From Flavobacterium limnophilum (lineage in GTDB: Bacteria; Bacteroidota; Bacteroidia; Flavobacteriales; Flavobacteriaceae): a stretch of 64,000 nt of DNA. How positions within the stretch are numbered: the first letter of the stretch is position 1; each line of letters begins with the position of its first letter. A program made the translations under genes and the position numbers. Shown one piece after another: positions 1-64,000 of this stretch. The notes below the pieces were generated by a model. The model saw only the letters and a program-made list of their open reading frames with translations. It made no database searches and was not told where the DNA came from. The stretch spans positions 3,224,001 to 3,288,000 of the forward strand of contig NZ_CP114289.2 of NCBI RefSeq assembly GCF_027111315.2, given 5' to 3'.

Positions 1-3000
1 CAATATCGGTTCCTTGACCAAATATAGAGGAGGTAGCACTGAATTCAGGATCAAATCCTAGATAATCGGTTATGGTAAACAAGTTGTTGGCAGTAGCATA
101 AAGCTTGATGGCTTTGATATAATTCATTTTTTCGACATTAAAATCATATCCCAATACCAAAGACTTCAATCTTAAATAAGAACCGTCTTCGATCCATCTG
201 TCCGAAAACTCGGCATTCCCCATTGGATCACCCCAAACGGCTTTTGGCATGTCGGTTACTTGACCTTCAGCTCTCCAGCGATTTTGCACGGCGACACTTT
301 GGTTTTCTGCACCACTCATCTTTTCAAGATTGTAACGCACTCCATTATAAAGGTCGTTTCCTACCGAGAAATTGAACAAACCTTGAAGACTAAAGCGTTT
401 ATAGGCAAAATTGGCAGAAATGCTTCCGGTTACGTCCGGGTTTGGATTACCAATCACCATACGGTCTTTATCATCAATCACTTTGTCTCCGTTGGCATCC
501 GTAAATCGCATGTCTCCACCTTTGAATGGAACTAATTCACCATTGGTCAAACGTCGAGACAATCCAGCTGACTGGGCATCTGCGGTTGTGGAATACACTC
601 CATTAGTTTGTAAACCATAGAATAAATTGGCATCTTGTCCAACGGATGTTATATAAGTGGCTCCTCCAAATTGGGTAAAAATATCACCACTAGGCAAACT
701 CTCTACTTTGTTCGAATAACTAGCCAAATTCACCCCTAAATCAAAACTAAAATCAGGACTGTTAACGATACGGGAATTTAATCCCAATTCAGCACCAAAA
801 GTTTTCATGGAACCACTATTGGAAACTACATAATCAAAACCATTTACTGAATTGATTGATTCGTACACAATCATGTTCTCGGTTTTGTTGGAATAAATAT
901 CCGAACTAATATTTAGACGTTCATTGAACAAACCAAAGTCAAGCCCCACATTGAATTTTTTCACGGTTTCCCATTCCAAGTTTGGATTTCCAATATTGCC
1001 ACGCACTAACCCCTGCATACCCAATAAATTTTGGGAAACATAATAGGTTTGTGCCGTATAATTCCCAATATCATCATTTCCGCTAGTACCAAAACCAGTT
1101 CTAAATTTTAAATAATCAATGCCTTTAACGTTTTTCATGAATCCTTCAGACGAAATCAACCAAGCTCCCGATATGGAAGTCATCAATGCAAATTTTTCTG
1201 ACCCATTTGACTCATCATCACCAAATCTACTTGATCCGTCCACCGAATAACTTGTTGTCAAGAAATATTTGTCACGGTAGTTGTATTCTGCATTGGCATA
1301 AATATTTAACCACTTCCATTCTCCCAAAGAACCGCCTACTTGACGCAATAAGTTAGATCCGGCACCTACGGAAGTAAAATCATCGGTAGAAGCATTGAAA
1401 CCCAATCCTAAATCACTTTCCGATTTATTATTTTGACTTCTCAATCCAAAACGAACATTTAAGCTATGGTCTTCTTTGAATTTTTTGGCATAATCGGCGT
1501 AGGTATCCGTATAAAGAGTGTTCAACGATTGAACTTCACCTCCAGAACGGTTCGTCCCAACGAAAAGATCATCAATAAGAATATCAGCCACCCCATGATC
1601 TGGAATAAAGAAAGTTTCACGCTCCTTGTTGAACGTTATACCAAAAATAGTGCTCAAATTCCAATCCTTGTTTATTGCAAAGTTGAATTTGAAATTTCCG
1701 AAGAAACGGTAATTGTTGTTCGTTCCAAAACCTTTCGCCAAAATTGCATTTGGGTTACTTACGTTAAAATAATCTACGTCTGCCAAGTTAGGGGATACTT
1801 CACCGTTATTATCCACCACGTGATGCGTCATGAAAGGTGATTTAGTAAGCGACAAATAGATAGGACTTGTTTTGTAAGCAAAACCTTGATCCCATTGATC
1901 CGAGATATTATTGACAAAAGAGAGATTGGCATCCATAGTCAGTCTTTGTGTCAACCTCAACACGGCATTCAAACGGGTGGTATAGCTTGTTGATTCGGTT
2001 TTATCAACGGTACCTTTACTATTGAGATAGCCAACCGACAAACCAAACTTGGCGATTTCGTCACCTCCACGAATTTTAAGAAAGTAATTTTGGTTTACAC
2101 TTGATTTAAAAACTTGGTCTTGCCAATTTGTATTATTGTGATATTGATAATATCCTGGTGAACCTACTGCATCGTTCATAAACGGCAAAGCGGCAATCTG
2201 TTGTTGGGACAAAGTACCAGTAGTTGCTGCCAATTGGGATATATGGGTACGATAAGCATCCGCTCCCAACAATGGCAACTGATCTGGAGTCTGGTTTACT
2301 CCTCCATACATGGTAAAGTCAATCTTGGTTGTCAATTCGGTAGCACGAGTAGTTGTAATATTGATCACTCCATTACCTCCTTTTGTACCATAAAGGGAAG
2401 AACCATCTTTAATTATGGTTACATCCTCTATATCTTTGACATCGATATTGGTCAAAGGAGACGACATGTTGTTTTGCACGATTCCTGAACCATAATCTTC
2501 ATCATCGTAAATCATTCCATCCACTACAATCAAAGGTTTGTTGGTGGCATACAATGAATTAAAACCACGTATTGTCATATAGGATCCGGTTCCTGGAGTT
2601 CCTGAACTTCTTACAGACGTCAAGCCTGTGGCTCTTCCTTGAAGATACCCTCCAATAGATTCATTCACGGGATTGGACCACTGCCCTTTCTCGAAATTCA
2701 CGATACTGGTCGCATTGGTATTGTCAAACTGCATTTTTTCTCCGGAAGGCAAATTAGCCACTTCATAGGAAGGAGAATAATTAGGTTCATAGAGGTAAAT
2801 TTCGATGCTTGATTTTTGTTTTTTTAAGGCATATACTTTAGTCTGATAATTTTCACCACTAATTTTAAGTTTTGCGTCGAGATTGGGAACTCTAACTTCA
2901 AAGGTTCCGTCATTATTCGTAATGGCGGCAGAAAAGCCGTCAACAGCCACATTTATCCCTGAGAGTCCCAGTTTGGTTTTTGCGCTTTTAACAACACCTT

Positions 3001-3154
3001 TAACCTTGGTTCCTTTTGCATTATTCGGACTGGCGGTTGGAATTACTTTTACAACCTCAGTTGAATCCTGAACGGTCTGCGCGCACAACTGCATACTAAG
3101 ACTTCCAGCAAAGAACAGGCTTACCACGCAGCTTATTTTTAAATTGTTTAACAT
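1..3154 (-). CDS. SusC-family TonB-dependent transporter, cut by the left window edge
   Basis: Outer-membrane glycan importer of the SusC/RagA type. From ATG at 3154 the minus strand stays open for 1,051 codons to the edge. A Sec signal peptide (MLNNLKISCVVSLFFAGSLS, cleavage near LCAQ) is followed by a carboxypeptidase-regulatory-like beta-sandwich (about residues 45-125), a plug domain (about 150-275, with LIVVDGMIYDDED and GTKGGNGVINITT) and a long beta-barrel. The last readable part contains NNLFTITDYLGFDPEF, a conserved segment close to the SusC C-terminus, so only some 20-30 residues are missing. It starts 21 nt after a FAS1 gene and is the last visible gene of the operon beginning at 13518. 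Its SusD partner should lie just outside the window. The substrate is unknown. Confidence 0.93.
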   Translation of the reverse strand, partial: MLNNLKISCVVSLFFAGSLSMQLCAQTVQDSTEVVKVIPTASPNNAKGTKVKGVVKSAKTKLGLSGINVAVDGFSAAITNNDGTFEVRVPNLDAKLKISGENYQTKVYALKKQKSSIEIYLYEPNYSPSYEVANLPSGEKMQFDNTNATSIVNFEKGQWSNPVNESIGGYLQGRATGLTSVRSSGTPGTGSYMTIRGFNSLYATNKPLIVVDGMIYDDEDYGSGIVQNNMSSPLTNIDVKDIEDVTIIKDGSSLYGTKGGNGVINITTTRATELTTKIDFTMYGGVNQTPDQLPLLGADAYRTHISQLAATTGTLSQQQIAALPFMNDAVGSPGYYQYHNNTNWQDQVFKSSVNQNYFLKIRGGDEIAKFGLSVGYLNSKGTVDKTESTSYTTRLNAVLRLTQRLTMDANLSFVNNISDQWDQGFAYKTSPIYLSLTKSPFMTHHVVDNNGEVSPNLADVDYFNVSNPNAILAKGFGTNNNYRFFGNFKFNFAINKDWNLSTIFGITFNKERETFFIPDHGVADILIDDLFVGTNRSGGEVQSLNTLYTDTYADYAKKFKEDHSLNVRFGLRSQNNKSESDLGLGFNASTDDFTSVGAGSNLLRQVGGSLGEWKWLNIYANAEYNYRDKYFLTTSYSVDGSSRFGDDESNGSEKFALMTSISGAWLISSEGFMKNVKGIDYLKFRTGFGTSGNDDIGNYTAQTYYVSQNLLGMQGLVRGNIGNPNLEWETVKKFNVGLDFGLFNERLNISSDIYSNKTENMIVYESINSVNGFDYVVSNSGSMKTFGAELGLNSRIVNSPDFSFDLGVNLASYSNKVESLPSGDIFTQFGGATYITSVGQDANLFYGLQTNGVYSTTADAQSAGLSRRLTNGELVPFKGGDMRFTDANGDKVIDDKDRMVIGNPNPDVTGSISANFAYKRFSLQGLFNFSVGNDLYNGVRYNLEKMSGAENQSVAVQNRWRAEGQVTDMPKAVWGDPMGNAEFSDRWIEDGSYLRLKSLVLGYDFNVEKMNYIKAIKLYATANNLFTITDYLGFDPEFSATSSIFGQGTDI

Positions 3155-3175
3155 ATCTATTTTTGTAAAATATTA

Positions 3176-4654
3176 TTATTTAATTTCAGGAACGAATTTC
3201 AAATAATCAAGAGTAAGAGAGTTGTTCCCGTTTACCGTGTTATTTGCGGCTACTAATGAAATCAAATCGATATCAATTGCTTGTGCCAATGTAAATTCTC
3301 CTAGATAAACTTCAGTATAATTATTAAGCTCCACATTTGTAAGAGGTACATCATATAAAACACCAATCTGTGTAGTTACCGTATTGACTACTGCCCATTT
3401 CCCACCTATGCGTAGTCTTTGTTGAAAAACATTCGCTTGTCTGTCATTTATGGCTCTCCAATACACTTTGTATTTAGTGCTGAAAAAATCTTTATCTTTA
3501 TACATCAAAGTAAACTCAGCTTTACCGGGATCTTGCACCATGATATCATTGTAGAATACCCCAAATGGATCCACCTTGTCGCGATAAAAAATCTTGTTAC
3601 GGGATCCCCAATATCCAGAATTGTTTTCCCCTTCGATTTTTTTGGTCAATAAACGTTTTGCAAGAGAAACATCCACTTTTTTCATTATGTAAACAATACC
3701 ATTGCTCAAGCGAATGGGCTGCCCCACAATTTGAGTTTTGTCTATCGGAACTTCAACCCCGAATCTTGAAGTCAAAGTGGCAGGCAGGTTATTAAGCTCA
3801 TACTTTTTACCAAAAGCCATATCTCTTAACGTGAAATATTTTGAATAAATAGCCGTAGAGTCAATAGCTGGATCATTAGATTTTTTAATCAAGTAAGGTT
3901 TCATCTTGTCCACTTCGGCATTGTATCCATCATCCTCCATTAAAAACAAGGTATAGGAGTTTTTCTCGTTGTTCAGGTTGTAAACATTTTTCAAATAAGA
4001 ATTAGACAAGGAATCGGAATAAATTCCTGGAGATGCAGCAGCAGTTTCTTTACTAGTAATATCAGATGCATAGATGCTGAACTCTTTTAAACTCAACAAA
4101 TAATCACTCATGGCAGAAGTAGCCGCTTTTGAATTGATGTATTGCCAAATGTTCATTTTAGGTGTCAGTGCTTTATCTATGACGTGAAACACTCCATTGG
4201 CCGCATAATGATTTGCATTGACAATAGTCGCATCATCAATCAAGGTAGCTCCCTTGAATACCAGATATTTGGTACTGAACATTTTTATTTGCGTTTCCTC
4301 CGTACCTCTCACGGAAGAAAAGGCTGTCAAGGCAATATGATTGCCAACAAATTCCTTTAGTGCTTCAGGATCATTCAAGATGGCAGAATCTACTTGGGCC
4401 ATAGCCTCATTGGTAGGAACAAAAACGGTATATGTTTTTGAGGCAGCCAAAATTGTATCGTAACCTGTTTCGACTAATAGTTTTGTAAACTCGGATGTTC
4501 CTGCCATATTTGTTATGGCCACATCCAGTGTAACCTTTAGGTTGGCATCGTCAATTTCCTGACGCTCGTCCCAAGGACTGGAACATGAGACTAAAGTCAT
4601 AATAGTCAGCACACCAACCAATAGTCTCTTATATTTTAATTTTAATAAACTCAT
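3176..4654 (-). CDS. FAS1 (fasciclin) lipoprotein with C-terminal beta-sandwich
   Basis: Probable surface lipoprotein. The ATG at 4654 gives a clean lipoprotein signal (MSLLKLKYKRLLVGVLTIMT, lipobox LVSC). ATGs at 4708 and 4678 are in frame but would put a hydrophilic extension before the signal, and 4708 would overlap the upstream gene, so 4654 is preferred. Residues about 30-170 form a typical FAS1 domain (TYTVFVPTNEAMAQ, then NGVFHVIDKAL). Residues about 170-335 are a degenerate second copy ending in NGIVYIMKKVDV. The last 150 residues look like a CBM6-type jelly roll (TKYKVYWRAIND, closing with LTLDYLKFVPE). There are no catalytic motifs. It sits between another FAS1 gene and a SusC gene, where Bacteroidota operons usually encode a surface glycan-binding protein. 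That role is inferred from position and architecture. Confidence 0.85.
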   Translation of the reverse strand: MSLLKLKYKRLLVGVLTIMTLVSCSSPWDERQEIDDANLKVTLDVAITNMAGTSEFTKLLVETGYDTILAASKTYTVFVPTNEAMAQVDSAILNDPEALKEFVGNHIALTAFSSVRGTEETQIKMFSTKYLVFKGATLIDDATIVNANHYAANGVFHVIDKALTPKMNIWQYINSKAATSAMSDYLLSLKEFSIYASDITSKETAAASPGIYSDSLSNSYLKNVYNLNNEKNSYTLFLMEDDGYNAEVDKMKPYLIKKSNDPAIDSTAIYSKYFTLRDMAFGKKYELNNLPATLTSRFGVEVPIDKTQIVGQPIRLSNGIVYIMKKVDVSLAKRLLTKKIEGENNSGYWGSRNKIFYRDKVDPFGVFYNDIMVQDPGKAEFTLMYKDKDFFSTKYKVYWRAINDRQANVFQQRLRIGGKWAVVNTVTTQIGVLYDVPLTNVELNNYTEVYLGEFTLAQAIDIDLISLVAANNTVNGNNSLTLDYLKFVPEIK

Positions 4655-4694
4655 TTTTACTTGATTAAGTTTGTACATGTACACTTTTATAATT

Positions 4695-6476
4695 TTAATA
4701 ACCAGCATTACTGTTATCGCCTAATTTGGCATCTTCCCTTTGAACTAAATTACTAACCCCTGGCACTGGAACTCCTTTTTTGAATTTCGGCCATATTTGA
4801 TCCATGTCCACAGGACGGAATTCTACCAAGTCCCATCTGTCTGCATCACCTCCAGCGCAACCGGGACAAACATCAGTAACAAATTTAATTGTATGTCTTC
4901 CGGTTGTTGGCACTTCAACGATACCTACCAATCTGGAAAGAACATTATCATTTTTGACGTATGGAAAGATATAACGTTTGTAGCCTTGCGACTCATAAAC
5001 CCTGTCCGTTATACCTGTGGTAGCATTACTAGGATCATTAGCATATTCTCTTCCGTTTAGAATTCTGGAGGTTTGTTCTCCATTAAAAAATACTTTTGTA
5101 GTGTTAGAAGCCTTAGCATTTTGACGAAAAGAAACCCATATTTTATAACGTCCTTTGATAATTACCGGAGTTTTAAATTCAATATCATTCAAACCTCCTG
5201 GACCTGTACGGAAACGGAAAGGTCTTATTAAATCCCCATTGACTCCTCCACTATAATTATTCCAATCCATAGTATATGTTTTACTTCCTGTCCAGGTAAC
5301 ATTAGCAAGTCCCCCTAATGGAAAACCGAAAGATGCACCGGTGGATTTTCTGTAATTGGCCACATTTGCCGCCATTTCGGGTTGATCACACAAATCAAAA
5401 TAAACCGGCGATGGAAGACGTTTTTTTATGGAGAAGTTTACATCCACATAATGCAATACTCCATTGGAAGCAGTAACATCACTAAGCTGTCTTAATATGG
5501 GAGAACCTTCTTCCAGTACTCCATTAAAAACATCACGGTTCAAATAGATGACATCCTTCAACAATTTGGCACTAACCACTTCAAGAGGTGCTTTGGTCAC
5601 GAAAACCGGTGTAGTCGCCATATCGGCCAAGTAATTCAATTGAGGCAATACACGATATTGTACAAACAAATTCAAACTATCCGCCGGATTCATTGGATCT
5701 GCCGGTTTCAATGGATCCGTTGGTTTGCTGTATCTAGCTTTCAAATCTTCCAAATTATTGAAACCTGCTTTAGCAAACACCTCGTTGGTTTGCGCCAAAA
5801 CTGTTAGATGACTGCCTACTTTATTGGCATCGTAAGTAAGGGGCTGATTCAATTTGTCGTACCATCCAGTAGCTTTCAAGACTTCGGTAAACAAAGAAAG
5901 ATTTGCATCGGCTTCGATGGTCTGTGCCAAGGTCTTGTCGGCCACACGCAACACTTTATCGATAATATGGATAACGCCATTCCCCAACTCTACATTGGAA
6001 GTTACAATTCTTGCCGTTTTATTGATCGTTTCACTGGAAACCCCATCGATGGTGGTCGCTCCAGTTATTAGATACTGCCCGTACATACTAGGTGTCGCAA
6101 TCTTTCCATCGGTAAAAAGATTGGTGTTTATTCTCGCTTCCAAAATATGCAGTTTGGCTATATTTTGCAAATCAACCAATGGCACGTCTTTCAATGAATT
6201 GGCACCCACATCTTTTAAATATTGTTTCACCGCTTCATTGGTTGGAAGAAACATGGTATAAGTACCGTAGGTATTCATGAATGAAGCATAGTGGGTCAAA
6301 TCCAAGATTTCCAAAAACATGGAGTAATCTGGATTTTCTCTTAAATATTCCGTTATGTTAAGAGTTTCGTCGGTACTTTGTTTAATCTCTAGTTGAGAAC
6401 AGTTCTGAAATACTAAAGCTACAAAAAACACTAAAGTAAGTCTCACTAGGCTAGTTAATCTTAATAATCTTTTCAT
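4695..6476 (-). CDS. Two-domain FAS1 lipoprotein with CBM6-like C-terminus
   Basis: A 593-residue lipoprotein (signal MKRLLRLTSLVRLTLVFFVA, lipobox FQNC). FAS1 domain 1 spans about residues 40-193 (TYTMFLPTNEAVKQYL, NGVIHIIDKVLRV). Domain 2 spans about 200-360 (LTVLAQTNEVFAKAG, NGVLHYVDVNFSI) and carries a proline-rich PTDP/PADP insertion near residue 250. Residues about 365-565 resemble a CBM6-type sandwich: GRYKIWVSFRQN, KVFFNGEQTS, TTGRHTIKFVTD and RWDLVEFRPV follow the order of core strands seen in such modules. It lies 11 nt after SusD and 40 nt before the next FAS1 start, so it is cotranscribed. FAS1 domains are generally adhesion modules. A surface glycan-binding role is inferred, and no substrate can be assigned. 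Confidence 0.87.
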   Translation of the reverse strand: MKRLLRLTSLVRLTLVFFVALVFQNCSQLEIKQSTDETLNITEYLRENPDYSMFLEILDLTHYASFMNTYGTYTMFLPTNEAVKQYLKDVGANSLKDVPLVDLQNIAKLHILEARINTNLFTDGKIATPSMYGQYLITGATTIDGVSSETINKTARIVTSNVELGNGVIHIIDKVLRVADKTLAQTIEADANLSLFTEVLKATGWYDKLNQPLTYDANKVGSHLTVLAQTNEVFAKAGFNNLEDLKARYSKPTDPLKPADPMNPADSLNLFVQYRVLPQLNYLADMATTPVFVTKAPLEVVSAKLLKDVIYLNRDVFNGVLEEGSPILRQLSDVTASNGVLHYVDVNFSIKKRLPSPVYFDLCDQPEMAANVANYRKSTGASFGFPLGGLANVTWTGSKTYTMDWNNYSGGVNGDLIRPFRFRTGPGGLNDIEFKTPVIIKGRYKIWVSFRQNAKASNTTKVFFNGEQTSRILNGREYANDPSNATTGITDRVYESQGYKRYIFPYVKNDNVLSRLVGIVEVPTTGRHTIKFVTDVCPGCAGGDADRWDLVEFRPVDMDQIWPKFKKGVPVPGVSNLVQREDAKLGDNSNAGY

Positions 6477-6487
6477 GACTTATTTTT

Positions 6488-7999
6488 TTATTTATAAAAT
6501 GGATTTTGTACTAATGCTTTATTGGTAAAAAGTTCATTCGTGTTAATAGGCAAATAATGACTATTTGGGTCTCTCAATTTTGCAACAATGGACTGTTGTT
6601 TGTCAACCGGCGCAGTAGCTATTGCAATATCGATCAATATTTGTAAACGTTCGTAATTATTGGCACGGGCAATACGCAATACATCATACCAGCGTTTGCC
6701 TTCAAAAGCAAACTCTCTAGCACGTTCTGCCAAGATAAAATCTATAATGGCATTTGTGTCACCTTCACCTGGAGCCAAGTCCGTTTCAACAAGAGCTTTA
6801 CGGTTCAATCGAAGATTGGTAATAATTTCAATTGCTTCTTTACCTTGACCCAATCGTGTCAAAGCTTCGGCTTTCATCAACAGTACCTCCGGATAACGAT
6901 AAACAAACCAGTGTGTATCGGAATCCTGCAACTCTTTTCTATCATCATTGTTTAAACCGGTAAATTTGTAAATTTCGCCAGTTGCCCCGATCAATGACGC
7001 AAAATTTCCACGAAAATCTCTTTTACCGATAGGATCGTTGGCATCATATCCATAAACCTCTTCCATCATCAGTTGATATGCCTTAAAATGTGGTTGCTGA
7101 TAAAAGATACCATAAAACGGTCCTCGATTAGCCTTGGTGTATTGAAATTCAAAGATACTTTCAGACGAATTTCCATTGGCAAAAATAGCACTAAAAAAAG
7201 TGTTGGAAGAATTGGTTTCCACCAACTTGAATTTACCGGAATTAACCACCTTGTTTGTTTCAGCAAGTGCCTCTGTGTAATTTTCTGTCCACATATACAC
7301 ATCTGCCAGCATCGTATTTATAGTATATTTGGTGATGCGTCCTTTGTTTGAAGGAATGTTTCCATAATCTTCCTTGGCATATCCTTCGGCCAATTTCAAA
7401 TCTTTGATTACTTGGGCAAAAACTTCAGCTTGTTTTGAAACAGGCAATTGAAAATCATCCTTGTCAGAAAGTGTGGCAGTTAATTTCAATGGCACATCTT
7501 TGAAGGTACGCGCCAAAGTAAAGTACAAATAAGCCCTGATGGCCAATGCCTCGGAAAGGAAATTTTCCAATTGGACTTGGGTCAAGGTTGGATCCTCATT
7601 TTTAACCGCTGGTGCCAAATCAATAACCGTATTGCAATAATTAATGGTTCTATAAAAGATGGACCAGTCAGTCAAATCATTGGATGGAAGAACATTGGTT
7701 TCAAAAATATCTCTTTCATCTTCGGTGGCATTGATTCCCTCGACAACCATTCCTCCCCTTAATTCACCGTGCATAAACAAGTATTGGGTCATCGTCAAAT
7801 CGCCCACGCCAGGAGGCGAGTTCAACAAAGAGGAATAAATCCCAATTACGGCAGCTTGAATATCCTCCTTGGTTTTCCAGAATTCATCACGAACGATTCC
7901 ATCCTGTGGACGTAAATCTAAATAACTGTCGCACGAACTTGCCGAAACGAAAAGTATAAAGAGGGCTAATATTGTTTTTAGTTTAGTTTGCATAATCAA
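6488..7999 (-). CDS. SusD/RagB-family glycan-binding lipoprotein
   Basis: Cell-surface lid of the SusCD importer. The signal peptide ends in lipobox SASSC and is followed by DSYLDLRPQDGIVRDEFWKT, the usual SusD N-terminus. TPR-like helices come next (LAIRAYLYFTLARTFKDVPL; INTMLADVYMWTENYTEAL), and the C-terminal RagB signature is present (FILAERAREFAFEGKRWYDV, then HYLPINTNEL). At 503 residues it is normal for the family. It begins 12 nt after its SusC partner and is followed 11 nt later by a FAS1 lipoprotein. Translation could also start at the second Met (7993) without changing the signal peptide. The substrate is unknown; the family match is certain. Confidence 0.95.
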   Translation of the reverse strand: MIMQTKLKTILALFILFVSASSCDSYLDLRPQDGIVRDEFWKTKEDIQAAVIGIYSSLLNSPPGVGDLTMTQYLFMHGELRGGMVVEGINATEDERDIFETNVLPSNDLTDWSIFYRTINYCNTVIDLAPAVKNEDPTLTQVQLENFLSEALAIRAYLYFTLARTFKDVPLKLTATLSDKDDFQLPVSKQAEVFAQVIKDLKLAEGYAKEDYGNIPSNKGRITKYTINTMLADVYMWTENYTEALAETNKVVNSGKFKLVETNSSNTFFSAIFANGNSSESIFEFQYTKANRGPFYGIFYQQPHFKAYQLMMEEVYGYDANDPIGKRDFRGNFASLIGATGEIYKFTGLNNDDRKELQDSDTHWFVYRYPEVLLMKAEALTRLGQGKEAIEIITNLRLNRKALVETDLAPGEGDTNAIIDFILAERAREFAFEGKRWYDVLRIARANNYERLQILIDIAIATAPVDKQQSIVAKLRDPNSHYLPINTNELFTNKALVQNPFYK

Positions 8000-8011
8000 T
8001 TATTTTATTTT

Positions 8012-11000
8012 TTAAAAACGAGTTGTAACACCAAATGTGAGACGTTGTGTAGGTGGTGTTGAAGCATTGTCGATAGCCATACCGAAAGGCCCGGAACTCA
8101 TGCTCACCTCAGGATCTTGTCCGCGATAATTTGTCCAAGTGTACAAGTTGTCAGCCGTTAGATAAAAACCTAAATCATCCAGATTTAATTTCTTCAACAT
8201 TTCTTTTCCAAGATTATAACGAAAGGTAACCGAACGAAGACGTAAAAAAGAAGCATCTTCCACATAACGGTCAGAACCCAACCAGTTGTATCCTGCACCA
8301 TAAACCGCTCTAGGCATATTGGTCTCATCACCCGGATTACGCCATCTATCCAAAACAGCCGTACTTTGATTGCTGTATCCATACATATTGGTCGTTTTCA
8401 TGTCTGTTCCGTTAACGATGTCATAATTCATGCGGTAGTTAAAGTACAACAATAATCTAAACTGATTGTTGAAGGTAATGTTGGGACCAAATCCCCCTGT
8501 GATTTTAGGGTTGCTGTTTCCTAAATACACCACGTCACGGCTGTCGATATTACCATCTTTATTGATGTCCTCATAAATGGCATCTCCAGGTTGGAATACA
8601 TAATCCGTATTGGGATAATTAAAACGCATCAAGACTTCTTGACCGTTAGGCCCCAGAATAACATCTCCATTGGCGTCTTTGGCCTTTGTTGCTTCAAGGT
8701 CTTTATAAACCCCCTTGAATTTATAACCATAAAATGAACCAAAAGGATTGTCCACTTGAAGGAAACGTTTGAATTCTCCGTTTTTATCGGTGTTACCACT
8801 TTCAGCTGGGTAAAACTCCGATATCTCCGTAATCATGTTTTCATTGCTGGCAATGTTGAAGTTGAAATCCACCTTCCATTTACCAGATTTATAAGGAGTA
8901 GTATTAAGACCTATCTCCCATCCTTGATTTTTCATGTTTCCCGCATTCATATCGGAAATAATGTTGTAACCTGAAAGCGAACTTACCTGAATTTTTGGGT
9001 AAAGAAGATCTTCGGTAATGTTTTGATAAAAATCGACATCCAAGGACACACGTTTTTTAAACAGTTGCAAGTTGAACCCAATGTTTTTACCTGTTAAAGT
9101 CTCCCAACGCAAATTGGTCAATTCCATATTTATAGGAACAACCCCGTTCATGTCCAAATAGGAAGTTTCGTAATTATCATACACATTAAAATAAAGGTAA
9201 CTACCTTTAGGTGCCCTGCCTGATTTTCCATAACTCATTCTTAAACTCAAATCATCCACATATTCCAATTTCTCCATGAAGGACTCACCCGAAACCCTCC
9301 AACGGGCAGACACGGAAGGAAACAAACCATATCTGTTCTCAGGTCCGAATTTTGAATTACCATCACCACGCAAACCAACATTCACGATATAACGATCCAA
9401 CAAACCATATTGGGCGCTCAACAATGCCCCTACAGTTCTAGCTTGACTACTGCCGGTAGATAATCCCAAGCCCGATTCTCGTGTTCGCGATGGATTCGAC
9501 GGATCCGTAAATAGGGACGAAGCCGTATTTGAGGTTAACGCCTTGTACGAAGCATAACGGGAATCATTTGTTTGCAAGGACAAAATAGTCTGCAATGTTT
9601 GGTTTTTACCGATGGTTGGTGTATAAACAACGTTTGTTTTTGTAATAATGCTGGAAGCATCACCATCAGAATCAGAAGCCCTGTTCACCACAGTTTCCGT
9701 AAAAGGACGTCCGGTGGCATTTTGTGGCAAGAAGTCTTTTGTCTTGGTACTGCTGTAATCAAATTGCACATCAAAGGTGGACAATAATATCTTGGGAATG
9801 ATATCCACATTCACGTTAAAGTGAGGCGTGATACGCTGATTTATTTGATCGTTAATTGCGAACTCCGCCATGGCGGCCGGATTATAAGTGCCCGAATAAG
9901 TACCTTGCACATTTGAAACCGGTGAAAAATAATTTGGAGTAAGTTCTCCCAACGAATCAAATTCATAGAGACTCATGTTTGGCATTTTTACATAGGCAAC
10001 ACCTCTTAATCTGTCCTTGTCGTTATTATCGCTAAAACTATTAACATAATTACGCTTGGTGTAGCTATGGGTATAGGACAAATCCGTTCTAAATTTAATA
10101 CGACTGGAAACCCTGTAATCCAAGTTCAATCTGGTACTGATTCTTTCCAACCCAGTTCCAATGGTTACCCCTGTGGAATTATAATAGCCCACGGAACTAT
10201 AGTAACTTGCTTTTTCCCCTCCTCCTTGTAGAGCAAGGTTATGTTCATTCGTCAAACCGATTTGGGTGATGGCATCAATCCAATCGGTGTTTTGACTGTA
10301 ATTTTTATAATAATAAACATCTTGAGGGTCATACTGGAACTCTTTTACATTCAAAGTATTCAATGGCACCCCATTTCTGTTCATGTATTCTTCTGGAATC
10401 AATTGTGAATATTGATCTCCATTCAACATTGGTATAGTAGGAGGCAATTTGGAATAACTTCCTTTATAGGTATAGGTGATTTTTGGAGCACTTACCCCTC
10501 CACGCTTGGTGGTAATCAAGATAACCCCACTGGCCGCTTTGGATCCCCAAACCGCTGTTGCTGCAGCATCTTTCAAAATAGTAATCGTTTCAATGTCGGT
10601 AGGTGCAATATTCAATAAGGCGGCATAGCCTTGATCATCGGCACTGGCAAAGTTGAAATCTTGTGGGATTTCTGTTTCGTATGGCATACCATCCACCACT
10701 ACCATAGGTTCAGAAGAACCAGAGATTGAAGAAGTACCACGAATACGAATTTGCATTCCGGCACCTGGATCTCCACTGGTGGCCGTAATATCCACACCGG
10801 CCATACGTCCTTGCAAAGCTTCATCAATAGATGCCGCTTGGGTATAGGCCAAATCTGCAGCACTAATCGTAACCGAACTGGTCGTTTTATCTCGATCGGC
10901 AATATTCATTAACCCTGAATTACCACCCTTCTTTTCAGCCGTGATAACAATCTCTTTCAATGATTCAGTACTGGAAACCAATTTAACTTTAATCATTTCG

Positions 11001-11299
11001 CGACCATTGATTGGCACCGTTTGGGATTTATATCCAATGGTTGAAATAAATAACTTGTTGTTGGGATTTTTTACGCGTATGGCAAAATTCCCGTCAATAT
11101 CCGTAATCACCCCTGTCACGGTACGACCTTCTCCATCTTGTTCTACAATAGTAGCCCCTGGTATGGATAAATTATCGCCTGCATCGACTATCTGGCCTCG
11201 CACCAACAAACCTTTGCTTTGAGCCAACGCAGGCAGCGTTGCCAACAAAACGAGGGCTATTGTAAAACTGTAAAATATATTTTTGATTAGTTGTCTCAT
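8012..11299 (-). CDS. SusC-family TonB-dependent transporter of the FAS1 operon
   Basis: Full-length 1,095-residue outer-membrane transporter. It has a signal peptide (MRQLIKNIFYSFTIALVLLA, cleavage after ALAQ) and a carboxypeptidase-regulatory-like domain at about 30-115. A TonB-box-like LKEIVITAEKKGG is followed by a plug at about 125-265 (MQIRIRGTSSISG, PMVVVDGMPYETE, WGSKAASGVILITTKRGG) and a beta-barrel ending in LTFGVTTRF, with the terminal Phe expected for barrel insertion. It starts 14 nt after the four-domain FAS1 gene and is followed 12 nt later by SusD, so it pairs with that SusD. The operon contains a second SusC at its far end, so two importers are expected. Confidence 0.96.
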   Translation of the reverse strand: MRQLIKNIFYSFTIALVLLATLPALAQSKGLLVRGQIVDAGDNLSIPGATIVEQDGEGRTVTGVITDIDGNFAIRVKNPNNKLFISTIGYKSQTVPINGREMIKVKLVSSTESLKEIVITAEKKGGNSGLMNIADRDKTTSSVTISAADLAYTQAASIDEALQGRMAGVDITATSGDPGAGMQIRIRGTSSISGSSEPMVVVDGMPYETEIPQDFNFASADDQGYAALLNIAPTDIETITILKDAAATAVWGSKAASGVILITTKRGGVSAPKITYTYKGSYSKLPPTIPMLNGDQYSQLIPEEYMNRNGVPLNTLNVKEFQYDPQDVYYYKNYSQNTDWIDAITQIGLTNEHNLALQGGGEKASYYSSVGYYNSTGVTIGTGLERISTRLNLDYRVSSRIKFRTDLSYTHSYTKRNYVNSFSDNNDKDRLRGVAYVKMPNMSLYEFDSLGELTPNYFSPVSNVQGTYSGTYNPAAMAEFAINDQINQRITPHFNVNVDIIPKILLSTFDVQFDYSSTKTKDFLPQNATGRPFTETVVNRASDSDGDASSIITKTNVVYTPTIGKNQTLQTILSLQTNDSRYASYKALTSNTASSLFTDPSNPSRTRESGLGLSTGSSQARTVGALLSAQYGLLDRYIVNVGLRGDGNSKFGPENRYGLFPSVSARWRVSGESFMEKLEYVDDLSLRMSYGKSGRAPKGSYLYFNVYDNYETSYLDMNGVVPINMELTNLRWETLTGKNIGFNLQLFKKRVSLDVDFYQNITEDLLYPKIQVSSLSGYNIISDMNAGNMKNQGWEIGLNTTPYKSGKWKVDFNFNIASNENMITEISEFYPAESGNTDKNGEFKRFLQVDNPFGSFYGYKFKGVYKDLEATKAKDANGDVILGPNGQEVLMRFNYPNTDYVFQPGDAIYEDINKDGNIDSRDVVYLGNSNPKITGGFGPNITFNNQFRLLLYFNYRMNYDIVNGTDMKTTNMYGYSNQSTAVLDRWRNPGDETNMPRAVYGAGYNWLGSDRYVEDASFLRLRSVTFRYNLGKEMLKKLNLDDLGFYLTADNLYTWTNYRGQDPEVSMSSGPFGMAIDNASTPPTQRLTFGVTTRF

Positions 11300-11313
11300 T
11301 TTATTCGGTAAAT

Positions 11314-13518
11314 TTAAGGTAATAGGTAATTGTCCACTAAATGGATTAGGGATCTATCTGCTAGGTTGTTGCTGCTGGCCGGGATAAAATTGGCAGCCGG
11401 ATTATTTCCTGAATTATCTTTAAATGACAAGGTTGCAGGGGCACTTGTCACTCCAACATAGGTTTTATCACCTTTTGTATCTTTCATCAAGGTTTCTTGT
11501 TGCCCTGTTATATTCCCATCATTTGAAATCGTTTTATTATTTATGATATGGAAGCGAATAAAATCGGCAATCAAATCCTTTTCTCCTTGTGATGCCGGAT
11601 TATTTGATGCAGGAAGTACTTTAGCCGTAACCGCTCTTGCCATTGCCGCTTTATTAGGAATCAAGAAAGTATAAGAACTCCCCAAGGCCACACCCTCAAT
11701 TTTCCCTGTGGCCGCAGTGTAAATAGTGGAATTTTTCAAATATTGATAAAAAGTATCAAATTCTGGATTGGCAGCCGCTAAACGTGCAATTGCCAAACCT
11801 TGCAATTCAATGGAATATTCCGGGAACTTGTCAACATAATACGCAATACCGTTTTGCTGCACTTCCTTGCCTATAACATTGGCAGGAACCCCACCCGGCA
11901 CAATATCTCCTGCCGCATAAATTTTGTTGTTGCTCCATTTGATGTACTCTCCAGGAAGCTCGTCATCGCCGGTGCGAATAACTCCAGAAGTAGATGCAAT
12001 ATCATCCAACTCCCCATTTGGTGTTTGCACAATGCAATTATAAAAAAGTCGCAACAATCTATTTTTGGCACCAGTACCTGTTTCGACTGCTCCATTTATG
12101 GGAGAAACATACCTCCAATAGGAATGTGTGGTATCGAAATCAAAACCAAGAGACCTCAATATGGCATCAGAAGGCAAGAATATGGTGTACTTTTTATTGA
12201 TGTTGCTAATCATTTCTTTGTAACCGGAACCTTCATTATATATCTTGGTTGCATAAGTATATTTAGGATCCAAATAAGCCGTAGTATAAACACTGTAAAA
12301 CAAATTTGATTTTTGAACTTTGTTGGCTCCATAAAAGAATCCGTTACTCAACACTTTTTTATCCGTGATGTCGTTGTTAAAATCAAATCTTATTTCCTCG
12401 CCCAAACCATTCACATAATCATCTTTCAACGTTGGCCAAACTGCAGATTGTACCATGTGGGCATTAACCAAATCTTGAAAAATATATTTAGGCAATACGT
12501 CAATAGAAGGATAATTTTTGAGCAACACTGTATTTATAAAAGTTTGCAAAGGACCATTTTCAGGAACAATCATGGTATAAGCATCCGCTTGTCCATCATT
12601 ATCTTCCGCCTTTACGTAATTTTCATTGTTAGGTGCAAATTTCAAAGTAGCATCATACATTTTTACAAAAACATCATCCGATTTCTTGGTATAATTACGA
12701 TAAGTAGTGGTAGCCGTTTGATTAAAAACATAAGTAACCAAATTCTTTTCCATAAGACTGTGAAACAGACTGTAATTTGAGTTTTGTTCCAGATACTGGT
12801 CGATATTCACGGGAGGAAGATTTACTTTATCCAACTCATGAATAAGTCCATTTTCAGCGATAATATCGGCCTCGGCGACTTTTGAATCCAAAACATTGAA
12901 TTCCGTGTATTCAACACCAGGATAGAAATAATTGAAATCAAGAGCACTCAAGCGTTTCGACGCAAAATGCTCATCGGTGAAATAAGTGACATACTTATTG
13001 TTGTTGTCTCCAGAAACATAGGGGGTAAAACCGTTACGGTTCATACCCACAATCACTTTTGGCTCACCATTTATGATTTTATCCTGAAAACCGTCATAAT
13101 ATGCGGTTCTTCTTCGATAAGCAACATCTACTACCCATCCTTTACTAGATTGATAATCCGAAAGCTGCTCCTTACGAAAACCATTATATATAAGTGCATA
13201 TTTCACGATTTTACCAGCAGTAATTGAATCTACTTTGCTGGCATCCGAAAACCCTTTTTCTTGAAAAAACTTGGCAAAAGCCGCATCATTGGGAGCCATC
13301 ATCGTCCAATATCCTGATTTACTCAAGATATCTTTATAACCTGCCTTTGCTATTAGAGTTGTCAGGCTTTTAAAATTACCACGCGCCTCCAATTGTTGGT
13401 AAATTGGATCTTCAAGACCAGCTGGACGCTCATAGTACGGATCCAACTCTTGACTACAACTGGCAAAAAGGGCCAGTAGCGGAAGGACAAATAAATAATA
13501 GTGTAGTTTCTTCTTCAT
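11314..13518 (-). CDS. Four-domain FAS1 lipoprotein, first gene of the left SusCD operon
   Basis: A 734-residue lipoprotein (signal MKKKLHYYLFVLPLLALFAS, lipobox FASC, then SQELDPYYERP). Four consecutive FAS1 repeats fill the protein. Copy 1 is at about 40-235 (GYWTMMAPNDAAFAKFF, NGLIHELDKVNL), copy 2 at about 237-410 (AYTMIVPENGPLQTFI, NGFFYGANKVQ), copy 3 at about 412-570 (KYTIFLPSDAILRSLG, NGIAYYVDKFPEYS), and copy 4 at about 575-734 (SYTFLIPNKAAMARAV, RSLIHLVDNYLLP). Each keeps the FAS1 pattern of a TxFxPxNxA-like H1 box and a late NGxxHxVDK-like strand, with divergence in copies 2 and 3. It leads the operon and ends 14 nt before SusC. FAS1 proteins are adhesins in other systems; here it may act as an outer-surface glycan receptor, which is inference. 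Confidence 0.88.
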   Translation of the reverse strand: MKKKLHYYLFVLPLLALFASCSQELDPYYERPAGLEDPIYQQLEARGNFKSLTTLIAKAGYKDILSKSGYWTMMAPNDAAFAKFFQEKGFSDASKVDSITAGKIVKYALIYNGFRKEQLSDYQSSKGWVVDVAYRRRTAYYDGFQDKIINGEPKVIVGMNRNGFTPYVSGDNNNKYVTYFTDEHFASKRLSALDFNYFYPGVEYTEFNVLDSKVAEADIIAENGLIHELDKVNLPPVNIDQYLEQNSNYSLFHSLMEKNLVTYVFNQTATTTYRNYTKKSDDVFVKMYDATLKFAPNNENYVKAEDNDGQADAYTMIVPENGPLQTFINTVLLKNYPSIDVLPKYIFQDLVNAHMVQSAVWPTLKDDYVNGLGEEIRFDFNNDITDKKVLSNGFFYGANKVQKSNLFYSVYTTAYLDPKYTYATKIYNEGSGYKEMISNINKKYTIFLPSDAILRSLGFDFDTTHSYWRYVSPINGAVETGTGAKNRLLRLFYNCIVQTPNGELDDIASTSGVIRTGDDELPGEYIKWSNNKIYAAGDIVPGGVPANVIGKEVQQNGIAYYVDKFPEYSIELQGLAIARLAAANPEFDTFYQYLKNSTIYTAATGKIEGVALGSSYTFLIPNKAAMARAVTAKVLPASNNPASQGEKDLIADFIRFHIINNKTISNDGNITGQQETLMKDTKGDKTYVGVTSAPATLSFKDNSGNNPAANFIPASSNNLADRSLIHLVDNYLLP

Positions 13519-13590
13519 TATGGATTAACTTAAAAATTGTTAACAAATGTTTATACTTATTTTAACTGTTTTATGATAGTTTAACATTTC

Positions 13591-13635
13591 CAAATTTATG
13601 CCTTAGTATCACTACCTCTATCCTGCTCTATCCTG
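13591..13635 (-). promoter_or_regulatory. Putative activator-dependent promoter of the FAS1-SusCD operon
   Basis: On the minus strand a perfect TAnnTTTG -7 element (TAAATTTG, 13591-13598) lies about 75 nt before the ATG at 13518. No TTG is present at the -33 position. Instead a perfect tandem 10-bp direct repeat, CAGGATAGAG twice, occupies 13616-13635, beginning 17 nt upstream of the -7 element. In-phase direct repeats at a defective -33 box are what AraC-type DNA-binding domains (as in hybrid two-component systems) typically use for activation. The -7 element and the repeat are visible; the mechanism is inferred. Confidence 0.45.
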
Positions 13636-14002
13636 TTTTTTTATGTATTACAAAAAAAAAAGTCGATTAAAATATTAATTCCACAATGTATCAACTGTTA
13701 TTACCACAATAGCAAAACCCTTGTATTTATTAGGATTCAGCCACAATCTCCTTTCAATTTTTGAAAATAAAAATAGCCCTTACTTAGTTTAACATATATT
13801 TTGTAATTTAAGAAATCAAACATTATACATAAAGGAATTACAATTTTGAAGCTTATCAGAAGTAAAACCATACCTTATTAATAGTTTTAATACTACGGAA
13901 ATATTGCAAACCTATTTCAAATCGAATTTTTTAGACCCAAAAGCCCCACTGGTTCCATCTTTGCTTATCAAATTAAGCTTACTTCAATTACAATCATAAA
14001 AA
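13636..14002. other. Non-coding stretch between left operon and GH3 unit
   Basis: AT-rich spacer without a convincing gene. A second TAnnTTTG element (TAGGTTTG, 13907-13914, minus) has a TTG 23 nt upstream and could be a weak distal promoter. A 23-codon open stretch ending at 13912 on the minus strand looks like a protein C-terminus but has no start codon and no recognisable family. Confidence 0.3.
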
Positions 14003-14036
14003 AACTCCTTGCACTTATTTCAAGGTTTAAGGAGTT
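14003..14036 (-). terminator. Rho-independent terminator of the GH3 unit
   Basis: Arms AACTCCTT (14003-14010) and AAGGAGTT (14029-14036) form an 8-bp stem, and the minus-strand transcript then reads into five U residues (13998-14002). It lies downstream of the GH3 pseudogene and esterase relic and would insulate them from the FAS1 operon. Confidence 0.7.
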
Positions 14037-14057
14037 GTCTAATTATTTCTTTTTACT

Positions 14058-14094
14058 TAGACCTGACAGGTTTTAAAAAAATCTGTCAGGTCTA
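14058..14094. repeat. Perfect 12-bp inverted repeat, REP-like
   Basis: TAGACCTGACAG (14058-14069) and CTGTCAGGTCTA (14083-14094) are exact reverse complements around an AT-rich 13-nt loop. Neither side has a long T tract, so it is not a typical terminator. Similar palindromic elements are, to my recollection, dispersed in Flavobacterium genomes. Only one copy was noticed here. Confidence 0.6.
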
Positions 14095-14122
14095 TAAATC
14101 GAATTCTGTTCATCGTTTTTTT

Positions 14123-14377
14123 TTACCTAAATGTTGTTGATGACAATCCTTCATATGAAAATAAATTGGCCGCAGCCAGATTATTGTACCATTTTGAGCT
14201 GGACTTGAATTCCAACTTGATCATTTCCTTTGGCGAAGCCCAACCCCAAATTTTCACTTTCTCGTTTCTTTGCAAGACCATTCCATTGCTGATTAATCTA
14301 GGCAATTTAATTTGGGAAATCATTTCATGCAACGGAATGAAAATCAGAACAATTAATGCTATTTGAAATTTATTCTT
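14123..14377 (-). pseudogene. Internally deleted SASA-type acetylesterase relic
   Basis: A short open frame joins the two ends of a sialate-O-acetylesterase-type (SASA) carbohydrate esterase. Its first part (QIKLPRLISNGMVLQRNEKV, then KIWGWASP) matches the N-terminus of the intact esterase at 24236 (IRLPKLISDNIVLQRDQAV, KIWGWASP). Its last part (ANLFSYEGLSSTTFR) matches the end of SASA domains (EGLPASSFR-type). Some 550-600 catalytic residues, including the GQSNM serine, are missing. The signal peptide (KNKFQIALIVLIFIPLH) is still readable from 14377, but a TAA occupies the place where the start ATG should be. It begins 15 nt after the GH3 pseudogene and was probably cotranscribed with it. 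Certainly non-functional as an esterase. Confidence 0.82.
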
Positions 14378-14392
14378 TTAGATTTTTTATAC

Positions 14393-16630
14393 CTATTTTA
14401 CGGCAACTACAACTTCAGCCATTTTAGGAGCTCCCAATTCGAAACTTTTTTTCATCGGACTGGAACCACCCACATATATTTTGAAGTCTCCCGACTCTAT
14501 AATTCTGGAACCATCATTTTTTACCATTTCGAATGCTTTGGGAGTCAGCTGAAAGGAAACTTCGGTAGATTCTCCGGGTTCCAATGTGATTCTCTTTATA
14601 TTCGTCAATTGAAAATTGGGCACAACAACCGAAGCCTCCAAATCAGAAACATACAATTGCACCACTTCATCTGATTTCACTTTGCCCGAATTGGTCACTT
14701 TTACTGAAACGCTGAGATTGTCTTTTCTGGAAATTGTTTTTGACGAAACTTTGGCTTCGCCATAAACAAAATTGGTATAACTTAATCCAAACCCAAAGGG
14801 ATATAATGGCTCTACATTCAAATATTTATAAGTTCTTCCTTTCATCGAATAATCTTCAAAAGGGGGCAGTTGGTCTAAAGATTTAGGGAATGTAATCGGC
14901 AACTTTCCAGAAGGCGATATTTTTCCAAAAACAACATCCGCAACAGCAGTTCCTCCTTCTTCGCCGGGATACCAAACGAGCAATACAGCATCGGCCAATT
15001 CTTGAACTTCCGCAAGATTCATCGGGCTTCCGCCAGTAATTACGGCTACAATCGGTTTTTTGTTGTTGGGGTCTTTATCGGCAGTTATTCTTAATTCTTT
15101 CAAATAATTGATTTGATTTTGAGGTAAATCATAGTCCAATCTGTCTCCAGCCGTTGAAGAATCCAACGAATCTCCTTCTTCCCCTTCTATTGTGCTCGAA
15201 ACACCCAATACTACAATGGTCACATTACTGTCACCAGCATTTCCGGTAGCATAATTTATGGGATTTATGGATTTTTGATTCAGCATTGCTCCCAATCTGT
15301 ATTGCAATTGACTGGCCGGACTTATTGAAGCCGTAATGCCTTCGAGAATAGTAACCATATTAGGGTTTATTCCATAATAATTTCCTAAAAGCACTTCTAT
15401 ACTAGCAGCATTTGGCCCAGTGACAAAATATTTGGAAAGGTCATTTTTTAAAGGTAAAACTCCATTGTTTTTCAATAAGACCATACTTTTTTGAGCTACT
15501 TCCCTAGCCAAAACTCTATGAGATTCACTATTTACAACATTTGATGGAATAGCATCATAAGGATTGCTGCCCATTGGATCAAACAAACCCAATTTGAACC
15601 TTATTTTTAACAAAATTGCCAACTGATTGTCGATTTCTTTTTCCGTAATCAACCCCTCTTTGACCGCTTGAGGCAAGGCTTTGTAGGAGCTTCCACAATT
15701 GAGACTCACACCACTTTTTACCACTAATGCTGCGGCCTCGGCTTCAGTTTTAACCGTTCCGTGTCCTCCTTTGTCTTTGGGAATATAAAAATCGTCTATC
15801 GCTCCACAATCCGTTACTATATGTCCTTTAAAATTCCATTTTTTTAACAAAACATCCGAAATCAGGTATTTATTGGCACAACAAGGTTCGCCATCGGCAC
15901 TGTTGTAAGCACACATAACCGATTCCACTTTGGCTTCGACCTATGCTTGAAATGCCGGCAAATAGGTTTCCCAAAGGTCCTTTTGTGAGACTTCGGCATT
16001 GAATTCGTGACGCAATTTTTCTGGTCCACTATGCACGGCATAATGTTTGGCGCAAGCCGCAGTTTTCAAATAATTGGTATTATCTCCCTGCAACCCTTTT
16101 ACGAATGCGGCTCCAATGCTGGCGGTCAGAAAAGGATCTTCGCCATAGGTTTCCTGACCACGACCCCATCGAGGATCTCGGAAAATATTGATGTTTGGAG
16201 TCCAAAAAGTCAATCCACCGTATTGTTTGTTATAGCCTTTGGCTTTTGCAACATTGTGCATTGCTCGGGCTTCATCAGAAATTGCAGTCGAAACCCTGAA
16301 TGCCAAATCCGAATCGAAAGTGGCTCCTAGTCCAATCGCTTGAGGAAAAACGGTTGCAACTCCCGAACGCCCCACGCCATGAAGTGCTTCATTCCAATAA
16401 TCATAAGGCACAATGTTTAATCGCTTAATTTCAGGAGTACCATTCATCATTTGATCCGATTTTTCTTCTAAAGTTAATCTTGAAATCAAGTCCTTAATTC
16501 TTGCATCAATAGAAAGTGATGGATTATTAAAAGGCATAGCCTGATTTTTTTTGTCAACTGTTTGACTCCTGATTGGAAGAATAGCGAACAATAAAAAAAA
16601 AAGTGTTATTTTTTTTAAAAGAGTATCCAT
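14393..16630 (-). pseudogene. GH3 beta-xylosidase-type gene interrupted by an in-frame amber codon
   Basis: The frame encodes about 745 residues of a periplasmic GH3 enzyme that removes xylose from xylo-oligosaccharide ends. The signal peptide is MDTLLKKITLFFLLFAIL with cleavage near IRSQ. The GH3 N-domain has NEALHGVGRSG and FPQAIGLGATFD, typical of xylosidases. The catalytic nucleophile is D274 in VTDCGAIDDF. The C-domain (about 360-570) has AVITGGSPMNLAE, and a fibronectin-III-like end follows. A TAG at 15941-15943 interrupts the frame just after ETYLPAFQA; the next codons read VEAKVESVMCAYN, so reading frame and homology continue exactly. It is a point nonsense change, not a frameshift. 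The 229-residue N-fragment lacks the nucleophile. A downstream GTG (15928) could start a 511-residue fragment without a signal. Sequencing error or suppression is possible. Confidence 0.88.
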
Positions 16631-16721
16631 AGTTAAATATTTCTTGTTTTTTAAGTTTTATTTTACGAATATAAAAAAAATACTGTAAAATTTTTTTATT
16701 ATGTTTCAATGTTTTACTTTT

Positions 16722-16737
16722 ACGCAACCGATTGCAA
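16722..16737. promoter_or_regulatory. LacI-type operator between GH3 and GH67
   Basis: ACGCAACCGATTGCAA carries the CAACCGATTG core shared by five sites in this window and lies in the 231-nt divergent region between GH3 and GH67. A weak -7-like TATAATTA follows its TTG after 20 nt in the GH67 direction. The central CG in a near-palindrome is typical of LacI-family operators. The assignment to that family is inference. Confidence 0.55.
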
Positions 16738-16861
16738 ATGTAAATAAAAAACGGTATAATTATTAAATCCAGAAAAAAATACAGCTTAAAAACTTATGAT
16801 TCCATATATTTCCTCTTTATTTAAAAATGGTTTTACTATCATAAAAAACAAACAACAAAAT

Positions 16862-19030
16862 ATGAATCGTTTACCCTATCTATACATCCTGCTGCTATTG
16901 CCCATATTGATGATCTCCCATGACGGATTAGCGCAAGAGGATTATAAATTATGGCTCCAATATTCAAAAATTCAAGATTCGAAACTAGCATCCCAATACC
17001 AATCCGAAATTAATGGAATTTTTGCCTTGGGCAATTCCGAAACCATTCAAGTCGCTTCAAAAGAGTTACAATTGGGACTTTCCGGTTTGTTGGGGAATAA
17101 AATCACTGTTCAGCAAAATTCGGACAGTGAAAATATTTTAATTTTTGGTTCCAAATCTTCTTTGAACACAGACATTCTCAGCAGCTTACAAAATGAATTT
17201 GAGCAAATTAATAACGAAGGCTACCTTATTAAAACCATTTCATTAAAAAACAAAAACCACATCCTCATTGCTGGAAAAACCGATGTTGGGGTTCTGTATG
17301 GCGTTTATCATTTTTTAAGATTACTCCAAACCAATTCCTCAATCGAAAATCTAAACATCGTCGATTCTCCAAAAATAAATGTTCGAATACTCAATCATTG
17401 GGACAATCTAAATCGAACCGTCGAACGTGGTTACGCTGGTTTTTCGCTCTGGAATTGGCAAAAGCTCCCCGATTTTATCGACCAACGCTACATCGATTAT
17501 GCTCGCGCCAATGCTTCGATTGGCATCAACGGTACGGTTTTGAATAATGTAAATGCCAATGCATTGATTCTTACTCCCCAGTATTTAGAAAAAGTGGAAG
17601 CCTTGGCCAAAACGTTTAGACCTTATGGTATCAAAGTGTATTTAACAGCACGATTTTCGGCTCCAATAGAAATTGGCAGATTAAAAACTGCCGATCCATA
17701 TGATACTGCAGTACAAAATTGGTGGAAAGAAAAAGCGGCAGCAATTTACAAAAGGATTCCCGATTTTGGTGGATTCTTGGTCAAAGCCAATTCCGAAGGA
17801 CAACCAGGTCCGCAAAATTACGGACGAAACCACGTTGACGGTGCCAATATGCTGGCCGATGCCGTGGCTCCTTTTGGTGGAATCGTGATGTGGAGAGCCT
17901 TTGTATACTCGGAACACGATGTTGATGATAGGGCGAAACAGGCCTACAGCGAATTCGTTCCCTACGACGGAAAATTTAGAAATAATGTAATCGTTCAGGT
18001 CAAAAATGGCGCAATAGATTTTCAACCCCGAGAACCTTTTCACCCAATGTTTGGCGCTATGTCAAAAACACCCTTGATGATGGAATTTCAAATTACGCAG
18101 GAATATTTGGGATTTAGCACGCACTTGGTTTATCTACCCAAATTATATCAGGAAGTCTTGGAATCAGATACGTATCAAAAAGGGAAAGGATCAACAGTTG
18201 CCAAAGTGATCGATGGTTCACTGGAAAACCATAAAATTACCGGAATGGCAGGAGTGGCCAATATTGGCAACGACATCAACTGGACGGGACATCCTTTTGC
18301 GCAAGCGAATTGGTATGGCTTTGGACGATTGGCTTGGAATCCGTATTTAGATTCAGAAGTAATTGCAGACGAATGGTTGCGTACGACTTTTTCCAATGAT
18401 TTGAATTTTGTGAATCCAGTCAAAGAAATGATGTTAAAATCCAGAGAAGCTGTAGTGAATTATATGACGCCACTTGGATTGCATCACATCATGGATACGG
18501 GGCATCATTATGGTCCAGGTCCGTGGGTAAGCAATCTCTCCAGACCCGAATGGAATCCGGTGTATTATCACAAAGCTGACAAAAAAGGAATTGGTTTTGA
18601 CCGCTCCAAAACCGGAAGCAATGCCACGGCACAATATGCTACAGAACTAGCCAAACTATTTGACGATGTAAAAACCTGTCCCGAAAAAGACTTGTTGTGG
18701 TTTCATCATTTGTCTTGGGATTACAAACTAAAAAATGGTCAAACACTTTGGAACGGATTAGCGTTGAAATACCAGGAAGGCGTTGATGAAGTCGCCGCAA
18801 TGCAAGCTACTTGGAACAAAATGGGGAATTATGTGGACGAAACAAGATTCAAGGAAGTTCAAATGCTGTTGAACATACAATTGAAAGAAGCACAATGGTG
18901 GCGAGATGCCTGCTTGTTGTATTTCCAACAATTTTCAGGAAAGGAATTGCCAAAAGGAGTTGAAAAACCAACCCAATCTTTGGAATATTTCGAATCTTTG
19001 AAATTTCCATTTGCGCCGGGGAATAATTAA
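16862..19030 (+). CDS. aguA: GH67 alpha-glucuronidase
   Basis: Releases (4-O-methyl-)glucuronic acid from the terminal xylose of aldouronic acids, probably in the periplasm. The ATG at 16862 directly precedes a Sec signal (MNRLPYLYILLLLPILMISH, cleavage after GLAQ); an upstream in-frame ATG at 16796 would add 22 non-signal residues. An N-terminal GH67N domain (about 25-150) precedes the barrel. Family signatures are DFQPREPFHPMFGAM and MDTGHHYGPGPW. Candidate catalytic residues are E312 (NSEGQPGP, acid), D386 (DFQPRE) and E414 (ITQEYLG). Their spacing of 74 and 28 residues nearly equals that of the characterised Cellvibrio enzyme (E292, D365, E393). At 722 residues it is normal in length. Two GH10 genes follow at 33 and 15 nt, so they form one operon. 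Confidence 0.96.
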   Translation: MNRLPYLYILLLLPILMISHDGLAQEDYKLWLQYSKIQDSKLASQYQSEINGIFALGNSETIQVASKELQLGLSGLLGNKITVQQNSDSENILIFGSKSSLNTDILSSLQNEFEQINNEGYLIKTISLKNKNHILIAGKTDVGVLYGVYHFLRLLQTNSSIENLNIVDSPKINVRILNHWDNLNRTVERGYAGFSLWNWQKLPDFIDQRYIDYARANASIGINGTVLNNVNANALILTPQYLEKVEALAKTFRPYGIKVYLTARFSAPIEIGRLKTADPYDTAVQNWWKEKAAAIYKRIPDFGGFLVKANSEGQPGPQNYGRNHVDGANMLADAVAPFGGIVMWRAFVYSEHDVDDRAKQAYSEFVPYDGKFRNNVIVQVKNGAIDFQPREPFHPMFGAMSKTPLMMEFQITQEYLGFSTHLVYLPKLYQEVLESDTYQKGKGSTVAKVIDGSLENHKITGMAGVANIGNDINWTGHPFAQANWYGFGRLAWNPYLDSEVIADEWLRTTFSNDLNFVNPVKEMMLKSREAVVNYMTPLGLHHIMDTGHHYGPGPWVSNLSRPEWNPVYYHKADKKGIGFDRSKTGSNATAQYATELAKLFDDVKTCPEKDLLWFHHLSWDYKLKNGQTLWNGLALKYQEGVDEVAAMQATWNKMGNYVDETRFKEVQMLLNIQLKEAQWWRDACLLYFQQFSGKELPKGVEKPTQSLEYFESLKFPFAPGNN

Positions 19031-19063
19031 AAACAGTTCGATTAAAATTCAAACAAAACACAT

Positions 19064-20161
19064 ATGGAAATAAGAAAACTATTGGCGGTAATAGCAACAA
19101 CTGCTTTAATAAGCTGTGGAGGTCCAGACGAGATTGCCGCTCCCGCTCCAAAACCGACACCAATTCCAACGGTAACCACATTAAAAAAAACTGCAACATT
19201 CCCTATTGGGAACATCGTTTCCGCAAGCAAATTATCGGGTTCTGACAGTAATTTTACAACTGTGCTAAATAAAGAATTCAACAGCATCACTGCAGAAAAC
19301 GACATGAAAATGGCGGCAATGTTTAGTGGCCCAAACACATATGATTTTAGTAAAGGAGATGCGATTGTTGCCTATGCCAAAGCAAATGGAATACGAGTAC
19401 ATGGACATGCCTTGGTTTGGCATGCTTCAATCCCTAATTGGCTAAAAAATTTCACCGGGACGGATGCTGAATTCGAGGCACAAGTAAAAGGATATATTAA
19501 AGCGACTGTGGCACATTTTTCCCTTGCAAAAACAGCCGAAGGGAAGCCAGTTGTTGCCAGTTGGGATGTGGTAAATGAAGCGTTTACAAGCGATGCACTT
19601 GCCGGCCCTTTCTATGCCAAAATGGGCCCAGACTATGTTGCCAAATGTTTTACTTGGGCAAAAGAAGCCAATTCCGAAGTCAAATTATTCTACAATGATT
19701 ATAATTTAGATAGTCAAGCATCAAAAGTTACCAGCGTGGTCGATATGGTAAGCGATTTCAAGAAGCGCTCTATTCCAATAGACGGTATTGGTTCCCAAAT
19801 GCACATAAGCTATTCTTATCCTGACTTAACGACAATAAGCAATAATTTATCTCCACTGGTTGGAACTGGGTTGCTAATTCATTTTTCTGAATTGGACATG
19901 TCTGTCAATGGCGATTTAGTTTTAAAATCACTAACAACAGAAAGAGCAAATGCCCAAAAAGCAAAGTATAAAAGCATAGCCGTTTTGTACAAAACAATTC
20001 CTTCCGCACAAAGATTTGGAATTACGTTTTGGGGACTTAGAGACAATGATTCTTGGTTAAGGGGCTGGCCAGTCAAAACGGATTATGAATGGCCATTATT
20101 GTTCGATTCAAATTATGGCTATAAAGCAGCTTATACCGGATTTCTTGAAGGATTAAAATAA
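19064..20161 (+). CDS. GH10 endo-beta-1,4-xylanase, lipoprotein
   Basis: Cuts the xylan backbone with retention of configuration. The 365-residue product has a lipoprotein signal (MEIRKLLAVIATTALISC) followed by a Pro/Ala-rich linker (APAPKPTPIP) and a single GH10 barrel. Landmarks are NSITAENDMKMA, HGHALVWH, acid/base E172 in WDVVNEAF, and nucleophile E276 in FSELDM. The C-terminal WGLRDNDSWLRGWP is the aglycone-side signature. It is the middle gene of the GH67-GH10-GH10 operon. Its membrane anchor suggests action on the cell surface or periplasmic face. The similar but not identical GH10 next to it may differ in preferred chain length; this cannot be read from the sequence. Confidence 0.96.
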   Translation: MEIRKLLAVIATTALISCGGPDEIAAPAPKPTPIPTVTTLKKTATFPIGNIVSASKLSGSDSNFTTVLNKEFNSITAENDMKMAAMFSGPNTYDFSKGDAIVAYAKANGIRVHGHALVWHASIPNWLKNFTGTDAEFEAQVKGYIKATVAHFSLAKTAEGKPVVASWDVVNEAFTSDALAGPFYAKMGPDYVAKCFTWAKEANSEVKLFYNDYNLDSQASKVTSVVDMVSDFKKRSIPIDGIGSQMHISYSYPDLTTISNNLSPLVGTGLLIHFSELDMSVNGDLVLKSLTTERANAQKAKYKSIAVLYKTIPSAQRFGITFWGLRDNDSWLRGWPVKTDYEWPLLFDSNYGYKAAYTGFLEGLK

Positions 20162-20176
20162 CTAAACAAAAAAAAC

Positions 20177-21298
20177 ATGAAATTGACAAAACCATTATTT
20201 ATTCTGGTGACAGTGCTGGCAATAAGCAGTTGTACCAAAATTTACAAAAAGCCAGAAACAGCTGTCACGATTAAAGAGGCATATAAAGAAAATTTTTACA
20301 TAGGAACCGCCTTGAGCCAAAGTCAAATAGAAGAAAAAGACCCAATGGTTACTGCCTTAATTTCGAAAGAGTTTAACAGTATTACTCCCGAAAACATAAT
20401 GAAATCAATGTTTACCCATCCCGAACAAGATCGGTTTGATTTTAAATTGAGTGACAAATATGTTGCCTTTGGAGAGAAACACAATATGTTTATTCATGGA
20501 CACACCTTGATATGGCACAGTCAATTGGCACCTTGGATGGCTCAAATAAAAGACAGCACCGCCATGGCAGATATGATGACAAATCACATTACTACCATAG
20601 TAAGTAAATACAAGGGAAGAATTAACTCTTGGGATGTAGTAAACGAAGCCTTGAATGAAGATGGCACTTTACGCAAATCGGTATTTTTAAATTCTTATGG
20701 AAAAGATTTTTTAACGCTGGCCTTTAAATTAGCAGCCAAGGCAGATCCAAAGACCGATCTATACTATAATGATTATAATTTATGTAATGCCAAAAAACGA
20801 AAAGGCGCCGTAGACATGATAAAAAATCTACAAAAAAATGGGGCAAAAATAGATGGTGTCGGAGAACAAGGACATTGGAATTTAACCTCTCCTTCACTGG
20901 ACGAAATTGAGCAAACCATCCTTGATTTTTCTGCACTTGGAATTAAAGTTGCTTTTACAGAATTAGACATTACTGTTTTACCAAGTCCTTGGGATGTAGT
21001 GGGAGCTGACGTAAATCAAAAGTCAGAAGCAAACGAAAAAATGAACCCCTATCCTAAAGTTCTTCCAGATTCAGTCCAACAACAATTGGCCGCTCGATAT
21101 GAAGCTATTTTCAAACTATTCCTGAAACACCAAGACAAAATTAGCAGAGTTACTCTATGGGGCGTAAATGACGGTCAATCTTGGCTAAATGATTGGCCAA
21201 TAAGAGGAAGAACCAACTATCCGTTGCTCTTTGATCGCGAATTCAAACCTAAAGAGGCCTATACCAGCGTATTGAAACTAAAAGAAGCAAAAAAGTAA
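20177..21298 (+). CDS. GH10 endo-beta-1,4-xylanase, second lipoprotein copy
   Basis: Second GH10 of the operon, 373 residues, 15 nt after the first. The signal MKLTKPLFILVTVLA ends in lipobox ISSC and the anchor is short (TKIYKKPETA), without the proline linker of its neighbour. Catalytic residues are E157 (SWDVVNEAL) and E262 (FTELDITV). Substrate landmarks are NSITPENIMK, HGHTLIWH and WGVNDGQSWLNDWP. A 20-residue insertion after FTELDITVLP (about 269-290, with NQKSEANEKMNPYP) lengthens the loop after the nucleophile strand compared with the upstream gene. It is similar to periplasmic xylanases in other xylan loci that process imported oligosaccharides, so division of labour with the first copy is plausible. 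Confidence 0.95.
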   Translation: MKLTKPLFILVTVLAISSCTKIYKKPETAVTIKEAYKENFYIGTALSQSQIEEKDPMVTALISKEFNSITPENIMKSMFTHPEQDRFDFKLSDKYVAFGEKHNMFIHGHTLIWHSQLAPWMAQIKDSTAMADMMTNHITTIVSKYKGRINSWDVVNEALNEDGTLRKSVFLNSYGKDFLTLAFKLAAKADPKTDLYYNDYNLCNAKKRKGAVDMIKNLQKNGAKIDGVGEQGHWNLTSPSLDEIEQTILDFSALGIKVAFTELDITVLPSPWDVVGADVNQKSEANEKMNPYPKVLPDSVQQQLAARYEAIFKLFLKHQDKISRVTLWGVNDGQSWLNDWPIRGRTNYPLLFDREFKPKEAYTSVLKLKEAKK

Positions 21299-21385
21299 GT
21301 CAAAAAAAGAATTACTTTTACTTTTTTCAGACTCAATTTCGAATCTGGAACAGCTGATAACAAAAACAACCTAATTAATTAAATA

Positions 21386-21393
21386 TAGATTTG
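21386..21393 (+). promoter_or_regulatory. Putative -7 element of the symporter-GH43 unit
   Basis: TAGATTTG matches the Bacteroidota TAnnTTTG element. No TTG lies at the usual -33 distance. The LacI-type operator at 21421 begins 27 nt downstream, so it would sit in the early transcribed region. Confidence 0.35.
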
Positions 21394-21420
21394 TCAATAC
21401 TAAAGTTTTGCAATACATTT

Positions 21421-21436
21421 ACACAACCGATTGTAT
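21421..21436. promoter_or_regulatory. LacI-type operator upstream of the symporter gene
   Basis: ACACAACCGATTGTAT contains the shared CAACCGATTG core and is itself nearly palindromic. It is 131 nt upstream of the symporter ATG and downstream of the candidate -7 element, which would suit a roadblock repressor. The regulator is inferred. Confidence 0.55.
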
Positions 21437-21465
21437 GTCTAAAAGATGTTAACAAACAAGTTCTT

Positions 21466-21489
21466 AAAAAACAGCTTTTACTGTTTTTT
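21466..21489 (+). terminator. Hairpin with U-tract ahead of the symporter gene
   Basis: AAAAAACAG (21466-21474) and CTGTTTTTT (21481-21489) form a 9-bp stem with a 6-nt loop and a run of T. It is 170 nt after the GH10 stop and 79 nt before the symporter ATG. It could terminate the upstream operon or attenuate the downstream one. Confidence 0.5.
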
Positions 21490-21567
21490 TTAATCCAAAA
21501 CCAATAAACCCTTATCATATAAATTTGCCAGGGTTTGCATCAAACAAAAAACAATAACCATAAAAAA

Positions 21568-23001
21568 ATGAATTCTACTTCTCAAAAATTATCCATAAAA
21601 GAAAAAATTGGATATAGCCTTGGTGACCTTGCCGCCAACCTGGTATTTCAAACATTGATGACCTATCTTGCTTATTTTTACACCGATATATACGGATTAT
21701 CACCAACTCATTCCTCAATAATAATGCTGGTAGTGGGATTAATTGCAGCCTTTATTTTTAATCCAATTATAGGCGCCATTGCCGACAGGACAAACTCTAA
21801 ATGGGGAAAGTTTCGTCCTTGGATTTTATGGACTGCAGTACCATTAGGACTCATTGCTTTATTGGCTTTTACAACTCCTGATTTTTCATATCAAGGAAAA
21901 GTTATTTATGCAGTAGTAACTTATTCTCTTTTACTACTATTATACGCTGCCAATAACTTACCTTATTCAGCATTGAGTGGCGTAATTACAGGAGATATGT
22001 CTGAAAGAAATAGTCTTTCTTCTTATCGATTTGTGGCGGTGATGTTTGCTCAATTCTTTGTACAAGTATTTATGCTTGGCATAATTAAAAGTGCTGGAAA
22101 TGGCGACAAAGCTATTGGTATAGAAAAAGTAATGACCATATTGGCTATAGTGGGAACAATTATGTTATTAATTACTTTTTTGACAACCAAAGAACGTATC
22201 ATTCCAAAACCAGAACAAAAATCAAGCGTTAAAGAAGATTTAGGTGATTTAGTAAAAAACAAACCTTGGCTGATCATGCTAACACTTACACTATTAGTTT
22301 TCACCACATTAGCAATGAAAGGTGGGTCATATATTTATTATTTTGAAAACTATGTTGACAAAGGGCAATTAGCAATTTTCATACAGCCAATTTTAGACTT
22401 CCTTTCAAACATTGGAATAAATCCATTTGGTGGCGATCCAATTTCAGCAGGATTTGGATTGTTTAATGCTGGTGGTATCATCTTTATGATTGTTGGTATT
22501 ACTTTGTCAAAAAATTTAGCTGATAAATTCGGAAAAAGAAATGTGTTTGGCACATTCCTTTTTATCTCTACATTATTTGTAATAGCATTTTACTTTTTCT
22601 CTCCATCATCTGTAGCTTTAATGTTTTTCTCTCAAATTCTTCACGGTTTTTTCTACGGGATTACAATTCCGCTACTTTGGGCCATGATTGCTGACGTAGC
22701 CGATTATTCCGAATGGAAAAACAACCGTCGTGCCACTGCCATTATCTTTTCGGCAATGATGGTAGGGCTAAAAGCGGGATTGACTTTTGGAGGATCATTA
22801 ACCACAGCAATTCTAGGACATTTTAATTATGTTCCCAATTCATTAGTTCAACCAGAAAGCGCTATAAACGGAATTAAATTATTAATAAGTATTTTTCCCG
22901 CTATCCCTTTTCTAATTGGAGCTGGACTTTTATTCTTCTATGAAATAAACAAAAAAATGGAAGTACAAATAGAATCTGATTTAAAAAACAGAAGAGCTTA
23001 A
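21568..23001 (+). CDS. GPH-family (MFS) xyloside:cation symporter
   Basis: Inner-membrane secondary transporter of the glycoside-pentoside-hexuronide (GPH) group, which includes bacterial xyloside permeases such as XynP/YagG. The ATG at 21568 starts MNSTSQKLSIKEKIGYSLGD, matching the conserved GPH N-terminus (KIGYSLGDLAANLVFQ). The earlier in-frame TTG at 21535 has no such support. About 12 hydrophobic segments are visible, with the cytoplasmic loop motif GAIADRTNSKWGKFRPWILW after helix 2 and LLWAMIADVADYSEWKNNRR before helix 10. It is followed 28 nt later by a cytoplasmic GH43, so it probably imports xylo-oligosaccharides for that enzyme. Substrate choice is inferred from context. Confidence 0.93.
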   Translation: MNSTSQKLSIKEKIGYSLGDLAANLVFQTLMTYLAYFYTDIYGLSPTHSSIIMLVVGLIAAFIFNPIIGAIADRTNSKWGKFRPWILWTAVPLGLIALLAFTTPDFSYQGKVIYAVVTYSLLLLLYAANNLPYSALSGVITGDMSERNSLSSYRFVAVMFAQFFVQVFMLGIIKSAGNGDKAIGIEKVMTILAIVGTIMLLITFLTTKERIIPKPEQKSSVKEDLGDLVKNKPWLIMLTLTLLVFTTLAMKGGSYIYYFENYVDKGQLAIFIQPILDFLSNIGINPFGGDPISAGFGLFNAGGIIFMIVGITLSKNLADKFGKRNVFGTFLFISTLFVIAFYFFSPSSVALMFFSQILHGFFYGITIPLLWAMIADVADYSEWKNNRRATAIIFSAMMVGLKAGLTFGGSLTTAILGHFNYVPNSLVQPESAINGIKLLISIFPAIPFLIGAGLLFFYEINKKMEVQIESDLKNRRA

Positions 23002-23029
23002 CTATTTATAATAAACAAAAAACAAGACC

Positions 23030-24058
23030 ATGTCTGAAGAAAGTATCGAACATATTGATTTTGAAGTAATCAACCAAAAAGCAATTTCACAACCCTTAGT
23101 ATCACACATTTACACTGCCGATCCATCTGCACACGTATTTGACGGTAAGATTCACATATATCCATCACATGATATTGATGCCGGAATTCCATTTAATGAC
23201 AATGGAGACCATTTTGGTATGGAAGATTATCATGTTTTTACGATGAACAATATCGATGCCCAAACTGTTGATAACGGCGTAGCGCTGCATGTAAATGATG
23301 TTGCTTGGGCTGAACGTCAAATGTGGGCTCCGGATGCAGCTTTCAAAAACGGAAAATATTACTTGTATTTTCCTGCCAAGAAAGCCAATGGAATTTTCCA
23401 AATTGGAGTAGCTATTAGTGATTCTCCTGTTGGACCATTTGTTCCAGAACCTGAAGCCATCAAAGGAAGTTATTCCATTGACCCAGCCGTTTTTGAAGAC
23501 GAAGATGGCAAACACTATATGTATTTTGGCGGTATTTGGGGTGGTCAACTTCAAAAATACCGAAACAATCAATATACCGAAACAAATGAAGAACCGCAAG
23601 ATACCGAACCTGCATTAGGACCAATTGTTGCTTTGATTTCTGAGGACATGAAACAATTTGTAGAGGAACCCCAAGAAATCAAAATTCTAGATGAAAATGG
23701 CAAGGTATTATTGGCAGGAGACCACGATAGAAGATTTTTTGAAGCTTCGTGGATGCACAAATATAACGGAAAATATTATTTTTCTTATTCTACTGGCGAT
23801 ACCCATTTTATTTGCTATGCAACTGGCGATAATCCTTATGGCCCCTTTACTTATCAAGGCAGAATTTTGAACCCAGTTATTGGCTGGACATCACATCATT
23901 CTATTTGCAAAGTTGAGGACAAATGGCATTTGTTTTATCACGATTCTAGTTTATCAAAAGGCGTAACCCATTTAAGATCAATCAAAGTAACTGAAATCAA
24001 GTACAATGAAGATGGTTCAATCATCACCATCAATCCCTACAGTAATATGGAAATATAA
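23030..24058 (+). CDS. Cytoplasmic GH43 beta-xylosidase / alpha-arabinofuranosidase
   Basis: A 342-residue enzyme without signal peptide or membrane segment, hence cytoplasmic. It is the only glycosidase in the window with clear cytosolic location. The GH43 triad is visible: base D31 in YTADPSAHV, pKa-modulating D151 in YSIDPAVFEDEDG, and acid E238 in FFEASWMHKYNG. Other landmarks are ERQMWAPDAAFKNGKYYLYF and TSHHSICKVEDKWHLFYHDS. The domain fills the whole protein with no accessory module, as in the subfamily-1-like xylosidases. It is translationally close (28 nt) to the symporter gene, so it should finish hydrolysis of imported oligosaccharides to xylose or arabinose. Which sugar it prefers is not decided by sequence alone. 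Confidence 0.93.
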   Translation: MSEESIEHIDFEVINQKAISQPLVSHIYTADPSAHVFDGKIHIYPSHDIDAGIPFNDNGDHFGMEDYHVFTMNNIDAQTVDNGVALHVNDVAWAERQMWAPDAAFKNGKYYLYFPAKKANGIFQIGVAISDSPVGPFVPEPEAIKGSYSIDPAVFEDEDGKHYMYFGGIWGGQLQKYRNNQYTETNEEPQDTEPALGPIVALISEDMKQFVEEPQEIKILDENGKVLLAGDHDRRFFEASWMHKYNGKYYFSYSTGDTHFICYATGDNPYGPFTYQGRILNPVIGWTSHHSICKVEDKWHLFYHDSSLSKGVTHLRSIKVTEIKYNEDGSIITINPYSNMEI

Positions 24059-24136
24059 AAAGAGAAAACAGTTGATAGTTTTCATATGTCCCTCTTTTTT
24101 ATAGCCTACAAACATAAATTGTAATTCAATATACAA

Positions 24137-24165
24137 AATTACCAGCTTATAATAAGCTGGTAATT
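24137..24165. terminator. Strong hairpin after the symporter-GH43 unit
   Basis: A perfect 13-bp stem, AATTACCAGCTTA (24137-24149) with TAAGCTGGTAATT (24153-24165), closes on a 3-nt loop. A second, weaker AAAAAGAG/CTCTTTTTT pairing lies just after the GH43 stop (about 24057-24103). Together they should end the unit before the fusion esterase. Confidence 0.6.
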
Positions 24166-24235
24166 CTATTTATAAACTATATTTTTAATTAAATTAGACG
24201 CAAACCTTTTCTCTTTTATTTTGGATTAATTAGTC

Positions 24236-26905
24236 ATGAAAAATTTCAAACTCCCACTACTCCTTTGTCTCTTTTGTTGCCTTGGCTTTCAAGCACAAAT
24301 TAGATTACCAAAGCTTATTTCTGATAATATTGTCTTGCAAAGAGACCAAGCCGTCAAGATTTGGGGTTGGGCTTCTCCAAATGAAAAAATCACAGTCTTT
24401 TTCAATAAAAAAAGTTTCAAAACAATTACATCCAATGATGGAAAATGGGAATTACTACTTCCTGCCCAATCAGCTGGAACCGGCCATCAAATGGTTTTGA
24501 AAGGAAAAAATGAAATTACCATCAAAAATATTGCATTCGGTGATGTCTGGCTTTGCAGTGGACAAAGCAACATGACAGTAACAATGGAACGAGTTAAAGA
24601 ACGTTTTCCTGAAGATATAGTTTCGGCAAATTACCCTGATATTCGCTATTTTTTTGTTCCAACTTTAACAAATCTTAACACACCAAAAGACGACTTCCCA
24701 CTGGGTGATTGGAAAACAGCCAACCCCAAAGACATCTATACTTTTGGTGCTCTGGCCTACTTTTTTGCCCGAGATCTTTACACAAAATACAAAGTTCCAA
24801 TCGGCATCATTAACAGTTCTGTAGGCGGCACACCCATTGAAGCCTGGATAAGCGAAGACGGCTACAAAAATCTACCTGACATCCAGAAAACCATCACTCG
24901 AAACAAAGACACAAGTTATGTCAACTCTATCAATCGTCGTTTACCGGTTGGAGAAATAAAAACAAATATAATTAATGACCTTGGCAGTATAGAGCATTGG
25001 GAAAGTATGGATTACAAACCAAAAGGCTGGAGAAATTTCAATATTCCTGGATATTGGGAAGACCAAGGTCTGAAAGATTTAAATGGGGTTGTATGGTTCA
25101 GAAGAGAATTTGAAGTACCTAAAAATTGGTTAGACAAACCTGTAAAACTGTTTATGGGAAGAATTGTTGATGCCGACGAAATGTATGTGAACGGCAAAAA
25201 AATTGGTAATATTACTTATCAATATCCTCCACGCCGCTATGAAATTCCGGCTAATTTGCTCAAGGAAGGGAAAAATATCTTTGTCATAAAGGTAACAAAC
25301 ACATCTGGCAAAGGCGGGTTTGTACCTGATAAAAATTATTCCATGACTGCCAATGGCGAAGAAATAGACCTTAAAGGCACTTGGCAATACAAGGTTGGAG
25401 AAGTCTATCAACCTCAAAACCCTGGTGCATTTGGCGGTGGTTTGGTTCAGCAAAATCAACCAACAGCTTTATACAACGCCATGATATCCCCTGTTTTACC
25501 TATGAAAATTAAAGGAATTCTTTGGTATCAAGGCGAAAGTAATGTGGGAAATCCAGAAGCTTACGATGTTCTTATGCCTACTTTAATTTCAAACTGGAGA
25601 ACCCTTTGGAAAGATGAAAACCTGCCTTTTTTGGTAGTACAATTGGCTAATTTTCAAGATGTAAACTATACCCCATCAGAAAGCAATTGGGCAAGACTTA
25701 GAGAAGCCCAAAACCAAGCGTTAAAATTACCGAATACTGCGGTTACAGTTACAATTGACTTAGGCGAATGGAATGACATCCACCCACTTAATAAAAAAGA
25801 TATTGGAAAACGATTAGCACTTTCCGCTGAAAACATAGCTTATAACGATAAAAAAACAGTACATTCTGGACCAACGTTAAAATCTCAAACTATTGAAAAC
25901 GGCAAGATTATATTAACTTTCGATAATATAGCCGAAGGCATTACTTCTGGAGATGGCGAAGAATTACGATGGTTTTCGATAGCGGATTACGACAAAAAAT
26001 TCGTTTGGGCTAAAACTCGAATTATTGGAAAAAATAAAATCGAAGTTTGGAACGAAGTAATAAAAAATCCAAAATATGTTCGATATGCCTGGCAGGACAA
26101 CCCCCAGGGTGTCAACTTCTATAATTCCGAAAATTTACCCGCCTCCTCATTCAGAACTGACGGTGAAATTTCGGATAATTACAAGCCGTGGAAAGGTAAA
26201 AAATGTTCAGTAGTTCTAACATACGACGATGCTCTCAATGTTCATCTTGACAATGTCATTCCAGTTTTGGATTCTTTAAATCTGAAAGGCACTTTTTACA
26301 TTACCGCTTCCTCTGATGCGGCCACCATGCGAATTAAAGATTGGAGAAAAGCAGCAGCCAATGGACATGAATTAGGCAATCATACACTTTACCATCCATG
26401 TGATGCTTCAGGTCCGGGCATGAGTTGGGTAAAACCAGAATACGATTTAAGCAAATATAGCTTACAAAAAATTCAAGACGAAATCAAGATGTGTAATGCC
26501 TTTGTCAAAGCCATAGATGGTAAAGACAAACGCACCTTTGCATTCACTTGCGGAAATAAAAAAGTTGCCGAAGGCGAATTTATTCAAACATTATCTAATG
26601 AATTCATTGCCGCACGTTCTGTTCGAGGAGAAATGCACACTTTTAACGAACAGAAACTAATGGATATGGATTCTTACTGTATGGAAGGGACTTCAGGAGA
26701 AAAAATGATTGAGCTAGTCAAACAAGCCCAAAAATCAGGAAAATTGCTGGTTTTTCTTTTTCATGGCGTGGGTGGAGAACATAGTTTAAATGTTTCAAAA
26801 GAAGCCCATAGCCAATTAGTACATTATCTCAAAGAAAATGAAAAAGATATATATATCGACACAATGTTAAATGTAGCAGAACACATTAATGAATTAAAAA
26901 AATAA
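24236..26905 (+). CDS. Bifunctional esterase: SASA-type (CE20-like) plus CE4 polysaccharide deacetylase
   Basis: An 889-residue secreted two-domain enzyme (signal MKNFKLPLLLCLFCCLGFQA) predicted to remove acetyl groups from xylan. Residues about 20-645 are a SASA esterase: serine S111 in CSGQSNM, WYQGESN in block III, and D514/H516 in DIHPLNKKDIGKRL. A GH2-like sugar-binding sandwich is inserted at about 280-385 (WFRREFEVPKNW, MYVNGKKIGN). Residues about 655-889 are a CE4 (NodB) deacetylase. Its metal site is visible as D664/D665 in LTYDDAL and H716/H720 in GNHTLYHP; the domain ends LLVFLFHGVGGE. Both sites keep their key residues. The two chemistries (serine hydrolase and metal-dependent deacetylase) in one chain suggest attack on different acetyl positions, which is inference. 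A 5-prime/3-prime relic of a related esterase exists at 14123. Confidence 0.9.
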   Translation: MKNFKLPLLLCLFCCLGFQAQIRLPKLISDNIVLQRDQAVKIWGWASPNEKITVFFNKKSFKTITSNDGKWELLLPAQSAGTGHQMVLKGKNEITIKNIAFGDVWLCSGQSNMTVTMERVKERFPEDIVSANYPDIRYFFVPTLTNLNTPKDDFPLGDWKTANPKDIYTFGALAYFFARDLYTKYKVPIGIINSSVGGTPIEAWISEDGYKNLPDIQKTITRNKDTSYVNSINRRLPVGEIKTNIINDLGSIEHWESMDYKPKGWRNFNIPGYWEDQGLKDLNGVVWFRREFEVPKNWLDKPVKLFMGRIVDADEMYVNGKKIGNITYQYPPRRYEIPANLLKEGKNIFVIKVTNTSGKGGFVPDKNYSMTANGEEIDLKGTWQYKVGEVYQPQNPGAFGGGLVQQNQPTALYNAMISPVLPMKIKGILWYQGESNVGNPEAYDVLMPTLISNWRTLWKDENLPFLVVQLANFQDVNYTPSESNWARLREAQNQALKLPNTAVTVTIDLGEWNDIHPLNKKDIGKRLALSAENIAYNDKKTVHSGPTLKSQTIENGKIILTFDNIAEGITSGDGEELRWFSIADYDKKFVWAKTRIIGKNKIEVWNEVIKNPKYVRYAWQDNPQGVNFYNSENLPASSFRTDGEISDNYKPWKGKKCSVVLTYDDALNVHLDNVIPVLDSLNLKGTFYITASSDAATMRIKDWRKAAANGHELGNHTLYHPCDASGPGMSWVKPEYDLSKYSLQKIQDEIKMCNAFVKAIDGKDKRTFAFTCGNKKVAEGEFIQTLSNEFIAARSVRGEMHTFNEQKLMDMDSYCMEGTSGEKMIELVKQAQKSGKLLVFLFHGVGGEHSLNVSKEAHSQLVHYLKENEKDIYIDTMLNVAEHINELKK

Positions 26906-27048
26906 ACCGCCTGTATTGATTAGTATTTTTTGCAACAGAAGTTCGGCTTCCTTCACAGAAAAATGTAGCGCGTGTTTTTCCTATTCGTTTGTAGATTTTT
27001 CAATGCTGAAATTACTCCGGGATAGTCTTCTGAACTAATAAACAACAT
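26894..27048 (-). pseudogene. Internally deleted GH115 alpha-glucuronidase relic
   Basis: Minus-strand remnant, overlapping the 3-prime end of the fusion esterase by 12 nt. From the ATG at 27048 it reads MLFISSEDYPGVISALKNLQ, clearly related to the intact GH115 at 51291 (PLFIGSNDYPGVIRALKDLQ, about residues 62-80). In another frame closer to 26894 it reads LLLQKILINTGGL, matching the C-terminal VLEKIIINTGGL of the same protein. Over 850 codons between these ends are gone and the frames no longer agree, so it is dead. Like the relic at 14123, it keeps both gene ends and lacks the middle. Confidence 0.75.
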
Positions 27049-27127
27049 TCTAATTTATTATTGGAGAAATCACCCCATTGTTTTTCCCGCCAACAACATT
27101 ACCTAAAATTCTTATTTCATTAATATA

Positions 27128-27156
27128 AAATCGGGATAATTCTCATATCCCGATTT
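27128..27156. terminator. Bidirectional terminator between convergent genes
   Basis: AAATCGGGATA (27128-27138) pairs with TATCCCGATTT (27146-27156), an 11-bp stem with a 7-nt loop and AT-rich flanks on both sides. It lies between the plus-strand fusion esterase and the minus-strand GH30 gene. Apart from this hairpin and the GH115 relic, nothing else is seen in 26906-27253. Confidence 0.65.
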
Positions 27157-27253
27157 ATTTAATTTCCATCTCTTAAAAACCTACCACTATTGCACATTTC
27201 TAACCGATTCGTAGGATTGTTATACTTCTGAAATGCAATGCATAGTTGTAAAT

Positions 27254-30010
27254 TTAATCTTTGATGATTTTATACGTTAAGGTTTTTTCTGAATCAGTGA
27301 CTTTCAATACATAAACTCCATTTGGAAGACTTGAAACATTAAACTGCGTGCTTCCAGAAACAAGTTTTAACACCATTTTACCCTGCATATCAAAAATTTC
27401 ACATGAGGTATTGTCACCACTAAAATCAATATTAAGAACATCTTTTACAGGATTAGGATAAACTCTGAAACTGTTTACCATTTGACCGTAATTTTCCGTG
27501 TTTAATGAAACCCCATCAAGTTTTATTGGAAGATTTGGGGCAGTAACTGAAATACTTGGACTCAAGAAAGAACCAAAAGCATTTATGGTTGGTTCTGAAC
27601 CACTCACCGACTTATACAAAGCTGTAACGCCATTTACCGTATTCAAATAGTAACTTCCAGCATAAGCTTTTGTAGCAATATATACTGCATTCATATCGTT
27701 GGCTTTTACATTGTGTGGTGTAGAAACGCTACCAGTTCCATTAAAGGAGAAAGTACCAGATCCAGCAATTAAAACTGGTGTATTGGCAGGTATTTTACTG
27801 CTTGTAATTTTGGAACCATTAACCTCTATAGCTGAGTATTGCAAGTTGTATGCTGAAATTCCCGATGGGATGGTAGCCTCATAAGGCAGTGTCAACATTC
27901 TATACCCGTTAAAAGTACAACTATAGGTTGCAGCAGTTGCAGTAAAGCCAACAGGAGCATAAAAGTTACCACCAACATCAGTAAGACTAAGATTGGCACA
28001 GGAAGTGCCTGCTATAACATTTGGGTTGGTGTTTACAGCCGAACCGTTTACGTAATAAATACAATTTTTATTGGAAGCAGATACATTCCAGTTTTGAGCC
28101 GAAGTAATACCCGAAGTACCTACATAATCCATTGATGTATAGGACGCATTTTCTAGACAATCCAATTCATTACTGTCTCCGGCACTGTAACTACCTGTAA
28201 ACTTAAACATTTTTTCATCTCCAACTCTGAAGTAGACATCTCCAAAATCAATTGTTAGTTTAGAACTGTAATTGCCGCTAACGACACCTAGAATACCCAT
28301 ACATCCATCAGTCAAAACTTTTCGAGAAATATCTAATACCCAATCATAATTTCCGTTTTTATCAAAATTAACTGACCCATAATTGTAAGACTTGGTTGCT
28401 CCAGCATTATTAATATAATACAAAGTAATATTTGAAGAATAATTTAATGTAGATGTAATAGTATTAATATGGAATACCAACTGGTTGTATCTGTCGTCTA
28501 GCTTAACATACCCGTTAGCACTTGTGGCATTGGCACTTATAAGTGGAAAACCATTATAAAAACTAACCCCCGTTTTTCCACTTAGCTGATAAGCTGTTCC
28601 AAAGGCAGCATTGGTTACAACCTGGTCCTCAATTTTATTATAATGATATGCTGCTCCTGTCATTTGCGAAACTGGTCTCACACTGCTTTTTGCAAAAACA
28701 AGCGTGGTAAAGCTGGAAGGACTAATACTTATCTTTGGACGACAGGTTTCAGTAGCAAAGCTCAAATCTGTCGAAGCCATGTTAACCGACTCTGTTGTTT
28801 TAACCATTTTTCCCGAGATTGTGTAGAATGGCAAATCAACAGTAAGGTTGTAAGTATCCGTTGCAGGATTAACAACCATTACAACCACACTGTCTCCAGT
28901 ATCAGAGATATAGGTTGAGCCTGTTAACTTTCCTGTAGTATCAGCCCAGGCATTTCCTATACGTGTTTTTCCGGTAGCATACTTTGCAAAATGAGACAAG
29001 ATATAACCACGCTTGGTAATTTCACCCACCGTGGTTCCGTATGATCCATCTCCCATCAGACCGTAATAGCGTTTGGCAGCATAATGCACCCAAGCGTTTA
29101 CGTTACTCAACATAGCCGAGTTGACTTGTCCTGCAAAATCGAATGCGTCCTTACTCCAGTCGAAATTGCGGGGAGTATTTCCCGGAGGATTCCAGTTCAT
29201 CAGGTACTCGGTCATCCAAACCTCTTTTCCTTTGGCTTGTATTTGTTTTAATCCAGTCTGAATAGCACCGTACTGATGGCCTGCAAAATATGTTAAATTT
29301 GCCAACACAGCATCATTATTGAATGCGGTAGAATAATTATCCGTTATTCCTATTCCTTCAGGTGCCATAATTGGACAATTGATTAATTGTCCGTAGTCTT
29401 TTACAAAAGTAGATATCTGCGTAGGATTCCAAATACATCCAGCGTAAGTCGCACGCTCATCAGGTTCATTCTGGACAGAAATGGCATCCAGTTCCGCACC
29501 GTTCTGTTTCAAGTAAGTTGCATAACCATTCAGGTAATTGGCATAGTCTGGATAATAAACAGGTAAAAGGGAATTATCCTGTTTGACATTGTTGGCATCA
29601 ACATATACCGCATTAACAGTATTGTATGTTTTCCACTCGGCAGGCATTGACCATGGACTTGCAAATATTTTAATCCCCAGCGACTTGCCTAATTGTGCCG
29701 TAGCCAACGATTGGCTCCATGATGACGGAAAGCTTTCTGAAGCACCTGCAACAGCAATGGGGATATATAAACGCATAATATTATAACCAGCTTCACTATT
29801 TTGGCCCCAAATTTTATTAATTTCATCGGGTGTCATGTGATCGTACCCAAATTGTGGGCTACAAACAAACCCGCCAAATCCAGTGATTTTCTGGTAAGTC
29901 GTGCCGCTATTAACCGTTAGTGTTGCCGATTGCGTTGTAGTTTGGGCGATTATTCCCTGTGTGATAACAAAGAAACTCAGCAAAATAAATAATTGTAAAT
30001 GTCCTTTCAT
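27254..30010 (-). CDS. GH30 glucuronoxylanase with C-terminal T9SS sorting domain
   Basis: A 918-residue secreted enzyme predicted to cut the xylan backbone next to glucuronic acid branches. Signal peptide MKGHLQLFILLSFFVITQGI, cleavage near IIAQ. The GH30 barrel plus side sandwich covers about 25-435: ITGFGGFVCSP, acid/base E182 in SVQNEPDE, nucleophile E268 in VWMTEYLMN. The overall pattern fits subfamily 8 glucuronoxylanases, although the arginine that reads the acid branch was not located. Residues about 440-830 are unassigned beta-rich modules, possibly carbohydrate-binding. The last 75 residues are a type A T9SS sorting domain (FRVYPNPVKDVLNIDF, LPNGVYVLKVTD, YKIIKD end). It is the only gene here with such a domain, so it is exported by type IX secretion. 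Promoter and operator lie upstream at 30186-30225. Confidence 0.93.
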   Translation of the reverse strand: MKGHLQLFILLSFFVITQGIIAQTTTQSATLTVNSGTTYQKITGFGGFVCSPQFGYDHMTPDEINKIWGQNSEAGYNIMRLYIPIAVAGASESFPSSWSQSLATAQLGKSLGIKIFASPWSMPAEWKTYNTVNAVYVDANNVKQDNSLLPVYYPDYANYLNGYATYLKQNGAELDAISVQNEPDERATYAGCIWNPTQISTFVKDYGQLINCPIMAPEGIGITDNYSTAFNNDAVLANLTYFAGHQYGAIQTGLKQIQAKGKEVWMTEYLMNWNPPGNTPRNFDWSKDAFDFAGQVNSAMLSNVNAWVHYAAKRYYGLMGDGSYGTTVGEITKRGYILSHFAKYATGKTRIGNAWADTTGKLTGSTYISDTGDSVVVMVVNPATDTYNLTVDLPFYTISGKMVKTTESVNMASTDLSFATETCRPKISISPSSFTTLVFAKSSVRPVSQMTGAAYHYNKIEDQVVTNAAFGTAYQLSGKTGVSFYNGFPLISANATSANGYVKLDDRYNQLVFHINTITSTLNYSSNITLYYINNAGATKSYNYGSVNFDKNGNYDWVLDISRKVLTDGCMGILGVVSGNYSSKLTIDFGDVYFRVGDEKMFKFTGSYSAGDSNELDCLENASYTSMDYVGTSGITSAQNWNVSASNKNCIYYVNGSAVNTNPNVIAGTSCANLSLTDVGGNFYAPVGFTATAATYSCTFNGYRMLTLPYEATIPSGISAYNLQYSAIEVNGSKITSSKIPANTPVLIAGSGTFSFNGTGSVSTPHNVKANDMNAVYIATKAYAGSYYLNTVNGVTALYKSVSGSEPTINAFGSFLSPSISVTAPNLPIKLDGVSLNTENYGQMVNSFRVYPNPVKDVLNIDFSGDNTSCEIFDMQGKMVLKLVSGSTQFNVSSLPNGVYVLKVTDSEKTLTYKIIKD

Positions 30011-30185
30011 AAAATTAATGTTTAAATGTGTGAATATATTGACAGTATCAAATGGTTATTAGAAGTTTTTTTGAATCAACAAATCATTTTCAAGCACAAA
30101 AAAATGCATTACGTTAAACTATACGTAATAATTCATTTCTTTTTTTATGGAGAACATAAATTATCAGGCTTTTGATTCAATAAAG
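30011..30185 (-). other. 5-prime leader of the GH30 mRNA
   Basis: About 170 nt separate the predicted start of transcription from the GH30 ATG. A short inverted repeat, ATTACGT (30108-30114) and ACGTAAT (30123-30129), may form a small hairpin. No ORF is seen. Confidence 0.35.
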
Positions 30186-30215
30186 CAAATATATTAAAAA
30201 ATACAGGGTACGCAA
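30186..30215 (-). promoter_or_regulatory. GH30 promoter, TTG-N19-TATATTTG
   Basis: On the minus strand a TTG (30213-30215) is followed after exactly 19 nt by TATATTTG (30186-30193), a perfect Bacteroidota -33/-7 pair. The TTG belongs to the operator at 30210-30225, so regulator binding and RNA polymerase contact overlap. Confidence 0.7.
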
Positions 30216-30225
30216 TCGGTTGTGT
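30210..30225. promoter_or_regulatory. LacI-type operator at the GH30 promoter
   Basis: ACGCAATCGGTTGTGT is the reverse complement form of the shared site (ACACAACCGATTGCGT on the minus strand). It covers the -33 TTG of the GH30 promoter. Confidence 0.62.
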
Positions 30226-30500
30226 TTATTTATTTTTTATCTTGTCTTGCCCTAAAATGAAAAAGAAGATTTGAAAAAAATGGTAAAAACCTTTGAAATT
30301 TAGAAAGCTCATAAAGTTTTGATTTGAAGTAGCTATTTTGGTTTTACAACCAAATTAGAGTGCCTTTATCCAAAAATAACCAATTCTTAAAATCACGAAA
30401 AAAACAAAGTGAAGAGTCGATTGTTGAGTGATGGATTGGGAATGCTAGTTAAAAACATGTTAAAGTTCTTAAAAAATAAATTTCAAGATTATTCCACAAA
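30226..30500. other. Spacer upstream of the GH30 control region
   Basis: AT-rich non-coding stretch between the GH30 operator and the GH5 terminator. No gene, no further operator core and no repeat is seen. Confidence 0.3.
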
Positions 30501-30529
30501 AAAACGCCCCAGCTTAGCTGAGACGTTTT
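30501..30529 (-). terminator. Terminator after the GH5 gene
   Basis: Arms at 30501-30514 and 30516-30529 (AAAACGCCCCAGCT and AGCTGAGACGTTTT). On the minus strand the two imperfect positions become G-U pairs, whereas on the plus strand they would be A-C mismatches, so the hairpin works for minus-strand transcripts. A T-rich run follows. It is about 100 nt past the GH5 stop. Confidence 0.75.
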
Positions 30530-30630
30530 CTTCTTTATTGCTTTCAATATTTAAAAGTACATCAATCCAATAAATAATAAAGCGATTGTGCGTCTTTATA
30601 AATTTTGAAAACCAATTTGGTTTTATGGCA

Positions 30631-31872
30631 TTAATTGCAAATAATTGCTTTTTTGGCATATTCTTTAAACCATTTATAAACAGGATTTGCGCAAGCTTGG
30701 GGGTCATTGCTGTATGCAATACCTCCATTTACCGATCCTTTGTCTATAAGGTTTTCCGGAGACAAAACGTTCCAACTCACATTGCCCGATTCGTCGGTAA
30801 GCGACTTGAAATTAGCTCCAAATCCCCATCCTCCTGCAGTTCCTGTAACTCCACCTTTTCCCCAAACCGGATATTTGTCGGGACCCCAATCAATTTCTGT
30901 AATGGCAATAGGTGCAATATCGGCAACAGGCTTTATGTTTTCATTCCAATTGGCTCTAAATAAGGTTGGGTCATTATTGTCTTTACCCCAATAACCAGGA
31001 TAAATATGCACCGCATAGCCAATATTCTCTCCCACAATAGGATTAACGGCATAGCCTTTATATTGTGATTGCCATCCTGAGCCCGGAATCCAAAGGATAT
31101 TATTGGCTCCATTAGCCTTAATCATGTCGACTATTGGTTGAAAAAACAATTTCAATTGATCAAAATGAGCTTGACTATTCGCTCCATAAGTTCCATCAGG
31201 AAGTTTGATTCTTATAGGTTCATTTGCCAGTTCAAACATAACATGATCAGAATTTTTCAATGATGGATGTTTCGAGATATAATCCCAAATAACTTTCAAG
31301 TAATTTTGATAAGCATCTCCCACCGCTATGTTTTCAGGACAAACACCGGGTGGACGCAAAATAATATACATCCCCCTTGTTTTTGCATGCGCTATGAGCG
31401 GAAGAATCACTTTATCTATGGCGTCCTTGAAACGATCGACATTAAATTGGGATATATCATTTTCTTGAATGCCTGAAACTCCCAAATTGTTTGTCCAATA
31501 GGGATCGATATGCAATCTCACGTAATTAAGATACCATCCTTGTTTCGCATCAGACAACTTGTCCATTATTGATTTATTGTACTTTAAGCAACCTGCCACA
31601 TCATAATTATTCCAACGCCATTCGCCAACAGCTCCACCATTAAACCAGGGACTAGGCGTAATGGCAACACCATGTAAATTAACTATATTACCACAGGGGT
31701 CTTTTAGATATTTGCCTACCACCTTTAACTTAGGCGTTGCCAACGGCCAAGTAATTGTTTCTTCAACTGGGGCTACAGGATCAGATTTGGCTGGAGTGTC
31801 ATCCTTGGAACAAGACACCAAAAACAACAGCAAAAAAGCAAATTGTATGCTAAATAATTTATAGAATTTCAT
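30631..31872 (-). CDS. GH5 endo-glycanase, lipoprotein
   Basis: A 413-residue lipoprotein (signal MKFYKLFSIQFAFLLLFL, lipobox LVSC, then SKDD). The GH5 barrel occupies about 45-410: NIVNLHGVAITPSPWFNGG, LNYVRLHIDPYW, acid/base E218 in FELANEPIRI, nucleophile E326 in IAITEIDWG. The SKDD directly after the lipidated Cys resembles the acidic export signal of Bacteroidota surface lipoproteins. GH5 includes cellulases, mannanases and xylanases; among xylan loci of gut Bacteroidota a GH5 xylanase is common. A role on the xylan backbone is therefore the best guess, but the subfamily could not be settled. It lies between the GH30 gene and the xus operon and may be read as its own unit. Confidence 0.9.
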   Translation of the reverse strand: MKFYKLFSIQFAFLLLFLVSCSKDDTPAKSDPVAPVEETITWPLATPKLKVVGKYLKDPCGNIVNLHGVAITPSPWFNGGAVGEWRWNNYDVAGCLKYNKSIMDKLSDAKQGWYLNYVRLHIDPYWTNNLGVSGIQENDISQFNVDRFKDAIDKVILPLIAHAKTRGMYIILRPPGVCPENIAVGDAYQNYLKVIWDYISKHPSLKNSDHVMFELANEPIRIKLPDGTYGANSQAHFDQLKLFFQPIVDMIKANGANNILWIPGSGWQSQYKGYAVNPIVGENIGYAVHIYPGYWGKDNNDPTLFRANWNENIKPVADIAPIAITEIDWGPDKYPVWGKGGVTGTAGGWGFGANFKSLTDESGNVSWNVLSPENLIDKGSVNGGIAYSNDPQACANPVYKWFKEYAKKAIICN

Positions 31873-31897
31873 TTTAATTGATTTTTAAATTAATAAA

Positions 31898-31936
31898 CCC
31901 TTTGGATGTAATTTAAAAATAAATACACCCAAAGGG
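31898..31936 (-). terminator. Terminator of the xus operon
   Basis: CCCTTTGGATGTA (31898-31910) pairs with TACACCCAAAGGG (31924-31936), 13 bp with one pair that is G-U on the minus strand, and a 13-nt AT loop. It is 69 nt after the GH10 stop and before the GH5 start, so GH5 is probably separately transcribed or reached by read-through. Confidence 0.65.
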
Positions 31937-32004
31937 AAAACTCAAGTTGGATTTTTAAGCTGATTACAAATCATTGAATGAACCATCAGCTATCGTCCAA
32001 CTTA

Positions 32005-33708
32005 TTATTTTAGGGATTTAAGTCCATCTGCAAAACCGGCATAAGCTGGCTTGCGAGTGTAGTCTAATTTCCAGAGTCCGATTGGTTCTCCTCCTCTCCA
32101 GGACGAACTGGTTGGACTATCTGTTGCAGCCCATTGAGTAATACCGTAACGCTGTGCAACCGGTACAATTTCAAAATAAGCTTTTAGAATTTGCTGGTAG
32201 AAATCGGACATCTGCTGTAGTTGGGCAGAAGTAACATTTTCAGTTTTTACCGTTACTCCACCCTCCTTGATTCCCATGTCAAGTTCGGATACTTTCACGA
32301 GTTTGCCTGTTGCTGCTATTTTTGTCAACATTGCCCTGATACCTTCAATTGTGGTTTCACCCAAGGTTACGTGCATTTGGGTTCCGATACCATCAACTTT
32401 AACACCTTTGCTTTCTACATATTGAATGTACTGAATAAGTCCCTGACATTTCTTTTGGTCTGCAGCTTCCAATCCATAATCATTTATAAAAAGCTTGTCT
32501 GCAGCATTTCCATACTTACGCGCTAACTGAATTGCACGAACGGCATAATCCTTACCCAGATAATCTTGCCAGTAAAATTCATCTGCCGCCAAAGTTTTAC
32601 CGACACCGGTTTTAAGTTGTGCAGGATCCGGCCAATCAGACATCGGTTCGTTCACCACATCCCAGGCTTTTACATAAGGAGCACAATTAGTAACCATGCC
32701 TTTTATCCATTTTTCCAATGCCTCATCAATAATGACTTTCTTCTGCTCAGGTGTTTTTTCCTTTGTTTGAATACTGCCCGTTGCGTTATACTTTTCCACT
32801 TTGATATTATCATAGTAAAAACTAGTGGCTGTTTTTCCAAGGTTAAAGGCAATTGTATTACAGTCTACCATATTTGAAGTAACCGTAATCTCTTTAACAT
32901 AAGTAGTCCAGGCGGTTGTGTAAGGAACAGCACCAAAAAAGTCCCAATGCTTGTAGCCTCCTGGATTCAATTGTGCCTGTGTCGGAGAAGATGCTGCAAC
33001 ATCGGCACGCACATCCATGGTAAGTTTGTACTTGTCCCCCAATTTTACAGCCGGAGTAAACTTTACATAAAACTGTGCTTCCCAATCATTGGCACGAACA
33101 CTGGCATTTGTTAATTTAAGTGCTCTTCCCACTCCTTTTGCTCCTTGACCAACTGCGGTATAACTAGCAGTTACCTTTGAATTAACCTGATAATTTGAAC
33201 TGTTATCTGTCTCAAAATCATTTTCCATTGCCAAATCCCATCCTGGACCTGTTGATGATAGGACATCTGGAGCAATCAATTTTTTTAGATAAGTCGCATT
33301 TTGATTGGCATGCCAACAAAGGGTGTGTCCAAAAACGGAAACATTGGCCTCTTGGGCTGCTTTCAATAATTTATTGACATTGTCAAGAGCGAGACTTCCA
33401 TCGGCTTGAACTATTGCGCCATGTTTCATTTCATAGCCACAGCTAACCTCGTCAAAATTTTTGTTGACCAATCTGTACTGCACACTTTTATTTACGTAAT
33501 CAGCCAAACTGATTCCTACCCCCAATTTAAAATCAGGATTAGCCGTTCTATCCACATAAGTCTTTAAATCGGCATAGGCATCAATGCTTTCCTGATTGGC
33601 AATACTTTCAGGTTTTTCCACCTCGTATGAAAGCACATGGGGTTCTGTACACGATGCCAATGACAGCACCAACGCAGCAAGAGGCAAAATTCTATATATT
33701 TTTTTCAT
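32005..33708 (-). CDS. xyn10C: GH10 surface xylanase with internal carbohydrate-binding insertion
   Basis: A 567-residue lipoprotein (signal MKKIYRILPLAALVLSLASC) that cuts xylan at the cell surface. The GH10 barrel is split. Its first third (about 45-140, with HGAIVQADGSL and VFGHTLCWHANQNATYLKKL) runs into a 160-residue jelly-roll insertion (about 150-310, NDFETDNSSNYQV, YKLTMDVRAD, FYYDNIKVEKYN) resembling CBM4/CBM22. The barrel then resumes (EALEKWIKGMVT) with acid/base E354 in WDVVNEPM and nucleophile E475 in VSELDMGI. A CBM nested in the barrel after the HTLCWH strand is the hallmark of the GH10 closing the xus operon in xylan-degrading Bacteroidota. The gene symbol follows that correspondence. 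It lies 38 nt after the DUF1735-like gene. Confidence 0.94.
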   Translation of the reverse strand: MKKIYRILPLAALVLSLASCTEPHVLSYEVEKPESIANQESIDAYADLKTYVDRTANPDFKLGVGISLADYVNKSVQYRLVNKNFDEVSCGYEMKHGAIVQADGSLALDNVNKLLKAAQEANVSVFGHTLCWHANQNATYLKKLIAPDVLSSTGPGWDLAMENDFETDNSSNYQVNSKVTASYTAVGQGAKGVGRALKLTNASVRANDWEAQFYVKFTPAVKLGDKYKLTMDVRADVAASSPTQAQLNPGGYKHWDFFGAVPYTTAWTTYVKEITVTSNMVDCNTIAFNLGKTATSFYYDNIKVEKYNATGSIQTKEKTPEQKKVIIDEALEKWIKGMVTNCAPYVKAWDVVNEPMSDWPDPAQLKTGVGKTLAADEFYWQDYLGKDYAVRAIQLARKYGNAADKLFINDYGLEAADQKKCQGLIQYIQYVESKGVKVDGIGTQMHVTLGETTIEGIRAMLTKIAATGKLVKVSELDMGIKEGGVTVKTENVTSAQLQQMSDFYQQILKAYFEIVPVAQRYGITQWAATDSPTSSSWRGGEPIGLWKLDYTRKPAYAGFADGLKSLK

Positions 33709-33746
33709 GTTATTTGTTTTTAAAAGTGATAAACTATCCCACTAAA

Positions 33747-34781
33747 TTACTTAAGAACAGGAGTGAAAGTTTCCGCCTTAACCCCTCTGTCTCTTAACAC
33801 CAATGTATCATTTGTTGTTACATTAAAATCCTGTAAACCTACCGAATAACTTAGGTAAAGTGCATCACGATCTTTGGATCCCCAACTGTTTTTCTCACCT
33901 CTTTTTACAAATTTACCCGTACCAGATGCCGTATAAGTTCCCGGACTGGAAGACGAAACGGTACAGTTGCCTGTTGCATCAAAGGATAGAATTAATTTAC
34001 AATTGATACTGTTGCCGGCAGCGTCTTTGTAAACAATTGGAAAATCTATATTGGTCAATGAAAGGGTATTAATTTTAAACACTTCATCACTCTCAACATA
34101 AGTTTTATGTCTAACGATGGTTTTGTTTAGAGCAACATTTCCATTCTTGCCTACAATAACATCTTTTCCTCTACGCAAATAATAACCATCCCAAGGATTA
34201 ACATATTTTATGGCATAAAATATAAAATCCTTTGGAGTTACCGCCCAATGACCGGCAATGGCTCTATTAGGATTGGCAATTAATGCTTTTCCAGATAAAA
34301 TAGTATCCGCATTTACAACATTGGTCATCTTGACAGGAATCACATAAGTGTTCTTCACGGCACGAGGATCTGCAAAAAAAGCATCTGTCAACTGGACATC
34401 AAGACCTCCCGTTATCTTCCCATTAGAAATAACAATTTTGTCGGACAACAATGAATAATAGTTACTCGGCATAGGAAGAACATCATCTCCTGCAGGTTTA
34501 AACAACAATCCTGCAGTTAATGGATCAGCAACTTCCACATTGACAGTAACATTTTTGTCATTACTATAAACACCTCCCAAAGTGGCCATTATTCGGCATT
34601 TATGCTCATTATCCAAAGTGGTGTCAAATACATCTTCTCCGAGGGTTATTGTCCTGACTGGAAATTGGTAAGCAAAATAAACAGATTGGAATTCATAATT
34701 ATCATATACCATATCTTGATTAGTACAAGAAGTCAAGGTGCCGATCAAAATTGTGAACATTAAAAATATCTTGTTTTTCAT
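33747..34781 (-). CDS. xusE: DUF1735-like surface lipoprotein (XusE position)
   Basis: A 344-residue lipoprotein (signal MKNKIFLMFTILIGTL, lipobox LTSC). The first half has the pattern of DUF1735/BT_3987-type domains: VYFAYQFPVRTITLGEDVFD, then MPSNYYSLLSDKIVISNGKI and NTYVIPVKMTNV. The second half (about 190-344, WAVTPKDFIFYAIKYVNPWD, DGYYLRRGKD) is a further beta-rich module. There are no catalytic motifs. It sits between the second SusD and the CBM-bearing GH10, the place of xusE in other Bacteroidota xylan operons. A surface xylan-binding role is likely from position but was not shown by any motif. The symbol is given by synteny only. Confidence 0.75.
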   Translation of the reverse strand: MKNKIFLMFTILIGTLTSCTNQDMVYDNYEFQSVYFAYQFPVRTITLGEDVFDTTLDNEHKCRIMATLGGVYSNDKNVTVNVEVADPLTAGLLFKPAGDDVLPMPSNYYSLLSDKIVISNGKITGGLDVQLTDAFFADPRAVKNTYVIPVKMTNVVNADTILSGKALIANPNRAIAGHWAVTPKDFIFYAIKYVNPWDGYYLRRGKDVIVGKNGNVALNKTIVRHKTYVESDEVFKINTLSLTNIDFPIVYKDAAGNSINCKLILSFDATGNCTVSSSSPGTYTASGTGKFVKRGEKNSWGSKDRDALYLSYSVGLQDFNVTTNDTLVLRDRGVKAETFTPVLK

Positions 34782-34832
34782 TTTTTTGAAATTTTATTAA
34801 AAATAAATAGCATTAAAGATAAGCATTAAATC

Positions 34833-36578
34833 TTACCACCCTTTGTTTTGTTTCAATGCGTTAAACTTAAGCGTTTCGTTATATGGTATTGGCCCGTGGT
34901 ACATGTAGTCGGCAAAAACCCTATTCTCTACAGAAATTTTTGTATATGTGGGTACAGCAGTGGTGCCTTGAATATTCATGCCTTGGGCAGATTCTCCCAA
35001 GTTTGATTTCCATCTACGCAAGTCCCAAAAACGGTATCCTTCAAAACATAATTCCAAACGGCGCTCATTTCTAATTAAAACGCGCATTGCATCTTTATCC
35101 GATTTGATGGATTCAAGATAATTATCTTGGACAAAGCCCGCACGTCTTCTTATCGCTTTAATCACGTCGTAAGCTGAAAACCCATGACTTCCTCCTGATA
35201 AAGGCCCCCAAGCTTCATTGGCAGCTTCGGCATAATTAAGATATAACTCGGTGTAACGCATGCGTGGTCTGTAATGTCTTTGACTAGTCGTTGATTGAGG
35301 ATTCAAATTCACGTCTTGTCTCAACAACTTTTTCATGTAATAACCAGTTCTGGTTGATGTTGCAGTTTTATTAAGTCCATCATTTGTTGCTCCATTACTG
35401 GCAGTTGTAATCACTGTGGAATTCACCCCTGCCACATCTTGATTAACCAAAATAAAATGCTTCAAACGAGGATCACGATTTGCATAAGGAGTAGATGCAT
35501 TATAATTGCTTGAGGCATGTGTAATAGGATATCCGTTAGCAGCCGGAAAAGCATCCACCAAGTTTTGTGTGGGATTTATGCGTCCCTTTCCATAAAGTGT
35601 AGGAGGAAAATTATCGGCCTCCAAATTATTACTGTTGGCAATATCTGTTCTCCAAACCACTTCTTTTGGATTTATTCCGGAACCTAATGCTTCGATTTCG
35701 GCAGTATTTTTATACCAAGTCAACCCATTTGCATCTAAACCTGCAACACCTCCATTAAGAGTTATTAGTTCACCGGCATAATCGGCAGCGGCTCCCCAAT
35801 TTGTTGTGTTACCACCATTAAAAGCTGGGCTTGCAGCCAATAAAGCGGCTTGAGCCTTAACAAACATCACGATTCTACCACTCATTCTTTGTCTGGCATA
35901 ATCCCCAAAAACACGATTGTAATCATTCAAGTTATTATAACCGGGAGGCAAAGTGGTTGCCATTTCAAAATCTAAAGGAAGCAATTCTTTGGCTTTTGCC
36001 AAATCAAGATAAATTTGGGCCATACACTGATTGAATGTATTGCGCGGTATATTGAAATATGAAGTGGGTGTTTCTGGATCCAATACAATGGGAACACCCA
36101 ACAATTCATTGCTGTCCGTTACGCCTGAATGGGCCTGCAACAAATAATACATATAAAGCGCTCGCAATCCATAAGCTTCGCCTTTGAGTCGCTGTCTAAA
36201 CATCAAACTGACATTGGCATCCAAAGCCCATTTAACTTTATCGGCTTCTTCAAGAAAGATGTTCAAATATTGAATGGCAGCCTTTGAATTTGTCCATTGA
36301 TCCAATGGATTAAAATTAGCCGTCCATTGTCCTGTGGCTATTTTACGATAACTATTGGTGACGTCATTAGACACGGCATCATCGGTTGCCACATCACTAA
36401 ACGACCATCCATTACCCGGTAGTCTGGTATAAGCATTGAGTAAAATTCCCTGTGCATATTCTGCTTCAGCATACATGTCATCAAGTCCTCTATTGTTTTC
36501 TATAGCTGGCTCGATAAGATCATCACAACTAATAAATGTAAAGATGACTGACAATACTATTAAGATTTTTTTATTCAT
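34833..36578 (-). CDS. xusD: SusD-family xylan-binding lipoprotein, second pair
   Basis: A 581-residue SusD/RagB protein (signal MNKKILIVLSVIFTFISC, then DDLIEPAIENNRG). Family features are the N-terminal YAEAEYAQGILLNAYTRLPG, TPR helices (GEAYGLRALYMYYLLQAH; RIVMFVKAQAALLAASPAFN) and the C-terminal RNERRLELCFEGYRFWDLRR followed by YHGPIPYNETLKFN. It follows its SusC by 29 nt. It belongs to the second half of the duplicated SusC/D arrangement typical of xylan operons, and binds oligosaccharides above the SusC channel. The symbol rests on gene order. Confidence 0.93.
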   Translation of the reverse strand: MNKKILIVLSVIFTFISCDDLIEPAIENNRGLDDMYAEAEYAQGILLNAYTRLPGNGWSFSDVATDDAVSNDVTNSYRKIATGQWTANFNPLDQWTNSKAAIQYLNIFLEEADKVKWALDANVSLMFRQRLKGEAYGLRALYMYYLLQAHSGVTDSNELLGVPIVLDPETPTSYFNIPRNTFNQCMAQIYLDLAKAKELLPLDFEMATTLPPGYNNLNDYNRVFGDYARQRMSGRIVMFVKAQAALLAASPAFNGGNTTNWGAAADYAGELITLNGGVAGLDANGLTWYKNTAEIEALGSGINPKEVVWRTDIANSNNLEADNFPPTLYGKGRINPTQNLVDAFPAANGYPITHASSNYNASTPYANRDPRLKHFILVNQDVAGVNSTVITTASNGATNDGLNKTATSTRTGYYMKKLLRQDVNLNPQSTTSQRHYRPRMRYTELYLNYAEAANEAWGPLSGGSHGFSAYDVIKAIRRRAGFVQDNYLESIKSDKDAMRVLIRNERRLELCFEGYRFWDLRRWKSNLGESAQGMNIQGTTAVPTYTKISVENRVFADYMYHGPIPYNETLKFNALKQNKGW

Positions 36579-36607
36579 ATCATTTAATTTTTTAATGATT
36601 TGTTAAT

Positions 36608-39600
36608 TTAAAATAAAGCTTTTACACCTAAATTGAAAAATCTGGTTTGTGGCGTACCACCAATATTCAACTCCATAAATTCACGCTCTGGAGATATTGT
36701 CAACAAATTAGATCCATTTATATAGACTCCCAATTCATTGATAAATGAATTTTGAATCATTTTTTTTGGAAAATCATACGAAATCTGAATATTGGCTAAG
36801 TCAACTCTATTTGTGCTGTAAATCCAAAAATCGGATGAACGGTAATTGTTGTCACTTGTATTTGTGGTAAGTCTTGGATAAGTTGCCGTGGCTTGATTCT
36901 CGACAGTCCAGCTGTTTCTTACCATAACGGAATATTTGTCTTCGCCATCTATCCAATAATAGGAGTTGTTCTTCATGCCATAAGCACCAAACTGCGCAGT
37001 TGCCAATGCGAAAAATGTCAAAGATTTCCATTTGGCCGTGAAATTCAAACCGCCAGTAAATGGAGCACCGCTCCAACCAGCTTTGCCCAAGTAAACCTCA
37101 TCTTGGGAATTAATAACACCATCCCCATTTTGGTCAGTATATTTAATGTCCCCTGGTTTAACTTGACCAAATGTTTGTGAAGCATGATTGGCAATATCAA
37201 GTTCATCCATGAAAAAGCCTTCGTTTTTAAGCCCCCAAAGAGCGTCCAATGGTTTTCCTTGCCTGTTTTGGTAATCGTCTTCAAACTGTTCTGCTCTTTT
37301 GGCAGCTTTAGTATCATAATAGTTACCTGTAATTCCTAGAGCCAAATCCACTTGTCCAACTCTCTTATTTACCCTAACATTGAAATCGAAACCAATTCGC
37401 TCATCGTTATTATAATTGATATAAGGTATAAAAGACGTATTCGGGAAACCTGTTGTAAAGTAATTAGGATACAAAACAGAAGCTTGAATAGGGTTACCCT
37501 TAATTTTGTTGACAAAGAATGTACCGTTAAAAGTTATCAATTTTTTCAAAAATGATGCTTCTATACCTGCGTTAAACTCATTTCTTGTAACATAGGAAAG
37601 TTCTAGATTTTCACCCCTGCGAGAGTCCGTACTCCTGTTCAAAGAACCATCTCTCCAGCTGAACCAAGCACCTTCAGTTTGCGTATAAATACTTTGATAC
37701 AAATAATAGTTGGAAACATCTAAATCTGAATTCAATATACCTGCGGATACCGTAAGTTTCAAATTATCCAATGCTGACCAGTTTTTCAAGAAATTCTCTT
37801 CGCTAATTCTCCAACCAAAAGATAATGTAGGTGAAGTGGCAAGTCGCTCTCCCTCGGCAAACTTGGCAGAGTGAACAAGAGCCTCGTTAAATTCGGCATA
37901 AAATTTACCGGCATAATTATAGCTTAAATTAAGTCCTAAATTGGCATTGCTTACCCTGTGATACACTTCGGAAAGTGACTGTTGGTATCCATTTGCGATC
38001 AACATGGCCGAAAAGTTATGACCCCCATCCATTTTTTTCACGTAATCAAACTGCCCAGAAAAAGCTATCGTTTGTTTGTATGCACTATTCGAAATATTTT
38101 GGACTCCTGATTTGGCATCATCCCCAAATTTGGTCAAAGAAGTGATTTGGTCAAATCCTGCATAGGTATTCCATGCCGCTTCATATACTGCATAAGTATT
38201 ATTATACGCTTGATTATAAGATGTTTCATAATCTACGGCAAAATCAGTATGAAAGGACAATCCATCTAGAAGGCTGTTCAACTTGGCATCCACACCAGTG
38301 TTAAATTGAAACTGACGATTGGTGTAGGTACTATATCCTCCTGCATAAATGGCGGCAAATGAATTGTTCAAATCCAATTGTGTACCTCCCAATAAATATT
38401 TACCATCAATAACATAGTTGCTGTTATTGACCATAGCTTGAGAAGCATCGTCAGATTCTTCAATCATGTCTATCGGCAATAAAGGAGTAAAGCGATTTGG
38501 TCTTGTGGTTGCTGCACTACCCCAATAATTTGTATTGACACCTCTACCATTGTAATAGATTGCATTTGTACCAATTGTGGCAGAAATATTATCATTAATT
38601 TTAAGATCTACATTTCCTCTTACATTAAAACGGTTCGTGTTGTTGTTCTTGGCTTCACCAAAGTTCAACAAATCTCCTGTATTGGAGAAATTGACCACTG
38701 TGTAATATTGTGCTCTTTTGTTACCGCCCTTGATCTCAACATTGGCATCATATCTTGTGGCAAAATCTTTTAAATAATCGGATGAATAGTAATCTACATT
38801 GGCATATCTGTAAGGATTGCTTCCAGAAGAATAATTATAGATAGTCTCGTCTGAATACGATGGAGACAATCCATCATTGGCACGAGCTTGATTGTAATAG
38901 TGCATGTATTCGGCTGAACCTAAATATTTAGGAAACCTTTTTACCAAATTTATACCTGCATCTATCCTGGTGCTAATTTGCTGTTTTTGAACAACACCTT
39001 TTTTGGATGTGATATAAATGACACCTTTGGCCGCTCGGCTTCCATACAATGCCACTGCAGCAACACCTTTCAAGAATGAAACTTGCTCAATCTCCACGGG
39101 CAAAATACTGGTAGCATCACGAGGAATACCATCAACCAATACCAAATATCCCCCAGACCCCCATATATTGCCGTTGAAACCACCCACAAAAGCCTGCAGT
39201 CCATCCAAACTATAGGTTGTATAATTCTTTGCCAAGATTTCGGGTATGTTTACATAAGAAACATCTCCCAAAAGATCTCTTTCTTGAACTTTCTTAAATG
39301 CAACCTGCACTGACTGATCCTTGTCCAGAACCAAGCTAATTTCATTTGATTGTGGTGTAACCACAACTGATTTTGTATTATAACCCGTTGCATTAATTGA
39401 TAATTTTGAATCTACTGGCACATTTAGCGAAAACTTGCCCGTGGCATCGGTAGTGGTGGAAATACTGTCTTTTTCGCTAACAAGAGTAGCACCTGTAACA
39501 GGCTTCCCTTCTGCACTCCTTACAATCCCATTGACATCAATTTTACGAACAACTTGAGCGAGAATAATTGTGGGAGAAAAAGCAATGATTAAAAAACATA

Positions 39601-39628
39601 ACACCTTTTTTAGTTGTATATATCTCAT
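36608..39628 (-). CDS. xusC: SusC-family transporter, second pair, with atypical plug
   Basis: A 1,006-residue outer-membrane transporter (signal MRYIQLKKVLCFLIIAFSPT, cleavage near ILAQ). The carboxypeptidase-regulatory-like domain is at about 30-110 (VNGIVRSAEGKPVTGATL). The plug keeps YLVLVDGIPRDATSI and ALYGSRAAKGVIYITSKKG, but the stretch before VDG reads FVGGFNGNIWGSGGY where other SusC proteins here have an IRIRG-type strand. No clear TonB box is visible either. This divergent form agrees with the second SusC of xus operons. The barrel ends TRFFNLGVKALF with terminal Phe. It follows SusD of the first pair by 43 nt, and the two pairs are cotranscribed. Confidence 0.93.
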   Translation of the reverse strand: MRYIQLKKVLCFLIIAFSPTIILAQVVRKIDVNGIVRSAEGKPVTGATLVSEKDSISTTTDATGKFSLNVPVDSKLSINATGYNTKSVVVTPQSNEISLVLDKDQSVQVAFKKVQERDLLGDVSYVNIPEILAKNYTTYSLDGLQAFVGGFNGNIWGSGGYLVLVDGIPRDATSILPVEIEQVSFLKGVAAVALYGSRAAKGVIYITSKKGVVQKQQISTRIDAGINLVKRFPKYLGSAEYMHYYNQARANDGLSPSYSDETIYNYSSGSNPYRYANVDYYSSDYLKDFATRYDANVEIKGGNKRAQYYTVVNFSNTGDLLNFGEAKNNNTNRFNVRGNVDLKINDNISATIGTNAIYYNGRGVNTNYWGSAATTRPNRFTPLLPIDMIEESDDASQAMVNNSNYVIDGKYLLGGTQLDLNNSFAAIYAGGYSTYTNRQFQFNTGVDAKLNSLLDGLSFHTDFAVDYETSYNQAYNNTYAVYEAAWNTYAGFDQITSLTKFGDDAKSGVQNISNSAYKQTIAFSGQFDYVKKMDGGHNFSAMLIANGYQQSLSEVYHRVSNANLGLNLSYNYAGKFYAEFNEALVHSAKFAEGERLATSPTLSFGWRISEENFLKNWSALDNLKLTVSAGILNSDLDVSNYYLYQSIYTQTEGAWFSWRDGSLNRSTDSRRGENLELSYVTRNEFNAGIEASFLKKLITFNGTFFVNKIKGNPIQASVLYPNYFTTGFPNTSFIPYINYNNDERIGFDFNVRVNKRVGQVDLALGITGNYYDTKAAKRAEQFEDDYQNRQGKPLDALWGLKNEGFFMDELDIANHASQTFGQVKPGDIKYTDQNGDGVINSQDEVYLGKAGWSGAPFTGGLNFTAKWKSLTFFALATAQFGAYGMKNNSYYWIDGEDKYSVMVRNSWTVENQATATYPRLTTNTSDNNYRSSDFWIYSTNRVDLANIQISYDFPKKMIQNSFINELGVYINGSNLLTISPEREFMELNIGGTPQTRFFNLGVKALF

Positions 39629-39671
39629 TATTTTCTATTTGTATTTATAGTTTTTAAAATAATCTGAATAA

Positions 39672-41603
39672 TTACCATCCTGGATTTTGCTGAAATTCCA
39701 AATACATGTTTACATCTGTATTTTTCAATGGTAACCAATAATGCTTTTCGCTAAAATTTCGTTCCAGAATAACCGTTTCACGAATATTAAGCACTTTATT
39801 CGTTTTAGGAGTTGCCACATTAAAGCTTGGATCTCTATCAAATTCAATTGATTTCTTTAAAGTATATGGACTTTGGATAAGTAACAACCATCTGCGAAGA
39901 TCATTAAAACGGTGACCTTCAAAAGCCAATTCAACTGCACGCTCACGTCTTACTTCATTCATGAAAGAATCGACCGAACCCAAGAACTTGTTGGCAACAT
40001 GACCTACTTTGGCCCTGTCTCTAACCACGTTTATGGCGTCAACGGCTGTTTTTGCATAGGATGGATCTTTACCCACAGGAGAATTATAAGCCACTGCTGC
40101 GGATTCGGCATACATCAAATAAATATCCGACAAACGCATCCATGGAATATGGATATTCAAACTATTACCATAATCATACCCTCCATCATATTTATTGGCG
40201 GTTATTGGAATGAACTTATACAATAAATAACCTGTTCTACTTCCGGTGCCTATGTTGCGATAACTTCCTCCCGTAGCCAATCTAGCATAACGATCTGCCT
40301 CAACATTGGCCGGCATGGTTCCAGTAACACATTTTACACCGTCATAAACTATGTCGTTATAAAAACGTGGATCACGGCCTTGCCAAGGACGAGTTGGGTC
40401 ATACCCTGACTCAGCATCAGCTTGGGTAATACTTGTTATAGGCAAACCGTTTGCCATTCCATAATTATCGACATAGTTGGCTGTCGGCAAAAATTTGACA
40501 TCGCCGTCTGCCAATACAGGTGCTGGCTGGTATTGTTTACTTGTACCCCAGTTAGAACCGTTGGCTCCCCAATAAGGCCCTCTAAAAATAGCTTCAGTAA
40601 CTTTAACAGGTACAGTATTTCCAGGAAGAAGAACACTAGTACTTCCAGGAATTCCCCAGTTTTTACCTGTTGTATAAAAATTATCACTATAATTCGCAAA
40701 TGGTAGTAAACCATATTTAGAACTACCACTCTCAGTATGATTTAATAATTCAGCAAAAGCTTGAGCTGCTTTTTTACAAAATTCAATATTATAAGCGGCA
40801 TTACCTGTAGATACTTTATTCATCAACGGACTTCCTGCCCATAGATAATTTTTGCCCAAGTAGCCTAAGGCCATAATTTTGTTGATGCGCAAATCATTTT
40901 TTCCTGAAGTTTTTTTACCTACAACGGTATTATCCCAATCCACTGGCAACAAATCGGCCGCTTCCCTAAAATCGGCCGCTGCTTTCTCGGCACATTCAGC
41001 ATAACTAAGTCTAGGCAACCTCAATGGTTGATCACTAGGAAGTACCGTATCTATATATGGAAGACCTCCAAAATACTGCATGAACTGAAAATGATACCAA
41101 GCTCTAAAAAACAAAAGCTGTCCTTTTATCATGTCTTTTTCTTCCTGGGTGGCATCCGTCAATTTATCCATATTGGCTAAACCAATATTTGCTTTACGAA
41201 CACCGGCCCAACCCAAAGTCCATAAATCCTTGGCCATACGGTCGTTGTTTGTGGATACACTTCTTCGATTCATCCATCCTGCTTGCCAACCATCGTGTTC
41301 AGATTGCCAACCCCAAAAATTCCCGTTGTCGATTTTACACACAAAATGGAAATCACGAGCAGTAGACTGAATTTCGTCATCTCCCCAATTCCAGGAATTT
41401 GTCCAATATCCATTTGTAAAATCTGGAATCGTTTGATATAGTTCCTCGGTAAATCCTTGAAATTTAGTAAAATTTTCAAATGCCTCAGTCTCTGAAATCT
41501 GAGTTTCTGGAGACCTTTCAAGATATTCTTCGCAGGATACCGGAATGGCACACAAGCCAAATATAAGGCTGTACTTTACTATTGTTTTGAAATATTTTTT
41601 CAT
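39672..41603 (-). CDS. xusB: SusD-family xylan-binding lipoprotein, first pair
   Basis: A 643-residue SusD/RagB protein, long for the family (signal MKKYFKTIVKYSLIFGLCAI, lipobox PVSC, then EEYLERSPETQISETEAFEN). TPR-like segments include GQLLFFRAWYHFQFMQYFGG and INKIMALGYLGKNYLWAGSP. The C-terminal signature is VRRERAVELAFEGHRFNDLR, then KHYWLPLKNTDVNMY. Several Trp-rich surface stretches (NGYWTNSWNWGDDE, NFWGWQSEHDGWQAGW) near the N-terminus could stack on xylan; this is only a suggestion. It begins 9 nt after SusC of the first pair. The symbol is by gene order. Confidence 0.94.
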   Translation of the reverse strand: MKKYFKTIVKYSLIFGLCAIPVSCEEYLERSPETQISETEAFENFTKFQGFTEELYQTIPDFTNGYWTNSWNWGDDEIQSTARDFHFVCKIDNGNFWGWQSEHDGWQAGWMNRRSVSTNNDRMAKDLWTLGWAGVRKANIGLANMDKLTDATQEEKDMIKGQLLFFRAWYHFQFMQYFGGLPYIDTVLPSDQPLRLPRLSYAECAEKAAADFREAADLLPVDWDNTVVGKKTSGKNDLRINKIMALGYLGKNYLWAGSPLMNKVSTGNAAYNIEFCKKAAQAFAELLNHTESGSSKYGLLPFANYSDNFYTTGKNWGIPGSTSVLLPGNTVPVKVTEAIFRGPYWGANGSNWGTSKQYQPAPVLADGDVKFLPTANYVDNYGMANGLPITSITQADAESGYDPTRPWQGRDPRFYNDIVYDGVKCVTGTMPANVEADRYARLATGGSYRNIGTGSRTGYLLYKFIPITANKYDGGYDYGNSLNIHIPWMRLSDIYLMYAESAAVAYNSPVGKDPSYAKTAVDAINVVRDRAKVGHVANKFLGSVDSFMNEVRRERAVELAFEGHRFNDLRRWLLLIQSPYTLKKSIEFDRDPSFNVATPKTNKVLNIRETVILERNFSEKHYWLPLKNTDVNMYLEFQQNPGW

Positions 41604-41612
41604 AATCTCTAA

Positions 41613-44600
41613 TTAAAAAATAATGTTAGCTCCTAGATTAAAACGTTTAACTGTTGGATATGCTCCTTGCGAAGCCCAACCTGTTCCAGCATAATTACTC
41701 TCTCTATCATCCGGCATTTTTGACCACATGTAAAGATTGTCCCCGTTTATAAATACCCTTATATTTTGAATACCCCAGGATTTTATTGAAGAATTGCTTT
41801 CGTCAAAAGTATAAGCTATTTCGGCATTCTTCAAGCGCAAGTATGAGCCATCGTACATGTGGCGTTGGGCATCATTATAACCACTTGGTGTGGAAAGCCA
41901 TCTAGGCATTGGGTTATCTGCATCCATATTGTCTTTGTTCCACAATGACCCTTGATCGTACACTACGTGATTTTGTGAAACCAAACTACCTAGAACCACT
42001 TGTCGTGTTACGTTGTTAACTCCGTAAAACTGAACAAAACCGCTAAACTTTTTCCAGTTGAAACCAACCGTGGCGTTATATGTGTTTTGTGGTGTACCTG
42101 AAAACCCAAAAGGAATGTTGTCATAAGAATTAATTACACCATCGGCATTATAATCAAGCAGGTTGAAACTTCCCGGTAATTTTTGATTGTCATTTGTGTC
42201 CTGAATAGTACTTCCATACAATTCATCCCAAGTATTGTAATACCCTTGTCCAACATAGGAATAAGCTTGCCCAACAGGCTTACCCTCTGATTTTTGATAC
42301 TCCGGCAATAATTCAGGGGTATCAGCATCAATAATTTTGTTTTTGGAATGGGTCATGTTCAAATCAGACCACAAATTCAAACCATTGGAAAAGGTGTAAT
42401 TTAATTTAACCTCAAATTCATATCCTTTATTTTCAACCCTTCCTAAATTGGCAGCAGGTGCTATTGCTCCATAATAGGATGGTACTGCTCTACCACTACC
42501 CGACACAAAAACATCCGCTCTATCTTCTTTAAAGAGTTCCACAGTTCCTTTTACAAGACCTTTGAACAACCCAAAATCAACACCTATATTTGTTTTCTTT
42601 GCCGTTGCCCAAGTCACTTCTGGATTTCCAACAGCAGCCTCTTTATACCATGTGTAAGTGCTTAGCTCTCCTCCTTCATTGCTTGTTCCTAATTGCGATT
42701 GACCTCCGTAACTCCATTGAGTTAGATAAAGCCATCTACCAGCAATTCTATCATCACCAACTTCTCCATAATTTAGTCTTAATTTAAGCAAATCCAGGAA
42801 AGATTCCGTTTTCTTCATGAAACCTTCTTTAGAGACAATCCAAGTAAGTCCTCCGGATGAAAAGAATGCAAAACGATTACCCGCGGCAAATTGTTCAGAA
42901 CCATTGTATGCTCCATTGTATTCAGCAAAATATTTCCCGCTATAACCATAACTAGTACGAAAAACCCAATCTTCTCTATAACCCGGAATCATACTTCCCG
43001 TAGCACCTTCATTACGATTAAAAAGTCCCATCGCAGTGATGTCATGCTTGGAGTTTAGATTTACGGCATAATTCATTTGGGCTTGATAGAAAAGTCTTCT
43101 GTATGTTGACCCATCTCGAACTTCTCCAGCACTTGGAGACCATTTTACTCCTTCTTGAAAATCAAACCTATTGGCTGTATCGTAAGTCTTTTTATAAGTA
43201 ACGATTCCCGTCACTGGATCAATCCATTTTTGTTGGGTATCATTATACAAATCATTAACTCCTCGATCACCTTCCACAAATGAATTATCCAAAGCTAAAG
43301 TTCCCGTAAAATTAAGACCCTTAACCAACATGTCCAGATTTTGATTCAATGTAAAATCGGTAGTAAGACGCGTTGTGGTAACATATTGAATACCACTAAT
43401 GGCCAAATTACGAACCGAATTGGATGCTTTTCCTTCATTTGGAGCAAAATATCCCCACGAACTATCAGAATCATAATAAGGTAAAAACACGTCGGGAGCC
43501 GTAGAATAAGCAGCATCCCACATGGTATATTCAGCTCCAGAAGCGCCCCAAGGACTTTTCTTTACAGCGTGAGAACCTGCAAGATTTACTTTAAAGGTTG
43601 TTGATGGAGTAAATTGAAAATCTAGATTGGTTCTAACATTTAGACGATTGTATCCATAACCTGGGTCATACCCCCTATTATTACTGTATTGCTTGAAAAG
43701 ATCGCCTTCACTTAAAAAGTCTGCACTGGTAAAATACTTGACAAATTCAGTACCTCCACTTACATTCAAACTGGCATTATAAGACATTGCATAATCTTTG
43801 AACAAGGTGTCTTGCCAATCTACATTTGGATAACGCTCTCTTTCTTCTTGATTGGCTGGATATCTGTATTTATCAATTATGGCTTGTGGAAGATAGTCAT
43901 TCCACCCTGATGGTGCCAATGCCAACTCATTCTCAATAGCCTGGTTTCTAACCGTCAAGGCATCATAAGAATCGAGTTTGTTGGGCAATTGGGAAGGAAC
44001 TTTCATTGTTGCATTAAATCTAGCCCTAATCAATGCTTTTCCTAAACTTCCTCGTTTGGTGGTGATAAGAATTACCCCATTGGCTCCTCTTGATCCATAC
44101 ACCGCGGTAGCCGAAGCATCTTTCAAAACAGAAACAGTCTCTACAGATCCAATATCAACACTATTCATGGGACGCTCTATACCGTCAACCAATATAAGTG
44201 GAGATGAATCATTCCAAGTACTTGCTCCACGTATTACTATACGAGGATCTTCCTCTCCAGGCATACCAGTACTGGCAGTGGTAATCAAACCTGGCGCATT
44301 ACCCGTTAAAGCGGCCCCAATACTTTGAACTCCACCTGCTCTTTCCAATGTTTTTCCTGAAACTTGGGAAATTGCAGCAACCATACTCTCCTTTTTTTGC
44401 TTGCCATACCCAACAATAATAACCTCGTTCAAAGATGTTTGATCGACGGCCATTACAACATTGATTACAGATTGGCCTTTTACTTGCTTCTCTACGGTCT
44501 TGAACCCCACACTACTAAAAACCAAGGTAACATCTGAAGAAGGCAAACTTATTGTATATTTCCCATTGTTGTCAGACATTACACCAATTTTTGAATTACC

Positions 44601-44816
44601 TTTAACCAATATGGTCACGCCAGGAACTGGCAACTTATCTCCTGCCGAAGTAATTGTTCCAGAAACAGTAATTTGCTGACTGCTTTGACTTTTTTCAACA
44701 GCCAATGATGAATTTACTTCATTTGCCAACAACACGTTCGAAAACATAAATGGTAACAAAATTCCCAATACCACGGAATTAACTTTACGTGGAACTTTAA
44801 TTAATTGTTTTATCAT
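41613..44816 (-). CDS. xusA: SusC-family TonB-dependent xylan transporter, first pair
   Basis: First gene of the xus operon. The ATG at 44816 gives a signal peptide (MIKQLIKVPRKVNSVVLGIL, cleavage near LLANE). An in-frame ATG at 44885 would prepend 23 polar residues and is less likely. The 1,067-residue product has a carboxypeptidase-regulatory-like domain (about 50-130, GTITSAGDKLPVPGVTILVK), TonB box LNEVIIVGYGKQKKES, plug (RIVIRGASTWNDSSPLILVD; YGSRGANGVILITTKRG) and barrel ending VKRFNLGANIIF. It is followed 9 nt later by SusD. A promoter with overlapping LacI-type operator lies far upstream at 45497-45526. Confidence 0.94.
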   Translation of the reverse strand: MIKQLIKVPRKVNSVVLGILLPFMFSNVLLANEVNSSLAVEKSQSSQQITVSGTITSAGDKLPVPGVTILVKGNSKIGVMSDNNGKYTISLPSSDVTLVFSSVGFKTVEKQVKGQSVINVVMAVDQTSLNEVIIVGYGKQKKESMVAAISQVSGKTLERAGGVQSIGAALTGNAPGLITTASTGMPGEEDPRIVIRGASTWNDSSPLILVDGIERPMNSVDIGSVETVSVLKDASATAVYGSRGANGVILITTKRGSLGKALIRARFNATMKVPSQLPNKLDSYDALTVRNQAIENELALAPSGWNDYLPQAIIDKYRYPANQEERERYPNVDWQDTLFKDYAMSYNASLNVSGGTEFVKYFTSADFLSEGDLFKQYSNNRGYDPGYGYNRLNVRTNLDFQFTPSTTFKVNLAGSHAVKKSPWGASGAEYTMWDAAYSTAPDVFLPYYDSDSSWGYFAPNEGKASNSVRNLAISGIQYVTTTRLTTDFTLNQNLDMLVKGLNFTGTLALDNSFVEGDRGVNDLYNDTQQKWIDPVTGIVTYKKTYDTANRFDFQEGVKWSPSAGEVRDGSTYRRLFYQAQMNYAVNLNSKHDITAMGLFNRNEGATGSMIPGYREDWVFRTSYGYSGKYFAEYNGAYNGSEQFAAGNRFAFFSSGGLTWIVSKEGFMKKTESFLDLLKLRLNYGEVGDDRIAGRWLYLTQWSYGGQSQLGTSNEGGELSTYTWYKEAAVGNPEVTWATAKKTNIGVDFGLFKGLVKGTVELFKEDRADVFVSGSGRAVPSYYGAIAPAANLGRVENKGYEFEVKLNYTFSNGLNLWSDLNMTHSKNKIIDADTPELLPEYQKSEGKPVGQAYSYVGQGYYNTWDELYGSTIQDTNDNQKLPGSFNLLDYNADGVINSYDNIPFGFSGTPQNTYNATVGFNWKKFSGFVQFYGVNNVTRQVVLGSLVSQNHVVYDQGSLWNKDNMDADNPMPRWLSTPSGYNDAQRHMYDGSYLRLKNAEIAYTFDESNSSIKSWGIQNIRVFINGDNLYMWSKMPDDRESNYAGTGWASQGAYPTVKRFNLGANIIF

Positions 44817-44983
44817 ATTAATATTTTTGACATTTTTTAATTTATTAAAATTAGAACTTAACTTATATGTCATATAACTGCACATTCTTTAGATTATACT
44901 ACTGCATGCAACGATTGATTTAGTTTAAAACTATTTTGCAAAATCTAAATCTCCCCTGTTTTTATTTTTTTTTAAATTTTAGG

Positions 44984-45015
44984 CAAAATTATTTTGCACC
45001 CTAAAATTCAGACAA
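44984..45015 (-). promoter_or_regulatory. Candidate proximal xus promoter
   Basis: TAATTTTG (44984-44991, minus) fits TAnnTTTG, and a TTG lies 21 nt upstream (45013-45015). It overlaps the palindrome GCAAAATTATTTTGC (44983-44997). It would give a leader of roughly 160 nt. No operator core is present here. Confidence 0.35.
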
Positions 45016-45496
45016 AGCTATCATTGCTCGTAGCGAATTGAATTACATGACTTAGTTGATAAAAATTCACACCCTTCCTGTTTTACAAATCAAATGTTAT
45101 AAGCCACATTTTGGCCAGATGAATCCTGTTGGAACAATTACTCTTGACGGTTAAGAGAACACGAATTATTTACCCATGTGCTATTCAACAAAATCTGGCA
45201 AAACACAAATCAAACAATTGAGAATATTTCAAAAACGGTGATTTTTTTTGTTTTTTTATTTCATAGGCTTATTTGGTTGGTTAATTGGTTGGTTAGTTAT
45301 TTATTTTAAAAATTGTTTTGTTCGAAATCGTTATAGTTGTATAATGGCTTTTTAAGGAAAAAACCAGATTTTGTATTGCATTGAAGACTTTGTCTTATGG
45401 AACCTGTCTGAAACTTTCATTGAATTTATGTCAAATTTTAGATGACTGAATACTTCGGTTTCACCCCTTTTTCCTGCTCAATGAATCTTAAAAAAG

Positions 45497-45526
45497 CAAA
45501 TGTAATTTTTTTTTCGAACAAAACAA
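45497..45526 (-). promoter_or_regulatory. Distal xus promoter, TTG-N19-TACATTTG
   Basis: On the minus strand TTG (45524-45526) is followed after exactly 19 nt by TACATTTG (45497-45504). The same geometry as at GH30 and the third SusC argues that it is real. It predicts a leader of about 675 nt before the ATG at 44816. Confidence 0.62.
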
Positions 45527-45536
45527 CCGATTGTGT
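45521..45536. promoter_or_regulatory. LacI-type operator at the xus promoter
   Basis: AAACAACCGATTGTGT contains the shared CAACCGATTG core and covers the -33 TTG of the minus-strand xus promoter. No plus-strand promoter element follows it at a suitable distance. Confidence 0.6.
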
Positions 45537-45804
45537 AAAATTATTGTGTGACTTTTACACTTAATAATAAAATTTATAAGTTAATTTTTTGTCATTATTA
45601 CAACACTAGGTGAATTTTGAATTTGCCAATACTGCAAAAAAATATAAATGAAAGTCCCAAACTATCGACCAAAAAAGACCTTTCCGTTAATTAATATAAA
45701 ATATTTTTTTTTGAAATTAATATGTGACAATAAAACATCTGATGCCATCTAAAAAAATCTAAATTCCTTTTTTTGCTTTTTTTACATTATTTTTCAAAAA
45801 AAAT

Positions 45805-45820
45805 ACGCAACCGATTGTGT
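45805..45820. promoter_or_regulatory. LacI-type operator at the third SusC promoter
   Basis: ACGCAACCGATTGTGT is the best-matching copy of the shared site. Its TTG (45815-45817) is also the -33 element of the promoter reading into the SusC gene at 45952. Confidence 0.62.
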
Positions 45821-45844
45821 GTTGTGTTTTTTTTAATATATTTG
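45815..45844 (+). promoter_or_regulatory. Promoter of the third SusC/SusD pair, TTG-N19-TATATTTG
   Basis: TTG (45815-45817), 19 nt, then TATATTTG (45837-45844), a perfect -33/-7 pair with a leader of about 100 nt to the ATG at 45952. Both -7 sequence and spacing are identical to the GH30 promoter. Confidence 0.7.
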
Positions 45845-45951
45845 CTATATGAAATTAAATGCCGTTTAATTTAAATTCTTCATAAAAAAAGAATTCATTT
45901 ATTACATATAATTTAACAACAAAATAATTAACCAATTTAACCAATTTATTT

Positions 45952-48900
45952 ATGACTGACTTTTTATTTATTAAAAGCAAATCAAAACATATTAAACATC
46001 TGGTTTTTTTACTCCTGATATTTATGTTTTCTACAGGGGCCTATGCCCAAAGAACGGTTTCTGGAATTGTTTCTGATCCATCGGGTCCAATCCCAGGAGT
46101 AAATGTCTCGCTAAAAGGAGATAAAAAAGGGGTATCAACAAATTATGATGGAAAATACACCATCACCAATGTGCCTTCAAACGCAGTACTAGTCTTTAGC
46201 TTCATGGGGTATAAAACCCAAGAAGTAGCTGTAAAAGATCAATCTCAAATCAACATAAAACTGGAAGACGAAGCAAGTGCCTTGAAAGAAGTAGTAGTAA
46301 TTGGATATGGTACCCAAAGAAAAGAAGCGGTTACTGGTTCGGTTGCTTCTATCAGCGGAACGACATTAAGAGATGTGCCGTCCTCAAATATTACGCAAGC
46401 TTTACAAGGACGTCTTGCTGGGGTCGATATTGCTCAGACCTCGACAAAACCAGGTACTTCCATGCAAATTCGTATTCGTGGTGCGCGTTCTTTGTCTGCA
46501 AGTAATGATCCATTGGTGGTTCTTGACGGAATACCTTTTTCAGGATCTTTTACCGACATTAACCCAGGAGATGTTAAGAGTGTTGATATATTAAAAGACG
46601 CCTCTGCTACCGCAATTTACGGATCGCGTGGTGCTAATGGAGTTATATTAGTTACTACTAATAAAGGACAAAAAGGTCAGGCAGCTACATTTTCTTATGA
46701 TCAATTCTATGCTGTAAAAACTGCTTTTGCACAATATGACATGATGAATGGCCCTGAATTTGTTGCATTGCGTAAAGCAGCAACGGCTCCAGGTGCTACT
46801 GCTCCACTTTTTTCAAATGGTCCTGATGAAGCTAACGATGTAAATATAAATTGGCAAGATGAGTTTTACAGAACTGGTATAGAATCAAGTCATAATATAG
46901 CAGTATTAGGTGGGACAGAAAAAGGAACTTATAAATTTAATTTAGGTTATCTTAAGGATGAAGCGATAGTTCCTCAACAAGATTTTGAGCGTATATCATT
47001 GAATGCCAGTATTGATCAAGAAATAGGAGCTTTCCGTTTTGGACTTACTACAAACAATAACTTTTCTATTAATAATGGTGCTAGTATGGGAGTGGGTACA
47101 GTATTGAGTACAACGCCTATTGCTAACCCATATAACTTAGACGGTACGTTGAAAAGAACTGTGAAGATGGCTCAGGATGAAGCTTGGGTAACTACAAGAG
47201 AAACCGTAAATAATTTAGGAGATAAGTGGAAAAATCAAAGTGAAACGATGGCATCCTATAATAATATTTTTATGGAGGTAAAAATACCTGGAATTGAAGG
47301 TTTAAAATATCGTTTGAATGGTGGTTTGAATATCCGTATGAGTACTGGTGGTAGTTATACAGGAGAGGGTGTTTTCAATATCAATCCAACAACTTTTTCA
47401 TCGGCATCTATCAATAACTCAATTTCTAAAAACTGGACAGCGGAAAATATACTAACCTATGATCGTACTTTTGCCGAAAAACATAAAATTAATGTAGTAG
47501 GAATGTTTTCGTCAGAGCAAGGAACCTCTAATAGTTCAAATATTGGTGCAATAAAGATTCCTTCGGATGCTTTTCAATATTACAATTTAGGATATGCTAT
47601 AGGAGAAATTACCATAAACCCAGACTGGCAAGGATATAGCCAAAGTGGTTTAATGTCCTATATGGCTAGAGCTATGTACTCCTATGATGATCGTTATATG
47701 TTGACTGCAACTGTTCGTTCAGATGGTTCGTCAAGATTAGCTGATGGATATGAATGGCATACTTACCCTGCTATATCAGCTGGATGGAACATCGGTAAAG
47801 AATCGTTTTTGAGAGATAACAAATACATTAATCTTTTGAAATTACGTGTAGGATACGGGCAAACTTCAAATCAAGCAGTTAATCCTTATTCAACACTTGG
47901 AAAACTGACAACTAAAAATTATAATTTTGGAGATACTTATGCAGTAGGTTCTTATGTATCTACATTACCAAATTCTGAATTAGGATGGGAATTCTCTACA
48001 ACAATGAATTATGGTTTGGACTTTGGTTTATTTAACAATCGTTTATCAGGTACTGTTGAATATTATGTTACTGATACTGAAGACATCTTGCTAGGTGTAG
48101 GTTTACCGCCAACTTCGGGTGTGGGTAGTTATACTGCAAATATTGGGCAAACTCAAAACAAAGGTTATGAAATTTCGCTAAGTGGTACAATAATCGACAA
48201 TCTTAATGGTTGGACTTGGGATGCTGGTGTGAATTTTTATTCTAACGAAAACGAATTGGTCGCTCTAGCCACTGGGCAAACAAGAGATGAGGGTAATGGA
48301 TGGTTTGTTGGTTCTCCTATTAATGTAATTTATGACTATGAAAAAATAGGACTTTGGCAGCAAGGTGATGCAAATTTAACTAAGTATGAGCCAGGAGGAA
48401 ATGTAGGTATGATTAAGGTGAAATACACAGGTGATTTTAATCCAGACGGAACACCAACAAGACAAATTGGCGCAGCTGACCGTCAGATTATAAAAGTTGA
48501 TCCTGATTTTCAAGGTGGTTTTAATACACGTGTAGCCTACAAAGGATTTGATTTAAGTGCGGTAGCTGCATTTCAAAGCGGAGGAACATTAATCAGTACA
48601 CTTTATGGATCAGCAGGATACCTTAATATGTTAACAGGACGTAGAAATAACATAAAAGTTGATTACTGGACACCAGACAATACAGATGCCAAATATCCAA
48701 GACCTGGTGGAATACAAAGTGGTGATAATCCAAAATATGGTTCTACACTAGGCTATTTTGATGCGACATACCTAAAAATTCGCACCATTACATTTGGTTA
48801 TAATTTTGACCAAAAATTAATTAAAAATACTGGTATTGATAAACTACGTTTATATTGTACAGCACAAAATCCATTTGTATTTTTCTCGGATTATCATAAA

Positions 48901-49041
48901 GAATCAGGAATGGATCCTGAAACAAACTCATACGGTGACGAAAATCAAGCCGTAGCTTCATATAATAGACGTCTTCTTACGATTTCGGCTAATACACCAT
49001 CAACTCGTAACTTTTTGATTGGTTTAAATCTAACATTTTAA
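45952..49041 (+). CDS. SusC-family TonB-dependent transporter, third pair
   Basis: A 1,029-residue outer-membrane importer. Signal peptide MTDFLFIKSKSKHIKHLVFL with cleavage after AYAQ, preceded by an unusually polar n-region. The carboxypeptidase-regulatory-like domain is at about 34-115 (VSGIVSDPSGPIPGVNVSLK), the TonB box is LKEVVVIGYGTQRKEAV, and the plug is at about 125-250 (MQIRIRGARSLSASNDPLVV, YGSRGANGVILVTTNKG). The barrel ends NFLIGLNLTF. It heads the plus-strand branch divergent from the xus operon, with its SusD 12 nt downstream. Side-chain enzymes follow, so it may import decorated xylan fragments. This division between the importers is inference. Confidence 0.96.
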   Translation: MTDFLFIKSKSKHIKHLVFLLLIFMFSTGAYAQRTVSGIVSDPSGPIPGVNVSLKGDKKGVSTNYDGKYTITNVPSNAVLVFSFMGYKTQEVAVKDQSQINIKLEDEASALKEVVVIGYGTQRKEAVTGSVASISGTTLRDVPSSNITQALQGRLAGVDIAQTSTKPGTSMQIRIRGARSLSASNDPLVVLDGIPFSGSFTDINPGDVKSVDILKDASATAIYGSRGANGVILVTTNKGQKGQAATFSYDQFYAVKTAFAQYDMMNGPEFVALRKAATAPGATAPLFSNGPDEANDVNINWQDEFYRTGIESSHNIAVLGGTEKGTYKFNLGYLKDEAIVPQQDFERISLNASIDQEIGAFRFGLTTNNNFSINNGASMGVGTVLSTTPIANPYNLDGTLKRTVKMAQDEAWVTTRETVNNLGDKWKNQSETMASYNNIFMEVKIPGIEGLKYRLNGGLNIRMSTGGSYTGEGVFNINPTTFSSASINNSISKNWTAENILTYDRTFAEKHKINVVGMFSSEQGTSNSSNIGAIKIPSDAFQYYNLGYAIGEITINPDWQGYSQSGLMSYMARAMYSYDDRYMLTATVRSDGSSRLADGYEWHTYPAISAGWNIGKESFLRDNKYINLLKLRVGYGQTSNQAVNPYSTLGKLTTKNYNFGDTYAVGSYVSTLPNSELGWEFSTTMNYGLDFGLFNNRLSGTVEYYVTDTEDILLGVGLPPTSGVGSYTANIGQTQNKGYEISLSGTIIDNLNGWTWDAGVNFYSNENELVALATGQTRDEGNGWFVGSPINVIYDYEKIGLWQQGDANLTKYEPGGNVGMIKVKYTGDFNPDGTPTRQIGAADRQIIKVDPDFQGGFNTRVAYKGFDLSAVAAFQSGGTLISTLYGSAGYLNMLTGRRNNIKVDYWTPDNTDAKYPRPGGIQSGDNPKYGSTLGYFDATYLKIRTITFGYNFDQKLIKNTGIDKLRLYCTAQNPFVFFSDYHKESGMDPETNSYGDENQAVASYNRRLLTISANTPSTRNFLIGLNLTF

Positions 49042-49053
49042 AAAAGGAAAATC

Positions 49054-50988
49054 ATGAAACTTATAAAAATAAAAACTATAGTAGCAACAGCCCTATTGAC
49101 GTTAGTCTTAGGGGGATGCAACGATAATATTTTGGATGAACAGCCAAGAAGCATTTATGAACCAGGATATTTTAAAACTGAAAAAGGGGTTCAAGGAGGA
49201 ATAACATACATGTATTTCCACTTGCGTAATCTTTATGGGCAAGCCTACTATTACAACTCCTTAATTACAGGTACCGACGAAGCAACTTATGGAGCAAGTG
49301 CGGATGGTAACTTTAAGGATATGGATCTTTCTGGTGCCGGCTCAATTATATCAACTAGCTACCCAACAAGTATATTGTGGGGAACTGTGTTTCCAAACAT
49401 TAACACCGCTAGTGGGGTTATCGAAAATGCAGCCGCAGCTGGTTTTGCAGAATCTTTAATTTCTGAAGCCAGATTTTTCAGAGCATTCGATTACTTTTTG
49501 TTAGTGCAAACTTATGGTGGAGTGCCTTTAGATTTGGGTGCTGGAGAACTTAAGTTCAACACGAGTACTTCAAGATTTTCTGTTAGAAATACTGTGCCTC
49601 AAGTTTACACCAAAGCGATATTTCCTGATTTGATAAAAGCTGTAAATAATTTGCCTACAGCTCCACGTTTAACAGGAACTGTAACTAAAACAACTGCAAG
49701 ATTATTTCTAGCAAAAGCCTATCTTACTTATGCTTGGTGGCTTCAAAACCCTAATAACATCCCTACTTATCCTGAAACACCTCGTGTTGACCCTGACGGA
49801 CATGATGCGGCTTGGTATTTTCAACAAGCCTATAATGTTGCTACTGAAGGCATAGATGGTGCAGGTAGTACTTATGCTTTGCAAGCTACTTATTATGATG
49901 TCAATGTAGCTACAAATGATCGTAACAAAGAGATGTTGTTATATGCAGATCACACGGAGAAAAGTGAAGTTTACAACGGATCAAGCCTTACTTTTGGTAG
50001 TGGTGGAGCTCCAGATAATTTTGCAAGTTGGATGTTGACATGGAACTATACAGATCTTAAAAGTTCTGGAGTTTTTTCTGTTCAACGTGAAGCTGTACAA
50101 CCCTTAGGTCGTCCATGGGTGCGTATGGCACCAACAATTAACGTTTTTGAAAAAACATTTGCTGACAAAACAAATGATTCTCGCTATGATGGTACTTTTA
50201 CAACGGTATATCGTGGTAACTGGAACAAAGCTGGTAATGCAAGTGCTACATTAAACAATGCAAATGGTTTGCCAGTTGCGCCAGGTGGAGCAATATTAAC
50301 TTTCTTGGACAGTGAACCATCTACTCCTATTACTTATCCTAGTGGAAGTGGTGCAAATAATGTTGGAGCAGGTGAATTACCTGGCAGATCTGATTATGTA
50401 ATTTCTCCACGTGGTATTAGTAGAATAGTTTATCCAGGATTATGGAAAATAGGTCCATACCGTACTGATAATGGAACTGGTTTAGGCCAACCAAATGCGG
50501 GTAGTACACGCCCTTTTCCTGTGGCTAAATTCTCTGAATTTTACTTCGTAGCTGCTGAGGCTGCTGTAAAAGGCGCTACAACAAAAGCAGGTAAAAGTGC
50601 TAGAGAATTAATTAATGTTATTCGTGCTCGTGCTGGAAAATGGAGATTTGACAACAACGGAAATGTTGCCAAAGTTGCAGATAATAGTGCAGCAATGATT
50701 GCTGCCACACCAGCAACTATTGACATTAACTATATTTTAGAGGAACGTTCAAGAGAGTTTTATGGTGAAGGATATCGTTGGTTTGATTTGGTTCGTACCC
50801 AAAAATGGGAAGAACTTGCATCAAGTTATGAAATTTGTGGAGCTTCAAAAGGGAATCATACAGCTGTAAAGGTAAATAGAACCATTTTGAAATATCAATA
50901 TATACGCCCAATTCCGCAAGGACAGATTGATGCTATGATCATGACACCTGAACAGAAAAAAGCGTATCAAAATCCGAGTTACAATTAG
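49054..50988 (+). CDS. SusD-family lipoprotein, third pair
   Basis: A 644-residue SusD/RagB protein partnering the SusC 12 nt upstream. The lipoprotein signal MKLIKIKTIVATALLTLVLG ends in GGC and is followed by NDNILDEQPRSIYEPGYFKT. Helical repeats include ESLISEARFFRAFDYFLLVQ, and AKAYLTYAWWLQNP provides aromatic residues. The C-terminal signature is YILEERSREFYGEGYRWFDL and YQYIRPIPQGQIDAM. A strong terminator follows, so SusC and SusD form a two-gene unit separate from the GH115 gene. Substrate is inferred as branched xylan from neighbours only. Confidence 0.95.
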   Translation: MKLIKIKTIVATALLTLVLGGCNDNILDEQPRSIYEPGYFKTEKGVQGGITYMYFHLRNLYGQAYYYNSLITGTDEATYGASADGNFKDMDLSGAGSIISTSYPTSILWGTVFPNINTASGVIENAAAAGFAESLISEARFFRAFDYFLLVQTYGGVPLDLGAGELKFNTSTSRFSVRNTVPQVYTKAIFPDLIKAVNNLPTAPRLTGTVTKTTARLFLAKAYLTYAWWLQNPNNIPTYPETPRVDPDGHDAAWYFQQAYNVATEGIDGAGSTYALQATYYDVNVATNDRNKEMLLYADHTEKSEVYNGSSLTFGSGGAPDNFASWMLTWNYTDLKSSGVFSVQREAVQPLGRPWVRMAPTINVFEKTFADKTNDSRYDGTFTTVYRGNWNKAGNASATLNNANGLPVAPGGAILTFLDSEPSTPITYPSGSGANNVGAGELPGRSDYVISPRGISRIVYPGLWKIGPYRTDNGTGLGQPNAGSTRPFPVAKFSEFYFVAAEAAVKGATTKAGKSARELINVIRARAGKWRFDNNGNVAKVADNSAAMIAATPATIDINYILEERSREFYGEGYRWFDLVRTQKWEELASSYEICGASKGNHTAVKVNRTILKYQYIRPIPQGQIDAMIMTPEQKKAYQNPSYN

Positions 50989-51111
50989 TATAAACATTGT
51001 CCAACAGGAATATCCTTAATACAAAATAATTGTTTTAAAATTTTATAAAAATTTTAAAATCAAACAGTTATCACAACAATATGAATTAGTAGTTAGTAGT
51101 TAGTTTTTTTT
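50989..51111. other. Spacer before the SusD terminator
   Basis: AT-rich, without a gene. A short TAGTAGTTAGTAGTTAG direct repeat lies just upstream of the terminator hairpin. Confidence 0.3.
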
Positions 51112-51156
51112 TATACCAAAAAGTCGAGAGCTGGTTACTCTCTTCTTTTTGGTATA
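51112..51156 (+). terminator. Terminator of the third SusC/D unit
   Basis: A two-part hairpin: TATACCAAAAAG (51112-51123) with CTTTTTGGTATA (51145-51156), and inside it GAGAG (51126-51130) with CTCTC (51138-51142). It is followed by CTTTTTTC. It lies 123 nt after the SusD stop. No clear promoter was found between it and the GH115 start. Confidence 0.78.
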
Positions 51157-51290
51157 CTTTTTTCAGATTATTAAACACCTCAAACAAAAAATTAGCCGTG
51201 ATTTAGTCTCTATTGCTTTTTGAATTTTTATAAAAATTTTGATAAAAATTCAACCCTTAGAATATCAATTTTTATTAAATTATTACTCTT

Positions 51291-54260
51291 ATGATTTCAA
51301 AAACAATTAACAACGCATTTTGTCTTTTTGGCTTTCGTTTTTTGCTTTGTCTTTCTTTAACGATTTTCCTTCCATCTACAGCTTTGGCAATTGGAGAACC
51401 ATCTTATATTTCAACCACTGGAGACAAAAATTTCTTCACTCTTTCTGCTACTGGCAAATCAAGTCCACTATTCATTGGTTCAAATGATTATCCAGGTGTA
51501 ATACGAGCCTTAAAAGATTTGCAATCCGATATTAAAAAGGTGACCAATTATGCGCCAAATATTGTTTTCGACAAATTGCCAACAAACAAACAAATAGTAA
51601 TCATAGGCACCTATGGCAAAAACCCCATTATTGACCAATTAGTAAAAAACAAAAAAATTGACCTTAAAGATATTGTGGGCAAATGGGAAGCCTATACCAT
51701 TCAAACAGTGGAAAAGCCCTTTCCAGGAATTGACAGAGCCCTCATTATTGTGGGCAACGACAAACGCGGAACCATCTATGGAATATATGATTTGTCACAA
51801 CAAATCGGTGTTTCACCTTGGCATTTCTGGGCGGATGTGCCAGTCCCTCATAAAGCGGCATTATACGTAAAACCAATAAAACACACCCAATCCCCAAGCG
51901 TAAAATACAGGGGGATATTTATAAACGATGAAGCTCCGGCATTGAGCAATTGGATAAAAGAAAAATACGGCATGGTAAAACCCAGCCAAAATCCACCCAT
52001 CGGCAATGGAGTGGTAAATTACGGTTCCGAGTTTTATGCCAAAATTTTTGAACTAATGCTAAGAATAAAAGCCAACTATTTGTGGCCAGCCATGTGGAAT
52101 AATGCCTTTAATGAAGATGATGCCAAAAACTCCCGCCTAGCCGATGAATACGGCATTGTAATGGGAACCTCACATCAAGAGCCAATGATTCGTTCCCAAC
52201 AAGAATGGGATAGACGCTACTACAAAACTATAGGACATTGGGATTATAATAAACATCCTGATACCCTAACAAAATTTTGGAGCGAAGGAGTTCGACGTAA
52301 CAAAAACTATGAAAGCATAATCACAATGGGACTTCGTGGCGCCAATGATTCGGAAATGAAAGGCGACATCAAGACCAATATTGCGATGGTCGAAGAAATT
52401 GTGAACCAACAACAAAAAATTATTGCCAAAGAAATGAATCCGGACATTACCCAAGTTCCCCAATCTTGGTGTTTGTACAAAGAAATCATGGATTATTATA
52501 ATGAAGGCATGAAAGTGCCCGCTAATATTACGTTATTGTGGGCCGATGACAACTGGGGCAACATTCGCAGACTGCCTACACCTGAAGAACGCTTACGAGC
52601 TGGAGGTTCGGGAGTGTACTACCATTTTGACTATCACGGCGGGCCGCGTAGCTACGAATGGATAAACACGAATCCAATTTCCAAAATTTGGGATCAAATG
52701 TCGCTTGCCAAACAATACGGAGCCGACAGAATCTGGATTGTAAATGTGGGTCACTTCAAAGGATATGAATTACCTATGGAGTATTTTATGAGCCTTGCTT
52801 GGGACACCAATAAATGGACCAATTCCAATATAAACGAATATACCCGCTTGTGGGTCACCCGAGAATTTGGTGCCGAGTATGCTAATGAAATTGCCGATAT
52901 TCTATCCAAATACACGAAATACAATGGACGTCGAAAAATAGAATCATTGACTCCAAAAACATATAGTTTGGTAAATTATCTTGAAGCTGAAAATGTAGTA
53001 GCCGATTTTAATAAAATCACCGCTCAAGCCGAAGCTATTTATGCAAAATTACCAAAAGAAAAAAGAGACGCTTTTTACCAGATTGTAGTATTCCCAACCA
53101 AAGCCAGTGCATTGGTAAACGAATTGTATTATACCGCCGCAAGAAATAATTTGTATGCCAGCCAAAAACGTGTAAGTGCCAATGCCATGGCAGAGCAAAC
53201 TCGTGAACTTTTCAAAAAAGACACCACATTGATGAACCATTACAACACCATTTATGCCGATGGAAGATGGAATCATTTTATGGATCAAACCCATCTTGGC
53301 TACAATAATTGGATGCCGCCAAAAGAAAACAGCTTGAGAGCTGTTCCCTTGCTGGATGTTCAACCATTAGCGGAAGCTTCAATGGGGATAAGTCTCCCAG
53401 GAACAGAGGCTAGTTGGCCAGGTTCTCCAGAAAAAGCTGTTCTTCCCGAGTTGGATATTTTCAACAACAAAGAGCAGTTTATCGAAATTTTTAATCGTGG
53501 AAAAATTCCGTTTGAATACAGCATCAAAACCGATGCCCCTTGGTTAACTTTTAGCGAAAGCAAAGGCAAAATCGACCAAACAGACAAACGCATCTGGGTT
53601 AAATTAAATGAAAAACTATTGCCTAAAGGAAAAACTCAAGCCAAAATCACCCTTTCGGGTGCTGGTCAAGAAGTTTCTATAAGTGTTCAGGCATTTAATC
53701 CTGAAGACAATAATATAAAAGGATTTGTGGAAAGTGGCGGATTAATTGCCATTGAAGCCGAGCATTTTTCAAAAAACAAAGAAGAAGGCGAACGCAAATG
53801 GATTAAAATTGAAGACTATGGGCTAACCCTATCCGGTATGAGAGCCACGGCACCCGCCAATATTCTTGCAGCAACGCCCAAAAAAGAGGCTCCATGTTTG
53901 GAATATCCAGTGTATTTGTTTTCAAAAGACGCAATTGAAATCACCATAGTTACTTCGCCTCTACTCAATTTCATCCCCAACAAAGACATTAAATTTGCCA
54001 TTTCGTTTGATGATCAAGAACCACAATATGTAACCAATGTGCCTAATGATTATAAAATAAATTCTCCAGAATGGTCCAAAGCCGTAGTCGATCAAGCCAG
54101 ACAATCAAAATTAAAAATTAATGTACCTCAAGCAGGTTTTCACACCTTGAAAGTTTGGATGGTAGATCCTGGAATAGTTTTGGAAAAAATAATTATCAAT
54201 ACAGGCGGTTTAAAACCAAGTTATCTAGGCCCCAAAGAGAGTTATTTTAAAAAACAATAA
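51291..54260 (+). CDS. GH115 alpha-glucuronidase
   Basis: A 989-residue secreted enzyme that removes (4-O-methyl-)glucuronic acid from internal as well as terminal xylose units, complementing the GH67. The signal peptide spans the first 33 residues (cleavage near TALAI). An N-terminal domain (about 35-190, PLFIGSNDYPGVIRALKDLQ) precedes the barrel (about 195-560). The barrel carries the family signatures KYRGIFINDEAPALSNW, RIKANYLWPAMWNNAFNEDD, GIVMGTSHQEPMIRSQQEW and TLLWADDNWGNIRRLP. A helical domain (about 565-695) and a C-terminal beta-rich part (about 720-985, including a CBM-like module from GGLIAIEAEHFSKN) complete the usual GH115 layout. Length is normal. A dead remnant of a second GH115 lies at 26894-27048. 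Confidence 0.96.
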   Translation: MISKTINNAFCLFGFRFLLCLSLTIFLPSTALAIGEPSYISTTGDKNFFTLSATGKSSPLFIGSNDYPGVIRALKDLQSDIKKVTNYAPNIVFDKLPTNKQIVIIGTYGKNPIIDQLVKNKKIDLKDIVGKWEAYTIQTVEKPFPGIDRALIIVGNDKRGTIYGIYDLSQQIGVSPWHFWADVPVPHKAALYVKPIKHTQSPSVKYRGIFINDEAPALSNWIKEKYGMVKPSQNPPIGNGVVNYGSEFYAKIFELMLRIKANYLWPAMWNNAFNEDDAKNSRLADEYGIVMGTSHQEPMIRSQQEWDRRYYKTIGHWDYNKHPDTLTKFWSEGVRRNKNYESIITMGLRGANDSEMKGDIKTNIAMVEEIVNQQQKIIAKEMNPDITQVPQSWCLYKEIMDYYNEGMKVPANITLLWADDNWGNIRRLPTPEERLRAGGSGVYYHFDYHGGPRSYEWINTNPISKIWDQMSLAKQYGADRIWIVNVGHFKGYELPMEYFMSLAWDTNKWTNSNINEYTRLWVTREFGAEYANEIADILSKYTKYNGRRKIESLTPKTYSLVNYLEAENVVADFNKITAQAEAIYAKLPKEKRDAFYQIVVFPTKASALVNELYYTAARNNLYASQKRVSANAMAEQTRELFKKDTTLMNHYNTIYADGRWNHFMDQTHLGYNNWMPPKENSLRAVPLLDVQPLAEASMGISLPGTEASWPGSPEKAVLPELDIFNNKEQFIEIFNRGKIPFEYSIKTDAPWLTFSESKGKIDQTDKRIWVKLNEKLLPKGKTQAKITLSGAGQEVSISVQAFNPEDNNIKGFVESGGLIAIEAEHFSKNKEEGERKWIKIEDYGLTLSGMRATAPANILAATPKKEAPCLEYPVYLFSKDAIEITIVTSPLLNFIPNKDIKFAISFDDQEPQYVTNVPNDYKINSPEWSKAVVDQARQSKLKINVPQAGFHTLKVWMVDPGIVLEKIIINTGGLKPSYLGPKESYFKKQ

Positions 54261-54270
54261 AAACTTTTTT

Positions 54271-54317
54271 AAAAAAATTCATGGACGTAAACACGTTTTA
54301 CGACATGAATTTTTTTT
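54271..54317 (+). terminator. Terminator after GH115
   Basis: A 13-bp stem AAAAAAATTCATG / CATGAATTTTTTT (54271-54283 and 54305-54317) with further CGTAAA/TTTACG pairing inside and a T-rich end, starting 10 nt after the GH115 stop. Confidence 0.75.
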
Positions 54318-54402
54318 CAAAAATTTTTAAGTGTATATTTAACACATATTTTACGATAAACATTTACAACACATCATCAATGTCCAAAATCAGTTGTTTA
54401 CA

Positions 54403-56862
54403 ATGAAAAAAACATTTATAATAATCTTGTTTTTAGCTTTTTCAACGGGATTCTCTCAGAAAAGCCAAAATCTAAAACTCTGGTATAATCAGCCTTCAGG
54501 AGATATTTGGGAAAATGCCCTGCCCATTGGCAATGGCCGTTTGGGAGCCATGATTTATGGCAATGTTGACAAGGAAATAATTCAGCTCAACGAGCATACA
54601 GTGTGGAGCGGCAGTCCAAATCGCAACGACAATCCTGATGCTTTGCAAGCGCTCCCCGAAATCAGAAAACTTATATTTGAGGGAAAACACAAGGATGCCG
54701 AGAAGCTTGCCAATCAAACGATGATAACCAAGAAATCACACGGACAGATGTTTCAGCCTGTGGGGAATCTGAATCTGATTTTTAACGACCATAAAAATTA
54801 CACCAATTACCATCGAGAACTTGATATAGAAAGAGCAGTCGCCAAAACGACTTACACAGTCAATGATGTTACCTACACCCGCGAAACTTTCGCTTCTTTA
54901 TCTGACAGACTTATTGTAATGCGGATATCGGCAAGCAAGCCAGAAAGCCTTTCTTTTACAGCCAATTACACCTCTCCTTACGAGAAAAAAAACTTTGGCA
55001 CAAGTCCGAATAAAGACCTGATTATTAGCGGCACTACCAGCGATCACGAAACCGTAAAAGGAATGGTCAAATATAAAGGAATCACACGCATCAAACTTGA
55101 CGGAGGTTCCCTTTCTTCCACAAATACCGAACTTAACGTAAAAAAGGCAACCACTGCTACCATCTATATATCGATAGCCACAAATTTTAACAATTATAAA
55201 GACATCAGCGGTGATGAAAACAAAAGAGCTTTAGATTATATGAACAAAGCTTTTCCAAAATCATATCCCAATCTATTGAAAAGTCACATAGCGGCTTATC
55301 AAAAGTATTTTAATCGTGTGAAATTAGATTTAGGCACTACTCTAGCAGCCAACTTGCCAACGGATCAACGCCTGAAAAACTTCAGAAATACGAATGATCA
55401 ACAATTTGTAACACTTTATTATCAGTATGGTCGATATTTACTCATTTCTTCATCACAACCCGGAGGCCAACCTGCCAATCTTCAAGGAATTTGGAATAAA
55501 AATACAAATCCGGCTTGGGACAGCAAATACACCATTAATATCAATGCCGAAATGAATTACTGGCCTGCTGAAAAGACCAATCTTTCCGAATTACACCAAC
55601 CTTTCTTGCAAATGGTAAAAGATTTATCCGTAACAGGACAAGAAACAGCCAAAACCATGTATGGTGCCAGAGGCTGGATGGCGCATCACAACACCGATAT
55701 TTGGCGCGCTACTGGTGCTGTAGATGGTGCTTTTTGGGGGCTATGGACTGCAGGAGGCGGATGGACCAGTCAACATTTGTGGGAGCATTATCTCTACACT
55801 GGCGACAAAGCATTTTTGGCATCGGTTTACCCGGCTATAAAAGGTGCCGCTTTATTTTATGTTGATTTTCTGGTAGAACATCCTAAATATAAATGGCTCG
55901 TAATAAATCCTGGGAATTCTCCCGAAAACGCACCCCAAGCCCACAATGGTTCCTCTTTAGATGCCGGAACAACCATGGATACTCAAATTGTTTTTGACGT
56001 ATTTAGCACAACCATACGCGCAGCACAAATCCTGAACGAAGATGCCACTTTAATGGACAAATTAAAACAAATGCGAAGCCGATTGGCACCGATGCATATT
56101 GGAAAATACAACCAACTTCAGGAATGGATCGACGACATTGATGACCCTAAAGACAATCACCGTCATGTGTCGCATTTATACGGATTATTTCCATCTAATC
56201 AAATATCAGCCTACAGAACTCCTGAATTATTTGCAGCGTCAAAAAACACCTTACTGCAACGTGGTGATGTATCTACCGGTTGGAGCATGGGTTGGAAAAT
56301 CAATTGGTGGGCAAAATTGCAAGATGGCAATCACGCCTATTCTCTTATCAAAAATCAACTAACTCCTTTAGGGGTAAATGTAGGAGGTGGAGGCACTTAC
56401 AACAACCTTTTTGATGCGCATCCGCCATTTCAAATTGACGGAAACTTTGGTTGTACCTCTGGAATCACGGAAATGCTTGTTCAAAGTTCAGATGGCGCCA
56501 TTCATTTGCTTCCTGCCCTACCCGAGGTCTGGAAAGAGGGTACTGTCAAAGGCATACGAGCCAGAGGTGGATTTGAAGTAGTCGAAATGCAATGGAAAGA
56601 TGCCAAACTTATAAAATTGGTTGTAAAATCAACACTTGGAGGTAATTTGAGACTGCGTTTGCCCAATGCCATGAAACAAAATTCGGGTGCGGATTTATTG
56701 GATGCCAAAGGTGAAAATCCTAACCCTTTTTATTTTGTTGCAGAAACACCAACTTCTATTATATCTGAAAAAGCCACTATTAAGCCGCTTGAGCTTAAAC
56801 CAACCATTGTTGTTGACATCCCAACAAAAAAAGGAACTATTATAACGCTAATAAGCCAATAA
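54403..56862 (+). CDS. GH95 alpha-L-fucosidase / alpha-L-galactosidase
   Basis: An 819-residue secreted enzyme. The ATG at 54403 gives [19 protein letters not shown]; a TTG nine bases earlier is in frame but unneeded. The N-terminal GH95 domain ([34 protein letters not shown]) leads to the (alpha/alpha)6 barrel. Catalytic residues can be placed: N379 and N381 in NINAEMNYW, acid E508 in PGNSPENA, and D679 in [10 protein letters not shown]95 inverts configuration and releases L-fucose or L-galactose. In xylan loci of gut Bacteroides, GH95 enzymes act as alpha-L-galactosidases on complex arabinoxylan, so that activity is favoured here by context. The choice cannot be made from the sequence alone. 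A CE6-like esterase follows 44 nt later. Confidence 0.93.
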
Positions 56863-56906
56863 AAATAATTTTTAAACTATTAAAAACAATTTAAACTTTA
56901 AAAAAA

Positions 56907-57749
56907 ATGAAAACTAAATTAAGCCTGTTGTTCAATGTTGCAGTATTGTTTTTGGGGATGAATTCATTTGCTCAAAATAAAAAATTCCATGTCTATCTCT
57001 GTATTGGACAATCTAATATGGAAGGACATGCGAAGTTTGACCCTCAAGACACGATAGTAAATAAGCGTTTTCAGGTTTTGGAAGCGGTAGATTGTGACAA
57101 TTTAAAAAGAAAAAAAGGACAATGGTACACTGCCGTTCCGCCTTTGAGTCGCTGTACAACAGGACTTACCCCTGCCGATTATTTTGGAAGGGAAATGATT
57201 GCCAATCTTCCTGAAGATGTAAAAGTGGGTGTTATCAATGTAGCCGTGGGAGGTTGCAAAATAGAATTATTCGACAAAGACAATTATGAATCTTATGTGA
57301 GCACTTCTCCTGATTGGTTGAAATCAATGGTCACTCAATATGACGGAAATCCTTATGCCAGATTAGTGGAAATGGCCAAAATTGCCCAAAAAGATGGCGT
57401 GATAAAAGGTATATTATTGCATCAAGGAGAATCAAACACCAATGATACATTGTGGACTAAAAAAGTAAAGGTTGTTTATGACAACTTATTGAAAGATCTA
57501 AATCTTAAAGCAGAATCTACCCCTTTATTGGCTGGAGAAGTTGTAAATGCTGATCAAGGAGGAATTTGTGCCAGTATGAACAAAATAATTGCCACTTTGC
57601 CAGAAACAATTCCAAATTCCCACGTGATTTCTTCAAGCGGATGCCCTGATGTAGCTGACAATCTTCATTTTTCTGCCGAAGGATATAGAATATTAGGAAA
57701 AAGATATGCTGCCAAGATGCTTGAGATAATGAAGAGCAGTAAAAAATAA
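56907..57749 (+). CDS. CE6-like acetyl xylan esterase (SGNH/SASA)
   Basis: A 280-residue secreted serine esterase (signal MKTKLSLLFNVAVLFLGMNS, cleavage near SFAQ) predicted to deacetylate xylan or its oligosaccharides. It is a single-domain PF03629-type protein: nucleophile S36 in CIGQSNMEGH, glycine block NVAVGGCKIE, block III HQGESNTNDT, and D251/H254 in DNLHFSAEG. It is far shorter than the SASA domain of the fusion esterase at 24236 and lacks its inserted sandwich. It lies between GH95 and GH97, so it probably works together with side-chain removal. Confident on esterase class, less on acetyl position. Confidence 0.92.
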   Translation: MKTKLSLLFNVAVLFLGMNSFAQNKKFHVYLCIGQSNMEGHAKFDPQDTIVNKRFQVLEAVDCDNLKRKKGQWYTAVPPLSRCTTGLTPADYFGREMIANLPEDVKVGVINVAVGGCKIELFDKDNYESYVSTSPDWLKSMVTQYDGNPYARLVEMAKIAQKDGVIKGILLHQGESNTNDTLWTKKVKVVYDNLLKDLNLKAESTPLLAGEVVNADQGGICASMNKIIATLPETIPNSHVISSSGCPDVADNLHFSAEGYRILGKRYAAKMLEIMKSSKK

Positions 57750-57763
57750 ATAAATATCTATAT

Positions 57764-57847
57764 ATGAAATCGCCATTAACCAGAAGTTTGCGTAAGCAAA
57801 CAACAATGAGTAAAAAAGCGATTCCATATGTGACCGTTGAAAAATAA
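57764..57847 (+). CDS. Possible 27-codon leader ORF before GH97
   Basis: ATG at 57764 to TAA at 57845-57847 encodes a basic 27-residue peptide (MKSPLTRSLRKQTTMSKKAI, then PYVTVEK). It lies wholly in the 109-nt gap between the CE6-like and GH97 genes and ends 11 nt before the GH97 ATG. It has no recognisable family and no signal. Chance ORF, degraded gene tail and leader peptide are all possible. Confidence 0.2.
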   Translation: MKSPLTRSLRKQTTMSKKAIPYVTVEK

Positions 57848-57861
57848 AATTTACACATATG
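57825..57861 (+). promoter_or_regulatory. Inverted repeat covering the GH97 start codon
   Basis: CATATGTG (57825-57832) and CACATATG (57854-57861) are perfect reverse complements, and the second arm contains the GH97 ATG. In mRNA the 8-bp stem would hide the start codon. Function is a guess. Confidence 0.35.
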
Positions 57862-59796
57862 AAATCAAAGATTATTTTAGTCCTTATTGGTCTCTTTTGT
57901 ACCTGCTTTAGTTGGTCCCAAAAAATAACACTGCAATCGCCCAATCAAAAAATTGTGGCAGCTTTGTATGCGATGGACGGCACTAATAAAGGCGAATGGT
58001 ATTTGAAAGTTTCATATAGTGCGAATAAAAACACCTCAGAAATTCTTCCAAAAGTAAGTCTTGGTCTTTCTCGAAGTGATCAAGATTTTTCGAAAGAACT
58101 CCTTTTTTTAAAAGCGGGTAAACCAAAAATAATAAAGGAACAATATTCACTTCCATTTGGTAAAAAATCAGTTCGTGAAAATACCGCTAATGAAGTAACA
58201 ATTTCATTCGAAAATCCTAGTAAAGCCAAAATGAACCTTATTGTAAGAGCTTATAACGACGGACTAACTTTTCGATATGAATTTCCTGAAAAAAAGGGTT
58301 CATATAGTATAAAAGACGAATTTACGGCATACCAAATACCAAAAGAAAGTATGCGATGGTTAGAAAAGTGGAATCCTGCCAATGAAGGACTATATGTTGC
58401 GTCAAGCGAAGATAAAATACTTCAACAGGAATGGTGTTATCCTGACTTATTCAATTCTGCCGACAAATCGACTTGGTTTTTGCTTCACGAGGCCGATTTA
58501 GACCGAAATTACTGTGGGACAAAACTAAGCAATACTCAAGATATAAATACTTACAAACTTGCTTTTCCAGACCCTAAAGATGGTAGAGGAACTGGAGAAT
58601 CAAATCCAAGTATTTCACTTCCTTGGCAATCTCCTTGGAGGGTAATTGCCATCGGTAGTTTGTCCGATATTGTCGAAAGTACTTTGGTTGAAGATGTATC
58701 GACTCCAAATAGTTTCAAAAGCACTGATTGGATAAAACCAGGTAAAGTTTCTTGGAATTACTGGTCGAGCAACCATGGCACAAAAGATTATAAAATTGTG
58801 TGCGATTTTACCGATTTGGCAGCAAAAATGAATTGGCCATACACCCTTTTAGATTGGGAATGGGATGGTATGACTAATGGTGGAAATCTTGAAGATGCTT
58901 TGAAATACATACATTCTAAAGGCATAAAACCATTGATGTGGTATAACTCAGGAGGAGATCACACCTGGGTTTCTTCTACTCCAAAAGACCGCATGCTCAC
59001 ACATGAAAACAGGGTTGAAGAATTTACAAAACTGAAAAAATTGGGAGTTGCTGGGGTCAAAATTGATTTTTTTGAAAGCGAAAAACAAAATATGATAAAA
59101 TACTATCTAGATATTTTGGAAGATGCTGCCCAGTTTGAAATGATGGTCTATTTTCATGGTTGTATTGTGCCTCGAGGTTGGTCAAGAACCTATCCTAATT
59201 TAATGACTTACGAAGGAGTACGGGGTGCCGAATGGTATAATAACGGTCCCGAATTTACGACTACCGCACCCGAACACAATACCGTTTTGCCATTTACAAG
59301 AAACGTGGTTGGAGCGATGGATTATACTCCGGTTACTTTCACCAATTCCCAATTTCCGCATCTTACCTCTTTTGGACATGAGTTGGCTCTTTCCGTGCTT
59401 TTCGAATCGCCTTTACAACATTTGGCAGACAGACCAGAAGGGTATTATGAACTACCGGATGAAGCCAAAACTTTTTTGAAAGAAGTACCCACAGCTTGGG
59501 ATAATACAAAACTTATTGATGGATATCCCGGACAAGAAGTTACCATGGCACGTCAAAAAGGAGAATCGTGGTATATCGGAAGCATCAATGCTTCGGAACG
59601 TCAAGAAAAAACAAAAAAAATAAAGTTGGATTTCTTGAAAGAAGGGGTTAATTATCGTGCAGTTATTATTGCTGACGGCAAGCATGACAAGGATTTTAAT
59701 TCAAACGTAATGGTAGTAAATAAAACCAGTACTATCGAGGTAAAATTACTTCGTAGAGGAGGTTTTGTAGTTTCTTTAAATCCAATTCAAGAATAA
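57859..59796 (+). CDS. GH97 glycosidase, probably retaining alpha-galactosidase type
   Basis: A 645-residue periplasmic enzyme (signal MKSKIILVLIGLFCTCFSWS). The N-terminal beta-supersandwich (about 22-270) precedes the barrel (about 280-545, WNYWSSNHGTKDYKIVCDF, YTLLDWEWDG) and a C-terminal sandwich. GH97 holds inverting alpha-glucosidases (SusB type) and retaining alpha-galactosidases (BtGH97b type). The retaining branch uses an Asp nucleophile on strand 4; here D403 in GVKIDFFES occupies that place, and E452 in TYEGVRGAEW is the acid/base candidate. A retaining alpha-galactosidase acting on galactosyl branches of xylan is therefore predicted. It lies 23 nt before the GH31 gene. Confidence 0.9.
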   Translation: MKSKIILVLIGLFCTCFSWSQKITLQSPNQKIVAALYAMDGTNKGEWYLKVSYSANKNTSEILPKVSLGLSRSDQDFSKELLFLKAGKPKIIKEQYSLPFGKKSVRENTANEVTISFENPSKAKMNLIVRAYNDGLTFRYEFPEKKGSYSIKDEFTAYQIPKESMRWLEKWNPANEGLYVASSEDKILQQEWCYPDLFNSADKSTWFLLHEADLDRNYCGTKLSNTQDINTYKLAFPDPKDGRGTGESNPSISLPWQSPWRVIAIGSLSDIVESTLVEDVSTPNSFKSTDWIKPGKVSWNYWSSNHGTKDYKIVCDFTDLAAKMNWPYTLLDWEWDGMTNGGNLEDALKYIHSKGIKPLMWYNSGGDHTWVSSTPKDRMLTHENRVEEFTKLKKLGVAGVKIDFFESEKQNMIKYYLDILEDAAQFEMMVYFHGCIVPRGWSRTYPNLMTYEGVRGAEWYNNGPEFTTTAPEHNTVLPFTRNVVGAMDYTPVTFTNSQFPHLTSFGHELALSVLFESPLQHLADRPEGYYELPDEAKTFLKEVPTAWDNTKLIDGYPGQEVTMARQKGESWYIGSINASERQEKTKKIKLDFLKEGVNYRAVIIADGKHDKDFNSNVMVVNKTSTIEVKLLRRGGFVVSLNPIQE

Positions 59797-59819
59797 TTAT
59801 AAATATTAGAAACATCAAA

Positions 59820-62414
59820 ATGCAAAGATTCATTCACATTTTATTCTTGGGATTGTTGTCCGTATCGATTAATGCACAGCAGTATAAAAAACATGCTTTA
59901 ACCAAAGACAGACTATCAGTAGATTTGTCCGAAGGCACGCTTAGCATAATCCCTCTTACAGACAAATCAGTAAGAATAAAATATGAAATTGGAAATTTAT
60001 CAGAAGCACGAGAGTTTGTATTCATCAACAAACCTAATGTGCCCAGTTTTTCATTAAAAGAAAGCACAACCAGTTTAAAACTTAGCACAAAAGCAATGAC
60101 TGTCGCCTTCGATAAAAAAACAGGAGTCATTCAGTATAGCGATAAATCCGGAAAAATATTCCTTAGCGAAAAGGCAAATTCAAGGTTGATGAAACCCAGT
60201 ACCATTATGGGAGAACCTTGTTTTGTAGCCGAACAAAGCTTTGAATCCCCTAAAGAAGAATATTTGTTTGGATTAGGGCAATTTCAAGATGGATTTTATA
60301 ATCTAAAAAACACTACAAGAAAGTTAATTCAAGTCAACACACAGATTGCCATACCATTTTTGGTTTCCAGCAAAGGATATGGATTGTTGTGGCACCAATA
60401 TGGTTTGACTTATTTTAACCCCAGCAATCAAAATATTTCTTTGGTTAAAAACGATGTAAAAGACGGCGAAAAACGAGAAGTTGAAGTCACAACCACTTCA
60501 GGCACACAAAAAATATCACAACAGCAATCCGTTTATACGGGTAGTTTTTCGGTAGCCAAAGAGGGCGAATATTCAGTAATGCTTGATCTTGGAGACATGG
60601 ACAGCCGTCATTTAGTGATTATTGACGATATCGATGTAATCAATCAATCTAATTTATGGTTGCCGCCGGCAGTGAGTAAATTGGTTAACTTAAAAGCAGG
60701 TGAACATACCGTTAAAATTGTTTGTAAATCCAGTAACACTCCATCGCTTGGTTTAAAACTTTCCAATAACGAAACTGTTTTCAACTCCCCTAATGCAAAA
60801 TCGCTGGATTATGTAGTTTTTGCAGGAAAAGACACGGACGAAATTATAGCCACTTACCGCAACCTAACTGGTAAAGTGCCGATGTTGCCTAAATGGGCTT
60901 TTGGTTTTTGGCAATGTCGCGAAAGATATACTTCTGGCGAACATTTAGTTTCAACTCTTAAAGAATTTAGAAAGCGCAATTTGCCCGTGGATGTCATTGT
61001 TCAAGACTGGCAATATTGGGGTAAATATGGATGGGGAGTGCCTAAATTTGATGAAACACATTATCCTGAACCTGAAAAATTCATAAAAGAAATTCATGAT
61101 TTGAATGCCCATTTTTCGGTTTCTGTTTGGGAAAACTTGAATAAAGAATCTGAAATCGCCAAAGAGTATTTATCCAAAAATTTGTTTATAAAGAACAGTC
61201 CTTGGATCGACATTTATAATCCGGAAGCCCAAAAAACACATTGGAATGCACTCGATAAAAATCTATTTGCCCTGGGTGTAGATTCTTGGTGGATGGATGC
61301 AACCGAACCTGAAAATGATGCGCTAAAAGGCAAACAAACCTATTTTGGATTGGGTGATTTTTACCGATTGACGTATCCATTATTTGTCAGCAAAGCCGTT
61401 TATGAAGGGCAAAGAAATACCAATCCAGACAAGAGAGTTGCCATTCTTACACGTTCTGCATTTTTGGGACAACAGCGATATGGCACTATCAATTGGTCGG
61501 GTGATATAGGCTGGGATTGGGATACTTATAAACGTCAAATAGTTGCCGGATTAAATTATAATCTTACCGGAATGCCTTATTGGACTACTGATATTGGTGG
61601 TTTTTTCCGTCCGGGTCCAGGACAATATAAAGACGAAAAGTATCACGAAATACTCACTCGTTGGTTCCAATGGGGCGCTTTCAATCCAATATTTCGTATT
61701 CACGGATATCAAACAGAAACCGAGCCTTGGAAATATGGCGAAAAAGTGGAGAATAACATGCGTACCATGATGAATCTAAGGTATCAATTATTGCCTTATA
61801 TTTATTCAGAAGCTTGGCAAATATCCAAGAATAATTCGACTTTGATGAGACCTTTAATTATGGACTTCAATGATGACACAACCGCTGTGAGTCAAGCCTA
61901 TGAATACATGTTTGGAAAAGCATTTTTGATAGCACCAGTGACAGCACCTGATGTTACCAATTGGAATGTTTATTTGCCAAAGCAAAACGCTTGGTATGAT
62001 TTCTGGACAGGTAAACGATTGGAAGGAGGACAAACAATTTCAACACCTGCTCCATTAGACAGAATTCCTGTTTTTGTAAAAGAGGGTTCAATTGTACCAA
62101 TGGGAAATGTAGTTCAAAGCACTCAAACAAAACAAGATGTTCTTGAAATCCGTGTATATACAGGTAAAGATGCTTCGTTTACACTTTACAATGACGAAGG
62201 CGATAATTACAACTATGAAAAAGGCGAGCACATTGAAATTCCCATAATTTGGAACGAAAAAAATCAAACACTTACCTTGGGAAATCAAGTTGGAAACTAT
62301 AAGGACAAAATAGATTCTTATACGATGAATATAGTATGGGTAACCGAAAATCAAAACGACACCACTGCCAAAACCATAAAATATAACGGTAAAAAAATAG
62401 TCGTGAAAAAGTAA
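59820..62414 (+). CDS. GH31 alpha-xylosidase-type glycosidase
   Basis: An 864-residue periplasmic enzyme (signal MQRFIHILFLGLLSVSINAQ). The N-terminal sandwich is interrupted at about 225-330 by a PA14-like insertion (YTGSFSVAKEGEYSVMLDLG, LKAGEHTVKIVCKSS). The barrel follows (GKVPMLPKWAFGFWQCRERY) with nucleophile D493 in WWMDATEPEND and acid/base D562 in WSGDIGWDW. Then come HGYQTETEPWKYG, LLPYIYSEAW and the C-terminal sandwiches. PA14 insertion plus MDATEPEN is typical of bacterial GH31 alpha-xylosidases, and a GH31 is part of the complex-xylan locus of Bacteroides ovatus. alpha-Xylosidase is the leading call; alpha-glucosidase remains possible. Confidence 0.92.
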   Translation: MQRFIHILFLGLLSVSINAQQYKKHALTKDRLSVDLSEGTLSIIPLTDKSVRIKYEIGNLSEAREFVFINKPNVPSFSLKESTTSLKLSTKAMTVAFDKKTGVIQYSDKSGKIFLSEKANSRLMKPSTIMGEPCFVAEQSFESPKEEYLFGLGQFQDGFYNLKNTTRKLIQVNTQIAIPFLVSSKGYGLLWHQYGLTYFNPSNQNISLVKNDVKDGEKREVEVTTTSGTQKISQQQSVYTGSFSVAKEGEYSVMLDLGDMDSRHLVIIDDIDVINQSNLWLPPAVSKLVNLKAGEHTVKIVCKSSNTPSLGLKLSNNETVFNSPNAKSLDYVVFAGKDTDEIIATYRNLTGKVPMLPKWAFGFWQCRERYTSGEHLVSTLKEFRKRNLPVDVIVQDWQYWGKYGWGVPKFDETHYPEPEKFIKEIHDLNAHFSVSVWENLNKESEIAKEYLSKNLFIKNSPWIDIYNPEAQKTHWNALDKNLFALGVDSWWMDATEPENDALKGKQTYFGLGDFYRLTYPLFVSKAVYEGQRNTNPDKRVAILTRSAFLGQQRYGTINWSGDIGWDWDTYKRQIVAGLNYNLTGMPYWTTDIGGFFRPGPGQYKDEKYHEILTRWFQWGAFNPIFRIHGYQTETEPWKYGEKVENNMRTMMNLRYQLLPYIYSEAWQISKNNSTLMRPLIMDFNDDTTAVSQAYEYMFGKAFLIAPVTAPDVTNWNVYLPKQNAWYDFWTGKRLEGGQTISTPAPLDRIPVFVKEGSIVPMGNVVQSTQTKQDVLEIRVYTGKDASFTLYNDEGDNYNYEKGEHIEIPIIWNEKNQTLTLGNQVGNYKDKIDSYTMNIVWVTENQNDTTAKTIKYNGKKIVVKK

Positions 62415-62473
62415 TTTCAAGAAAATAAACACACTAAAAACACTATTAACCAAAACACCAAATAATATAAATC

Positions 62474-63436
62474 ATGAAATTTAAAACCACTATTTTATTG
62501 ACAGCCTTCTGTTGTTTGTCAATCTTTAAAATAACAGCACAAAACCCTATCATCAAACATATTTTTACTGCCGACCCCTCTCCTATCGTGCATAAAGGAA
62601 CCTTGTATTTATACACAGGACATGATGTAGCCACCGAAACAGACACCAATTATAAAATGGCCGATTGGCATGTGTTTTCAACAACAGATATGGCTACGTG
62701 GAAAGATCACGGAGCACCACTTTCGCCTAGCACCTTTTCTTGGGCTACTGGTGATGCCTATGCAGCACAGTGTATCGAGAGAAATGGAAAGTTTTATTGG
62801 TTTGTTTCTACTTTTCACAAAAAAACTGATGTAAGCAGTGGTGGCGCAGCAATAGGTGTTGCTGTTTCAGACAGCCCTACAGGCCCTTTCAAAGACGCTA
62901 TTGGTAAAGCACTTGTGATTAATGAAATGACCACCGACATGAAATATGGTTGGGATGATATTGATCCTACCGTATTTGTTGACGATGATGGACAAGGTTA
63001 TTTGTTTTGGGGCCATGGAACCTGTAAATGGGTAAAACTTAAAGAAAACATGATAGAAATGGATGGAGCAATCACTACTTTCAAACCAAAAAATTATATC
63101 GAAGGCCCTTGGGTATATAAAAGAAAAAATCTCTACTATTTAGTTTATCCTGGTGCTGGTACAAAACCAGAAATGATAGAATATTCTACCGCAACAAACA
63201 TTGCAGGGCCATGGACTTACCAAGGGATTATTCAGGAAAATGTAAAAAACAGTTTTACTACACATCCTGGTATTATTGACTATAAAGGAAAATCATACTT
63301 TTTTTACCATAATGGAGCCTTACCTACAGGTGGTAGTTACAGACGTTCTGTTTGTGTAGATTATATGTACTACAATGAAGATGGAACCATTCAAAAAATT
63401 GTACAAACCACAGAAGGAGTCAGCAAAATAAAATAA
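62474..63436 (+). CDS. Secreted GH43 beta-xylosidase / arabinofuranosidase
   Basis: A 320-residue exported enzyme (signal MKFKTTILLTAFCCLSIFKI, cleavage near ITAQ). It is a single five-bladed GH43 domain with base D34 in FTADPSPIV, pKa modulator D164 in DIDPTVFVDDDG and acid E210 in IEGPWVYKRKN. Further family landmarks are MADWHVFSTTDMATW and FTTHPGIIDYKGKSYFFYHN. It has no C-terminal sandwich, unlike the next GH43. It lies 59 nt after GH31 and 29 nt before the following GH43, so the three are probably one transcript. Exact specificity (xylose or arabinose) is not determined. Confidence 0.93.
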   Translation: MKFKTTILLTAFCCLSIFKITAQNPIIKHIFTADPSPIVHKGTLYLYTGHDVATETDTNYKMADWHVFSTTDMATWKDHGAPLSPSTFSWATGDAYAAQCIERNGKFYWFVSTFHKKTDVSSGGAAIGVAVSDSPTGPFKDAIGKALVINEMTTDMKYGWDDIDPTVFVDDDGQGYLFWGHGTCKWVKLKENMIEMDGAITTFKPKNYIEGPWVYKRKNLYYLVYPGAGTKPEMIEYSTATNIAGPWTYQGIIQENVKNSFTTHPGIIDYKGKSYFFYHNGALPTGGSYRRSVCVDYMYYNEDGTIQKIVQTTEGVSKIK

Positions 63437-63465
63437 AATTCATTTCAATTAAAAATTTTTATCCA

Positions 63466-64000
63466 ATGAAAAATAAAATCATTTTCATCTTTTGCATCCT
63501 GGTTGCGCAAACGATTGTATTTGCCCAAGACAACAAAGCAAAAAACCCATTAATTTATGCAGATGTACCCGATATGTCAATAATTAGAGTGGACGACACC
63601 TACTATATGAGCAGTACCACAATGCACGTCAATCCCGGTGTTCCAATCATGAAATCCACTGATTTGGTAAACTGGAAATTGGTTAATTATGCTTACGAAA
63701 CATTGGAAGATGACAATGACAGACTCAATTTAGATAATGGAAAAAATGATTATGGCAGAGGTTCATGGGCCAGTTGTTTGCGTCTCCATAATGGAATTTA
63801 TTACCTAAGTACTTTTTCAGGCACAACGGGTAGAACCTACATTTATTCAACAAAAAATATAGAAAAAGGACCTTGGAAAAAAGTGGTTTTAAATCACTCC
63901 TACCACGATCACTCTATTCTTTTTGATGATGATGGCAAAGTGTATATGGTTTGGGGAGCAGGAAAACTTGAAATAATAGAGCTAAACAAGGATTTGTCGG
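63466..64000 (+). CDS. GH43 (subfamily-12-like) glycosidase, cut by the right window edge
   Basis: ATG at 63466 opens a frame of 178 codons to the window end. Signal peptide MKNKIIFIFCILVAQTIVFA is followed by NPLIYADVPDMSIIRVDDTY, which carries the GH43 base Asp in DVPDMS. Then come PGVPIMKSTDLVNWK, GRGSWASCLRLHNGIYYL and DHSILFDDDGKVYMVWG with the second conserved Asp. The general acid lies beyond the edge. The ADVPDMS and HVNPGVPIMKS pattern fits arabinofuranosidase/xylosidase members with a C-terminal sandwich (expected total about 500-550 residues). It is 29 nt after the previous GH43. Confidence 0.9.
   Translation, partial: MKNKIIFIFCILVAQTIVFAQDNKAKNPLIYADVPDMSIIRVDDTYYMSSTTMHVNPGVPIMKSTDLVNWKLVNYAYETLEDDNDRLNLDNGKNDYGRGSWASCLRLHNGIYYLSTFSGTTGRTYIYSTKNIEKGPWKKVVLNHSYHDHSILFDDDGKVYMVWGAGKLEIIELNKDLS

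What the first reader, a model, noticed from the sequence alone, without database searches (positions are those of the whole stretch)
3176..13518. FAS1-domain lipoproteins in place of usual glycan-binding proteins in a double-SusC operon
Seen: one operon holds three lipoproteins built from FAS1 repeats (four, two, and one plus a degenerate copy) together with SusC, SusD and a second SusC, and no glycosidase. Two of the three end in a CBM6-like sandwich (GRYKIWVSFRQN ... RWDLVEFRPV; TKYKVYWRAIND ... LTLDYLKFVPE). Known: FAS1 domains mediate adhesion, and the slot after SusD normally encodes a surface glycan-binding protein. Inference: this is an uptake system whose surface receptors are FAS1-based. 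It lacks the operator shared by the xylan units, so its substrate may not be xylan.
Basis: partly seen in the sequence, partly recalled or inferred. Interest (0 to 1): 0.72.

Follow-up and report, generated by a model that had tools for sequence, protein, structure and literature searches.

The report
FAS1 lipoprotein cassette with two SusCD pairs
A fixed set of seven genes, found in Flavobacterium and in a second bacterial family, builds two outer-membrane sugar importers plus three surface proteins made of fasciclin (adhesion-type) domains, and its switch and neighbours suggest, without proving it, that it takes up pieces of pectin rather than xylan.

Summary
The operon (minus strand) is FAS4 – SusC1 – SusD1 – FASa – FASb – SusC2 – SusD2, where FAS4, FASa and FASb are FAS1 lipoproteins. 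SusD2 lies just outside the window, so this is a double SusC/SusD cassette. It holds no glycosidase. Models of FASa and FASb show FAS1 folds and CBM6/CBM35-type C-terminal sandwiches. The order is kept in 18 of 18 Flavobacterium genomes and 5 of 5 loci of a second family read in full. In 22 of 22 Flavobacterium upstream regions a 10-bp-period repeat CAGGATANNNCAGGATA (exact in 20) stands 20 bp before TAnnTTTG. In 150 Flavobacterium genomes the exact 18-bp operator occurs 11 times: 7 before this cassette, 3 before other SusC genes (2 beside GH106), 1 before a pectate-lyase-like protein. Near-matches in this genome precede mostly rhamnose and pectin genes; in the second family 4 of 5 loci have rhamnose or pectin genes beside them. 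Best reading: uptake of pectin (rhamnogalacturonan-type) fragments through FAS1-armed surface lipoproteins. xylA/xylB genes beside the cassette in 9 of 18 genomes, and a GH115 gene in one second-family locus, keep a xylose/glucuronate substrate open. Glycan binding is untested. New variant of a known kind (Sus-like systems).

The parts
11314..13518 (-). FAS4: 734-aa lipoprotein of FAS1 repeats (3 stretches by Pfam, 4 by motif), first gene
   Evidence: ORF; PF02469 81.5 bits; profile comparison; orthologues
8012..11299 (-). SusC1, TonB-linked outer-membrane transporter, 1095 aa
   Evidence: TIGR04056 723.9 bits (cut-off 368.25); best PDB sequence match 8aa4_A
6488..7999 (-). SusD1, 503 aa (listed start is TTG; an ATG follows two codons later)
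   Evidence: PF07980 92.5 bits; best PDB sequence match 9sje_B
4695..6476 (-). FASa: lipoprotein, two FAS1 domains + C-terminal CBM-type beta-sandwich (about residues 354-559)
   Evidence: PF02469 80.3 bits; model mae0f1d5beb3f mean pLDDT 85.1; fold matches
3176..4708 (-). FASb: lipoprotein, two FAS1 domains (second not seen by Pfam) + CBM6/35-type beta-sandwich (about residues 353-510); start probably at 4654
   Evidence: PF02469 70.6 bits; model m85ba9340b0c3 mean pLDDT 86.5; fold matches; start from alignment
2..3154 (-). SusC2 (1068 aa in full), runs off the left end of the window; followed outside the window by SusD2 (580 aa, G000:C1:3222177-3223919)
   Evidence: TIGR04056 597.8 bits for the part in the window; whole gene and SusD2 in L009; SusD2 PF07980/PF14322 over cut-off; 29% identical to SusC1
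13618..13635 (-). Operator: 10-bp-period direct repeat CAGGATAGAGCAGGATAG
   Evidence: the repeat at the same place in 22 Flavobacterium upstream regions (20 exact, G159 one mismatch, G394 two)
13591..13598 (-). TAnnTTTG element (TAAATTTG), presumed -7 promoter box, 20 bp after the operator
   Evidence: same 20-bp gap in 22 of 22; that TAnnTTTG is the Bacteroidota -7 box is recalled

Best explanation
The seven genes are one transcription unit for a surface machine that takes up fragments of an acidic, rhamnose-containing plant polysaccharide, most likely pectic rhamnogalacturonan. FASa and FASb sit on the cell surface as lipoproteins: the CBM6/CBM35-type sandwich at the C-terminus catches the glycan, while the tandem FAS1 domains, the better-conserved part, act as the arm that docks on the SusCD transporters or on each other. 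FAS4, all FAS1, would be a linker or scaffold. SusC1/SusD1 and SusC2/SusD2 import two fragment types. Enzymes are encoded elsewhere in the regulon and are switched on together through the CAGGATA direct repeat, probably by an AraC-type (hybrid two-component) activator. Shown: gene content and order, conservation, the repeat, predicted domain folds. Inferred: one transcript, surface exposure, complex formation, substrate, regulator, glycan binding.
Against: xylA and/or xylB genes lie beside the cassette in 9 of 18 Flavobacterium genomes, and gntR with an SDR gene in a tenth, in three arrangements (XylA confirmed by TIGR02630 here and in G196, XylB best match TIGR01312 but below its cut-off). 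Here a GH67/GH10 xylan cluster lies upstream, and in G203 a GH115 gene, a family known from xylan, is the next gene before FAS4. GH67 is also enriched (6 of 8 against 27 of 142, p 0.0015). Neither count corrects for relatedness. The family PF06045 occurs in only 2 of the 8 cassette genomes. In G226 no copy of the repeat was seen before rhaT, and in G226 and G342 the cassette repeat has two mismatches. G342's neighbours are only esterases. No binding, expression or growth data. An HTCS gene beside the cassette was recognised in one genome only. The scaffold role of FAS1 has no direct evidence.
Confidence: 0.53

Rival explanations
1. The cassette imports glucuronoxylan or another xylose-containing oligosaccharide; the flanking xylose isomerase/xylulokinase and UxuA-type genes are its catabolic partners, and the two SusCD pairs echo the xylan (xus) systems of Bacteroidetes.
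For: xylA and/or xylB beside the cassette in 9 of 18 genomes: downstream on the same strand here, divergent in relatives, convergent in G196, so not the inheritance of one junction. GH67/GH10 next door here, GH115 next door in G203. GH67 enriched. NrtR/AraR-type regulator beside SusD2 in 4 other genomes; such regulators are assigned to xylose and arabinose genes in B. thetaiotaomicron (PMC3878776, passages seen). Tandem SusC/SusD is the core of xus systems (PMC3747994, passage seen).
Against: The operator class sits mostly before rhamnose/pectin genes; no other site with up to two mismatches lies in the window, whose xylan promoters carry another palindrome. xylA/xylB were not matched in the five second-family loci (20-30 kb each). 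G196 (one contig, 100% complete) has the cassette but no GH67.
Confidence: 0.27
2. The substrate is another acidic heteroglycan that contains rhamnose, uronic acid and xylose together (rhamnogalacturonan II, plant mucilage, or an algal ulvan-like polymer), which would reconcile both neighbourhoods.
For: Rhamnose/uronate genes share the operator; xylose and UxuA genes are neighbours; GH115 stands with GH28/GH88 in G203. A distant cousin cassette sits among sialic-acid-type genes, so the architecture may be general for acidic sugars.
Against: No enzyme specific to such a glycan was identified or sought; the sugar compositions are recalled.
Confidence: 0.15
3. The FAS1 proteins are adhesins that hold cells to plant material and only share the operon with a transporter.
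For: FAS1 domains are best known from adhesion proteins and match TGFBIp/periostin by fold; multi-FAS1 proteins with no SusCD near occur in other Bacteroidota (7 of 7 loci of the family f38 read).
Against: Co-conservation with two SusCD pairs in a fixed order, CBM-type sandwiches on two of the three, and FAS1-CBM96 proteins after SusCD elsewhere.
Confidence: 0.05

Closest known systems
Levan and dextran utilisomes of Bacteroides thetaiotaomicron (PMC7618045, abstract and outline seen)
   Same: SusCD core on which further surface lipoproteins assemble; SusC1's best PDB sequence match is 8aa4_A, a SusC homolog
   Different: Those are four-component complexes with a glycan-binding protein and a glycoside hydrolase; here two SusCD pairs, three FAS1 lipoproteins, no enzyme in the operon; complex formation untested
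Rhamnogalacturonan-I locus of B. thetaiotaomicron, BT4164/65 - SGBP BT4167 - BT4168/69 - lyase BT4170 (review PMC8002723, passages seen)
   Same: Two SusCD pairs with a surface glycan-binding protein numbered between them; pectin substrate
   Different: Whether BT4166/BT4167 hold FAS1 domains could not be tested here; a lyase belongs to that locus; the review text has no occurrence of 'fasciclin'
xus xylan-utilization core (xusA/B/C/D-xusE-xyn10C; PMC3747994, passage seen)
   Same: Two SusC/SusD pairs in one unit
   Different: FAS1 genes lie between the pairs and at the front; no GH10 gene in the unit
NanO/NanU sialic-acid uptake
   Same: SusD1's best NCBIfam match is NanU, 90.8 bits; a distant FAS1-SusC-SusD-FAS1-SusC-SusD cassette sits among sialic-acid-type genes in G457, and a like one in G198
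   Different: NanU's cut-off is 425 bits, so SusD1 is not NanU; no sialic-acid genes were seen beside this cassette
Human TGFBIp / periostin
   Different: 17-25% identity; bacterial lipoproteins with CBM-type ends; the high rmsd over two domains suggests another domain angle

Membership tests
Sus-like (SusCD) outer-membrane uptake system | SusC/RagA-family TonB-linked transporter | tested here: met
   TIGR04056 723.9 and 597.8 bits, cut-off 368.25
Sus-like (SusCD) outer-membrane uptake system | SusD-family lipoprotein directly after each SusC | tested here: met
   SusD1 PF07980 92.5 bits; SusD2 PF07980 37.7 and PF14322 36.8 bits, both over cut-off
Sus-like (SusCD) outer-membrane uptake system | Glycan transport | not testable with these tools
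   needs growth, binding or structure of the complex
Polysaccharide utilization locus with its own enzymes | Carbohydrate-active enzymes within the same operon | tested here: not met
   no glycosidase, lyase or esterase among the seven genes
FAS1 (fasciclin) domain proteins | PF02469 above the curated cut-off in each of the three proteins | tested here: met
   70.6, 80.3 and 81.5 bits, cut-off 22
FAS1 (fasciclin) domain proteins | FAS1 fold | tested here: met
   FASa and FASb models only; FAS4 was not modelled
CBM6/CBM35-type carbohydrate-binding modules | CBM6/35-type beta-sandwich fold | tested here: met
CBM6/CBM35-type carbohydrate-binding modules | Sequence match to a CBM family model | tested here: not met
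   no CBM family among Pfam matches at E up to 1
CBM6/CBM35-type carbohydrate-binding modules | Binds carbohydrate | not testable with these tools
   needs affinity gel, ITC or glycan array
DUF5108 (PF17133) | Match above the curated cut-off | tested here: not met
   FASa 20.4 bits, 22 bits in the genome search; cut-off 27.4
xus xylan-utilization core | Two tandem SusC/SusD pairs, then xusE and a GH10 xylanase | tested here: not met
   FAS1 genes between the pairs, no GH10 gene in the unit
HTCS-controlled locus | Hybrid two-component regulator with AraC-type HTH beside the operon | tested here: inconclusive
   present in G196; most other flanking genes were judged by reference matches or sequence prefixes, not by Pfam

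The most novel reading that the evidence does not exclude
FAS1 domains form a class of surface scaffold for SusCD uptake in Bacteroidota: a 'double utilisome' in which three FAS1 lipoproteins bridge two SusCD transporters and hold CBM-type heads above them. The plan would have been reused for different acidic glycans: pectin in the seven-gene cassette, sialic acid in a distant FAS1-SusC-SusD-FAS1-SusC-SusD cousin, and single SusC-SusD-FAS1/CBM96 triads elsewhere.
Probability: 0.38. Interest if true: 0.68.

Novelty: new variant of a known kind. Interest (0 to 1): 0.52.

Why it matters
A conserved cassette in which the place of the surface glycan-binding protein is taken by adhesion-type FAS1 proteins, with a diagnostic promoter, gives a substrate hypothesis that one RNA-seq or pull-down could settle. 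It would also give bacterial FAS1 proteins, annotated in the names seen here only as 'fasciclin domain-containing' or similar, a concrete job. Pectin is reported to enhance colony spreading of Flavobacterium and to induce selected SusC/D operons (PMC8056085, abstract and passages seen).

Tried and rejected
Papers joining FAS1/fasciclin with SusC/SusD, PULs, TonB, xylan or pectin in Bacteroidetes: searches; in listings and passages seen none described a FAS1-SusCD operon; the nearest were a reference-list hit (PMC10199937) and an adhesion remark (PMC7661554). This covers only the held open-licence library. PDB by sequence: no Bacteroidota FAS1 protein recognisable among the molecule names listed. 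DUF5108 as the identity of the FASa C-terminus: below cut-off. FAS4 quarter 3 found no support in profile comparison. Plain Foldseek search: machine busy, not repeated.

Rejected: (1) 'Double SusC' – SusD2 lies outside the window. (2) The GntR beside xylBA as the obvious binder of CAGGATA – the gntR leader carries a different conserved element; but GntR genes also stand divergent from rhaT here and from the SusC in L088, so it is not excluded. (3) Stop codons in the G005 FASa match – the match ran past the gene's own stop; the ORF is whole. (4) The FAS1 loci of the family f38 as relatives of the cassette – no SusCD near in 7 of 7 read.

Counting notes. The 18 genomes read for order are G000, G051, G196 and L049-L063. 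F. flevense = G005, F. fluviatile = G066, F. limi = G060 by equal contig lengths, counted once. L064 and G031 (probably the same MAG, cut by contig ends) are left out of the 18; L064 is among the 22 upstream regions (the 18, L064, G159, G394, G530). G159, G394 and G530 were not read for gene order. GH67 counts use the 33 genomes over the cut-off; G025, below it, was dropped. Models used 109 of 120 listed FASb homologues and 95 of 120 FASa homologues, thinned by me, plus the query. One search used every second listed homologue.
Full report
WHAT IS THERE. The window is G000:C1:3224001-3288000 of a 4.5-Mb genome. The 16 loci found by FASa in the named collection are 15 Flavobacterium and one Flavobacteriales MAG. 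On the minus strand, from 13518 past the left edge, run FAS4 (734 aa), SusC1, SusD1, FASa (593 aa), FASb (510 aa), SusC2 and, left of the window, SusD2. Gaps are 11-28 bp except at FASa/FASb, where the listed ORFs overlap but the alignment suggests a later FASb start. None of the seven is a glycosidase. Left of SusD2 come a LacI-type regulator on the other strand, then GntR, xylulokinase-type XylB, xylose isomerase XylA and a sodium/solute symporter (XylA over its cut-off, XylB best match TIGR01312 at 296.8 bits, cut-off 380). Right of FAS4 lie a GH3 gene broken by a stop and a GH67/GH10 xylan cluster.

CONSERVATION. The order is kept in 18 of 18 Flavobacterium genomes read in full and in 5 of 5 loci of 4 genomes in another family of the same class (G342, G442 twice, G226, G203). 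Most of these were found through FASa or FAS4. In one set of 395 Bacteroidota genomes, full-length FAS4 and FASa occur in the same 8 genomes, 9 copies each; of the weaker matches I read 21 loci, and two of them are the nan-type cousin below. In 150 Flavobacterium genomes FAS4 is in 8, so it is a patchy accessory cassette.

THE SWITCH. Upstream of FAS4 lies CAGGATANNNCAGGATA, followed after exactly 20 bp by TAnnTTTG, in 22 Flavobacterium regions: exact in 20, one mismatch in G159, two in G394. The 18-bp form CAGGATANNNCAGGATAG has 11 exact sites in 150 genomes, 0 for the reversed control: 7 before the cassette; 3 before other SusC genes (G159 and G196 divergent from GH106, G008 divergent from a GntR gene); 1 before a secreted protein in G183 that is 71% identical over 438 residues to the protein behind a one-mismatch site here, whose best NCBIfam match is pectate lyase PelZ (E 1.1e-29, below its cut-off). 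Second-family loci: exact in G442 (both copies) and G203, two mismatches in G226 and G342. In the own genome: one exact site and seven with one mismatch (control 1). Genes behind the seven: rhaT operon, SASA esterase, GH43 (divergent from GH28), a protein with a rhamnogalacturonate-lyase domain, a protein without Pfam match (L070), the pectate-lyase-like protein, and a SusC. A 10-bp direct repeat suits AraC-type proteins (recalled); G196 has a full HTCS with such a domain divergent from the cassette. The xylan region of the window carries a different, LacI-like palindrome.

SUBSTRATE. For pectin: the operator class; second-family neighbours – rhaT, RhaD (TIGR02632 over cut-off), an L-rhamnose-isomerase-like and an FGGY kinase gene with GntR (G226); GH88, GH95, GDSL esterase, PL22 and GH106 (G442, first copy); a pectate-lyase-like gene (second copy); rhamnogalacturonate lyase, GH28 and GH88 (G203); only esterases in G342; GH88 near xylA in G005; GH106 in 8 of 8 cassette genomes against 25 of 142 (p 2.6e-6). 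For a xylose/glucuronate glycan: xylA and/or xylB beside the cassette in 9 of 18 (L051, L052, L055, L058, L061, L063, G000, G051, G196) and gntR with an SDR gene in L059, in three arrangements; UxuA in L063; an NrtR/AraR-type regulator beside SusD2 in 4 others (L053, L056, L057, L062; Pfam in G066 = L053 only); GH115 as the next gene before FAS4 in G203; GH67 in 6 of 8 against 27 of 142 (p 0.0015). L049, L050, L054 and L060 show neither. Both enrichments ignore relatedness and may only mark plant-glycan users. PF06045 lyases occur in 3 of 150 genomes, 2 with the cassette. I weigh pectin at 0.53, xylan 0.27, a mixed acidic glycan 0.15.

COUSINS. G457 and G198 hold FAS1-SusC-SusD-FAS1-SusC-SusD; in G457 it stands among a BNR-repeat protein, an N-acetylneuraminate-epimerase-type protein, an MFS transporter and a DHDPS-family (lyase-type) gene, which I read as sialic-acid use; G198 was judged by matches and prefixes only. 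G330 and G198 also hold SusC-SusD followed by one FAS1 protein, and both of these carry CBM96 above its cut-off: a FAS1 arm with a named carbohydrate-binding module in the slot after SusD. G442 has three FAS1-like proteins in a row (one confirmed by Pfam).

COMPARISON. It works like a Sus-like uptake locus with surface lipoproteins (utilisomes, PMC7618045, abstract and outline seen). The nearest plan is the B. thetaiotaomicron rhamnogalacturonan-I locus with two SusCD pairs and an SGBP numbered between them (PMC8002723, passages); whether that SGBP has FAS1 domains I could not test. Among the 14 control genomes FAS1 rings in 4, Bacteroides ihuae not among them, and DUF5108 in none (B. ihuae is shown to be a control). 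The open-licence paper searches found no report of FAS1-SusCD operons.

VERDICT. Observation confirmed and extended; interpretation partly supported; a new variant of a known kind with a testable substrate and regulator hypothesis.

Noticed in passing
window:14393-16630 (-): A GH3 gene is interrupted by one in-frame TAG at 15941-15943, giving two ORFs.
   Followed up: partly
window:14147-14392 (-): A short remnant resembling the start of a SASA-type esterase, without the rest of the gene (likeness judged by eye).
   Followed up: partly
window:16723, 30211, 45806: LacI-like palindrome GCAAYCGRTTGCG at three promoters of the xylan region; 6 strand matches with up to one mismatch against 0.12 expected. 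A LacI-type regulator gene lies just left of the window.
   Followed up: partly
L009:6817 upstream and L051, L052, L055, L058, L061, L045: The gntR-xylBA operon has a conserved element ACCGGAACAGAACAG near the start codon in 7 genomes (a weaker form in L059), a possible autoregulatory site.
   Followed up: no
L137 (G457), L139 (G198): A distant FAS1-SusC-SusD-FAS1-SusC-SusD cassette, in G457 among genes that look like sialic-acid use, including an N-acetylneuraminate-epimerase-type protein.
   Followed up: partly
L183:7174-13276 (G330), L187:3070-9008 (G198): SusC-SusD-FAS1 triads whose FAS1 protein also carries CBM96 and a cadherin-like domain, all above cut-off.
   Followed up: partly
L185:4973-8278 (G442): Three FAS1-like proteins in tandem between large TonB-type genes (one confirmed by Pfam).
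   Followed up: no
L132 and L130 (G442): One genome carries two diverged copies of the seven-gene cassette, both with the exact repeat.
   Followed up: no
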